Positions 1 through 48,840 of a DNA stretch of 48,840 nt are shown here, piece after piece (within the stretch, counting starts at the first letter, position 1; every line of letters starts with the position of its first letter). Made by a program: the position numbers and the translations under genes. The stretch is taken from assembly GCA_030057915.1 (NCBI GenBank), contig JASGUC010000057.1:1-48840 (forward strand), in the 5' to 3' direction. The notes beneath the pieces are model-generated. The model was not told where the DNA came from, did not search any database, and worked only from the letters and a program-made list of their open reading frames with translations. Source of the stretch: Pseudomonadota bacterium. Its GTDB lineage: Bacteria; Desulfobacterota; Syntrophia; Syntrophales; UBA8958.

Positions 1-199
1 GTCGGTCTAAAAGCGCGGCGGTGAGAGTGCTGTCGTTATTGAAGATTTCCGGCCATTTTTTAAAGACCCGATTGGTCGTAATCATCAGAGAACCTTTTTC
101 ATAGCGAAGGCTGATCATCTGAAAGAGTAGATCAGCGCCGGTTTTATCGATAGGCAGATATCCCAGTTCGTCACAAATCAGCAAATCCGGTTTGATGTA
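1..199 (-). pseudogene. istB: IstB-like ATPase fragment of an IS21-family element
   Basis: The minus strand reads an uninterrupted stretch of about 66 residues typical of the IstB transposition helper ATPase: a Walker B-like DLLICDELGYLPIDK, then a region around LMITTNRVFKKWPEIF and an ending of the type LTAALLDR. IstB assists the IstA transposase of IS21-type elements. The 3' part runs off the left edge of the window. The 5' part, including the Walker A motif, and the upstream istA are missing: the similarity stops near position 199 and the sequence beyond is unrelated. This is therefore a 5'-truncated remnant in what can be seen. Family assignment is confident; whether an intact copy of the rest lies to the left is unknown. 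Confidence 0.85.
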
Positions 200-319
200 T
201 ATAACGCAGGCAGGACGGCTGCCCTATCCATTCCGGATGACGTCTCGCAGATCCCCGCCCATGAAGATCATTTCTATGGAGACCCCCAATACTCCTGGGA
301 CGATTACATCCAGGCATGA
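200..319 (+). pseudogene. 3' end of a broken gene next to the istB remnant
   Basis: From about position 200 one plus-strand frame reads 39 residues ending in YGDPQYSWDDYIQA and a TGA at 317-319. The codons are GC-rich like the neighbouring genes and the acidic-aromatic tail looks like a genuine protein C-terminus. No start codon or ribosome binding site lies before it because the istB remnant begins there. I infer that a deletion or insertion joined the two truncated genes. I do not recognise the family, and the frame could be fortuitous. The following stretch, 320-493, shows no gene I can support. Confidence 0.3.
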
Positions 320-493
320 CGCTTTGAAAAATTCAGGCGCGCAGCAGAGGTCTGTCCGAAAAGCGCCTCAAAATGCCTACCTGACGGGCAATCCGTCCGG
401 AAACAGAGCCGATGGCGCCAGAAGGACCTCCGCCAATCAACATACACTGCCCAACCACATCACCAGCCCCTGATTTCCGGTGAAAATTACACC

Positions 494-523
494 TTGACAC
501 GAAAAAATGGCTTCCCTTATACT
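494..523 (+). promoter_or_regulatory. sigma70-like promoter for the dockerin/Ig-like protein
   Basis: A perfect -35 hexamer TTGACA (494-499), an 18-bp spacer and a -10 hexamer TATACT (518-523, five of six consensus bases) lie 79 bp before the chosen start at 602. Because transcription would begin near 530, an upstream in-frame start at 494 is very unlikely. Confidence 0.7.
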
Positions 524-601
524 CCGAGCTGTAAAAAGCAAGGTCCTGTCAATACAATGGTGAACGCTCCCCAGAAACTGTCGGGCGCGGGAATGGAATC
601 C

Positions 602-3600
602 ATGAAGAAGCGCATCCTGCCGCTGTTTTTTGCCGTTCTGCTCCTGTTCCTTGCATCTCCCGCCTTTGCCGCCGTGCCGCTCCTGGGCGACCTGAACGCC
701 GACGGCCGGACGGACCTTTCCGATACAATCGAAATCCTCCAGATCCTCTCCGGCATGGATATGACCGGCAAGACGATCAACCTCAACAACGCCGATATCG
801 ATCTCGACGGCCGGATCGGCCTCGCCGAGGCGATCTTCACCCTCCAGGCCGCAGCCGGCCTGCGGGAAGCGGGGGTCGAGACGGGCAATGCCACGGGAAC
901 GGTCAACCTTCCCGCCGGGTTTTCCCTGTCCCTGACCACCCTTCTGGTCCACGGTGAACTGGGCAGCGCCAACCTGGGCGCGGACGGCGGCTTTTCCGTG
1001 CCCCTGGCCGGCGCGGGAGAGGCCCTGGCGGTCGTGACCGGCGCCGACGGCACGCCTCTGCTGATGGGCTACGTGAAGGCCGGCAGCGCCAACGTCATCG
1101 ACGCGAGCGCCACGGCCGCGGCTCTGATCTTCCAGGCCCTGGGCGCCTTCACGCTGCCCCCCTCGACCTGGGCCGAATTCCGCGCCTGGATCGCGGCCCA
1201 GTCCCAGACCGCGACCCTGGCGTCGGTGATCGAAACGCAACTGGCGGCCAATCCCCTGGCCATATCGCAGGGCGACGCAGCCATCCGGGATGCCGTGGAA
1301 GCGGCCGCGGCCGACATCGCCGCCCTGCGGAGCGCCGAAGGCGCGGGCACGGGCCGTGCAGCACTCGGGGCGGCCACGCCGGTCACGGCCGCCACGGTCA
1401 CGGTGAGCCGCTCCCCCCTTTCGGCTGACGTGACCCACGTGAAGATCGACGGCGCCAACCCCAGAAGCGGGATCAACATCGAGCCGGCGGCCGACGGCAG
1501 CGGCGTCACGGCCCGCAACGAATACCGCCGCCACATCCTGATCCTGGTCTATCGGACCGGCTGGGAGAGTACGGATGGCACACGGCACGACCTCCCCTGG
1601 GAACAGGTCGCCGACGGCCCCTTCGACCCCCTGGCCAAGGGGGCCTACCTGGGGGCCACCAATGCCGTGGGCGGGGTGATCACCTCGGTGATCGACTGGT
1701 TCTTCAAGAACGGGGCCTACATCCCCTCTTCCCTGACCGATGCCATCCCCCTGCCCATGTACGCCGGCGCCCCGGCCGACTCCGTGGCCAAGACCTTCTA
1801 CCGCGTGGTCTGCGTCGGGGACTACCTGGGCGCCGAGGCGGTGCCCGCGGAGCTGGCGGACATCAAGACGGACCTCGAGGCCGCCTATAACGCCATGCAG
1901 GCCCTGGAGTTCTTCAAGGAGTTCCTCCTGCCCCTGGTCTTCGCCGTGATCCCTTCGGATCAGATCGCCGCGAACCTGAAGCTTAACAAGGAGTACCTCT
2001 CGGCGGCCATCGACATGGTAAACCTCGTGTCCACCGAGATCGCTGACGTGGGCACCAACATCGCCGCAGGCTCCTACGGCTCGGCCATCGTGGCCGTGGC
2101 CAAGGGGCTGGTGAGCAACCCCACCCTGCTCAACCGGGTGGGCGCCCGCCTGGCCAGAATCGGCATCGTCAAGGGGTGGAACGCGGCGACCGACGGCCTG
2201 ATCACCAGCGTGGCCAAGAAGGCCATGGTCCTGCTGTCGATCGTGGACAAGGTCGTCACCGCCTTCGACGAGTCCATCCTCATGGCGCATCTGGCAAGCA
2301 GCCACGGCTACGAGCAGTGGGACGCCACGGCCCTCTGGCCGAACGTCCGCATCCAGCCCGCCCCAGCCAAGGTGGAGGCAGCCGGCACGGTCCAACTCCT
2401 GGTCACCGTGGGCGGCGAAACCGGGAACTCGGACAATTACTATTATAGATTCACCTGGACCACCTCAGGTGTGTACGGCAAGATCGCCGACCCCGACAGG
2501 GCTCTGGAGGGTACGGAGGTGGTCATGACGAGCCGCTCGCCCGGCGCACGGATCAACTACCGCTCCAACGCGGACGCGGCGGAGGGCGACACGGACACGG
2601 TATCGATTGTTGTCCACCGGGTGGGCACGGCCGGCCAGGCCAGGCTCGGAGAGGGCCAGACCACGGTGAAGGTCTCGGGCGGCAGCGTCAACCTGACCCC
2701 GGCCACGGTGAACATCGCCCCCGAGGGGTCCCAAGCCTTCGCCTCCGTTGTCAAGCCCGACCCAGAAACCGGAGACGTCTATACCTACCGGTGGGAGAAC
2801 AGCGCCCTATACGGCCACCTGACCGAGGGGGACGCCTTCGAGTCCACCACCGTGACGGCGGTGACCTACAATGCGGGCAAGAAGGAGGGGGTGGACAGCC
2901 TCTCCCTGTCGGTTTACCGGCAGCGCGACGGCGGGGAGAAGGAGCTTTTGGGCATCGGCTCTTCCATGATCAACGTGCGCAACCCCTGTGCCGTGGCACT
3001 TTCGCCCCAGGGCCGGAAGCTCGACCCTGGCGGCGTCCAAGCTTTCACGGCGACCCTGATCCCGGAGCCGGCCGAGGGAACACAAATCGTCTACACCTGG
3101 AGCAACACGGCCACGGCGGGCACGCTCACGGGCGATGGTGGGACCAACCGGTTCGAGCAAACCGGCAACCAGGCCACCTACACGGCGGGTGCGAATTACG
3201 GCGCCGACCGGATCACCGTCAAGGTCCAGCGCCTCTCCGGCGGCGAGCGGTTCGACTTGGCCGAGGCGAGCGTCAACGTGATCGTGGGAAACTTCACCCT
3301 GACCATGCAGGATCTGACGGTTAACCAGGGGAACGCCGATTATGTCTGGGTGGCGGTCTCCCCCTACCTCGAAATCGGCGACGCCTTCTTCTACAAGTGG
3401 ACGAATTCGGGCCTGAAGGGGCAGTTGAGCGATGTCAATTCGGGCCAGACGGACCATTTCGAAACAGAGAATTTCTATGCCCTTTACCAGGCCCAATCCG
3501 ACGTCGTCACCGGCGCCGACACGGTCACCGTAGAACTCTACGCCCGGGTGGACGGCACGCCGGTCTTCATCGGAAGCGCCACGGCCAAAGTGAAGGTCAA

Positions 3601-4075
3601 GGGCAAACCGGTGCTCATGAACGCCGTGGTCCGCAAGATGACGGCCGAAGCGGGCCCCGAACTGTGCGGCACAGCCTACGGATACCCAAATTACGTGATG
3701 TACGGCATGGTGTCCCTGTCCTGGCAGCCCCCGGCCGATTTCACGCCGAGTTCCTATACGGTGAACATCGACAACCACGGCAACGTCGTGAACCCGAACC
3801 ACGGAAACCTCATCGCACCCTTTTTCGATCACAGCAAGGGCTTCACCTGCCCGTGGCCTGAAACGGAATCCGAAGCTTATTGCACCGTCTGGGTGGGTAC
3901 CATCCCGGTCGGGTCCGTAGGCTACCGGATCGAATGGACCAGGGCGCAATACAATGAATACTACAAAGCAGTCCACGGAACCAAGGAACAGCATTTCTCC
4001 TACCGGTACAAGGAAATTGACGAGGCCATGTCCAAAGCGTCGACCTGGACGATCGAGGTCTGGGCGAACCCCTGA
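602..4075 (+). CDS. secreted protein with dockerin-like module and Ig-like repeats
   Basis: Predicted exported protein of 1157 residues. Residues 1-23 form a classical signal peptide (MKKR, a leucine/phenylalanine-rich core, then ASPAFA). A dockerin-type pair of EF-hand-like calcium loops follows directly: GDLNADGRTDLSD near residue 30 and ADIDLDGRIGLAE near 65, each leading into a helix. Residues about 95-580 are alanine-rich and unassigned. From about 580 to 1004 four related Ig-like repeats of roughly 100 residues occur, each with an aromatic YxWxxS-type strand (YRFTWTTS, YRWENS, YTWSNT, FYKWTNS) and a closing V-rich strand. Residues about 1004-1157 may be a further beta domain (VSLSWQPPADF). 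ATG 602 was chosen because it opens the signal peptide and lies downstream of the promoter; 557 and 593 are alternatives. Binding partner unknown. Confidence 0.75.
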   Translation: MKKRILPLFFAVLLLFLASPAFAAVPLLGDLNADGRTDLSDTIEILQILSGMDMTGKTINLNNADIDLDGRIGLAEAIFTLQAAAGLREAGVETGNATGTVNLPAGFSLSLTTLLVHGELGSANLGADGGFSVPLAGAGEALAVVTGADGTPLLMGYVKAGSANVIDASATAAALIFQALGAFTLPPSTWAEFRAWIAAQSQTATLASVIETQLAANPLAISQGDAAIRDAVEAAAADIAALRSAEGAGTGRAALGAATPVTAATVTVSRSPLSADVTHVKIDGANPRSGINIEPAADGSGVTARNEYRRHILILVYRTGWESTDGTRHDLPWEQVADGPFDPLAKGAYLGATNAVGGVITSVIDWFFKNGAYIPSSLTDAIPLPMYAGAPADSVAKTFYRVVCVGDYLGAEAVPAELADIKTDLEAAYNAMQALEFFKEFLLPLVFAVIPSDQIAANLKLNKEYLSAAIDMVNLVSTEIADVGTNIAAGSYGSAIVAVAKGLVSNPTLLNRVGARLARIGIVKGWNAATDGLITSVAKKAMVLLSIVDKVVTAFDESILMAHLASSHGYEQWDATALWPNVRIQPAPAKVEAAGTVQLLVTVGGETGNSDNYYYRFTWTTSGVYGKIADPDRALEGTEVVMTSRSPGARINYRSNADAAEGDTDTVSIVVHRVGTAGQARLGEGQTTVKVSGGSVNLTPATVNIAPEGSQAFASVVKPDPETGDVYTYRWENSALYGHLTEGDAFESTTVTAVTYNAGKKEGVDSLSLSVYRQRDGGEKELLGIGSSMINVRNPCAVALSPQGRKLDPGGVQAFTATLIPEPAEGTQIVYTWSNTATAGTLTGDGGTNRFEQTGNQATYTAGANYGADRITVKVQRLSGGERFDLAEASVNVIVGNFTLTMQDLTVNQGNADYVWVAVSPYLEIGDAFFYKWTNSGLKGQLSDVNSGQTDHFETENFYALYQAQSDVVTGADTVTVELYARVDGTPVFIGSATAKVKVKGKPVLMNAVVRKMTAEAGPELCGTAYGYPNYVMYGMVSLSWQPPADFTPSSYTVNIDNHGNVVNPNHGNLIAPFFDHSKGFTCPWPETESEAYCTVWVGTIPVGSVGYRIEWTRAQYNEYYKAVHGTKEQHFSYRYKEIDEAMSKASTWTIEVWANP

Positions 4076-4154
4076 GAGCAATTCCGGGCCCTGCGCAAGC
4101 AGGGGAAGTGGGACCGGTAGCAGCGGGCGCGGCCTGACATCCATCTTGCCAAGC

Positions 4155-4188
4155 AAGAGGGCCGGGTCCCGTGGGACCCGGCCCTCTT
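4155..4188 (+). terminator. rho-independent terminator, probably bidirectional
   Basis: A perfect 16-bp inverted repeat (arms 4155-4170 and 4173-4188, core GGGCCGGGTCCC) ends in TCTTTA. It lies 80 bp after the stop of the large secreted protein, and the AAGAG start of the left arm gives a short U-tract on the other strand too. It is the clearest terminator in the window. Confidence 0.9.
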
Positions 4189-4252
4189 TATGAATCCGCA
4201 TCTTTCCTTTTGACTTCCCAACCATTCAGTGTATTTATTACCCAAACTCAAA

Positions 4253-4599
4253 CACTTACCCCAAGTTCATGATCGTAAAAAAATTATTAGCATTATCGAG
4301 TATTTACGAGCGGCGAAACGGTCGTTTGGGTACTACATATTTTTGGGACGGGGCTCAGATGATCGTTTTTATTGTCTGCCTGGCCGATGAGAAAGATGCA
4401 GGGCATCATAAATGACCACATGCCACCTTACCATAACAGAAAAGCACCCATGTCAAGCCGATAATAAATATTTTGGTACTACAAACGGCTTTTTGGCCTC
4501 CGAGATAGAGTAACCTGTTGATATGACTAAAATCACATTTTGAAAAACTGCCGATTTTCCCCTTTTTTGGAGGAAAAATCATGAACTTGGGTTAAGAGC
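4253..4599. repeat. possible 347-bp element bounded by 21-bp inverted repeats
   Basis: The left end (4253-4273) and the inverted right end (4579-4599) match at 19 of 21 positions, sharing the core CCCAAGTTCATGAT. The interior is clearly more AT-rich than the surrounding genes, has no convincing ORF, and contains GGTACTACA twice (near 4338 and 4473). This layout suggests a miniature transposon or the remains of an insertion sequence. No flanking target duplication is visible, so the boundaries and the mobile interpretation are uncertain. The right end stops about 12 bp from the stop codon of nnr. Confidence 0.45.
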
Positions 4600-4610
4600 G
4601 ACGGCGTTTC

Positions 4611-6179
4611 TCAGGGACATACCTCCATCCCCGGCGTCGCCCCGCTTTCCCCGTGTCGGCGATCCTCCCGGACGGCTTCGGGAAGAAAGTCGAGGATATC
4701 GCCGGCGGTTATGCCATCCTCGCCCCGGGCCGCCGCCGCCAGGTCGCCGGCCCGACCGTGGATATAGACCCCCTTGCGGACGCACTCCGGCCAGGGCAAG
4801 CCCAGTCCGAACATAGCGGCGATGGTCCCTGTCAGGACATCCCCGGAACCGGCGGTGGCCATGCCGGGATTGCCCGTCATGTTCACATATACCCGGCCGT
4901 CGGGATGACCGACGAGGGAACGGGACCCCTTCAGGACGATGCAGGCCCCCCAGGCGGCGCAGACCTCCTGTAGGACATCGATCCGACGCCGTGCGATCTC
5001 CGTTGCCGTAAGGCCGGTGAGGCGCGCCATTTCCCCCCCGTGCGGGGTGAGGGCCGTGGGAAACGATCGCCCCCGGACCAACTCCCGCTGTTCCGCCACC
5101 GCCGTGAGGCCGTCGCCGTCGATGAGCAAAGGCTTGGGGATGGCCGGCGTCAGTTGGCGCACGAGTTTCCGCGTCTCCGGATTCAGGGAGATCCCGGGGC
5201 CGATGACGACCATGTCCACCTTTTCCGCCAGGGCGCAAAGGGCGTCGAAGTTGTCCGCCGCCATGGAACCTTCGGGCGTCTCCCGGAGGGGCACGAAAAC
5301 AAGCTCCTTGCCCTGGGCGGCAATGGCGGGAATCGAGCCCGCCGGCGCGGCCAGGCGGGCGTAGCCCCCTCCGGCCTTCAGGAAGGACATGGCGGCGAAG
5401 AAAGGGGCCCCCAGGTAGGTTCTTGCCCCGGCGATGAAGAGGACATCTCCCATGTCGCCCTTATGGACGTCCCGCCCCCGGTCCGGCAGGGGCGGGCCGT
5501 GGTTGACCTGGATCTTCAGGTCGTCGCGGTCGTGGAGGAAGGGGGGAAAGGAGATATGGGACACATAGAGCCGTCCTCCCCAATGGCCGCCGGGGGGGAG
5601 AAGGTTGCCCGGTTTGGGGAGCCCGAAGGTCACCGTGGCGTCGGCCCGGACCGCGGCGCCCATGATCTCCCCGGTCTCGCCGTTAACCCCCGAGGGGATG
5701 TCCAGGCTGAGGACCCAGGAACGGCGGGCATTCACCATCTCGATCATCTCCCGATGGTGTCCCTGGACCTCCCGATCCAGGCCGGTGCCGAAAAGGGCGT
5801 CCACGATCCCGTCGGCATGGGCGATCTCCCGCCGGAGCGCCAACGCCGTTTCCGGTCGCGTCACCTCCACGGAGAGCCGGGAAAGGATCTCCAGATTTTT
5901 CGCCGCCCCTCCCCGACATCGGCCGGGGTCCCCCAGGAGATACACTCGGGGATGGCCGCCCAGGGAAAGAATCTTCCGGGCGACGACAAAGCCGTCGCCT
6001 CCGTTGTTCCCGATGCCGCAGAGGATCGCCCAGCGCCGTCCCCGGATGTCCCGTTCCCTCGCCAGGACATGAACCGCCGCCTGTCCGGCGTTTTCCATGA
6101 GAATCTCCTCGGATATCCCCAATTCCTCCACGGCCCGACGATCCATGGCCCTCATTTCCGCCACCCTGCTTATCTTCAT
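4611..6179 (-). CDS. nnr: bifunctional NAD(P)HX epimerase/dehydratase Nnr
   Basis: Repairs hydrated NAD(P)H: an epimerase interconverts R and S forms of NAD(P)HX and an ADP-dependent dehydratase restores NAD(P)H. The 522-residue protein has the standard order of an N-terminal YjeF_N domain (about 1-215) with GNNGGDG at 57-63 and FGTGLDR near 129, then a ribokinase-like CARKD domain (about 230-500) with TPHGGEMARLTG and a nucleotide-site AGSGDVLTG at 443-451. ATG 6179 opens the family's typical start (MKISRVAEMRAMDRR) and is preceded by a GGGGAAG ribosome site. It has its own promoter, is transcribed alone leftwards, and is convergent with the secreted protein gene. Complete and ordinary in length. 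Confidence 0.95.
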   Translation of the reverse strand: MKISRVAEMRAMDRRAVEELGISEEILMENAGQAAVHVLARERDIRGRRWAILCGIGNNGGDGFVVARKILSLGGHPRVYLLGDPGRCRGGAAKNLEILSRLSVEVTRPETALALRREIAHADGIVDALFGTGLDREVQGHHREMIEMVNARRSWVLSLDIPSGVNGETGEIMGAAVRADATVTFGLPKPGNLLPPGGHWGGRLYVSHISFPPFLHDRDDLKIQVNHGPPLPDRGRDVHKGDMGDVLFIAGARTYLGAPFFAAMSFLKAGGGYARLAAPAGSIPAIAAQGKELVFVPLRETPEGSMAADNFDALCALAEKVDMVVIGPGISLNPETRKLVRQLTPAIPKPLLIDGDGLTAVAEQRELVRGRSFPTALTPHGGEMARLTGLTATEIARRRIDVLQEVCAAWGACIVLKGSRSLVGHPDGRVYVNMTGNPGMATAGSGDVLTGTIAAMFGLGLPWPECVRKGVYIHGRAGDLAAAARGEDGITAGDILDFLPEAVREDRRHGESGATPGMEVCP

Positions 6180-6214
6180 CTCTTCTTCCCCTCATGAAAG
6201 ATCTACTTTTTTGC

Positions 6215-6243
6215 ATTGTATTTTGTTACAATGCCCCCGTCAA
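6215..6243 (-). promoter_or_regulatory. sigma70-like promoter for nnr
   Basis: On the minus strand TTGACG (6243-6238), a 17-bp spacer and TACAAT (6220-6215) lie 36 bp before the nnr start. Both hexamers match five of six consensus bases. Confidence 0.65.
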
Positions 6244-6262
6244 GGGCGGGAACGATCAGGAC

Positions 6263-6366
6263 CACGGTAAATTTGTTCTATATCTAAGTGGCTGAAAACA
6301 GGACGTGCCTCAGTTTTAGTTGATCATTCAAGATCAACTGCTTACATCGAGAACAAATTTACCCGG
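6263..6366 (+). mobile_element. 104-bp miniature transposable element, copy 1
   Basis: A 104-bp unit with inverted ends: it begins CACGGTAAATTTGTTCT and ends with the complement AGAACAAATTTACC plus CGG. It is bracketed by a perfect 10-bp direct repeat CGATCAGGAC (6253-6262 and 6367-6376), as left by a transposase. An internal perfect hairpin AGTTGATC/GATCAACT lies near 6319-6340. Copy 2 at 8534-8637 is identical except for about six bases and sits in the opposite orientation. The unit is too short to encode protein, so it must be moved in trans. Ends beginning with CA and a 10-bp duplication would fit an IS4-type transposase; that assignment is inference. Confidence 0.85.
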
Positions 6367-6507
6367 CGATCAGGACAAGGCCTTTCCGCTCGAAACACGC
6401 CGAAGATGGCGGGTTTCATTTTTTTTGCGGCCCCGGGAAATCGAGCGGCGGCAGGGGAAAAGAATCCACCCCGTGCGGGCGATCCCCCTGGCGCGGGAGG
6501 GAAAAAA

Positions 6508-6539
6508 GATTTCTCCCTCGGTCGAAATGACAAGAAAGA
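6508..6539 (+). repeat. short dispersed repeat shared with 8387-8419
   Basis: The stretch reads GATTTCTCCCTCGGTCGAAA followed by TGACAAGAAAGA. It recurs with one extra base at 8387-8419, and related GTCATTTCGA words occur nearby in the other orientation. It lies just before the ribosome binding site of the transglutaminase gene, so the repeats flank that gene on both sides. Confidence 0.6.
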
Positions 6540-6567
6540 CGATACCCCTTGGCGCGGGAGGAAAAGA

Positions 6568-8262
6568 ATGAAAAAGATACCAGTTTTTACGTTGCTATTC
6601 CTTATCCTGGCGGCCGGCGTTCTCCAGGCCGAAAACTACACCCTGAAGGGCGACATGGATGCGGCCATCCGCTACGAACTCCGGGAACGGGTCCGGACTG
6701 GGGAGGGGGTGAAAAAGATGGTTTTGAGCTTCGTCGTGCCCCAGAGTTTCACCTCCCCCACCTATAGCCAGAAGATAGACGATTTTCGTGCGGTTTTCCT
6801 TCCCGAACCCCAGGAGCGGACGGAAATCAAGGACAAGCGGGGCAACCTCGTCCTGCGGGCGACCTGGACCGACGTCCCCGACGCCGTGGATGTCCGCCTC
6901 TCCTGTCGGGCCGACAGCCGGACCCATCTGACCTCCCTGGAAACCCGCGCGCCCTTTCCCCTGCAAAACCTCGGCCCCGAACTGGCGGAATATCTCCAAC
7001 CCACGGAACAAGTCCAGGCCGATAATCCCCGGATTCGCCAACTCGCCGCCGAGCTGACCAAAGGGGTCAAAACGGAGTATGACGCCGTATTGCGGGTCGT
7101 ATCCTGGGTGGTGGACCATGTCCGTTACGTCAATCCGCCGGTTCGTTACGACGCCCTGTATTCCCTGGAAACGGGAAAAGGCAACTGTCAGAACTACTCC
7201 CACCTCAGCGCTGCCATGTTGCGCTCCCTGGGGATTCCCACCCGCATCGTCGTCGGGGTAACCCTCAACCAGCCCTACAACATCGACTGGAAACAGGGGG
7301 TGCTGACCTTCAAGATGGGGCAGGGTCGTCATTCCTGGATCGAGGCCTGGTTCCCCGATCTGGGCTGGACGCCCTTCGACCCCCAGAATTCCATCCTCTT
7401 CGTGTCCAACCGGTTCATCCGCATCGAAACCGGCCTGGACAACAATGAGGCAAAAAACGACGGCCTCATGCGCTGGTCCCAGGTCCCGGGAACCCCCAAT
7501 CCCTCCCTCGAGGAGATCATAAACGCCGATTTCGCCTCCGATCGCGTCAAGGTCCAGGGGGTTCGGGAGAGCTACGGTCCGAAAAACCTGCTGCTGGCGC
7601 CGAAGGTCCTGGCCCAGTTCAAGCAGGTCGCCGTCCCGCCCCCGCCCCCGCCGCCCCCGCCGCCGAAGGAGCCGAGACGACTCCGTTATGATGTCCCCTT
7701 CCTCTTCGGCAACCTCGATTACCCGGAAAACGTCGATTTCGCCTTCCCCCGGGGGGTGAAGTCCTCCGGAGCGGAACAATTCGAGACCCAGAACAATTTT
7801 CTTGTCGAAACGGCGGAATATGTCACTTCCCAGCGCACCCAGTATGCCCAGGTATTTGTCTTGAAAAAACCGGTAAAACTGAAACAGGTGGGCCTGGCCC
7901 TGCACAAGTTCGGCGGCGAAGGCTGGCTGTGGATCGACCTTTTCAAGGACGACAAGGGCAAACCGGGGAGGTTGCTCGCCGCCAGCGAGATGATCAACCT
8001 CGATCAGATTTCCCCGCGGCCGGGCTACCGTTGGGAGGATTTCGATTTCAGCGGGGACGATCCGGAGCTGATGCCCGGTTCTTACTGGATCGCCCTGGGC
8101 TTCACCGGCAGCCCCATAGTCAACTGGTTCTATACCTATGGCAAGTCCGTGGGCCCCGTGGACGGCACCCGCTACCGGGGCGTTTTCGACCGGGACTGGA
8201 GCGGCGCCTTGAGCTATGAATTCAATTTCCGCATCAAGGGGTTTACGGTTCGAGACCTTTGA
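6568..8262 (+). CDS. secreted transglutaminase-like (papain-fold) protein
   Basis: Predicted exported protein of 564 residues with a transglutaminase-core domain. A signal peptide covers about residues 1-21 (hydrophobic core, VLQA-E). The catalytic triad is visible: Cys207 in GKGNCQNYS, His255 in GQGRHSWIEAW and Asp271 in WTPFDPQNS. In bacteria this fold usually acts as a cysteine protease or amidase on envelope or extracellular substrates; the substrate is unknown. A run of ten prolines near residue 415 links to a C-terminal beta-rich domain of about 140 residues. ATG 6568 follows a GGGAGG ribosome site. The last codons and the stop (CGAGACCTTTGA, giving R-D-L-stop) coincide with the end of a dispersed repeat family. 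The gene stands alone between two copies of the 104-bp element. Confidence 0.85.
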   Translation: MKKIPVFTLLFLILAAGVLQAENYTLKGDMDAAIRYELRERVRTGEGVKKMVLSFVVPQSFTSPTYSQKIDDFRAVFLPEPQERTEIKDKRGNLVLRATWTDVPDAVDVRLSCRADSRTHLTSLETRAPFPLQNLGPELAEYLQPTEQVQADNPRIRQLAAELTKGVKTEYDAVLRVVSWVVDHVRYVNPPVRYDALYSLETGKGNCQNYSHLSAAMLRSLGIPTRIVVGVTLNQPYNIDWKQGVLTFKMGQGRHSWIEAWFPDLGWTPFDPQNSILFVSNRFIRIETGLDNNEAKNDGLMRWSQVPGTPNPSLEEIINADFASDRVKVQGVRESYGPKNLLLAPKVLAQFKQVAVPPPPPPPPPPKEPRRLRYDVPFLFGNLDYPENVDFAFPRGVKSSGAEQFETQNNFLVETAEYVTSQRTQYAQVFVLKKPVKLKQVGLALHKFGGEGWLWIDLFKDDKGKPGRLLAASEMINLDQISPRPGYRWEDFDFSGDDPELMPGSYWIALGFTGSPIVNWFYTYGKSVGPVDGTRYRGVFDRDWSGALSYEFNFRIKGFTVRDL

Positions 8263-8480
8263 AGAATGTCATTTCGAAGGAGCGCGAGCCTACCCAGATC
8301 GAGGAGCGCGAGCCTACCCAGATGTCATTTCGAAGGAGCGAAGCGACTGAGAAATCCTATAGATCCCTCATTGCCTTCGGGACATGGATTTCTCCCTGCG
8401 GTCGAAATGACAAGAAAGAGGTCGAAACGACAAATTGGACTTTAGACTTTAGACTTTGGACTTTGGACCTTCTTCGGTCG
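8252..8480. repeat. cluster of short direct and tandem repeats
   Basis: After the transglutaminase stop the sequence is built of repeats: GTCATTTCGAAGGAGCG at 8268-8284 and again near 8322, a duplicated GAGCGCGAGCCTACCCAGAT unit between them, the shared unit at 8387-8419, and four 7-bp units GACTTTA/GACTTTG at 8438-8465. No gene is supported here. Such words are typical of dispersed intergenic repeats rather than regulatory sites. Confidence 0.7.
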
Positions 8481-8533
8481 AAATGACAAAAATGGCGGTT
8501 ATTCAAAGCCCTCAGTTCAGTGACCCCATGTCG

Positions 8534-8637
8534 CTGGGTAAATTTGTTCTCGATGTAAGTAGTTGATCTTGAATGATCTACTAAAGCTGAGGCACGTCCT
8601 GTTTTCAGCCGCTTAGAGATAGAACAAATTTACCGTG
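8534..8637 (-). mobile_element. 104-bp miniature transposable element, copy 2
   Basis: Second copy, inverted relative to the one at 6263-6366 and the same length. It is bracketed by its own perfect 10-bp direct repeat CCCCATGTCG (8524-8533 and 8638-8647), which differs from that of copy 1. Two different target duplications show two separate insertions and fix the element ends precisely. In this copy one arm of the internal hairpin has a mismatch (AGTAGATC). Confidence 0.85.
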
Positions 8638-8747
8638 CCCCATGTCGTTATAGCAAGGCAGGGTTTTGCGATTGACGCTATGATTTGCGATTCGGACGCC
8701 TGACCGTCGGGCGTCTTTCGCTTGGGAAAGGAGGATCGGAAGCATCC

Positions 8748-9713
8748 ATGACCGACAAAACGGATTTAAACAGGATTTACGACGTAATCATCGTCGGGGG
8801 AGGACCGGCGGGCTACACCGCCGGGCTCTACGCCTCCCGCGCCGGACTCGCCTCGTTGCTTTTCGCCGGGGCCTCCACGGTCAGCCAGATCACGGTGACG
8901 GACCTGATCGAGAATTATCCCGGCATCCCGGATGGGATAAACGGCTTCGAGCTTATGGAACGATTTCAGCGGCAGGCGGTCAAGTTCGGCCTGGAAGTGG
9001 TCGCCGCCGACGCGACGACGCTGGAAAGCCGTCCCTACGAGGGGAAGGCGCTCTGGATGGTCAGGGCCGACAACCTGTCCTACCAGGCCCGGGCCGTCAT
9101 CATGGCCACCGGGGCCTACTGGCGCAAGCTTGGCGTTCCCGGGGAGGAGGAATTCGCCGGCAGGGGGGTTTCGTATTGCGCCACCTGTGACGGGCCATTT
9201 TACCGGAACCGCGAGGTTGTTGTCGTGGGCGGCGGCAATACCGCCGTGCAGGAGGCGATCTTCCTCACCCATTTTGCCGCGAGGGTGACCATGGTCCACC
9301 GCCGCAACCGCTTCCGGGCCACCGGCATCCTCTCCCAGCGGGCCCTGGCGAACCCGAAGATCGAAACGGTTTGGAACAGCGTGGTGGAAGAGATCGGAGG
9401 GGACAGCGGCGTGGAATGGGTCAGGATCAAGGATCTCCGGGACGGGGCCACGCGGCTGCTTCCGGCGTCCGGGATATTCATCTTCGTGGGTCTCCTGCCC
9501 CAGACCGATCTGGTGGCGGGCCTGGCGGCGAGAAAAGAGGACGGCGCCATAATCGTGGATCGGGAGATGCGCGCCTCCGCCCCCGGGCTCTTTGCCTGCG
9601 GAGACTGTATCGACAAGTCGCTCCGCCAGGTCATCACGGCCTGCGGCGACGGGGCCACGGCCGCCTATGCCGCCCAGTTGTATGTCGAGGAATACAAGGG
9701 CGAGGCCTACTGA
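8748..9713 (+). CDS. trxB: thioredoxin reductase
   Basis: FAD-dependent reductase of 321 residues that passes electrons from NAD(P)H to thioredoxin in the cytoplasm. Seen: FAD-binding GGGPAGYTAG at 17-26, the redox-active pair Cys144 and Cys147 in VSYCATCDGPF, a second dinucleotide motif GGGNTA near 162, and the C-terminal FACGDCIDKSLRQV typical of the family. ATG 8748 lies 9 bp after a strong AAAGGAGG. The stop is followed at once by the GTG proposed for lgt, so the two are co-transcribed. A small hairpin GACGCC/GGCGTC (8695-8715) precedes the ribosome site and could be a weak leader structure. Length and motifs are standard. Confidence 0.95.
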   Translation: MTDKTDLNRIYDVIIVGGGPAGYTAGLYASRAGLASLLFAGASTVSQITVTDLIENYPGIPDGINGFELMERFQRQAVKFGLEVVAADATTLESRPYEGKALWMVRADNLSYQARAVIMATGAYWRKLGVPGEEEFAGRGVSYCATCDGPFYRNREVVVVGGGNTAVQEAIFLTHFAARVTMVHRRNRFRATGILSQRALANPKIETVWNSVVEEIGGDSGVEWVRIKDLRDGATRLLPASGIFIFVGLLPQTDLVAGLAARKEDGAIIVDREMRASAPGLFACGDCIDKSLRQVITACGDGATAAYAAQLYVEEYKGEAY

Positions 9714-10547
9714 GTGGAAGAACCGCTTTTCTTCTGGCAGCACCTCCCTGAACGGATGAGCCCCGTGTTCCTGGAGTTCGGTTCCTTCCAGGTGCGTTAT
9801 TACAGCCTCATGTATCTCGTCGCCTTCGCCTGCACCTATTGGCTCGCCGGCTACCGGATCAGGGACGAGAAATATCCCTATGCCATGGAGACGATCCAGG
9901 ACATCATGATCTGGATGATCCTGGGTCTGATCCTCGGGGGCCGCCTCGGTTACGTCCTGTTCTACAATGGCGGCTATTATCTCCAGCATCCCTGGGAGAT
10001 CTTCCTCCCCTTCGACTTCTCCCAGGGCGTCCGTTTCGTGGGCATCAGCGGCATGTCCTTCCACGGCGGGGCGTTGGGGGCGCTGGCCGCGGCGATAATC
10101 TTCTGCCGTCGTCGCGGCCTGGACTTCTGGCGGTTGGCGGATTTCTTCTCCCCGGCCATACCCCTGGGATACACCTTCGGCCGCATCGGCAATTTCATCA
10201 ACGGCGAACTCTACGGACGTCCCACCGACATCCCCTGGGGCATGTATTTCCCCCTGGATTCGGAAGGGTTGTTGCGCCATCCCTCGCAACTCTACGAGGC
10301 CTTTGGAGAGGGAATCCTCCTGTTTGTCGCGCTGTGGTTCTTAAGAAAGAGAAGCCCGTTTGACGGGTTTCTCCTCGCCGCCTATCTCATCGGCTATGGT
10401 CTGATACGTTTCTTCATCGAATTCTTCCGGCAGCCCGACATCCAGATCGGCTACCTGTGGGGCTTCCTTACCATGGGCCAGCTCCTCTGCCTGATCATGG
10501 TCGGCGGCGGGGTGGGGATCATGCTTTACAGAAGCGCCAAAAGATAA
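9714..10547 (+). CDS. lgt: prolipoprotein diacylglyceryl transferase
   Basis: Inner-membrane enzyme that transfers diacylglycerol from phosphatidylglycerol to the lipobox cysteine of prolipoproteins, the first step of lipoprotein maturation. The 277-residue product has several hydrophobic segments and the family signatures HGGALGALAA and GRIGNFINGELYGRPT, which contain the essential His and the conserved Arg/Asn region. GTG 9714 abuts the trxB stop; ATG 9756, which opens MSPVFLEFGSFQVRYY, resembles the usual family N-terminus and may be the true start (263 residues). Translational coupling to trxB is likely. Confidence 0.93.
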   Translation: MEEPLFFWQHLPERMSPVFLEFGSFQVRYYSLMYLVAFACTYWLAGYRIRDEKYPYAMETIQDIMIWMILGLILGGRLGYVLFYNGGYYLQHPWEIFLPFDFSQGVRFVGISGMSFHGGALGALAAAIIFCRRRGLDFWRLADFFSPAIPLGYTFGRIGNFINGELYGRPTDIPWGMYFPLDSEGLLRHPSQLYEAFGEGILLFVALWFLRKRSPFDGFLLAAYLIGYGLIRFFIEFFRQPDIQIGYLWGFLTMGQLLCLIMVGGGVGIMLYRSAKR

Positions 10548-10600
10548 TATGGAAGGCTAGGCGGCGCTCCGGGAGAAGCGTCCGGCGAGGCTAGAGTTGC

Positions 10601-10839
10601 GAGGCCTCTGAAAAACTCCCTCCATATCCCCCATGGCCATGCCGGGGGAAGCGGGAATACGGTGTTTTCAAGGCGCTCCGCCCGGGCCTTTGCCAGGCTG
10701 ACGGGAAAGCGTGGATTTTCGGGTGAAGTCTTCTGGATGCCCGCCAGGGGATGGCGGGAATGACGGATGGGGGTTGCCGGATTCCCGCTTTCGCGGGAAT
10801 GGCGGAAGGAAGCGCTCGAAGCGATTGTTCAAAGGCCTC
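10601..10839. repeat. GAGACC-family inverted-repeat element, copy A
   Basis: A 239-bp intergenic unit begins GAGGCCTCTGAAAAAC and ends with the near-complement GTTCAAAGGCCTC. Inside are GGAATACGGTGTTTTCAAGG (near 10650) and a palindrome ATTCCCGCTTTCGCGGGAAT (near 10780). These words recur in the other copies at 17838, 31870, 33597 and around 36850. It occupies most of the gap between lgt and the probable selenoprotein gene, which otherwise shows no gene. Confidence 0.7.
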
Positions 10840-10933
10840 GTTTCGTAAATGCGTCGTTGGGGCCTTGCCACGCGGGAGTAATCATGACAAGGCTGAGGCC
10901 GTTCAAACTTGCAAGTGAACTCAGGAGGATGCC

Positions 10934-12268
10934 ATGGGTAAGAAATTGATCGTTGTGGGCGCCGGCGCCGGCGGCGGCTCCGTAGCCGCCGAGGCCAGGA
11001 GGAGGGACCCGAGTCTGGAGATAACCATGATAGAACAGGGGCCCCATGTAGCCACCGCCGCCTGACCGATGCCCTATTACATCGGCGATGTAATCAAGGA
11101 CGCGAGAAAACTGACGGCCCGGACTCCGGAAAAGTTCCGGGAAGGGGGAATCGAAATCATCATCGACAACGGCGTCGCGGAGGTGGACGAACGGCGTCAG
11201 GAGGTGATCCTGGCGGACGGAAAGGCCCTTCCCTATGACATCCTCGCCCTCGGCACGGGGACGGAGGCCCTGCGGCCCGGAATCCCCGGGGAAGACCGGG
11301 AAGGGGTGTTTCTGCTGAGAAAGCTTACCGACGCCCTGACGATCAAAAGCTACCTGGAAGCGACCGGTTGCCGGCGGGCCATCGTCATCGGCGCGGGGTT
11401 CATCGCCATGGAGGCCTGCGAGGCCTTCGTCACCCGGGGCATCGAGACGGAAATGATCCATCGGGGCAAACTCCCCGTCGCCCGCTGGGATGCCGAACTC
11501 TCCTCGGCGCTCCTGGAGGAGATCAAGCGCCGGGGCGTGATCTTTACTTCCGAAACGACGCTGACCTCCATCGTGGAGGGCGCCGCCTACCGTCTCCGGC
11601 TGAACACCAACCGCGGCCCCCGGGAGGCGGATATAATCCTGATTGCCACCGGGGTCCGGCCCGACACCAGGCTCGCCCGGGCGATGGGTCTTACCATCGG
11701 CGCCTCCGGGGCCATCGCCGTGAATTTCTCCCAACGCACCTGCCGGGAAAACGTCTATGCCGCCGGGGACTGCTGCGAATCCTACCACCGGGTGAGCAGA
11801 CGATGGGTCAACATCCCCCTGGGCGATATCGCCAACAAGCAGGGCCGGGTCGCCGGCAGCAACATCGGCGGCACGCCCCGGATCTTTCCCGGCGTCGTCG
11901 GGGCCCAGTCCTTCCGGATCTTTTCCTGGGAGGCCGCGGCGGCGGGGGTGACGGAACGGGAAGCGGCGACGGCGGGATTCCACCCCATAAGCGACGTTTT
12001 TTGGGGCAATGCCACCGCCGGTTCCATGCCGGGGCCGAAGAAGATCGGCCTGAAACTCATCGCCGACCGGGCCACCGGCCGCCTCCTTGGGGCCCAGGCG
12101 GTGGGGGAACAGCGGGTCGTGGGCCGGATCAACACCCTGGCGGCGGCCCTCTGGGCCGGCCTCGCCATCGACGAGCTTGGCTATATCGATCTGGCCTACT
12201 CCCCCCCCTTCAGCGGCGCCTGGGACGTCATCCATCTGGCGGCCCAAAACCTGCTGAGAAAGATGTAA
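10934..12268 (+). CDS. probable selenocysteine-containing CoA-disulfide reductase-family flavoprotein
   Basis: One frame from ATG 10934 (AGGAGG at 10923-10928) gives 444 residues broken only by a TGA at 11063-11065, codon 44. Upstream it encodes a family FAD site (KKLIVVGAGAGGGSVAAEAR) and MIEQGPHVATAA; downstream it continues at once with PMPYYIGDV. In CoA-disulfide reductases, NADH oxidases and NADH-dependent persulfide reductases, the catalytic Cys lies exactly here, before LPYY. The TGA therefore probably encodes selenocysteine. The rest is intact: NAD site VIGAGFIAMEA, YAAGDCCES with IPLGDIANKQGRVAG, and the dimer motif YSPPFSGAWD. Expected role: NAD(P)H-dependent reduction of CoA-disulfide, persulfide or a related substrate. 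A truncated reading from ATG 11069 would lose the FAD site. A base error changing TGC or TGT to TGA is the main alternative. Confidence 0.82.
11066..11094 (+). promoter_or_regulatory. bacterial SECIS-like hairpin after the in-frame TGA
   Basis: Directly after the TGA, a perfect 8-bp stem ATTACATC (11076-11083) and GATGTAAT (11087-11094) closes a GGC loop. The loop starts 18 nt after the TGA and begins with G, matching what is known of bacterial SECIS elements (loop about 16-37 nt from UGA, G at the loop start). A competing stem CCGATG/CATCGG (11066-11071 and 11080-11085) is also possible. Part of the match could come from the conserved coding residues YIGDV. Confidence 0.65.
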
Positions 12269-12350
12269 AAACCCGCTTTGGCGACCGGGACGATTCCCTC
12301 TCCAGAGACGATGCGGGGGTCCGCATAGACGGGGAGAAAGAGGCGACGTC

Positions 12351-13289
12351 ATGAATGTGTTCGGCTGGGCGGCCTTTGCGGTCCTCTTTCTGGTCATGAT
12401 CTTTCTGGACCTCTTCGTCGCCCACAGGAAGAACGATAAGATCGAGATCCGGGACGCCCTGAGGTGGACGGGGTTCTGGGTGGGCCTCGCCTTGGCCTTC
12501 GGCGTCGGCATCTACTATTTCCAGGGTCGGACCAAGGCCCTGGAGTATCTGGCGGGCTATCTCCTCGAGTACTCCCTGAGCGTCGATAACCTCTTTGTCT
12601 TTCTCATGATCTTCTCCTACTTCTCCGTCCCCGACAAGTACCAGCACAAGGCCCTCCTCTGGGGAATCGTCGGCGCCTTGGCGATGCGGGCCCTGTTCAT
12701 CGGCGCCGGCGTCGCCCTAGTAACGAAATTCCACTGGCTCATCTACCTCTTCGGCGTCTTTCTCATCTATACCGCCTTCAAGATGGCCCGGGGCCACGAT
12801 CGGGATATCCATTTGGAGGACAATCCCGCCCTCCGTCTTCTTCACAAATTGATCCCGGTCACCGCCGACTACGGAAGCGGGAAATTCTTTGTCCGCATCG
12901 ACGGCGCGCTCCACGCCACGCCGCTGTTCGCCGTCGTCCTCGTCATCGAACCGACGGACCTGATGTTCGCCATCGACTCGATCCCGGCCATCCTCGCCGT
13001 CACCACCGATCCCTTCATCGTTTACACCTCCAATGTCTTTGCCATCATGGGCCTGCGATCCCTCTTCTTCGCCCTGGCGGGCCTGATGCGCCTCTTCCGC
13101 TATATACGCCACGGATTGACGGCCATCCTGATGTTTGTCGGCCTCAAGATGCTCCTCCAGGATCTTTTCCATGTCCCCATCGGCTGGTCGCTGGGGATCA
13201 TCGCGGGAACCCTGGCGATAGCCGTCATCGCCTCCGTCCTACGTCCCGAAAGGATCCCGGCGGAGGTCTCGGCGGATCCGGACCGATGA
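12351..13289 (+). CDS. TerC/Alx-family integral membrane protein
   Basis: Multi-pass inner-membrane protein of 312 residues in the TerC family, whose members are linked to tellurite resistance, manganese homeostasis and metal supply to exported enzymes. About eight or nine hydrophobic segments are visible, with the family's acidic residues within them: FLDLFVAHR, YSLSVDNLFVF and EPTDLMFAIDSIPA. The spacing of about 80 bp after the selenoprotein frame and the 4-bp ATGA overlap with the next gene suggest one operon. I see no yybP-ykoY manganese riboswitch in the short leader. Family is sure, substrate not. Confidence 0.9.
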   Translation: MNVFGWAAFAVLFLVMIFLDLFVAHRKNDKIEIRDALRWTGFWVGLALAFGVGIYYFQGRTKALEYLAGYLLEYSLSVDNLFVFLMIFSYFSVPDKYQHKALLWGIVGALAMRALFIGAGVALVTKFHWLIYLFGVFLIYTAFKMARGHDRDIHLEDNPALRLLHKLIPVTADYGSGKFFVRIDGALHATPLFAVVLVIEPTDLMFAIDSIPAILAVTTDPFIVYTSNVFAIMGLRSLFFALAGLMRLFRYIRHGLTAILMFVGLKMLLQDLFHVPIGWSLGIIAGTLAIAVIASVLRPERIPAEVSADPDR

Positions 13290-14107
13290 AAACCGGTCCG
13301 GTTATCCCCCTCTCGCCCCTTTCCAGGCCGTCTAAAGCCGATCTATCCCGATGGGCCAGGCTCGAAACGGGGCGGGGACGGAGGCGGGCCGGGATGTTCA
13401 TCGCCGAGGGGCGGAAGGTCGTGTCCGAACTGCTGAAAAGCCCCTGTGAAACCGCGGCCCTTCTCTGCCTCGAGGAAAAGGAGCGGGCCTGGAAACCGCT
13501 GGCGGCCCGGTATCTGTCCGGGAGCCGGGGGACGGGAAAGCTCTATCTGCTGGACGGCGGGGAATGGAAAAGGCTCAGTCAGGACCGGGAATCGGAAGGG
13601 GTGATGGCCCTGGCGCGGATCGGACCCCGCCCGTCATGGCGGGACCTGCTCTGCCAGGACGAGGGCGATATCCTGCTTCTGGACCGGATCAACAATCCCA
13701 ACAACCTGGGGGCGATCCTGCGCACGGCCCACTGGTTTGGATTCAAGACGGTGTTCCTGAGCGCCGCGGCGGTGGATTGGACCCATCCCAAGGTCGCACG
13801 GAGTTCCATGGGGAGCCTGTTCCATCTGAATATCGCCGCGGCGGTGGACTTCGCCGTCGCGCTGCCGGAGGTGAGCCGGCGGCGCCTTCTCGTGGGCGGC
13901 GATGTCCGCCGGGGCGTCAATCCCCACCCGACGGCCCGGCGCGCCGCCCTGCTTTTGGGCAGCGAGACGCACGGGCTGCCGGAGGACCTCCTGGCCTGGG
14001 TCGCGGAGCGGTGGCATATCCCCGGGGCCGGAGGGGCCGAATCGCTGAGCCTGCCTCAGGCGGCGGCCATCATGATGTACGAGATCGGAAGGGAAAGGGG
14101 GAAGTGA
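13286..14107 (+). CDS. SpoU/TrmH-family RNA 2'-O-ribose methyltransferase
   Basis: A 273-residue SPOUT enzyme that methylates a ribose 2'-OH of rRNA or tRNA using S-adenosylmethionine. The three family motifs are clear: NNPNNLGAILRTA (about 132-144), LLLGSETHGLP, and the knot-closing ESLSLPQAAAIMMYE near the end. An N-terminal region of about 100 residues with MFIAEGRKVV resembles the substrate-binding L7Ae-like domain of the RlmB/TsnR group. It starts inside the terC stop (ATGA) and its own stop overlaps the cutA ATG by one base, so the three genes are coupled. A second family member, rlmB, lies at 31089. The exact target nucleotide cannot be read from sequence. Confidence 0.9.
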   Translation: MKTGPVIPLSPLSRPSKADLSRWARLETGRGRRRAGMFIAEGRKVVSELLKSPCETAALLCLEEKERAWKPLAARYLSGSRGTGKLYLLDGGEWKRLSQDRESEGVMALARIGPRPSWRDLLCQDEGDILLLDRINNPNNLGAILRTAHWFGFKTVFLSAAAVDWTHPKVARSSMGSLFHLNIAAAVDFAVALPEVSRRRLLVGGDVRRGVNPHPTARRAALLLGSETHGLPEDLLAWVAERWHIPGAGGAESLSLPQAAAIMMYEIGRERGK

Positions 14108-14442
14108 TGACGGAATTTATCCAGATCGCCGTCACCATCGATGACGAGGCGGCGGCCCGGCGGCTCGCCCACTGTCTCGTGGTGGAAGGTTGGGCGGCCT
14201 GCGTCCAGGTGACCGGACCGGTAGAAAGCGTCTATCGATGGGAGGGCCGGGTCGAGACGGCCCGGGAATGGCGGTGTCTCGTCAAGGCCCGGACGGATCT
14301 TTTCGACGAAATCGCCGCGGTCATTCAGGATGTCCATCCCTACGATACGGCGGAGATCGTCGCCGTTCCCATCTGCCGGGGAAGCGACAAATACCTGGCA
14401 TGGCTGCGCGAGGTCCTGGCGGAGAAAAAACCGCGTCCCTGA
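14107..14442 (+). CDS. cutA: CutA1-like divalent cation tolerance protein
   Basis: A 111-residue protein of the CutA1 family, small trimeric cytoplasmic proteins with a PII-like ferredoxin fold that bind divalent copper. Seen: AHCLVVEGWAACVQ, the YRWEGRVE turn, and the family hallmark HPYDTAEIVAVPI. Its ATG overlaps the last base of the methyltransferase stop and it ends the plus-strand operon; the next gene is convergent 72 bp away, with no clear terminator between. The family's physiological function is poorly settled; the metal tolerance label comes from E. coli. Confidence 0.92.
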   Translation: MTEFIQIAVTIDDEAAARRLAHCLVVEGWAACVQVTGPVESVYRWEGRVETAREWRCLVKARTDLFDEIAAVIQDVHPYDTAEIVAVPICRGSDKYLAWLREVLAEKKPRP

Positions 14443-14514
14443 AGGATCCGGTCCGCGAGACGCGCCGAGGCCGCCTCCGTCGCCGCGGGTCCGAAAAACG
14501 CCGGCTGGCGATGT

Positions 14515-17259
14515 TCAGGAGGGAGCGATGACCGGAGGCTTCCGCCGGCGTTGTCGCAGCTTCTGGCGGAAATAAACCAACGACAGCAGGCCCAGGCCGA
14601 TGATGTCCGTGATGTTTTCAGGCGCGATGAGCAATGCCGCCGCCAGCCCGGTCAGGATTCTCTCCGGGACGCTCGACCGGTCGGCCAGATAGCCGATGAC
14701 CGTGGCCCCCAGGGCCACCGCCCCGGCAATCAGGGTGAGGAGGACCTGGACGAACCAGAGCCAGTCCATGGGAATGCGGGGATCCAGGAGGTGGGGATAC
14801 CCCAGCACGATGGGCGCCGAAACGAAGACGAAGGGGACGATGAATCCCCCGGAGGACAGGCTGAAGGCCCGGAGTCCCGTCCGGAAGGGCTCGGCCCCGG
14901 AGATCCCGGAGGCGGCATAGGCCGCCAGCGCCACCGGCGGCGTGACGTCGGCGAGAATGGAATAGTAGAACACGAAGAAGTGGGAAACCAGGGGATTGAT
15001 GCCCCACTGGAGAAGCGCCGGGGCGGCGATCATGGAGGCGACGATGTATTGGGCCGTCGTGGGGATGCCCATGCCGAGGATGAAACAGGCCAGCATGGTG
15101 AAAAACAGGGTGAAGAAGAGGGTGACCCCCTTGAGGGTGAGGAGGCTGAAGACATCCAGGGAGAGGAGGGCGGCGCCGGCGCCGTTGGCCAGATTGATCA
15201 CCGTGGCGGCGAACTTCAGTCCCAGGCCCGTGAGGGTCGTGGCCCCCACGATGAACCCCACGCAGGCGCAGGCGGCGCCGATGGAAAGGGCGTTTTTTGT
15301 CCCCCACTCCAGGGCGCTGAGGATGTCGGGAATCCGCATCTTGCTCTCCCTGTAGAAGACGCCGACGGCAACGACGGCGGTATTCGTCCAGAAGGCGGCG
15401 CTGAACGGCTCGAGCCTCAGGGCGAGCATCCCGGTCAGGAGCCCGGCCGTCAGCAGCCCCAGGAGCCAACTTGCACGGTCCGTGACCAGGAACGTCCATC
15501 CGAAGCCGGCGAGGGCGCAGACAACCCATATGACGAACGCCGGGGAGACGGCCGCCAGGGGGTTGAGGTCCGCCAGAATGGAAGGGAGGGAAAGCAGGAT
15601 CGTCACCAGGAGGGGCAGGGTCCGGCGGTGGACCTGACCGATGGAAACGGAGAGGATGATCCCCCAGAAGGCCGACAGGAAGGGACTCTTGCCCGAGATG
15701 AGGAGATAGACGATGGCGATCAGCGGGGCGATGACGATCCCCCGGTCCTTTAGAATCGCCGCCACGTTGGGCAGCATGTGCCGGGGCAGGCCCGCAAGGT
15801 TGTTCTTCAGGGCCTCCAGATGGACCATGGTGAGAACGGCGAAGTAGTAAACAAGGGCCGGGACGATGGCGGCGGTTGCGATCTTGATGTAGGGAACCCC
15901 CAGGAACTCCGCCATGATGAAGGCCGCCGCCCCCATGACGGGGGGCATGATCTGGCCGCCCGTGGAGGAGGCGGCCTCGACGGCCCCGGCAAATACGGGC
16001 CGGTAGCCGACCTTTTTCATCAGGGGGATCGTGAAGGCGCCGGTCGTCACGGTGTTGGCGACGGAAGAGCCGCTGATGGAGCCGAAGAGGCCGCTGGAGA
16101 CCACGGCGACCTTTGCCGGTCCGCCGGCGGACCAGCCCGCCAGGGCCATGGCCAGGTCCATGAAGAGCTGCCCCAGGCCAGTCCGGGCGATGAAGAGCCC
16201 GAACAGGACGAAATGAAAGACGAAGGTGGCGATGACGCCGATGGGGATGCCGTAAATCCCCTCGGTGCCCAGGAACATGTAGTCAACGATCCGGGAGATG
16301 GAGTAGCCCCGGTGGGAAAAGACGGTCAACCCCGGTATGTCCTGAAAGTAAGGACCCAGGTAGCAGTTGATCAGGACGAGGCCCGCGATGATGGGTAGGG
16401 GCGCGCCGATGCTCCGGCGGGCCCCCTCGAGGACCAGGAGGATGGCGAAGCCGCCGATGACCAGATCGGCCCGGTCCGGGGCCCCGGTCCGCAGGCCCAG
16501 GGCGTTGAATTCCAAGAAGATGTACAGGGACATGAGGGAGGCCAGAAGGGCGAAGAAGAGGTCGTAGTAGGGCATGTTCTCCCAGTGGCTGGGGAAGACC
16601 CGCCGGGTGAGCAGCGACCATGCGGCGCGCCCCCACTGGATCACGAAGATCGCCAGGATTCCCAGGAAGGATGCCGCAAGGAGGGCGCCCCAGATCACGA
16701 GGGGTGGATTCAGGTCCTGGACCCAGGAGGCGCAGTCCGCTTCCCGGGCGGCAAGGAGCAGCCCCCAGCCCAGGCCGACGAGCATGGCGGTAAAGATGGG
16801 GGCGTCGAGCCAGCGGGCGACGGAGTCCGGCGTCAGGGGCCGCCGTCGGAAGTACAGCAGCAGGGTGAAGACGCCCGCGGCCAGGCCGGCCGTCGAGGGA
16901 AGGGCGAGGTCAAGGAGTTCCCGGAAGATCGCCGTGGCAAAGACGCCGGCCACGAGGCTGAAGAGGATGTCGTAAACGAGGAATTTCGTCCGCGGCCCGT
17001 GATCGTCCTTGCGCATGGTGTAGAGGAAGAACACCAGGGGCAGGGTGAAGGCGAGAAAGTATGCCCGGTGCCGCCATTCCTGAAGGATGCCGAAACCGGC
17101 AGTATATACGTGAAAAACCGAATGGACGACGCACATGGCGGCGACCAGCCGGAGGGTAAGGCCCCGGAGCTTGCGGAAGCGCATCTCCGGATCGTACTTG
17201 GCGACCTGATCGACTTCCGCTTCGATTGTGGTGGAAATCCTGGCGTTATCCTCGGCCAT
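14515..17259 (-). CDS. TRAP transporter fused permease (TAXI type)
   Basis: A 914-residue integral membrane protein joining the small (DctQ-like) and large (DctM-like) TRAP permease subunits, as usual in TAXI systems. It uses the sodium or proton gradient to take up a substrate delivered by the periplasmic TAXI binding protein. The first 40 residues are hydrophilic, followed by many hydrophobic helices. Family signatures include FGSISGSSVANTVTTG, STGGQIMPPVMGAAAFIMAEF and LGMGIPTTAQYI. It lies 6 bp after the DUF1850 gene and shares an operon with it and the binding protein at 19164. The transported substrate, perhaps an organic acid, is not visible. Confidence 0.95.
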   Translation of the reverse strand: MAEDNARISTTIEAEVDQVAKYDPEMRFRKLRGLTLRLVAAMCVVHSVFHVYTAGFGILQEWRHRAYFLAFTLPLVFFLYTMRKDDHGPRTKFLVYDILFSLVAGVFATAIFRELLDLALPSTAGLAAGVFTLLLYFRRRPLTPDSVARWLDAPIFTAMLVGLGWGLLLAAREADCASWVQDLNPPLVIWGALLAASFLGILAIFVIQWGRAAWSLLTRRVFPSHWENMPYYDLFFALLASLMSLYIFLEFNALGLRTGAPDRADLVIGGFAILLVLEGARRSIGAPLPIIAGLVLINCYLGPYFQDIPGLTVFSHRGYSISRIVDYMFLGTEGIYGIPIGVIATFVFHFVLFGLFIARTGLGQLFMDLAMALAGWSAGGPAKVAVVSSGLFGSISGSSVANTVTTGAFTIPLMKKVGYRPVFAGAVEAASSTGGQIMPPVMGAAAFIMAEFLGVPYIKIATAAIVPALVYYFAVLTMVHLEALKNNLAGLPRHMLPNVAAILKDRGIVIAPLIAIVYLLISGKSPFLSAFWGIILSVSIGQVHRRTLPLLVTILLSLPSILADLNPLAAVSPAFVIWVVCALAGFGWTFLVTDRASWLLGLLTAGLLTGMLALRLEPFSAAFWTNTAVVAVGVFYRESKMRIPDILSALEWGTKNALSIGAACACVGFIVGATTLTGLGLKFAATVINLANGAGAALLSLDVFSLLTLKGVTLFFTLFFTMLACFILGMGIPTTAQYIVASMIAAPALLQWGINPLVSHFFVFYYSILADVTPPVALAAYAASGISGAEPFRTGLRAFSLSSGGFIVPFVFVSAPIVLGYPHLLDPRIPMDWLWFVQVLLTLIAGAVALGATVIGYLADRSSVPERILTGLAAALLIAPENITDIIGLGLLSLVYFRQKLRQRRRKPPVIAPS

Positions 17260-17265
17260 GGCCGG

Positions 17266-17811
17266 TTATCCTTTCCCAGTGCGCCGGTGGCGATTGCCCG
17301 TCGCGGCGCCCCGGAGGGCGTGGAGCAGGCATTCCCCCAGCGTCGTCCTGACCGCACGGATTTGCAGCAGGGCGTCTCCCCCCAGGGCCGGCAGATCGTA
17401 GGCGGCGTCATTGATGACCAGGGTGTTGCGGTGGTCCTTCCCCACCCAGAGCGAAATCTCGTCCAGCGTAAGCCGCCGACCGGAGATACGGAACTTTCCC
17501 GTGTTCCGTGCGAGGGTCTCCCCCGGGGCGAGCTGGGAGGGCAGGCCCGCATTGGACGATTGAAACTCCGTGCCGCGCAGGACAAGCCGGCCTTCCCCGT
17601 CAATGCGGAAAAAATCCCTCACCGGGGAGCGTTCCACCGAATGGATGTAAGACAGGACGAAGGCGTCGCCCGGGGCGGCCCGGACCAGCAGGACCGTCCG
17701 CGCCCGTCGTTGATCGACCAGCCGGAGGGTCCAGGGGCGAACGAAAAAGGAGGCCGCCAGGAGGGCTGCCGCCGGCAGCAGAAGACACATGACGGCCCAT
17801 TTTTTCCTCAT
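17266..17811 (-). CDS. DUF1850 protein associated with TAXI TRAP transporter
   Basis: A 181-residue protein with an N-terminal hydrophobic segment (VMCLLLPAAALLAASFF) that is a signal peptide or anchor, and the DUF1850 hallmark VLSYIHSVERSPVRDFFRI. DUF1850 genes are known to sit beside TAXI TRAP genes, and here it lies between the binding protein and the fused permease. Its function is unknown; a role at the outer face of the membrane with the transporter is inferred from export and context. ATG 17811 (MRKKWAVM) was chosen because it starts the hydrophobic segment; the longer frame upstream runs through repeat B and lacks a plausible start. Confidence 0.85.
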   Translation of the reverse strand: MRKKWAVMCLLLPAAALLAASFFVRPWTLRLVDQRRARTVLLVRAAPGDAFVLSYIHSVERSPVRDFFRIDGEGRLVLRGTEFQSSNAGLPSQLAPGETLARNTGKFRISGRRLTLDEISLWVGKDHRNTLVINDAAYDLPALGGDALLQIRAVRTTLGECLLHALRGAATGNRHRRTGKG

Positions 17812-17837
17812 TCCGTATCCAAACCCCGATGGCGATC

Positions 17838-17971
17838 CGAGACCTTTGCAAAACCCCGTTATTTGTCCTCCCATGGTCCTTCCCGGGTAAGGGGGAAGCC
17901 AGCGCCTTCGACTATTCTCCGGGTGCCGGATCAACCCGACGGGGCAGGGGCGGCGGTTTTTCAAGGGTCTC
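17838..17971. repeat. GAGACC-family inverted-repeat element, copy B, inside the TRAP operon
   Basis: A 134-bp unit begins GAGACCTTTGCAAAAC and ends with the near-complement GTTTTTCAAGGGTCTC. GATCC stands immediately outside both ends (17833-17837 and 17972-17976), a possible 5-bp target duplication. It lies in the 345-bp gap between the DUF1850 gene and the TAXI binding-protein gene. The rest of that gap (17972-18156) shows no gene. Confidence 0.7.
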
Positions 17972-18156
17972 GATCCATGATTGACGAAGGCATTTCGTCC
18001 GTTGCCGCCTTTCCTTTCCGGCCCCTGGAAACGGGCTAAAAGCCGTACGCCCCGCAAAGGCGCTCGACGCACGGGATGAATGACTCACCCCGCGGAGGCC
18101 TGGCTCGACCACGAAGGTGCCCGGCGTGCGGGGATGACCTGGGGCGACGGCCCGGG

Positions 18157-19164
18157 CTACCGTTTCTTCCTCGGGGTCGGTTTTCCCTTGTCCGCCTTGA
18201 TGATGCCCGCCTCCCGATAATATCTTTCCGCCCCCGGATGGAGGGGCACGGATATGCCGGCCAGCGCGGTCTTGGCCAGGACATTCTTGCCCTGGGAGTG
18301 AGCCGCGGCCATCTTTGCGGCCCCGTGCTCCCAGAGGGCCTTGGTCAATTTATAGACCACGTCCTCGGGAACTTCAGCGCCCGCAACCCACTGGGCCATC
18401 GTGGTGATGGTGGCCACGTCCTTGCCCTGACCCTTGTAGGTTCCCTTGGGAATCGAGATCCGGGCATAAAAGGGATATTTCTTGGTGAGTTCCCCGATCT
18501 TGGCCTCGTCGATGGGCACGAGGACGATATTTGTCGAGATGGCCAGTTCGGTGATCGCCGCGGTGGGCCAACCCGCCGTCGTGAAGGTTACGTCGGCCTG
18601 TTTGTCCTGCAGACGCTGGGCCCCCCCGGAAAAGGAGAGCCAGTCCACGTTGGCGAAGTCCTTATAGGCATAGCCATAGGCGCCCAGTATGTTCAGCGCG
18701 TCCACCTCCGAGCCGCTGCCCCGGTCGCCCGGAACCAGGCGTTTGCCCTTGATGTCCTTGACGGACCGGATATTCGCATCCGCCCGGGCGACGATCTGGA
18801 TCGTCTCCGGGTAGAGGGAGGCGATGTGCCGGAGGTTCCGGGCCGGTTTGGCCTGGAACTGTTCCAGGCCGTTATAGGCGTTGTAGGCCACATTGCTCTG
18901 GACAAAGGCCGACTCCACCTGCCGGTCCCGAATGAGATTGCAATTGGCCACGGAGGCGTTTCCCGCCTGGGAGGTGACCACCACCTCCGGCACTTGCTGG
19001 GAGAGGGCCTGCGCTAGGATCCCGCCCAGGGGATAGTAGGTGCCGCCCGTGCCGCCGGTGGCGATGGCGAAGAATCTCTTTTGCTGGGCGGGAAGCGAGG
19101 ATACGCACAAAACCGACAGGACGACAACCGCCACCACCATAAACAGCCCTTTAGCTTTCGACAT
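18157..19164 (-). CDS. TAXI-family TRAP transporter solute-binding protein
   Basis: Periplasmic receptor of 335 residues for the fused TRAP permease. An N-terminal signal peptide (MSKAKGLFMVVAVVVLS, ending near LPAQQ) precedes the TAXI signature FFAIATGGTGGTYYPLGG at about 31-48. Other family words are TSQAGNASVANC, GKRLVPGDRGSGSEVDA and TTAGWPTAAITELA. The ATG follows a strong GAGGAGG ribosome site and a good promoter lies at 19243-19272. Being first in the operon fits the need for an excess of binding protein; repeat B between it and the next gene may act as an mRNA processing or stability point (inference). Confidence 0.95.
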   Translation of the reverse strand: MSKAKGLFMVVAVVVLSVLCVSSLPAQQKRFFAIATGGTGGTYYPLGGILAQALSQQVPEVVVTSQAGNASVANCNLIRDRQVESAFVQSNVAYNAYNGLEQFQAKPARNLRHIASLYPETIQIVARADANIRSVKDIKGKRLVPGDRGSGSEVDALNILGAYGYAYKDFANVDWLSFSGGAQRLQDKQADVTFTTAGWPTAAITELAISTNIVLVPIDEAKIGELTKKYPFYARISIPKGTYKGQGKDVATITTMAQWVAGAEVPEDVVYKLTKALWEHGAAKMAAAHSQGKNVLAKTALAGISVPLHPGAERYYREAGIIKADKGKPTPRKKR

Positions 19165-19242
19165 GTTCTACCTCCTCGAAAAAGTGATTTTGCCGGGATG
19201 AAACGGCCTTCCCCATGGCCGTCGCCGACCGCGCCGCCCGGG

Positions 19243-19272
19243 AGTATAGGGCAGGAAAATCCGGCATGTCAA
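19243..19272 (-). promoter_or_regulatory. sigma70-like promoter for the TAXI TRAP operon
   Basis: On the minus strand TTGACA (19272-19267), an 18-bp spacer and TATACT (19248-19243) lie 79 bp before the binding-protein start. The hexamers are the same as in the promoter at 494-523. The surrounding gap 19165-19331 holds nothing else I can support. Confidence 0.7.
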
Positions 19273-19331
19273 AGGAATTCTGCCGGCGGCCACGCCCGGC
19301 GGCGACCCGGCGGGACGATGGCCCCGCCTCC

Positions 19332-21086
19332 TCAGGGGATGATGGTTATGCGCCGTTCGGCGGGGTCGCCGAACGAGCCGAGTTTCCGCAGATGGTCCCG
19401 GAAGGCGTCCTGATCGACGATTCCCGTATCGGCGCGGAAGCCGGCCGCCTTTCCCAGCGTCGTCATGCCGTCTCCACCGCCGGCCATGAAGGCGTTGACC
19501 ACGACACGGTAAACCGCCTGGGGATCCGCGGGCCGGTAGGCCCCGGACGGATCCCGTATGAGAATGTCTTGCACCCTGCTCCCCTCCGGGGCGGCGGGAC
19601 GGATGGCGAGCCTCGCCCCGGCGACATAGGGCATGGGCGGCGGCGTCTGCCGCGGATAGCGCCGCGCCAGGAAGGCGAGGTATTCCTCCAGGGTCCTCCG
19701 CAGCTCCCGACCGGTCAAATCGACCAGGACGAGGGTGTTGCCGAAGGGAAGGGCCTCCATGACGTCGGCGACGGAAACGGTCCCGGCGTTGAAGTCCCGG
19801 CGCACGGCGCCGCTGTTGAGGAGGGAGAGGCGGGCCTCGGGGCAGGACGCCAGCATGGAATCGGCCGCCAAGGGGCCGGGGCCGCGGTTCGGTCCGCGGA
19901 CGATCGGCTGCGTCGCCACGGCGACGGGCGCTTCCCGGTAGCCGGCGACCTGTCGGGCGTAGGGGGCCAACCGATCCCGCGTCTGCCGATCCTCCGGGGT
20001 GATCCGCGCCGCTCCGCCGGCGCTCAGGGTTCGGACGATCCGCCGGTAGGCGTCGCTTTCCGGCGGGACCGGCGCGCCGTTTTGTTTGAAAGACCCACCG
20101 CAGGGGATCGTGATCGCGCCCCGATAGCCCGCCACCTCCCCGGCGGCGGTGAAGTCAACCCGGATCGACCCGACGGCGTGTCCCCACTGCCAGGCCTGGA
20201 GGACCAGGACGGTTTTGCCGTCCGGGGCGGTCGCCACCGTGGGATATGGGCCCTCCGGCGTCAGCCCGCCGATGCCCCGGATCGGGCCCGCGTCGCTGAG
20301 CAGGGAGTGGCTGTGGCCGCCGACGATAATGTCGATTCCCGACACCTTCGCCGCCAGGTCCAGATCGCGGCGGTACCCCAGATGGGACAAAACGACGATC
20401 CTGTTTATCCCCCGGGTGGTGAGGGTCTCCACCTGACGGCGTGCGGCGGCCACTGGGTCATGAAAAACCGCCCGGCCCACATCCCTGGCGAGCAGCGGCG
20501 TGTCTTCCGTGGTCAGGCCGATTATGCCCACCTTTTCCCCGTCGATTTCCTTGATCAGAAAGGGGCGCGTCAGGGGGGCGATGGCCGGTTCGCCGGAAAA
20601 GTCGATGTTGGCGGCCAGCCAGGGGAAGCGGCTCCGGTTGATCCACCCCGGAATGGGCGCCGGACCGAGATCGAACTCATGGTTGCCGAAGGTCATGGCG
20701 TCAACGCCCAGGAGGTTGAGGAAATCGAATTCCACCGCCCCCCCGAAGCGGGGGAAATAGGCCGTGCCCTGCACCGCATCCCCTCCGTGGAGCAACAGCA
20801 GCTCCTTGGCTTCGGCCCGGAACTCGTCCAGAATCGTTTTGATCCGGGCGAAACCTCCCAGTTCCACCGTCGTCCGTATCCCGTCGATCTCGAGATCGAC
20901 GGGAAGGGGTTCCAGATGGGAATGGGTATCGTTGATATGGACCAGGGCAAGCGGGGCCGATGCGGCCGGGACGCGGCTCGGGGTCCCCGCCAAGAGCAGG
21001 GACAGGACCAGCAGGGCCAGCAGGGCGGGAAGGCGCGGCCGGAGGTTCGCACGGGCGGCCCGGGGGTCGAAAAGGGCTCTCTTCAT
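19332..21086 (-). CDS. exported 5'-nucleotidase/UshA-family metallophosphoesterase
   Basis: A 584-residue predicted periplasmic or lipoprotein-like phosphohydrolase that releases phosphate from nucleotides or related esters. After a positively charged N-terminus and a hydrophobic export segment (LPALLALLVLSLLLAG), the metallophosphatase domain shows the metal ligands HINDTHSHLEP, LLLLHGGDAVQGT, FGNHEFDLGP, VVLSHLGY and IIVGGHSHSLL. The C-terminal part has the 5'-nucleotidase substrate domain, including NSGAVRRDFNAGTVSVADV and LPFGNTLVLVDLTG. ATG 21086 (MKRALFDP) is preferred; an in-frame ATG at 21137 overlaps the downstream end of the prenyl synthase gene. Exact substrate is not determined. 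Confidence 0.9.
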   Translation of the reverse strand: MKRALFDPRAARANLRPRLPALLALLVLSLLLAGTPSRVPAASAPLALVHINDTHSHLEPLPVDLEIDGIRTTVELGGFARIKTILDEFRAEAKELLLLHGGDAVQGTAYFPRFGGAVEFDFLNLLGVDAMTFGNHEFDLGPAPIPGWINRSRFPWLAANIDFSGEPAIAPLTRPFLIKEIDGEKVGIIGLTTEDTPLLARDVGRAVFHDPVAAARRQVETLTTRGINRIVVLSHLGYRRDLDLAAKVSGIDIIVGGHSHSLLSDAGPIRGIGGLTPEGPYPTVATAPDGKTVLVLQAWQWGHAVGSIRVDFTAAGEVAGYRGAITIPCGGSFKQNGAPVPPESDAYRRIVRTLSAGGAARITPEDRQTRDRLAPYARQVAGYREAPVAVATQPIVRGPNRGPGPLAADSMLASCPEARLSLLNSGAVRRDFNAGTVSVADVMEALPFGNTLVLVDLTGRELRRTLEEYLAFLARRYPRQTPPPMPYVAGARLAIRPAAPEGSRVQDILIRDPSGAYRPADPQAVYRVVVNAFMAGGGDGMTTLGKAAGFRADTGIVDQDAFRDHLRKLGSFGDPAERRITIIP

Positions 21087-21141
21087 CCGTCCATGGGCTT
21101 GAAGGCGCGGGCCGCCACGATGGGAAATCGGGGGCAAGGCC

Positions 21142-22119
21142 TCAGAATTTACGCGTGGCTACGTAGTCGGCCAGGAGCATGAGATCGCGCCGGGGCAGGG
21201 AATCGGGAAAGAAGGCGAGCTGCTTTTTACCCGCCGCGATGTAAGTCCGGGCCATATTCAGGGCGTAGGGAATCCCGTCGCCCCTCCGTACGATGGCGAA
21301 AACCGCCTTGAGGGAGGCCTCGTCCCGGTCCGCATCCCGGATGATCCCCACGATGGTCTGCCGCTCCGCCGCCGGGCAGGTCTGGAGGGTGCGAATCAGG
21401 GGCAGGGTCATCTTCCCCTCCGAGAGGTCCTTGCCGATGGCCTTTCCGAATTCGTCGGCGCTGGCGGTGTAATCCAGGGCGTCATCGACGATCTGGAAGG
21501 CGAACCCCAGATCCAGGCCGAAGCGGCCCAGGGCGGCGATATGTCCCTCCGGCGCGCCGGCCAGCAACCCCCCGACGGCGCAAGCGGCGGAGATGAGATG
21601 GGAGGTCTTCTTTTCGATGATCCTCAGGTGATCCGCCTCGGTAATCTCCGGATCCCCCTTTTTCATCAACTGAAAAACCTCCCCGCCGGCCATGTGGTTC
21701 GTGGCCCGGGCCAGGAGCTTGACGATCTCCATGTCTCCATGTTCCGTCATAAGCCGGAAGGCCTCCGAATAGAGAAAATCGCCGACGAGAACGCTGGCGG
21801 CGTTGCCCCAGACATGATTCGCCGCCGCCCTTCCCCGGCGCATGTCGGCGTTGTCGATGACGTCGTCGTGGAGAAGCGTGGAGGTGTGGATAAATTCGAT
21901 GACCGCGGCGAGGGGATAGCGTCTTTCCCCCTCATAACCACAAAGGGCGGCGGAGGCCAGGAGGAGCAGCGGCCGAAAACGCTTGCCGCCGCTGCCGATG
22001 AGATGGCCGCTTACCTGGGGGATCAGGTCGATGTCGGAATGCAGGGCGGCGGACATATAATCCTCCACCCGCTGGAGATCGTCCCGATGCCTTTTGAATA
22101 CATCTCGAATATCGTTCAT
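21142..22119 (-). CDS. ispB: long-chain polyprenyl diphosphate synthase
   Basis: A 325-residue trans-prenyltransferase that extends farnesyl diphosphate with isopentenyl units to make the side chain of quinones. Both aspartate-rich motifs are present: DDVIDNADMRRG (Asp85, 86, 89) and QIVDDALDY (Asp212, 213, 216), plus GGKRFRP near 44. The residue five places before the first motif is a small Ser80, which in this family allows long chains. ATG 22119 starts the normal family N-terminus (MNDIRDVFKRH); a longer frame overlaps rimO. It is the fourth gene of a minus-strand group plsC-ftsK-rimO-ispB. Chain length and so the ispB name are inference. Confidence 0.88.
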   Translation of the reverse strand: MNDIRDVFKRHRDDLQRVEDYMSAALHSDIDLIPQVSGHLIGSGGKRFRPLLLLASAALCGYEGERRYPLAAVIEFIHTSTLLHDDVIDNADMRRGRAAANHVWGNAASVLVGDFLYSEAFRLMTEHGDMEIVKLLARATNHMAGGEVFQLMKKGDPEITEADHLRIIEKKTSHLISAACAVGGLLAGAPEGHIAALGRFGLDLGFAFQIVDDALDYTASADEFGKAIGKDLSEGKMTLPLIRTLQTCPAAERQTIVGIIRDADRDEASLKAVFAIVRRGDGIPYALNMARTYIAAGKKQLAFFPDSLPRRDLMLLADYVATRKF

Positions 22120-22171
22120 CCGCAAACCAAGGGGGTTGGGCTCCTGCCCGTGTCCCTGCCTTATATTTCCT

Positions 22172-23536
22172 TCAGGAGGGATTGTCAACGACTTCGCCAA
22201 AAAGGTCGTAAACGGCGGCGGCGGTTATGCGGACGGAGACGATGCGGCCGGGTCGCAGCCCCTTCCCCCGGACGAAGGTCACGCCGTCGATCTCCGGGGC
22301 CTGGCGGCGGGTCCGGCCTACGAAGGGATAATCGGTCCGCCCGCTCTTCCCCTCGATGAGCGTCGCTTCCACGGCATGGCGTCGTCGGCTCAGGAGTTCG
22401 GCGGATATCTCCGCCTGGGCCGCCATGATCAGCTCCCGTCGTCGTTCCTTCTCCGCCGCCGGGATCCGGGCCGGCAGGGCCGCCGCCGCCGTGCCTTCTT
22501 CCCGGTGGAAGGGGAAGACCCCCAGGTGGTCGAAGCGCGCCGTCTGGACGAAATCCAACAGCATCTCGAATTTCTTCTTTGTTTCCCCCGGGAATCCCAC
22601 GATGAGGGAGGTGCGCAGGGCGATGTCGGGGGCCTCCCCACGGAGGGTCTCCAGGAGGGCCCGGATCCGCTGGCCGTCGCCCTTTCGGTTCATGGCCGCG
22701 AGAATCTCGTCGTCGATATGCTGGATCGGCATGTCCAGATAGGGACAGATCTTCGCGTCTCCGCTCAGGGTTCGGATCAGCTCCGGGGTGATTTTTGCCG
22801 GATGGGAATAGAGGAGGCGGATCCAGGCCAGTTCTTCCAGGCCGGCCAGTTCCCTCAGGAGCTGGGCCAGGGAGGGGCGGCCGGGCAGGTCCCGTCCGTA
22901 AGCCGTCGTGTCCTGGGCGATGAGGATCAGTTCCCTCACCCCCCGACGGGCCAGCTTGCGGGCCTCCGCGACGATATCCTCGGGGGCGCGGCTCCGGGCC
23001 GGACCGCGCAGGGAGGGGATGATGCAATAGGAACAGCGGTTTCCGCAGCCCTCGGCGATCTTCAGATAGGCCGTGTGGGGCGGCGTCATCAGGCGCCGGG
23101 GATGGGCGGCATCCATCAGGAAGTCCGGGGGGCCCACTCTGACCCGGGGGCCGTCGTATTGCGGCGCGTCCATGGCGGCCACGCGCTCGGCGATGTGGGG
23201 AACCTCCGCGACGCCGAGGAACAGGTCCACCTCCGGAATGGCCCGGGCCAGTTCGATGCTGTGGCGCTGGGGCAGGCAGCCGGCGACGATCAAGCACCGG
23301 CAGGATGCGGTCTTCTTGTACGTCGCGGCGGCGAGGATGGCCTCGATGGCCTCTTCCTTGGCGGGCAGGATGAAGGCGCAGGTATTGACGATGATGGTCC
23401 GGGCGTCCCGGGGATCGGCGGTGGGCCGGTAGCCCCGGCGCATCAGGAGGCCCGCCATGACCTCCGAATCGACGAGGTTCTTCGGGCAGCCGAGGCTGAC
23501 GACGTGGAATGTCTTCCCTTCCCCGTCTCGTGTCAT
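22172..23536 (-). CDS. rimO: ribosomal protein S12 methylthiotransferase RimO
   Basis: Radical SAM enzyme of 454 residues that adds a methylthio group to an aspartate of ribosomal protein S12. The order is standard: N-terminal UPF0004 domain (FHVVSLGCPKNLVDSE, IVNTCAFI), radical SAM core with the iron-sulfur CxxxCxxC in GCGNRCSYCIIPSLRG, and a C-terminal TRAM domain. LGCPKNLVDSE is the hallmark distinguishing RimO from MiaB. ATG 23536 (MTRDGEGK) is preferred over the in-frame ATG at 23581. It follows ftsK by 67 bp and precedes the prenyl synthase by 52 bp. Confidence 0.95.
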   Translation of the reverse strand: MTRDGEGKTFHVVSLGCPKNLVDSEVMAGLLMRRGYRPTADPRDARTIIVNTCAFILPAKEEAIEAILAAATYKKTASCRCLIVAGCLPQRHSIELARAIPEVDLFLGVAEVPHIAERVAAMDAPQYDGPRVRVGPPDFLMDAAHPRRLMTPPHTAYLKIAEGCGNRCSYCIIPSLRGPARSRAPEDIVAEARKLARRGVRELILIAQDTTAYGRDLPGRPSLAQLLRELAGLEELAWIRLLYSHPAKITPELIRTLSGDAKICPYLDMPIQHIDDEILAAMNRKGDGQRIRALLETLRGEAPDIALRTSLIVGFPGETKKKFEMLLDFVQTARFDHLGVFPFHREEGTAAAALPARIPAAEKERRRELIMAAQAEISAELLSRRRHAVEATLIEGKSGRTDYPFVGRTRRQAPEIDGVTFVRGKGLRPGRIVSVRITAAAVYDLFGEVVDNPS

Positions 23537-23603
23537 TGGCCGCCGTCCGTCCCTTCCCTCACGGACATCCGTCCGGGGCATGTCGGGGTGTTCAGGAAAT
23601 CCG

Positions 23604-25763
23604 TCATCGGGAGGGCAGCTTCTTGGCCAGCACCTTGCGGGGCTTCACGCCGTCCGAGGGCCCCACGACCCCCTCCGCCTCCATACGCTCGATTATCCGG
23701 GCGGCCCGGTTATAGCCCACCTTCAGATAGCGCTGCACCAGAGAGATGGAGGCCTGGCCTAAATCGGCGACGAGTTCCACCGCCTCGTCGTATTTTTCGT
23801 CGAAGGCCTCGCCTTCCCGCTCGGGACTCTCCAGGGATGACTCATACTCCTTGAGGGAGGCGTCGTAGTCCGGCGGCCCCTGCTCCTTGAGAAAGTCCAC
23901 TATCCCGCCGATTTCCCGGTCCGTGACGAAGGCGCCGTGAATTCTGGTCACCTTGGAGGTTCCCGGGGGGATGAAGAGCATGTCGCCAGCGCCCAGCAGG
24001 GCCTCCGCTCCCAACTGGTCCAGGATGGTCCGCGAGTCCACCTTGGAGGAGACCTGAAAGGAGATGCGGGTGGGAAAGTTGGCCTTGATGACCCCGGTGA
24101 TGACGTCCACGGAGGGACGCTGGGTGGCGATGATGAGGTGAATCCCCGCCGCCCGGGCCATCTGGGCGAGTCGGGCCAGGGATTCCTCCACGTTCCGCGG
24201 GGCCACGAGCATGAGGTCGGCCAGCTCGTCGATGACGATGACGATGTAGGGCAGGCGGGACAGCTTTTCCCTTGCCGCCTGCTTGTTGTAGGCCTCGATG
24301 CTCTTGCCGCCCATGTCGCCTATGAAGGCGTAGCGCCGCTCCATCTCCTCCACCGCCCATTTGAGGACCTGGGCCGCCTTTTTGGGATCCACCACCACGG
24401 GGTGGAGGAGATGGGGGATCCCCTCGTAGGCGGAAAGCTCGATCCGCTTGGGGTCGATCATGAGGAACTTGACATCCTCGGGGGCGGAGCGAAAGAGGAT
24501 GCTGCAGATCATGGCGTTAAGGGAGACGCTCTTGCCCGATCCCGTGGTGCCGGCGATGAGGAGATGGGGCATGCGGGTCAGATCCTGGACCGCGGGGGCG
24601 CCCATGATGTCCACCCCCAGGGCGATGGGAAGCTTGCCCCGGGATTCGTTGAAGACCTGGGAATCCAGCACGTCCCGGAGGCGCACGGCCTCCCTTTCCA
24701 GATTGGGGATCTCGATGCCGATCGCCGCCTTGCCCGGCAGGGGGGCGACGATGCGGATGCTGGCCGCCTTCAGGGCCAGGGCGAGGTCGTCCGTCAGATT
24801 GGTGATCCGGTTGATCTTGACCCCCGGCGCCGGTTCCAGCTCGTAGAGCGTTATTATCGGGCCGGGATGGATCTCCGTCACCTTGCCCTCCACGCCGAAA
24901 TCGCCAAGCTTCTTCTCCAGTATCCGGGCGTTGGCGATGAGACTGTCCTTCTTCAGGCGCGTGTCCCGGCGCTCCCGTTCCTCCAGGAGGTCCAGCAGGG
25001 GCAGATTGAAGGCCCCCGGCAGGGGGAAGATGTCAAGGTGGGCCTGCCTTGCCCGGTCGGTCCTTGCCCTGCCGCCCGAGGCCGCCGGCGGCGGCGCCTC
25101 GATCCGGGGCGGCGGGACAGCGGGCGGCGGCGCGGTTTTTCCCTCCGCCGGGGAGGCGGCCTCGGCCTGGGTTCGGGAATGGCGGAGGCGGTCCCGCAGC
25201 CAATCCCCGCCCGTTTGGCAGCGGCGGACAATCGCCCGACCCAGGGCCGCAAGGGACAGGCGGGTTAGGAAGATGGCCGCCAGGACCATCATGAGCATCA
25301 GGATGATCATGGCGCCGGCGAGATTGAAATAGCGGGTCAGGTAGGAGCGTACGGCGTCGCCCACCAGGCCGCCGGCCCGGAGGGGTTGATCGTACAGGGG
25401 AACCTCCCGCATAATCAGCGCGGCCAATCCGGAGCAGGAGAGGAGGAAGAGCAAAACGCCGACGGCGTGGGGGAGGGTGATGCGGAAATCGCCGTGGAGA
25501 AAGAATTTCCCCGCGCATACGAACAATGCCACGGGAAAGAAGAGGGCGCTGAGACCGAAGATTCGGATCAGGGCGTCCGATGTATGGGCGCCGAAGGCGC
25601 CGATGAGATTGTGGACCTCCACCGCGCCGGGATAAAAACGGGTGAAGGAAGGGTCCTCCGGATGGTAGGAGACGAGGCACAAGGTCAGAAACAGTCCGGC
25701 GGCGAAACAGACGCTGCCGATTATTTCGGCGTTTCTCCCGCCGGAAAGCGGTTTTCCCGTCAT
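23604..25763 (-). CDS. ftsK: DNA translocase FtsK/SpoIIIE
   Basis: A 719-residue division-site DNA pump that moves chromosome ends to the correct daughter cell and activates XerCD. The N-terminus has four membrane helices (about 1-170), followed by a short proline/alanine-rich linker, much shorter than in E. coli. The motor shows Walker A AGTTGSGKSVSLNAM and Walker B YIVIVIDELADLM. The C-terminal gamma winged-helix domain, which reads the polar KOPS sequences, includes ASISLVQRYLKVGYNRAARI. ATG 25763 overlaps the plsC stop in an ATGA junction and has an AAGGAA site, so translation is coupled. Confidence 0.96.
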   Translation of the reverse strand: MTGKPLSGGRNAEIIGSVCFAAGLFLTLCLVSYHPEDPSFTRFYPGAVEVHNLIGAFGAHTSDALIRIFGLSALFFPVALFVCAGKFFLHGDFRITLPHAVGVLLFLLSCSGLAALIMREVPLYDQPLRAGGLVGDAVRSYLTRYFNLAGAMIILMLMMVLAAIFLTRLSLAALGRAIVRRCQTGGDWLRDRLRHSRTQAEAASPAEGKTAPPPAVPPPRIEAPPPAASGGRARTDRARQAHLDIFPLPGAFNLPLLDLLEERERRDTRLKKDSLIANARILEKKLGDFGVEGKVTEIHPGPIITLYELEPAPGVKINRITNLTDDLALALKAASIRIVAPLPGKAAIGIEIPNLEREAVRLRDVLDSQVFNESRGKLPIALGVDIMGAPAVQDLTRMPHLLIAGTTGSGKSVSLNAMICSILFRSAPEDVKFLMIDPKRIELSAYEGIPHLLHPVVVDPKKAAQVLKWAVEEMERRYAFIGDMGGKSIEAYNKQAAREKLSRLPYIVIVIDELADLMLVAPRNVEESLARLAQMARAAGIHLIIATQRPSVDVITGVIKANFPTRISFQVSSKVDSRTILDQLGAEALLGAGDMLFIPPGTSKVTRIHGAFVTDREIGGIVDFLKEQGPPDYDASLKEYESSLESPEREGEAFDEKYDEAVELVADLGQASISLVQRYLKVGYNRAARIIERMEAEGVVGPSDGVKPRKVLAKKLPSR

Positions 25764-26482
25764 GATTCCTTCCGTTCCCGCCACAGGTCGAAGTTACTCA
25801 CGATGACGCCGCGGACGCGCTCCATAAGCTCCGTCCGGGCCTCCTCCGCGTATCCGCTCACTTCGATGGGCTTGTCGATAACCATGGTGATCCGTCCGGG
25901 ATTGACCTTGAGGGACCGCTTGGGCATAATTTTATCGGCGCCGATAATGGAGATGGGGACGATGGGCGTCTCGGCCTCCATGGCCAGATGAAACATCCCC
26001 TTCTTGAATGGCTTGATGCTGCCGTCTCCGCTCCGGGTGCCTTCGGGGAAACTCATCACCGATTTCCCCTCGCGGATCTTCCGGGCCGCCTCGGCGAGGT
26101 TTTGCAGGGCCCGCTCATGATGCTGACGGTCGATTTCTATATAGCCGGCGTTTCTCATGGCCCGGCCGAAGATGGGGATCCGAAAGAGTTCCTTCTTGGC
26201 GATCCAGCGGAACTGGCCGGGCAGAAAGGCCAGGATTATCAGGATATCGAAGTCGCTCTGATGGTTGGACATGAAGATCTGAGGCGTCTCGCCGTTCACG
26301 TGTTCCGTTCCGATCACCCGTACGCGTACATTGGAGATGGCCAGGAGGACCCTGGCCCAGGTCCGCGCCATCTTGTGGAGGGAGTTTTCCGCCACCCCCA
26401 GGAGGGAGAAAATGACGACGCAGGTGGAGAAAAACGCCGTGATTATAACGCTTATCGCTACGAGCAGGATGGAACGAAACAT
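25760..26482 (-). CDS. plsC: 1-acyl-sn-glycerol-3-phosphate acyltransferase
   Basis: A 240-residue membrane-associated acyltransferase that converts lysophosphatidate to phosphatidate in phospholipid synthesis. An N-terminal hydrophobic segment (SILLVAISVIITAFF) precedes the catalytic HX4D motif SNHQSDFD, the glycerol-phosphate motif FPEGTRSGDG, and VPISIIGADK. Length and motif order match PlsC. It is the first gene of the minus-strand run plsC-ftsK-rimO-ispB, with a promoter at 26530-26558, and overlaps ftsK by 4 bp. A closely related lyso-ornithine or lysophospholipid acyltransferase cannot be fully excluded. Confidence 0.92.
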   Translation of the reverse strand: MFRSILLVAISVIITAFFSTCVVIFSLLGVAENSLHKMARTWARVLLAISNVRVRVIGTEHVNGETPQIFMSNHQSDFDILIILAFLPGQFRWIAKKELFRIPIFGRAMRNAGYIEIDRQHHERALQNLAEAARKIREGKSVMSFPEGTRSGDGSIKPFKKGMFHLAMEAETPIVPISIIGADKIMPKRSLKVNPGRITMVIDKPIEVSGYAEEARTELMERVRGVIVSNFDLWRERKES

Positions 26483-26529
26483 AATCCCCTTGCTTCCCCC
26501 GATGGACTATGGCACTGCGAAACGTATTG

Positions 26530-26558
26530 TATTTAAAGGATATATGTCCTGAAGTCAA
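26530..26558 (-). promoter_or_regulatory. sigma70-like promoter for plsC-ftsK-rimO
   Basis: On the minus strand TTGACT (26558-26553), a 17-bp spacer and TAAATA (26535-26530) lie 48 bp before the plsC start. A TACAAT just downstream is an alternative -10 but would be spaced 21 bp. Confidence 0.5.
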
Positions 26559-26666
26559 CGTATTTGTCAGTCTGAATTCGTTCTTCCTCCGGGCGCTCGA
26601 TTGCGCACCCCCGCAAACATTGGAAAACCCGCGATTTTTCGGCTTGTTGCAAGTAGGGCCAAATAG

Positions 26667-26698
26667 GCCCCGCCCATCTGTCCGGGGAGGGGCGGGGC
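26667..26698. other. GC-rich hairpin between divergent genes
   Basis: GCCCCGCCC (26667-26675) and GGGCGGGGC (26690-26698) form a 9-bp stem with a 14-nt loop, between the divergent plsC and rfaE1 genes. The plus-strand side is followed by ATTTTA. It does not end a known gene, so a terminator role is unclear. The rest of the 300-bp gap holds the two promoters and no gene. Confidence 0.4.
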
Positions 26699-26708
26699 AT
26701 TTTAGGCA

Positions 26709-26736
26709 TTGACAAACAACCTTTTCTTAAAATAGA
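26709..26736 (+). promoter_or_regulatory. possible promoter for the rfaE1 operon
   Basis: TTGACA (26709-26714), a 16-bp AT-rich spacer and a weak -10 AATAGA (26731-26736) lie 48 bp before the rfaE1 start. The -35 is perfect, the -10 poor. Confidence 0.4.
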
Positions 26737-26784
26737 CATGCCCTTTGCTTAAACTGGAAAATACCGTCCGGGAGCGCCTCGTTT

Positions 26785-27774
26785 ATGCGCCGATTGTTCA
26801 CCAAAAAAAGGGCCTTGGAAATAATGGACCGCTTTCCTCAGGCCCAGGTCCTGGTCGTGGGGGACATCATGGTGGACCACTTCATCCGCGGCCAGGTGGC
26901 GCGGATTTCCCCCGAGGCGCCGGTGCCGGTTGTGGAGGTCCGCTCCGACCACCTGCTCTGGGGCGGCGCGGCCAACGTCATGAACAACATCCATGCCATG
27001 GGCGGCCGGGTTTATGGGGTGGGCGTTGTGGGGGGCGACGATACGGGCCGACGCCTTCTGGAAGAACTGACGGCAAAGGAAATCGCCACGACGGGGATTT
27101 TCGTAGAAGACCGCCGGCCCACGACCCTGAAGACCCGCATCGTCGCCCAGGGCCAGCAGGTGGTGCGTTTTGACCGGGAGAGCCGCATTCCTGTGAGCGA
27201 AAAGACGATCGCCGGTATTATCGCCTATATGGAGAGTCTTCGGGACGATCTGGGGGCGGTGGTCATCTCCGATTACAGCAAAGGGGTGGTGACGCCGTCC
27301 CTGATCGAGGGCGTCCGCCGCATCTTCGCCGCCTCGAGGACCGTCGTATGCGTCGATCCCAAGAAGAACGATTTTTCGCTCTATCGGGACCTCGACATAG
27401 CGACCCCGAACCATCACGAGGCCGCCCGGGCCGTGGGCTTCGAGATCACCGATCGGGCCTCGCTGGTGAAGGCCGGACGGGAGTTGATCCGGAGATATGG
27501 CTTCCGGGCCCTGCTCGTCACGCGGGGCGAGGAGGGGATGAGCCTCTTCGAACGGGATGGAACGATTCGCCACACGGAATTCCCGGCGGAGGCCCGGGAG
27601 GTTTTCGACGTTACCGGGGCCGGCGATACGGCGATCGGCGTCTTTGCCCTGGCCATGGCCTCGGGGGCCACGTTCCGGGAGGCGGCCTTCATGGCGAACC
27701 GGGCGGCGGGCATCGCCGTGGGCAAGGTGGGAACGGCGACGGTCACCAGAAAGGAACTGAAGCGCACCCTATGA
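26785..27774 (+). CDS. rfaE1: D-glycero-beta-D-manno-heptose-7-phosphate kinase
   Basis: A 329-residue ribokinase-family enzyme that phosphorylates heptose 7-phosphate at C1 in the ADP-heptose pathway for lipopolysaccharide core. Seen: VLVVGDIMVDHFIRG, RISPEAPVPVVEV, GGAANVMNNIHAMGG, and the C-terminal PfkB motif FDVTGAGDTAIGVFALAM with its catalytic Asp. Unlike E. coli HldE, the nucleotidyltransferase domain is absent, so a separate gene is expected elsewhere. ATG 26785 is preceded by GGGAG. Its stop overlaps the start of the DUF4416 gene (ATGA). Presence implies an outer membrane with heptose-containing LPS. Confidence 0.93.
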   Translation: MRRLFTKKRALEIMDRFPQAQVLVVGDIMVDHFIRGQVARISPEAPVPVVEVRSDHLLWGGAANVMNNIHAMGGRVYGVGVVGGDDTGRRLLEELTAKEIATTGIFVEDRRPTTLKTRIVAQGQQVVRFDRESRIPVSEKTIAGIIAYMESLRDDLGAVVISDYSKGVVTPSLIEGVRRIFAASRTVVCVDPKKNDFSLYRDLDIATPNHHEAARAVGFEITDRASLVKAGRELIRRYGFRALLVTRGEEGMSLFERDGTIRHTEFPAEAREVFDVTGAGDTAIGVFALAMASGATFREAAFMANRAAGIAVGKVGTATVTRKELKRTL

Positions 27775-28316
27775 GCATCCCCCGTCCCGCCCCGCCGGCA
27801 AAGCTCTTCGTCAGCGTCATCGGCGCGGATGGGGAGCGCGTCAACACGGCCATCGCCCTCCTGATGGATTCCTTCGGAGAGGCGGACTATATCAGTCCCT
27901 GGCGGGACTTCGCCTACACGGATTATTACGAGCGGGAGATGGGGCATGGGCTTCGCCGTCGCTTTGCATCCTTCGCGGAACATGTTTCCCCGGAGTCCCT
28001 GCCGGAAATCAAGCTTAAGACCAACGACCTGGAGCGGCGTCTCGCCGTCGGGGGGTCGCGGCGGGTGAACATCGATCCGGGCTATGTCACCGCCGCCCAT
28101 CTCATCCTGGCGACCGGCAAGGGCTACGGCCACCGCCCCTATCTGCGCGGAGGCATTTACGCGGACTTGACCCTCGTTTACAGGGCCGGGGCGTTCCAGA
28201 CCCTGCCCTGGACCTATCCCGATTACGCGGCCCCGGAGACCCGGGCGATGCTAGAGGCCATCCGGAGGAGGCATCTCGGGCAGTTGCGCGGGAGCGGAAA
28301 GGATCAGCATGATTAG
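27771..28316 (+). CDS. DUF4416 family protein
   Basis: A 181-residue cytoplasmic protein I place in DUF4416: PPAKLFVSVI at the start, FAYTDYYEREMG in the middle and RRVNIDPGYVTAAHLILATG in the second half. The function of this family is unknown; it has no membrane segment or signal peptide. It begins in the rfaE1 stop codon and overlaps yicC by 8 bp, so it is translated as part of the operon. Its many invariant aromatic and acidic residues suggest an enzyme or nucleotide-binding fold, but that is inference. Confidence 0.8.
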   Translation: MSIPRPAPPAKLFVSVIGADGERVNTAIALLMDSFGEADYISPWRDFAYTDYYEREMGHGLRRRFASFAEHVSPESLPEIKLKTNDLERRLAVGGSRRVNIDPGYVTAAHLILATGKGYGHRPYLRGGIYADLTLVYRAGAFQTLPWTYPDYAAPETRAMLEAIRRRHLGQLRGSGKDQHD

Positions 28317-29193
28317 AAGCATGACCGGGTTTGGCCGGGAAGAGGGCGCCGCCGCCGGCAGGAGAATCCTGGTGGAGATGAAGTCGCTCAACCATCGTTA
28401 TCTGGAGGTATCCCTCCGCATGCCGGCGGCGCTCTCGCCCCTGGAGACGGAGATAAAGAAAAGGATCGGGGAACGCTTCTCCCGGGGGAAGATCGAGGCG
28501 GTCATCCGCCTGGAGAGCGACGGCCAACACGAGGAAGCGCCGGCGCCGACGCTCAACGTTCCGCTGCTGCGGCGGTACTGGGCCCTTCTGACCCGGATCA
28601 AAACGGAGTTGAACCTTCCGGGAGAGGTGACCCTGGAGATGATGATGAGATTCCCGGACCTTTTTGTTCCCGGGGAGACGGAGGAGAATCCGCAGTCCCT
28701 TTGGGCGGATCTGGAGAAGACGCTGCTGCGGGCCATGGAGAGCCTCGCCGCCATGAGGACCGCCGAGGGGGAGGCCCTGGGCCGGGACCTGGCGGCCCGG
28801 ATGGAGACGATCGCCGGTCTGCTGGACGATATAAGACGGCGATCGCCGGCGGTGGTGCGGGAATATCGCCAGCGCCTCGCCGAGCGGGTCCGGGAATTGA
28901 CCCAGGGGATGGCGATCGATGAGGCCCGCCTCCATCAGGAGGTGGCCATCCTCGCCGAGAAGAGCGACATCGCCGAGGAAGTGGTGAGGCTCGAGAGCCA
29001 TATCGGCCAGTTCGGGGAATTTTTGGCCGCCGAGGAGGCCGTGGGCCGCAAGCTGGATTTCCTCATCCAGGAGATGAACCGGGAGATCAACACCATTGGT
29101 TCGAAAAGCCAGGACGGCGAGATCGCCCGGCAAGTCATCGAGATAAAGAGCGAACTGGCCAAACTGCGGGAACAGATACAAAATGTCGAATGA
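28309..29193 (+). CDS. yicC: YicC-family endoribonuclease
   Basis: A 294-residue protein with the typical N-terminus MIRSMTGFGREEG and SLNHRYLEVSLRMP, and a helical C-terminal DUF1732 part with DIAEEVVRLESHIGQF and GRKLDFLIQEMNREINTIGSK. YicC proteins are metal-dependent endoribonucleases with roles in RNA turnover in stationary phase. It stands immediately before gmk and overlaps it by 11 bp, the usual arrangement in many Gram-negative bacteria. Complete. Confidence 0.93.
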   Translation: MIRSMTGFGREEGAAAGRRILVEMKSLNHRYLEVSLRMPAALSPLETEIKKRIGERFSRGKIEAVIRLESDGQHEEAPAPTLNVPLLRRYWALLTRIKTELNLPGEVTLEMMMRFPDLFVPGETEENPQSLWADLEKTLLRAMESLAAMRTAEGEALGRDLAARMETIAGLLDDIRRRSPAVVREYRQRLAERVRELTQGMAIDEARLHQEVAILAEKSDIAEEVVRLESHIGQFGEFLAAEEAVGRKLDFLIQEMNREINTIGSKSQDGEIARQVIEIKSELAKLREQIQNVE

Positions 29194-29791
29194 ATCCGTA
29201 ATAATGGTGCTTTCGGCGCCTTCGGGAACGGGCAAGACATCGATCTGCCGCCCGTTGCTCCGGGAATTTCCGGCCCTGCGTTTTTCCGTTTCCTTCACCA
29301 CCCGTCCGCCCCGTCGGGGCGAGGCCGACGGACGGGATTATCGCTTCGTGACCCCGGAGGCCTTCCGGGAGAAGATCCAGGCCGGGGATTTTGTGGAATG
29401 GACGGAGAATTACGGCCACCTCTACGGGACCTCGAGAAGCGGCATCGAGGCAATCCGCGACGGGGGCGGGGATATCCTCCTGGACGTGGAACCCCGGGGG
29501 GCCCGGGCCCTGAAGGAGATCTATCCCCAAGGCGTCTTTGTCTTCGTCCTTCCCCCGGACCTGGCGGAATTGCAGCGCCGCCTATGGAAACGGGGGGATG
29601 GAGATGAGGAGACGCGGCGTCGGCGTTATCGGAAAGCGAGGGATGAAATCCGGGAAGTTTTCTGGTATGACTATATCGTCGTCAACGACCGCCTCGAACA
29701 GGCCATCGAACGGGTGCGGGCGATCTATCTGGCGGAGAAATGCCGCCGGGAGAGGCAGATGGGAGTCGTCGCCCCTTTCCTGGCGGATTGA
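29183..29791 (+). CDS. gmk: guanylate kinase
   Basis: A 202-residue P-loop kinase converting GMP (or dGMP) and ATP to GDP and ADP. Seen: P-loop SAPSGTGKTSIC at about 11-22, the GMP-binding FSVSFTTRPPRRGE and GRDYRFVT, and EWTENYGHLYGTSR. ILLDVEPRGARALKE replaces the common LDIDVQGA. The ATG overlaps yicC and the gene precedes rpoZ by 79 bp. Length is standard. Confidence 0.96.
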   Translation: MSNESVIMVLSAPSGTGKTSICRPLLREFPALRFSVSFTTRPPRRGEADGRDYRFVTPEAFREKIQAGDFVEWTENYGHLYGTSRSGIEAIRDGGGDILLDVEPRGARALKEIYPQGVFVFVLPPDLAELQRRLWKRGDGDEETRRRRYRKARDEIREVFWYDYIVVNDRLEQAIERVRAIYLAEKCRRERQMGVVAPFLAD

Positions 29792-29870
29792 ATCGCCGCC
29801 GGACGTTGACGTTTATCATGCGCCGCCGGACCAGGGCGTTGCGTAATTTTAAGGAGGCTATCGAATCCCC

Positions 29871-30143
29871 ATGGCAAGAATAACCGTCGAAGACTCGTTG
29901 CGTCAGGCCAAGAACCGCTTTGCCCTGGTTCTGCTGACCTCCCAGCGGGCGATCCAGCTTCTCAAGGGCTCCGCCCCCCTGGAGGAGGGTCGGAATAACC
30001 GCGAAATCGTCACGGCCCTCCGGGAGATCGCCGCCGGCAAGGTGATTTACGCCCATCCGGAGAACCTGACGCACACGAAGGAAAATTTCCGGCCGATTCT
30101 GGATCATACCGAGTTCATGGCAGATGACGAATATACGGAGTGA
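29871..30143 (+). CDS. rpoZ: RNA polymerase omega subunit
   Basis: A 90-residue subunit that helps assemble RNA polymerase by folding the beta' subunit, and in proteobacteria contributes to ppGpp binding. [30 protein letters not shown] and the acidic C-terminus match the family. The ATG follows AAGGAGG with good spacing. The last 20 bp overlap the start of pyrF. The gmk-rpoZ pairing is conserved widely. Confidence 0.95.
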
Positions 30144-30888
30144 CCTCCCGCGGGAGCGGTTGATCTTCGCCTTGGATGTCGGTGCCGGGGGTCTCGCGGA
30201 GGCCCTGGCCTGGGTGGACCGCTTGAAGGGATGCGTGGGCCTGTTCAAAGTCGGAAAGGAGGCCTTCACGATCCACGGCCCGGACCTGGTGGCCAGGATT
30301 CGGGAGCGGGGGGCCCGGGTCTTTCTCGATCTCAAATATCACGACATTCCCAACACCGTGGCCCGGGCCGCCGCCGGCGCGGTGGGGCTGGGGGTGGCCA
30401 TGTTCAATGTCCACGCGGCGGGGGGAAGAAGGATGATGGCCGCGGCGGCGCAGGCCGCCCGGGAAGAGGCGGCGCGACTGAACAAGCCCCTTCCCCTCCT
30501 CATCGCCGTCACCGTCCTGACCAGCCTCGATAATGACGATCTGTGGGAGCTGGGCTTTCGCAGGGGCGCGCTGGAGGCGGCGCGGAATTTCGCCTCCCTG
30601 GCCCGGGAGGCCGGACTGGCGGGGGTGGTGGCTTCGCCTAGGGAGATCGGGGCCATCCGGTCGGCTTGCGGGGAGGATTTCGTAATCGTGACGCCCGGGA
30701 TTCGCGACGCGGGTCCCGTCGCCACGGATGATCAGAAGCGGACCCTGACCCCGGAAGGGGCCATCGCCGCCGGCGCGGATTATCTGGTGGTGGGCCGTCC
30801 GATCCGCATGGCCCCGGACCCGGAGGCGGAGGCGGAACGGATCGTGGCCGCCATCGCCCGGGGGCTCAAGGCCAGAGCCGGGTCCTGA
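30124..30888 (+). CDS. pyrF: orotidine 5'-phosphate decarboxylase
   Basis: A 254-residue TIM-barrel enzyme that makes UMP from OMP in pyrimidine synthesis. Catalytic array [11 protein letters not shown] near 61-71 is intact; LIFALDVG near the N-terminus, FKVGKEAF and the phosphate-binding [16 protein letters not shown] near the C-terminus complete the pattern. ATG 30124 lies inside rpoZ; this overlap implies coupled translation. The 200-bp gap that follows (30889-31088) shows no gene or clear terminator. Confidence 0.95.
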
Positions 30889-31088
30889 CGGCGGTCGCGA
30901 TGGCCCGGGGCGCCGCGGCCCCCAGGGGCCACGTCGGCGGCGGACGATTCTCGATCCGTCCCGTCGTCATGAGCGCGGGCAAGACATGAAACACAAGAGA
31001 TGAACCAACGGATAGGCCCCTTGAAGGACAATCACGCCCAAGACCCCTCGCCGATGGGCGGGGCGGGAGGAAAGGGCGGGCGCCGCCG

Positions 31089-31880
31089 GTGAAGGTCCGT
31101 AACGAGCCAGGGAAAAGGCCCGCGCCGGTCGTCTATGGGGTGCATCCCCTCTGGGAGGCGATCCGGGACAACCCCGACGATGTCCTGAGCATCCACGTCA
31201 CGCCGGGGAGAACGGGGGCCCGGATCCAGCAGATCCGGGAGGCGGCGGAACGTTTTTCCATTCCCGTTGTGGAGGCGGATCGCCTGGGGCTCAACGCTTT
31301 GGCCGGCACGGAAAACCATCAGGGGATCGTCGGGGTGGTCCGGCCCTTTGCCTATGCGGATCTTTCGGAATTATTGCCCGACGCGCCGGGATCGCCTCCG
31401 GGCAGCTTGCTCGTCGCCCTGGACGGGATCGCCGATCCCCAGAATCTTGGGGCGATCATCCGTTCCGCCCATTGCTTCGGGGCGACGGGGGTGATCGTTC
31501 CCCAGGACCGGTCCGCGACGGTAACGGCAACGGTCGCCAAGACATCCGCCGGCGCCGTGCGGCATCTGCCCGTGGCCAGGGTGACCAATCTGGCCCGGAC
31601 CCTGGATTTTCTCAAGGGACGGGGCTTCTGGGTTTATGGCGCCGAGGCGGAGACGGGGCGGGATGTCCGCGCCGTGGCCTTTGCCGACAAGGTCGCGCTG
31701 GTCATGGGCGGCGAGGGGAGGGGACTCCGGGAACTGGTCAGAAAAAAATGTGATTTCTTTTTGACAATTCCCATGATAGGAAATATAGGCTCTCTTAATG
31801 TATCGGTGGCAGCGGGGATTATCATGGCGGAGATCTTCCGGGCGCGCCGGGAGAGGGGAAAGACGGGGCGAGACCTTTGA
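31089..31880 (+). CDS. rlmB: 23S rRNA ribose methyltransferase RlmB-like
   Basis: A 263-residue SPOUT enzyme expected to methylate the 2'-OH of a guanosine in 23S rRNA. N-terminal substrate domain (VVYGVHPLWEAIRDNP), then motif I DPQNLGAIIRSAHCFG, motif II VMGGEGRGLRELV and motif III IGSLNVSVAAGIIM. It starts at GTG 31089 with GGAGG well upstream (31070s). The stop codon and the last three codons (CGA GAC CTT TGA) coincide with the left end of repeat C, so the natural C-terminus was probably altered by insertion of that repeat. Confidence 0.9.
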   Translation: MKVRNEPGKRPAPVVYGVHPLWEAIRDNPDDVLSIHVTPGRTGARIQQIREAAERFSIPVVEADRLGLNALAGTENHQGIVGVVRPFAYADLSELLPDAPGSPPGSLLVALDGIADPQNLGAIIRSAHCFGATGVIVPQDRSATVTATVAKTSAGAVRHLPVARVTNLARTLDFLKGRGFWVYGAEAETGRDVRAVAFADKVALVMGGEGRGLRELVRKKCDFFLTIPMIGNIGSLNVSVAAGIIMAEIFRARRERGKTGRDL

Positions 31881-32119
31881 AAAACGCCGTTTCCGAGTCC
31901 CCCTCGTCATCCACCGGCAGCCGGAATGCCGTGTTTTCAAGGCCTTTCCGACCCCCTTTCGTCGTACCGGCGAAAGCCGGAATATTGTGATTGTGTAGGG
32001 GCAGGCCCCTGTGCCTGCCCAGGGTATTTCAATGTGTAGGGGCAGGCCCCTGTGCCTGCCCGATGTTCCGGGCGCCGGTTTGCCGGGGCGACAGGAAGGC
32101 GCGGGTTTTCAAAGGTCTC
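31870..32119. repeat. GAGACC-family inverted-repeat element, copy C
   Basis: A 250-bp unit begins GAGACCTTTGAAAAACG, overlapping the rlmB stop, and ends with its complement GTTTTCAAAGGTCTC. It contains the family word GTGTTTTCAAGGC near 31930 and, inside it, a separate 29-bp direct repeat. No convincing flanking duplication is seen. Confidence 0.7.
31992..32061. repeat. 29-bp direct repeat pair nested in repeat C
   Basis: Two identical 29-bp copies (31992-32020 and 32033-32061), starting TGTGTAGGGGCAGGCCCC, are separated by 12 bp. Each copy contains the inverted words GGGCAGG and CCTGCCC and could fold. They make copy C longer than copies B and D, so they look like a nested insertion. Confidence 0.75.
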
Positions 32120-32180
32120 GGAACACGGAACGGCAGTTGACATTTGTTTGACGATCCAAGGGAATCGAGAGAGGAATCGC

Positions 32181-33392
32181 GTGCCGGTATTTATTTGGGA
32201 AGCCACGACCAGAAGGGGGGACGCCAAGAAGGGCGAGATCGAGGGCGTTGACGAGGCCGCCGTCCGGGGTCAGTTGCGACGCCAGGGCTTCCGGTCCATC
32301 AAAGTCAAGGCCAAGCCCAAGGATCTAAGCGAATACCTTCCGTTTTTGAAACAGAAGGTCAGCGAGAAGAACGTCGTGGTCTTTGCGCGCATCTTCGCCA
32401 CCATGATCAACGCCGGCCTGCCTCTGATCCAGTGCCTCGACCTCCTCGCCCAGCAGGAACAGAACAAGACCTTTGCCAAAATCATCGCCGACGTGAAGAC
32501 GGAAATCGAGAGCGGGGCCACCCTTTCCGATTCCCTGAGGAAATATCCGAAGATCTTTGACGAGTTGTTCGTCAATCTCGTGGCCGCGGGGGAGAGCGGC
32601 GGCATCCTCGACGTGATTCTCCAGCGTCTTTCCGGCTATATGGAGAAGGCGATGAAACTCAAGTCCAAGGTCAAGGGGGCCATGACCTATCCGGCCAGCG
32701 TCCTGGTGATCTCCATAGGCGTCGTGGCCCTCTTGCTTCTCAAGGTCATTCCGGTTTTCCAGAAGATGTTCGAGGGGATGGGAGGGGAGCTTCCCGGTCC
32801 CACCCAGTTTCTCGTCAATGCCAGCGCGTTTACCCAGAAGTATTTCCTCCTCATGGTGGCGGTGGTGGCCGTGGCGGTCTTCCTGTTCAGGCGCTTCGTC
32901 GCAACGGAGCGGGGGCGATACCTTTTTGACCGGACGGTGCTGAAATCGCCCGTTTTCGGCGATCTGCTGAAGAAGGTGGCCGTGGCCAAGTTCACCCGCA
33001 CCATGTCCACCATGATGTCCAGCGGCGTGCCCATCCTGGAGGGATTGACGATCGTCAGCAAGACGGCGGGCAACGTCATCATCGAGAGGGCCCTCCTGGA
33101 AACGAGGAAAAGCATCGCCGAGGGAAAAACCATTGCCGAGCCCCTGGCGGAGACCGATATCTTCCCCGCCATGGTGGTGCAGATGATCGCCGTCGGGGAG
33201 GCGACCGGGGCCCTCGATGCCATGTTGTCCAAGATCGCCGATTTTTACGACGACGAGGTGGATACGGCGGTGGATGCCATGACGGCGCTGCTCGAACCCT
33301 TCATGATGGTCTTTCTGGGCGGGGTGGTGGGCGGCATGATCATCGCCATGTACCTGCCCATCTTTAAGATGGCCTCCGTGGTGGGCGGCTGA
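32181..33392 (+). CDS. pilC: type IV pilus inner-membrane platform protein PilC
   Basis: A 403-residue GspF-family membrane protein that forms the platform on which PilB and PilT assemble and retract type IV pili. Two T2SSF domains (about 70-195 and 275-395) each carry the conserved GE: FVNLVAAGESGGILD and VQMIAVGEATGALD. Hydrophobic helices lie near 170-195, 220-240 and 375-395. It starts at GTG 32181 (VPVFIWEATT, typical family start), 5 bp after a GAGAGG ribosome site. No other pilus gene is in the window; in many relatives pilC follows pilB and pilT, so this copy is isolated. Confidence 0.93.
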   Translation: MPVFIWEATTRRGDAKKGEIEGVDEAAVRGQLRRQGFRSIKVKAKPKDLSEYLPFLKQKVSEKNVVVFARIFATMINAGLPLIQCLDLLAQQEQNKTFAKIIADVKTEIESGATLSDSLRKYPKIFDELFVNLVAAGESGGILDVILQRLSGYMEKAMKLKSKVKGAMTYPASVLVISIGVVALLLLKVIPVFQKMFEGMGGELPGPTQFLVNASAFTQKYFLLMVAVVAVAVFLFRRFVATERGRYLFDRTVLKSPVFGDLLKKVAVAKFTRTMSTMMSSGVPILEGLTIVSKTAGNVIIERALLETRKSIAEGKTIAEPLAETDIFPAMVVQMIAVGEATGALDAMLSKIADFYDDEVDTAVDAMTALLEPFMMVFLGGVVGGMIIAMYLPIFKMASVVGG

Positions 33393-33823
33393 GGGGCGGA
33401 CCGGGCGAAGGCGGACAAGCCAAGGAGAGGCCCCTGAAAACGACCTGTCTTGTCATGCCGGGCCCGACCCGGGATCCAGAGGATGCCCGAAAACGCCGGA
33501 GGCCCGCTTTCGCGGCAATGGCGACCGTTTTTCCGTCATCCCCGAATGGCTCGATAGGGGAGATGACAACCCCTCTGGTTCCCGCCAGGAGGTTGCGAGA
33601 CCTGTGAAAATCCACGATTTCCTGTTGCCCCGGCAAAATCCGGGGTCGGGAAGACCTTGAAAACACGGTATCCCGGCTGCCCCCGGGATGACGATAGGGA
33701 CCCGGAAACGGAATATTTCAAAGGTCTCTCTGCGGCGATGACGGCAGGGGGGGCTGGCGCCCCGCTTTCGCGGGAATTGAGGAAAGGGGTTTTCGCGGCG
33801 ATTGTTCCCAAGGTCGCAAAGAA
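33393..33823. repeat. intergenic repeat cluster including GAGACC-family copy D (33597-33728)
   Basis: This 430-bp gap holds no gene. It contains CATGCCGGGCCCGACCCGGG (near 33454), two CCCGCTTTCGCGG palindrome words (33502 and 33768) and, at 33597-33728, a 132-bp unit starting GAGACCTGTGAAAAT and ending ATTTCAAAGGTCTC. The unit's middle carries CCTTGAAAACACGGTATCCC, the inverse of the word in copies A and C. Confidence 0.65.
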
Positions 33824-33900
33824 TGGTCGGGATGGCGCGATTTGAACGCGCGACTCCTGCGTCCCGAACGCAGTGCCCTACCAGGCTGGGCCACATCCCG
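33824..33900 (-). tRNA. tRNA-Pro (anticodon CGG)
   Basis: The minus strand folds as a 77-nt cloverleaf: acceptor CGGGATG pairs with CATCCCG, the anticodon stem CTGCG/CGCAG holds the loop TTCGGGA with anticodon CGG, and the T arm contains GTTCAAAT. The discriminator A and CCA are encoded (33827-33824). It is a single gene on the strand opposite its neighbours. Confidence 0.95.
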
Positions 33901-34019
33901 ACACGGCGGATAAATATAAAATTACCGCGGGAATGTCCAACAAAATTTTCGAGAAGGTTGCATCTATTGCAAATATTCGATTTCATTTGCCAATAGTTGT
34001 AATCGGCAAGGCGGGTTCC

Positions 34020-34436
34020 ATGATTGTTTACGATCTGCGCTGTGAGCGCGGCCATAAATTCGAAGGCTGGTTTCAAGATCGACAGGCCTTTGACGCCCAG
34101 AAGCGGGGACGGCTGATTGCCTGCCCGATCTGTGGAAGCGCGGAGGCGGAGATCGTCCCCGCGGCGGTGAACGTCGTGGCCCGGGATTCCCGTCCCGCGA
34201 CCGAAGACGGGAAAGAGCGGCCTTCCCCGATGAGCTATATCGAACAGTTGAGACGGCAAATCGAAAGGGACTTCGACAATGTGGGCGACCGGTTTGCGGA
34301 GGTTGCCTTCAGGATCCACCATGGCGAGGAGGAGCGGCGCAATATCCGCGGGACCACGACCATACAGGAAGAGGAGGCCCTCCGCGAGGAAGGGATCCCC
34401 TTCGTGAAGATCCCCCTGCCGAAACTCGACAGTTGA
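34020..34436 (+). CDS. DUF1178 family protein
   Basis: A 138-residue cytoplasmic protein with the DUF1178 start MIVYDLRCERGHKFEGWF and a zinc-ribbon-like pair: C-x4-H near 8-13 and CPICGS near 41. The C-terminal half is charged and helical (MSYIEQLRRQIERDFDNVG, RNIRGTTTIQEEEALREEGI). Function is unknown; nucleic acid or protein contacts through the metal site are possible. The longer frame upstream runs through the tRNA-Pro gene, so ATG 34020 was chosen. It lies 19 bp before the cysteine synthase-CysRS fusion and probably shares its transcript. Confidence 0.85.
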   Translation: MIVYDLRCERGHKFEGWFQDRQAFDAQKRGRLIACPICGSAEAEIVPAAVNVVARDSRPATEDGKERPSPMSYIEQLRRQIERDFDNVGDRFAEVAFRIHHGEEERRNIRGTTTIQEEEALREEGIPFVKIPLPKLDS

Positions 34437-34455
34437 GCCAAGGACGACTCTCGCC

Positions 34456-36765
34456 GTGAAGACTCCCTCCCCCCATATTTTAGCCACGATCGGAAACACC
34501 CCCCTGGTGGAGATCCGCGTCATCAACGAAAATCCCCGGGTGCGCATCTTGGCCAAGATGGAATGTTTCAATCCCGGAGGCTCCATCAAGGACCGCATCG
34601 CCCTAGCCATGATCGAGGGCGCCGAACGACGGGGGGAATTGACGAAGGACAAGGTGATCCTCGAAGCGACAAGCGGCAATACGGGCATTGGCCTGGCCCT
34701 GGTGGCCGCCGCCAAGGGCTATCGTCTGTGTCTCACCATGTCGGAGGCGGCCAGCGAGGAGCGGAAGAAGATCCTCCGGGCCATGGGGGCCGAGTTGCAC
34801 TTTACCCCCGCAAATCTCGGCACCGATGGGGCGATCGAGGCGGCCTATCTCATGATGCGGGAGAATCCCGACCGATATTACGGCACGGATCAGTTCAACA
34901 ATCCGGACAATGTGCGGGCTCATTACGAAGGGACGGCGGAGGAGATCTGGCGCCAAACCGACGGCGGGGTCACGGCCGTCGTCGTCGCCCTGGGAACCAC
35001 GGGGACGGCCATGGGGCTGTCGCGGCGTCTCAAGGAGCACAACCCGGAGATTCGGATCATCGGGGTGGAACCCTATTTGCAGCACAAGCTGCAAGGCCTC
35101 AAGAACATGAAGGAGTCGTATCGTCCCGGCATTTTCGACCGCAATCTCCTGGACGAGTTGGTCAACATACTCGACGAGGACGCCTTCGAAATGGCCCGAC
35201 GACTGGCCAGGGAAGAGGGGCTCCTGGTGGGCATGAGTTCCGGCGCCGCCATGCACGTGGCCCTCCAAAAGGCCCGGGAAATGACCGACGGCGTCCTGGT
35301 GGCGATTTTCCCCGACAGCGGCGAGCGCTATCTGAGCACGGATCTATTCACCGAAAAGGGCGAAACGACCCTGCGGCTGTACAACACCCTGACCAGGCAG
35401 AAGCAGTTCTTCAAGCCCCTGCGCGCCGAAGAGGCGCGAATCTACTCCTGTGGCCCCACCGTTCACGACGTGCCCCATTTGGGCGGCTATCGCCGTTTCA
35501 TCGTTTCCGATCTTCTCGGGAGATACCTGGAGCACAAGGGCTGCCGGGTCCGCCATGTGACCAATATCGTCGATCTCGCCGACCGATCCGTCCGGGGCGC
35601 CGAGAGGACCGACTCGGATCTGATTGCGTTCACGACCCGATGCACGGAGGCCTTTCTCCGGGACATCCGCAAATTGAACATCAAGGAAGACGAGGCCTAT
35701 CCCCGGGCCAGCGAGCATGTGGACGACATGATCCGCATGACGGAAAGGCTGGTGGAGAAGGGCTATGCCTATGAAAAACTCCGGTCCGTCTATTTCGACA
35801 TCTCCAAGTTCAACGAATACGGGAGACTGTCCAATATCGACCTAAAGAAGGTTCAACACGGTCGAACCAGCGATCTGGACGACTACGAGAAGGACAGTCC
35901 GGTGGATTTCACCCTCCTGAAAAGGTCCACCCTGAGTGAATTAAAGAAGGGGATTTACTACAAAACCCGGTGGGGAAGCGTAAGGCCAAGCTGGCACCTC
36001 GAATGCGCCGTCGTGGCCATGAAATTTCTCGGCGAGGCATTCGATATCCATACCAGCGGCGCCGATATCACCTTTCCCCACGGCGAGAATGTCCTGGCCA
36101 TCGGCAAGGCGGCCACGGGCCGGAACATGGCCAACTACTGGCTGAGCGTTGAGCTGGTGATGATCGACGGCAAGAAGATGTCCCGGTCGTTGGGCAATGT
36201 CCTGACAATCGAGGATCTGGAAAACAAGGGTTACGAAGGGCGGGAGATACGCTTCTTTCTCCTGGGTGCCCACTACCGTAAACCCCTGAATTTTTCCTGG
36301 GGCGCCCTGGAAACCGCCAGAAATACCGTCCGGAGGCTCAATCGTTTCGTTCAGCGCCTACTCCGTTTCCGTCCCGGCCCGGGTTGCGCCGATACGGACC
36401 AATGGATCTACGACCTCCGGCACGGTTTTAGCAACGCTCTGGATGACGACCTGAATATCTCAGGCGCCCTGGCCTCCCTCTTCGACTTCGTCAACAAAGT
36501 CAGTCCTCCCCTCGAACAAGGATGCTTCACCCGCCAGGAGCGGGACCGCCTCGTCGATGCCCTCCAGGGACTGGACGGGGTGCTGGGCGTCATGAACTTC
36601 GCGGAGGAGCGGATTGACGGGGAGGTCCTGGCCCTGGTGGAGAAACGATCGGCGCTGCGCAAGGAGAGGCGGTGGGCGGAGGCCGACGTGGTCCGGGCCA
36701 AGCTTGCCGCTTTGGGGGTCGAAGTCTATGACACCCCCCAGGGCAGTTTCTGGCGGCTCCGCTGA
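34456..36765 (+). CDS. fused cysteine synthase-like and cysteinyl-tRNA synthetase-like protein
   Basis: A 769-residue fusion in a single frame from GTG 34456. Residues 1-300 are a PLP-dependent cysteine synthase: Lys45 in GGSIKDR, EATSGNTGIG, phosphate loop ALGTTGTAMG (179-188) and VGMSSGAAMH. Residues 305-769 are CysRS-like: RLYNTLTRQKQFF, SCGPTVHD (Cys332), WHLEC (Cys517), KMSRS (574-578) and the C-terminal end DTPQGSFWRLR. Two features depart from canonical CysRS: the HIGH motif reads HLGG (341-344), and the fourth zinc ligand, Glu238 in E. coli, aligns with Val546 in FPHGENV. The obvious idea is that cysteine made by the first half is used by the second. Whether the second half still charges tRNA is open. 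No frameshift is needed. Confidence 0.85.
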   Translation: MKTPSPHILATIGNTPLVEIRVINENPRVRILAKMECFNPGGSIKDRIALAMIEGAERRGELTKDKVILEATSGNTGIGLALVAAAKGYRLCLTMSEAASEERKKILRAMGAELHFTPANLGTDGAIEAAYLMMRENPDRYYGTDQFNNPDNVRAHYEGTAEEIWRQTDGGVTAVVVALGTTGTAMGLSRRLKEHNPEIRIIGVEPYLQHKLQGLKNMKESYRPGIFDRNLLDELVNILDEDAFEMARRLAREEGLLVGMSSGAAMHVALQKAREMTDGVLVAIFPDSGERYLSTDLFTEKGETTLRLYNTLTRQKQFFKPLRAEEARIYSCGPTVHDVPHLGGYRRFIVSDLLGRYLEHKGCRVRHVTNIVDLADRSVRGAERTDSDLIAFTTRCTEAFLRDIRKLNIKEDEAYPRASEHVDDMIRMTERLVEKGYAYEKLRSVYFDISKFNEYGRLSNIDLKKVQHGRTSDLDDYEKDSPVDFTLLKRSTLSELKKGIYYKTRWGSVRPSWHLECAVVAMKFLGEAFDIHTSGADITFPHGENVLAIGKAATGRNMANYWLSVELVMIDGKKMSRSLGNVLTIEDLENKGYEGREIRFFLLGAHYRKPLNFSWGALETARNTVRRLNRFVQRLLRFRPGPGCADTDQWIYDLRHGFSNALDDDLNISGALASLFDFVNKVSPPLEQGCFTRQERDRLVDALQGLDGVLGVMNFAEERIDGEVLALVEKRSALRKERRWAEADVVRAKLAALGVEVYDTPQGSFWRLR

Positions 36766-36779
36766 TGCGCCGAACCCGG

Positions 36780-36929
36780 TCGCATCGGCCATGTCCGGAG
36801 GGCTTCGGGACGTATCGTTTCCGGCGCCCCATGGCCATGTCGGCGGAAGCTGGAATACAGTGTTTTCAAGATGTTTTGTCTCCCGTTCCTTGCTGGGGCG
36901 AACGGGAGGGGTGGATTTTGGAAGGCCTC
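36780..36929. repeat. GAGACC-family element, degraded copy E
   Basis: The words CCCCATGGCCATG, GGAATACAGTGTTTTCAAG (near 36852) and an ending TTTTGGAAGGCCTC (to 36929) match copy A closely. The left end is not clearly preserved. The 320-bp gap has no gene; a promoter follows it. Confidence 0.5.
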
Positions 36930-36973
36930 GGCCGGTGAACGAGAAAAGGCGGTCTTGGCTTCCAAAAAAGTTC

Positions 36974-37002
36974 TTGACAAAATAAGGCAATAAATCTAAG
37001 GT
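36974..37002 (+). promoter_or_regulatory. probable promoter of the tRNA-rpmG-secE-nusG region
   Basis: A perfect TTGACA (36974-36979), a 17-bp AT-rich spacer and a weak -10 TAAGGT (36997-37002) lie 84 bp before the first tRNA. The -10 is poor, so the exact start is uncertain. Confidence 0.45.
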
Positions 37003-37086
37003 TCCCAATTCGCATTTTCGGCTTAGATTCGAGATGCGGGCAATATCACGACAAGTTCTTTGAATTGCAGGTTAAAAGTGTTTTTT

Positions 37087-37162
37087 GCTGGCGTAGCTCA
37101 ACAGGTAGAGCAGCTGATTTGTAATCAGCAGGTTGCGGGTTCGAGTCCCATCGCCAGCTCCA
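37087..37162 (+). tRNA. tRNA-Thr (anticodon TGT)
   Basis: A 76-nt cloverleaf with acceptor GCTGGCG/CGCCAGC, anticodon stem GCTGA/TCAGC around TTTGTAA, and T arm GGTTCGAGTCC. CCA is encoded. First gene of a four-tRNA cluster. Confidence 0.97.
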
Positions 37163-37185
37163 TGACAATGATGGCGGGCCCCATT

Positions 37186-37270
<85 letters not shown>

Positions 37271-37365
37271 AATCGTCGCCGGGGCGGCGCCGTTGAAAAC
37301 GGTCGAATATCCGAACGTCGATCGGCCCGGAAGGACCGATTTCTTTGCTGAACAGAGGAGGATAA

Positions 37366-37441
37366 GCGGGAGTAGCTCAGTGGCTAGAGCGTCAGCCTTC
37401 CAAGCTGAGGGTCGCGGGTTCGAATCCCGTTTCCCGCTCCA
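37366..37441 (+). tRNA. tRNA-Gly (anticodon TCC)
   Basis: A 76-nt cloverleaf with acceptor GCGGGAG/TTCCCGC, anticodon stem TCAGC/GCTGA around CTTCCAA and encoded CCA. Confidence 0.96.
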
Positions 37442-37454
37442 TCGGTGTAGATCA

Positions 37455-37530
37455 GCCCACGTAGCTCAGTAGGTAGAGCACATCCTTGGTAAGGATGAGG
37501 TCACCAGTTCAATCCTGGTCGTGGGCTCCA
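37455..37530 (+). tRNA. tRNA-Thr (anticodon GGT)
   Basis: A 76-nt cloverleaf with acceptor GCCCACG/CGTGGGC, anticodon stem CATCC/GGATG around TTGGTAA and encoded CCA. In many bacteria tuf follows here; in this window rpmG begins 22 bp later. Confidence 0.97.
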
Positions 37531-37552
37531 TTATGAAAAGGCGCTTCAATTT

Positions 37553-37702
37553 ATGAGAAATATCATCACCTTGTCCTGCACGGAGTGCAAGCGGAAGAAC
37601 TACACGACCACGAAGAACAAAAGGACCATGCAGGGCCGTCTGGAATTGAAAAAATACTGCAAGTTCTGCCGGTCGCATAAGGTTCACCGGGAAACGAAGT
37701 AG
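37553..37702 (+). CDS. rpmG: ribosomal protein L33
   Basis: A 49-residue protein of the large ribosomal subunit. It starts [17 protein letters not shown] and ends [16 protein letters not shown]. Both CxxC pairs (CTEC and CKFC) are kept, so this is the zinc-binding form, whose repression under zinc limitation is known in some bacteria where a C-minus paralog exists. It lies between tRNA-Thr and tRNA-Trp, the usual place in the secE-nusG region. Confidence 0.95.
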
Positions 37703-37739
37703 GACCGTTTCGTCGCGTCGTCATGTTCAGGCGTCATCC

Positions 37740-37816
37740 GGGCCAGTAGCTCCAACGGATAGAGCGCCGGACTCCAAATCCGGATGCTGGGGGTTCGAAT
37801 CCCTCCTGGCCTGCCA
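37740..37816 (+). tRNA. tRNA-Trp (anticodon CCA)
   Basis: A 77-nt cloverleaf: acceptor GGGCCAG pairs with CTGGCCT (a G-T first pair), anticodon stem CCGGA/TCCGG holds CTCCAAA, and G plus CCA end the gene. Its location before secE is conserved. Confidence 0.95.
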
Positions 37817-37839
37817 TTTTTTTTTGAGCGGTTTTCTTG

Positions 37840-38043
37840 ATGGATAAGATCAAGGTTTGGATTGACAAAGCAAAGGTGTTTCTTTCCGAGGCTAAGATCG
37901 AACTCAAGAAGGTGACCTGGCCCACGCCGAAGCAGACCCTGGCCTCCACGGCGGTGGTCCTCGTCGTTACGACCATCGTGTCCGCCTTTCTAGGGATCGT
38001 CGATTTCGGCTTGACCAAGCTCATTAAATTATTGCTGGGATAG
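37840..38043 (+). CDS. secE: protein translocase subunit SecE
   Basis: A 67-residue single-span membrane protein, an essential part of the SecYEG channel. It has the short form's structure: an amphipathic helix with the conserved ELKKVTWPTPKQTL followed by one membrane helix (VVLVVTTIVSAFLGIVDF). ATG 37840 is preferred over the TTG one codon earlier. nusG follows 4 bp after the stop. Confidence 0.95.
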   Translation: MDKIKVWIDKAKVFLSEAKIELKKVTWPTPKQTLASTAVVLVVTTIVSAFLGIVDFGLTKLIKLLLG

Positions 38044-38047
38044 AAGC

Positions 38048-38578
38048 ATGGCTCAGAAGTGGTATGTGGTGCACACCTATTCGGGTTATGAAAACCGGGT
38101 CAAGCTGTCTCTTCAGGAGCGCGTCGAGGCGGCGGGGAAGCAGGAATTCTTTTCCGACGTCCTGATCCCCGAGGAGGATGTCGTCGAATTGGTTTCCGGG
38201 GAGAAAAAGACCTCGAAGCGCAAATTCTTTCCCGGTTACATCCTGGTCAGAATGGAGCTGAACGACGATACCTGGCATATCGTGAAGGACACTCCCAAGG
38301 TGACGGGCTTCATTGGCGGCAAGGAAAAACCCTTTCCCATTCCGGACAAGGATGTGGAGTCGCTTCGCACGCGGATCGACGAAGGGACCCTGAAGCCGAA
38401 GCCTAAGTTCAAATTCGATGTGGGAGACCACGTCCGCATCATCGACGGCCCCTTTACCAACTTTGACGGGGTGATCGACGAGGTCAAGCCCGAGAAGGGG
38501 AAGCTGCGGGTCATTGTAAGCATTTTCGGCAGATCCACGCCGGTGGAGCTGGATTTTATCCAGGTAGTACAAAACTAA
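38048..38578 (+). CDS. nusG: transcription termination/antitermination factor NusG
   Basis: A 176-residue elongation factor that binds RNA polymerase and links it to Rho or ribosomal S10. The NGN domain begins [16 protein letters not shown] and includes [12 protein letters not shown]; the C-terminal KOW domain has [20 protein letters not shown] and [13 protein letters not shown]. Length is standard and there is no domain insertion. Confidence 0.97.
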
Positions 38579-38604
38579 ATCAACGGAGATTAAGGTGGCG
38601 CGTT

Positions 38605-39030
38605 ATGGCTAAAAAGGTGATTGCCAACATAAAATTGCAGATCAAGGCGGGAAAGGCCACGCCTTCCCCGCCGATCGGGCCGGCCCTGGGTCAGCATGGG
38701 GTGAACATCATGGAGTTTTGTAAGGCTTACAATGCCATGACCCAGAACCAGGAAGGCACGGTTATCCCCGTCGTGATTACCGTTTATGCCGACCGATCCT
38801 TTACTTTCATCACCAAGACCCCCCCGGCCGCGGTCCTCCTCAAGCAGGCGGCGAAGATCGCCAAGGGATCCGGCGCGCCAAGCAAGGAAAAGGTCGGGAC
38901 GGTGACCGCCGGGCAGATCAAGGAAATCGCGGAACTCAAGTTCAACGATCTCAATGCGGTGGATATCGAGGGGGCCATCAGGGTCATCACGGGTACGGCA
39001 CGCTCCATGGGAATTACGATCGAGGGTTGA
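38605..39030 (+). CDS. rplK: ribosomal protein L11
   Basis: A 141-residue protein of the GTPase centre of the 50S subunit, needed for the RelA response. It shows [21 protein letters not shown] near the N-terminus, [19 protein letters not shown] and the C-terminal RNA-binding end [12 protein letters not shown]. Same operon as nusG with a 26-bp gap. Confidence 0.97.
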
Positions 39031-39053
39031 CCCCCGATCTTTGAGGTTTGATC

Positions 39054-39752
39054 ATGACGACACGAGGGAAGACATTTATCGAGGCAAAGAGGAAGGTGGA
39101 ACCGGGGAAGCGCTATGCCCTCAAGGAAGCCGTGGAACTCGTCATCGCCGCCAAGCGGGCCAAGTTCGACGAGACGGTGGAGATTGCCATGCGGTTGGGC
39201 GTCAATCCCCAGCATGCCGACCAGATGGTCCGGGGCAGCGTGGTGCTCCCCAACGGTTTGGGCAAGACGGTCCGGGTCCTGGCTTTCGTCAAGGGGGACA
39301 AGGAACGGGAAGCCCTGGAAGCCGGCGCGGATTATGCCGGCGCCGATGACCTGATCGAGAAGATCAAAGGAGGCTGGTTGGATTTCGACCGGGTGGTGGC
39401 CACCCCGGACATGATGGGCAGCGTGGGCAAGCTGGGCAAGATCCTGGGGCCCCGGGGGCTCATGCCCAATCCGAAGGTAGGCACCGTGACATTCGACGTG
39501 GCCAGGGCCATTGGCGAATTGAAAGCGGGCAAGGTGGAGTTTCGGGTGGAAAGGGCCGGGATCGTCCATACCCCGGTAGGGAAGGTCTCCTTTGGCGCCG
39601 ACAAGCTAATGGAAAACATTGCCGCCGTCATAGAGACCATCGTCAAGCTGAAGCCGGCGGCCAGCAAGGGAACCTATCTCAAGAGCATCTCCCTTTCGTC
39701 CACGATGGGCCCCGGGGTCCGGGTGGATCCCCTGGATGTGAGAAACATATGA
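39054..39752 (+). CDS. rplA: ribosomal protein L1
   Basis: A 232-residue protein of the ribosomal L1 stalk and, in E. coli, a translational repressor of the L11-L1 message. Typical words: [47 protein letters not shown] and [19 protein letters not shown] 39054 follows GAGG at good distance; a TTG at 39048 is the less likely alternative. Starting at ATG keeps the normal length. Confidence 0.96.
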
Positions 39753-39794
39753 CGCCCACTCGCGGCGTCGCGTCCGACCCGTGATCGATCGAGT

Positions 39795-39894
39795 CCGAGA
39801 CAGCAGGCACAGGGGTTTAAACGGCCGTTGCCGGCCTGCCGAGACGAGAGAAAAAACCATGCTTCAGAAAGCGGGGCTTTTGCTTCCGAAAGCC
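39795..39894 (+). promoter_or_regulatory. ribosomal L10 leader (autoregulatory mRNA structure)
   Basis: The 276-bp gap between rplA and rplJ contains GAGACAGCAGGC (39797 on), a central hairpin region, then CCTGCCGAGACGAGAGAAAA (39835 on). This GACAGCAGG...CCTGCCGAGA pattern is the L10-L12 binding leader known from many bacteria, where L10-L12 represses its own mRNA. A second hairpin GGCTTT/AAAGCC (39875-39894) follows. No gene is evident in the gap. Confidence 0.7.
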
Positions 39895-40028
39895 GAGCTT
39901 ATTGTTCATTGTTTGGTTGTCATCGTCTTTTTTCCTGTTGCCTGCCCTTTTGGATATTTCGATTGCACAGCGTCCGGGCTGCCGCTCCAGGCCGCTCCGG
40001 GCGAATATAATTGAGAGGAGGTTGAAGA

Positions 40029-40553
40029 TTGGATCGAAAGGAAAAAGAGCAGGTTGTCGCCGAACTTCACGAAAAGTTGAAGGGATTTGAGCTTGCCGTC
40101 CTCACGGGCTATTCGGGCATGGATGTGGCCCGGGTTACCGCCCTGCGGTTAGCCCTGCGGAAATCCGGCGCCGATATGCGGATCGTCAAAAACACCCTGT
40201 TGCGCATCGCCGCCCAAGGGACCGATTTCAGCGCCATGAGCGAGCATATCAAGGGCCCCCTGGCCCTCGTCCTCACCGACAAGGACGTGGTGGAGACGGT
40301 CAAGGCGCTGGTGGAATTCGCCAAGAAGAACTCCGAAATGGAGATCAAGGCCGCCATGCTCGGGGGAAAGCCCCTGAACCGGGAGCAGGTCCATGCCCTG
40401 GCGCTGCTGCCGAGCCGCGAGGTTCTCATCGGCAGGCTGCTGTCCGTGTTGATCGGTGTGCCCACCGGACTGGCGACGGTGTTGAGCGCCGTCCCCAGAG
40501 GGATGGTCCAGCTCCTCGACGCTTATCGGGCGAAGAAGGAATCGCTGCAATAA
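40029..40553 (+). CDS. rplJ: ribosomal protein L10
   Basis: A 174-residue protein that anchors the L7/L12 dimers to the large subunit. It starts at TTG 40029, supported by GGAGG ten bases before and by the family start [19 protein letters not shown]. Other matches: [28 protein letters not shown] and the C-terminal helix [20 protein letters not shown] that binds L12. The upstream leader suggests autoregulation. Confidence 0.96.
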
Positions 40554-40587
40554 ATTAACAAAAAAATACAGGAAGGAAGAGGGAAAG

Positions 40588-40977
40588 ATGTCAAGTCAGA
40601 TTACCAAGGAAGATGTCGTAAAGTTTATCGAAGGCATGACCGTTTTGGAGCTTTCCGAGCTGGTCAAGGAATTGGAACAGCGCTTCGGCGTTTCCGCCGC
40701 CGCCCCCATGGCCGTTGTCGCCGCCGCCCCGGCCGGTGGAGAAGCGGCCGCCCCCGTGGAGGAAAAGACGGAATTCGACGCCATCCTCACCGGATTCGGC
40801 GAACAGAAGATTCAGGTCATCAAGGTGGTCAGGGCGATCACCGGGTTGGGGCTCAAGGAGGCCAAGGATCTGGTGGACGGGGCGCCGAAACCCATCAAGG
40901 AGGCCGTTTCCAAGGATGAGGCGGCGGATATAAAGAAAAAGATCGAAGAGGTCGGCGGTACCGTAGAGATTAAGTAG
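40588..40977 (+). CDS. rplL: ribosomal protein L7/L12
   Basis: A 129-residue stalk protein that recruits translation factors. The N-terminal dimerisation part ([19 protein letters not shown]) is followed by an alanine-rich hinge (about 45-58) and the C-terminal factor-binding domain with [20 protein letters not shown] and [10 protein letters not shown]. An AGGAAG site precedes the ATG. Complete. Confidence 0.97.
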
Positions 40978-41021
40978 CAATCGAGGCGCGGTTTAGCGGA
41001 TCTCCACACCGAAAGGATCAT

Positions 41022-44000
41022 ATGGGCGAGTTTCGTAAAAATTTCGGAAGGATAAAGGAGATTGTGGATATCCCCAATCTTATCGATATCCAGGTAAAAT
41101 CCTACGAAAAGTTTCTTCAGAAGGATACGGCCCCCGACCAGCGGGGCAACTTCGGCCTCCAGGGGGCCTTTAAGAGCGTCTTCCCGATTTACGACTATAG
41201 CAAGAAATGCTCTCTTGAATTCGACAGTTATAAAATTGGAGAGGTTCGCTATGATGTCAAGGAATGCATTCAGAAGGGGATGAGCTATGCCGCGCCGCTG
41301 AAGATCGTCGTCCGGCTGCTGATTTTCGACGTCGATCCGTCTTCTAACCAGAGACAGATCAGCAACATCAAGGAGCAGGAGATCTATTTCGGCGAGATCC
41401 TCTTGATGACGGACAACGGGACGTTCATCGTCAACGGCACGGAACGGGTGATCGTCAGCCAGCTCCACCGTTCCCCGGGGATCTTCTTCGACCATGACCG
41501 GGGAAAGACCCTGGCCAGCGGCAAGCTGATCTATTCGGCCCGGGTGATCCCCATTCGCGGTTCCTGGCTGGACCTGGAGTTCGATTCCAAGGATCTCCTC
41601 TATGTGCGCATCGACCGTCGGCGCAAGATGCCGGTGACGATTCTTCTCAAGGCGATGGGGAATTCCACCGAATTCATCCTCGAATACTTCTACAATATCG
41701 AAACGGTCTTTCTGGACGGAGATCGGTTTTTCCTGGCCGTGGACAATTCCCTCCTGGGTGAAAAGGCCCCGGAAGACATCCGGGATGCCTCCGGAGAGGT
41801 GATTGTCAAAAAGGGAAGGAGGATCAACAAACCGCTGCTGAAAAAGATGACCGAGGCCTCGATCACCCGTGTCGCGGCAAGCGAAGCCGACGTGGTCGGC
41901 AAGATCCTCTCGCGGGACATCATGGATCCGGAAACGGGCGAGGTCCTGTTGCGCTGCAACGAAGAGCTTACCCCGGAAGGTTTGGAACTACTACAGGAAA
42001 GGAACATCACGGAGGTCCGGTTCATTCACCTCGATGAAGAGATGGGCAACGTGTCGATGCGCGAGACCCTCCTGGCGGACCGGATCGAGACCATGAACGA
42101 CGCCATAATCGAGATTTATCGCCGACTCCGTCCCAGCAATCCCCCGACGCCGGAGACGGCCCAGGCTTTCTTCCGGAGTCTCTTCTTCGATCCGGATACC
42201 TACGATCTTTCCGACGTGGGGCGGGCCAAGATGAACTACAAGCTCCGCCTCGACGTCCCCACGGATGTCACGGTGCTGAGAAACGAGGATATCCTGGCAG
42301 CGGTCAAATATCTCATCGACCTGAAAAACGGGGTCGGGGAATGCACGGTGGACGATATCGATCACCTGGGCAACCGGCGGGTGCGCTCCGTCGGCGAATT
42401 GATCGAAAACCAGTACCGAATCGGCCTGGTGCGCATGGAGAGGGCCATCAAGGAGAAGATGAGCCTTCAGGACATCGAGACGATGATGCCCCATGACCTC
42501 GTAAATTCCAAACCCGTTTCGGCGGTGGTCAACGAATTCTTCGGGAGCAGCCAGTTGTCCCAGTTCATGGACCAGACCAATCCCCTCTCGGAGATCACCC
42601 ATAAGCGGCGTCTCTCCGCCCTGGGGCCAGGCGGTCTTACCCGGGAAAGGGCGGGGTTCGAGGTCCGGGACGTCCATCCCACCCATTACGGACGGATATG
42701 TCCGGTGGAGACGCCGGAGGGGCCCAATATCGGCCTCATCGTCTCGCTCTCCACCTATGCCCGGGTCAACGAGTTCGGATTCGTGGAGACCCCCTACCGC
42801 TTGGTGAAGGATGGGCGGGTCCTCGACGAGGTCCGCTTCATGACCGCCATCGAAGAGGAGGATTTCATCATCGCCCAGGCGGATCGCCCCCTGGACAAGG
42901 ACGGACGGTTCATCGGGGAGATGATCTCCGCACGCAAGGGCGGCGACTTCGTCACCGTCGAACCGCAAGAGATCAACTATATGGATGTTTCCCCCAATCA
43001 GCTCGTCAGCGTCGCCGCCACGCTCATTCCCTTCCTGGAGCATGACGATGCGAACCGGGCGCTCATGGGCTCCAACATGCAGCGCCAGGCCGTGCCGTTG
43101 ATGAGGCCCGCCGTCCCGGTGGTGGGGACCGGCATGGAGGCGGTGGTGGCCCGGGATTCCGGGGCCGTGGTGGCCGCCCGGCGGGACGGGGTGGTGGAAA
43201 GCGTCGATGCGGCGCGCATTGTCGTCAAATGCGACGGCGCCACCGACGACGACCTGGACATCGGCGTGGATATCTACAACCTGATCAAATATCAACGTTC
43301 CAACCAGGATACCTGTTTCAATCAGAAGCCCATCGTCGTCAAGGGCGACCGGGTGCGCCGCGGGGACATCATCGCCGACGGTCCCGCCACGGACAACGGC
43401 GAACTGGCCCTGGGAAGAAACGTCATGGTGGCCTTCATGTCCTGGGGGGGCTACAATTACGAGGATTCCATCCTGGTGAGCGAGCGGGTCGTCAAGGAGG
43501 ACATCTACACCTCCATCCATATCGAAGAATTCGAAACCATGTCCCGAGACACGAAACTGGGCAAGGAGGAGATTACCAGAGACATCCCCAACGTGGGGGA
43601 AGAGGCCCTGAAGAATCTGGACGAAAGCGGCATTGTCCGCATGGGCGTATCCGTGAGACCCGGAGACATCCTGGTGGGGAAGATCACCCCCAAGGGGGAG
43701 ACCCAACTGTCCTCGGAGGAAAAGCTGCTCCGGGCCATTTTCGGCGAGAAGGCCAGCGACGTGCGGGACACTTCCCTGCGGGTTCCGCCGGGGGTGGAGG
43801 GCACGGTGATCGACGCCAAGATCTTTACCCGTAAAGGGGTGGAGAAGGACAGCCGGTCCCAGGAGATCGAGGAGGAGGCCCTCAGCTCCATAGAGAAGGA
43901 TCGCAACGACGAGTTGCGCATCATCACCGATTCGGCGCGGGCCAGAATCACGGAGATGCTCATCGGCAAGACCGCCGGCGCCAGGCTCGCGGACGGGAAA

Positions 44001-45113
44001 AAGAAAAAGATCTACCTCAAGAAGGGCGACGTGATCGACGGCGAAATCCTTGGGAAGATCCCCTTCGATCTCTGGAAGGACATCACCCTGGCGGGGGATG
44101 ATGAGACGGAAGAGCGGGTGCGGGTGCTGTGCGACAATCTGACCCGGAGGAAGGAGAGGATCGACGCCTACTTCGAGGAAAAGATCGAAAAGCTCCAGGC
44201 GGGCGACGAATTGCCCCCTGGGGTCATCAAGATGGTAAAGGTCTATGTGGCCATCAAGAGGAAGTTGTCCGTAGGCGACAAGATGGCCGGCCGTCACGGG
44301 AACAAGGGGGTCCTCTCCCGGATTCTGCCGGAGGAGGATATGCCCTATTTTGCCGACGGCACCCCGGTGGATATTGTCCTCAATCCCTTGGGGGTCCCCT
44401 CCCGGATGAATGTCGGCCAGATCCTGGAGACCCATCTCGGGTGGGCGGCCAAGGGGTTAGGCGACAAGATCAACGAACTGATGGAGGCGCGGCGGAATCT
44501 GGAGCTGGTGAAAAAGGAAATCAAGGCGATTTATGCCTCCCCGGAGGTGGATGCCTTTATCGACAAGGCATCGGAGGGGGACGTCAAGAGGTTTGTCTCC
44601 CGTCTGCAAAACGGGATCTCCTTCGCCACCCCGGTCTTCGACAGTGCCGAGGAAAGCGAGATCCGGCAGATGCTGAAACTGGCCGGGCTTCCCGAGAAAG
44701 GCCAGACGGTCCTGTTCGACGGGAGGACGGGCGAGCCGTTCGATCAGGAGATCACCGTCGGCATGATCTACATGCTCAAGCTCCATCACCTGGTGGACAA
44801 CAAGATCCACGCCCGCTCCATCGGCCCCTACTCCCTGGTCACTCAGCAGCCCCTGGGGGGCAAGGCCCAGTTCGGCGGGCAGCGACTGGGCGAGATGGAG
44901 GTCTGGGCCATGGAGGCTTACGGCGCCGCCTACTCTCTCCAGGAATTCCTCACGGTTAAATCCGACGACGTGGCGGGGAGAACGAGGATGTACGAGACCA
45001 TCGTGAAAGGGGAACACACCCTGGAACCGGGGCTGCCGGAGTCGTTCAACGTCCTGGTCAAGGAACTCCAGAGCCTCTGCCTGGACGTCGAATTAATCGA
45101 GGAAGATAATTAA
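41022..45113 (+). CDS. rpoB: RNA polymerase beta subunit
   Basis: A 1363-residue catalytic subunit, close to the length of proteobacterial RpoB. Seen: the N-terminal [17 protein letters not shown], the rifampicin region [23 protein letters not shown] in two parts, [16 protein letters not shown], the sandwich-hybrid motif [13 protein letters not shown] and the C-terminal anchor [18 protein letters not shown]. In the rifampicin cluster the residues look like the wild-type, sensitive pattern (inference). It lies 44 bp after rplL and 11 bp before the GTG of rpoC. I see no attenuator between rplL and rpoB. Confidence 0.98.
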
Positions 45114-45124
45114 GGAGTCGCTGC

Positions 45125-48840
<3,716 letters not shown>

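Follow-up and report, generated by a model that had tools for sequence, protein, structure and literature searches.

Selenocysteine (Sec) forms of FAD-dependent enzymes related to CoA-disulfide reductase (CoADR) were first described in 2006, when a Sec 'NADH oxidase' was reported from Geobacter metallireducens (PMC1794560). In 2008, ocean metagenomes added one Sec NADH oxidase (PMC2398784), and the form appears in reviews from 2022 and 2026 as an FAD-dependent oxidoreductase (CoA-disulfide reductase) under the accession WP_011365774.1 with the motif UGxP (PMC9312934, PMC13188914). At the family level the Sec form is already known, as a prediction, since 2006; the novelty implied by the original prediction for the present locus is accordingly weaker than was stated there. 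The 2006 selenoprotein list for Syntrophus aciditrophicus contains no such protein (PMC1794560), and a literature search returned no Sec persulfide reductase and nothing on Syntrophus in that role.

The window analysed here is a stretch of 48,840 nucleotides from a draft genome (G000; 64 contigs, estimated completeness 100%). On its forward strand, positions 10934–12268 form a frame of 444 codons that ends in TAA and, when read with TGA as a residue, has as its sole in-frame stop the TGA at codon 44 (11063–11065, forward strand), in the context PHVATAA-U-PMPYYIGDVIKD. An AGGAGG ribosome-binding site, read from the sequence, lies 5 nt 5' of the ATG (10923–10928, forward strand). With a probability of about 0.95 on the sequence evidence, we propose that this gene encodes a selenoprotein, an FAD-dependent member of the superfamily that includes CoA-disulfide and persulfide reductases, in which UGA is read via a SECIS element. 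A plain ORF caller would truncate such genes: the ORF list gives 11069–12268 as an ORF (ATG start, MPYYIGDV...), and starting at this first ATG after the UGA yields a 399-residue protein without the FAD-binding start or the active-site residue. The description of a single TGA in an otherwise intact 444-codon flavoprotein, with AGGAGG and ATG upstream in frame, was borne out: there is one stop, and the domain matches run over the full length.

A search of 197 related genomes returned orthologues of 50–71% identity, of which most contain a single TGA and a smaller number contain no TGA; 394 genomes drawn from across the phylum supplied more distant homologues. Fourteen loci came from named genomes; 13 of these are close relatives, mostly Syntrophaceae, Syntrophales or other Deltaproteobacteria MAGs. 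Among the 213 homologues left after removal of near-duplicates, the redox column holds UGA in 137, Cys in 76 and no other residue; UGA loci were over-fetched on purpose, so that 137/76 is no frequency. The UGA homologues, most of them without other lesions, are spread over many genera and families, extending the single reference accession of the cited papers to a broad family of 137 UGA sequences. One orthologue fragment (G149:C222:1595-2677) carries three in-frame TGA codons and is either degraded or poorly assembled.

In a tree built with residues 40–58 left out, the window gene belongs to a clade in which the motif UPxPYYIGDV predominates (clade A) and inside which Cys forms are nested. Its sister, clade A', has the motif U[E/S/L/D]xPYYIGDV and the same downstream hairpin as clade A. 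The UPxPYY subfamily is common in Syntrophales-like bacteria.

These comparisons bear on two rival readings. A Cys enzyme inactivated by a nonsense mutation, or misread in sequencing, might be suspected, as UGA is one base from TGC or TGT and the assembly is a draft of 64 contigs. However, the same TGA is found again in many independent genome assemblies and is thus neither chance nor read error; 137 non-identical homologues have UGA at this codon and the remainder Cys, most without further lesions, and the hairpin downstream is conserved with compensatory changes (see below). The comparative data refute both pseudogene and sequencing error, to which we assign a negligible probability, and the original argument against a pseudogene is upheld by the lack of random damage in the homologues and by UGA in 137 of them. 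The second reading takes the UGA as a true stop, with the ATG at 11069, two codons further on, restarting a separate 399-residue protein (the listed ORF 11069–12268, MPYYIGDV...) and leaving a truncated enzyme. This ATG is not conserved, being replaced by Thr in many UGA relatives (UPTPYY in 18, UETPYY in 10), the N-terminal FAD-binding half is still conserved in frame, and a restart leaves the hairpin and the U/C pattern unexplained. On the comparative data it was rejected, and its chance of being right is just as slight.

Decoding of the UGA as Sec is predicted from a putative bacterial SECIS hairpin at 11076–11094 (forward strand), in which 11076–11083 pair with 11087–11094 to form an 8 bp stem closed by the apical loop GGC (11084–11086); the mRNA after the UGA reads CCGAUGCCCU-AUUACAUC-GGC-GAUGUAAU. 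The bSECIS model allows a loop of 3–9 nt with a G in its first two positions, a stem of 4–16 bp and a distance of 16–37 nt after the UGA, and it requires an MFE no higher than -7.5 kcal/mol (PMC13188914). With a 3 nt loop beginning with G, an 8 bp stem, a spacing of 18 nt after the UGA and an MFE of -10.8 kcal/mol, the hairpin falls within all of these published constraints. Its single-sequence energy is only moderately better than that of shuffled sequences (z of -1.69, with 13 of 200 as good); the case for the hairpin rests on conservation. All eight pairs form in 88/88 close (clade A) UGA relatives and are kept in only three of the 29 close Cys relatives of the clade. Changes on both sides of the stem occur at three pairs among the UGA relatives, the covariation score was reached by none of 500 shuffles, and pairing is lost when the stem partner is slid. 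Codon usage shows a constraint on the RNA as well as on the protein: the Val codon is GTA in 87/88, against 11% of the Val codons in the remainder of these genes, and the Asp codon is GAT in 88/88 (51% in the remainder). The Gly codon of the loop, by contrast, varies freely in its third base (GGT 44, GGC 32, GGG 9, GGA 3).

In some Cys forms (L124, L035 and L067) the hairpin persists whole or as a close remnant, as expected of recent Sec-to-Cys changes. The Cys (TGT) member L124 (G013:C1:655948-657270) has a complete SECIS-like hairpin and seems to have changed from Sec to Cys recently; its genome encodes a Sec copy (L021) as well.

The window's genome contains the full set of selA, selB, selC (tRNA-Sec) and selD, with SelA, SelB and SelD all over their profile cut-offs and a tRNA-Sec (anticodon UCA) scoring 77 bits. 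These genes and TGA/Cys pairs in related genomes were the checks suggested with the original prediction, and both turned up; together with the conserved hairpin, they strongly support its proposal of a probable selenoprotein. SelD of this genome (G000:C26, L017/L170) is itself a UGA gene, with an in-frame TGA in GAGUACK, presumably at the Sec/Cys position of its active site. SelA was present in all 42 UGA genomes checked and tRNA-Sec was seen in 39; the three without it (G097, G115 and G177) are drafts, 78–90% complete. SelA and tRNA-Sec are both absent from one Cys-form genome (G010, 97% complete). Most of the Cys-form genomes checked retain the Sec machinery, so the choice between U and C does not simply follow its presence. 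Nine genomes (G059, G079, G084, G088, G095, G104, G122, G154 and G051) have, beside a tRNA-Sec gene of 73–78 bits, a second and weaker match that exceeds the Rfam cut-off (53–60 bits); it may represent either another tRNA-Sec or an atypical tRNA-Ser.

Insertion of Trp or Cys at the UGA by near-cognate or suppressor decoding would fit the restriction of the column to Cys as the sole alternative residue. Against this stand the full Sec machinery of the genome, the UGA gene for SelD, the bSECIS-type hairpin at standard spacing and the use of TGA as the commonest stop among the long frames of the window, and we consider such decoding very improbable. Most neighbouring genes end in TGA, and this ordinary use as a stop elsewhere in the window rules out a genome-wide reassignment of UGA.

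The protein predicted with Sec at codon 44 matches Pyr_redox_2 (Pfam) over residues 4–285 and Pyr_redox_dim over residues 329–430, and the Thermus NADH-dependent CoADR (PDB code 6ruz) aligns with residues 1–439. These full-length matches span the sequence on both sides of the UGA, indicating that the two halves belong to one protein. An AlphaFold2 model (mean pLDDT of 95.6) superimposes on the CoADR of Pyrococcus horikoshii with a TM score of 0.95 according to Foldseek. Codon 44 lines up with the redox Cys in every PDB homologue among the matches listed; this agreement and the restriction of the column to U or C confirm the earlier claim that the TGA replaces the redox-active Cys. Sec44 is followed by Pro, at a position where Gly is usual in the wider family (CGxPY). 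The next Cys is Cys146, with no CxxC or CxxxxC partner for Sec44. The homologue alignment was examined for a resolving Cys that pairs with Sec, and neither Cys280 nor Cys281 tracks Sec: Cys280 is near-invariant in every clade, in Cys forms too, whereas Cys281 is frequent in Sec and Cys members of clade A alike. No C-terminal rhodanese domain was found with Pfam, the protein ending after Pyr_redox_dim.

The best NCBIfam match is TIGR03385 (CoA-disulfide reductase) over residues 4–437, scoring 360.1 bits, below the equivalog cut-off of 578.8. The C-terminal Tyr422, which corresponds by residue offset to Tyr419' of the Staphylococcus aureus CoADR, is kept in 116/116 clade A members. The equivalent of Tyr361' (in an xYYPG loop), located by alignment, motif and residue offset, is Ser364-Met365 in the window protein. 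This position is not Tyr in 115 of the 116 clade A members, Sec and Cys alike, which typically have Ser/Ala/Pro followed by Met/Leu, and it is Tyr in 71/97 homologues outside the clade. Mutant structures have been deposited in the PDB for both tyrosines (4eqr, 4eqs and 4eqw, with Tyr361' mutated in 4eqr and 4eqw). We presume roles for both in CoADR in line with the PDB titles, and a literature search found no relevant open paper on CoADR Tyr361/Tyr419. With the Tyr361' equivalent missing from 115/116 members, CoA-disulfide reduction by the Sec flavoprotein is uncertain. The assignment to the CoA-disulfide reductase family thus needs qualification: the superfamily stands, the equivalog does not (360 versus 578.8 bits, Tyr361' equivalent missing), and the name 'CoA-disulfide reductase' appears to fit at the superfamily level only.

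Among characterized structures, the closest resemblance is to CoADR (S. aureus, 1yqz; P. horikoshii, 5l1n and 4fx9; Thermus, 6ruz), with a full-length fold at TM scores of 0.91–0.95, one redox residue at the corresponding position (Cys43-type), the Tyr419' equivalent kept and no rhodanese domain; the differences are Sec in place of Cys, Ser-Met in place of Tyr361' and the score under the TIGR03385 cut-off. The persulfide reductase of Archaeoglobus fulgidus (6pfz) shares the FAD core and the single active-site residue, but persulfide reductases of this type (Npsr) are defined by a C-terminal rhodanese domain (PMC7969121), which the window protein lacks. NADH peroxidase and water-forming NADH oxidase (1npx and 5er0) share the fold and the position of the single redox Cys, but at lower identity (∼22–27%). 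Compared with the G. metallireducens form, the protein belongs to the same superfamily (COG0446/TIGR03385), has Sec at the redox-Cys site and likewise comes from the former Deltaproteobacteria, but, judged by the published motif, it differs in having UPxPYY (UPMP in the window protein) rather than UGxP. The sampled UGxPYY and UGxPYN sequences lie in other clades, and the UGxPYY hairpin differs in its loop, which lies ∼22 nt after the UGA and is mostly RGGY. Clade A is thus set apart by the UPxPYY motif, the missing Tyr361' and a hairpin unlike that of the sampled UGxPYY clade.

The protein might also be a selenoprotein that acts chiefly as an NADH oxidase or peroxidase rather than as a disulfide or persulfide reductase. 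The family is labelled 'NADH oxidase' in the literature, the Npsr of A. fulgidus shows NADH oxidase activity (PMC7969121) and the Tyr361' equivalent is missing. The nearest folds and sequences are, however, those of CoADR and persulfide reductases, and the neighbouring trxB suggests thiol chemistry. Moreover, the site that we take to be that of the NADH-peroxidase His10, near the N-terminus, holds no His: it is Ala12 in the window protein and Ala in 85/87 clade A UGA members. Syntrophales are anaerobes, which also speaks against such a role, and we regard it as rather unlikely.

In the reductase mechanism that we favour, SelB with Sec-tRNA-Sec would bind the hairpin at 11076–11094 and UGA 11063–11065 would be translated as selenocysteine, so that the full FAD enzyme of 444 residues is made. 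NAD(P)H would reduce FAD and FAD the single active-site Sec44, whose selenolate could then attack a disulfide, persulfide or polysulfide; the mixed selenenyl-sulfide so formed would be resolved by a second hydride. As there is neither a second redox Cys by the Sec nor a rhodanese domain, the likely path runs from NAD(P)H through FAD and Sec44 to the di-, per- or polysulfide. The codon, the Sec machinery, the SECIS, the fold and the position of Sec44 are seen in the sequence, whereas we infer the dimer and this electron path, and the catalytic path is modelled on the superfamily; the substrate is presumably a small molecule with a di-, per- or polysulfide bond, whether linked to CoA or not.

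More distant Sec homologues fall into two further clades. Clade B (U[S/A/G]xPYY[V/I]G) has a different, covarying hairpin with an 8 bp stem (CGUCGGCA/UGUCGACG) and a 4 nt loop, mostly RGGY, ∼22 nt after the UGA. Sec paralogues of this clade (L150–L163 and L205–L217; ∼34–40% identical, motif U[S/A/G]IPYYVG) are found both within the order to which the window belongs and in other parts of the phylum, and some genomes have one together with a clade A gene. Clade C (L218–L221) comprises sporadic UGxPYN Sec forms within an otherwise Cys group (CGMPYN). Well-supported branches force at least seven U/C changes in the careful tree and 12 in a larger, quick tree. Cys lineages lie between A/A' and B in the best trees, and a tree holding these Sec groups together is not rejected (p-AU of 0.149); Sec may therefore have originated separately in A/A' and in B. 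Sec and Cys members of clade A occur within one genome in G023 and G013, and Sec members of both A and B in G006, G015 and G037. Such close Sec and Cys enzymes, side by side in related bacteria and even in one genome, are good natural material on what selenium buys a one-residue flavin disulfide reductase.

The gene order trxB–lgt–Sec flavoprotein gene is conserved in relatives. In the window, trxB (thioredoxin-disulfide reductase; TIGR01292 over cut-off) occupies 8685–9713 and lgt (prolipoprotein diacylglyceryl transferase; TIGR00544 over cut-off) 9714–10547, both on the forward strand; they were found at 30 and 39, respectively, of 42 relative loci, counts that are minima, many of these loci having only 1.5 kb of flank. 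A TerC/Alx-family membrane protein (12351–13289, forward strand; TIGR03718 over cut-off) follows the gene and is present at a minority of the relative loci (at least 6/42). A functional link with thioredoxin reductase is suggestive only. We put forward tentatively, as possible but short of probable, that the UPxPYY and A' clades form a lineage that gained Sec independently and has a SECIS design of its own, and that the loss of Tyr361' in UPxPYY marks changed chemistry, namely that of a selenium-dependent per/polysulfide or protein-disulfide reductase which, in anaerobic syntrophs, is functionally tied to the thioredoxin reductase encoded next to it.

A scan for promoters and terminators around the gene gave no informative signal. 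Between lgt and the gene lies a spacer of 386 nt (10548–10930 in the window), where many relatives have a shorter one (∼60 nt in L023). The window's spacer carries the inverted repeat ATTCCCGCTTTCGCGGGAAT near 10781–10800, possibly a dispersed repeat; a copy of the surrounding pattern with three mismatches lies at 33498–33520.
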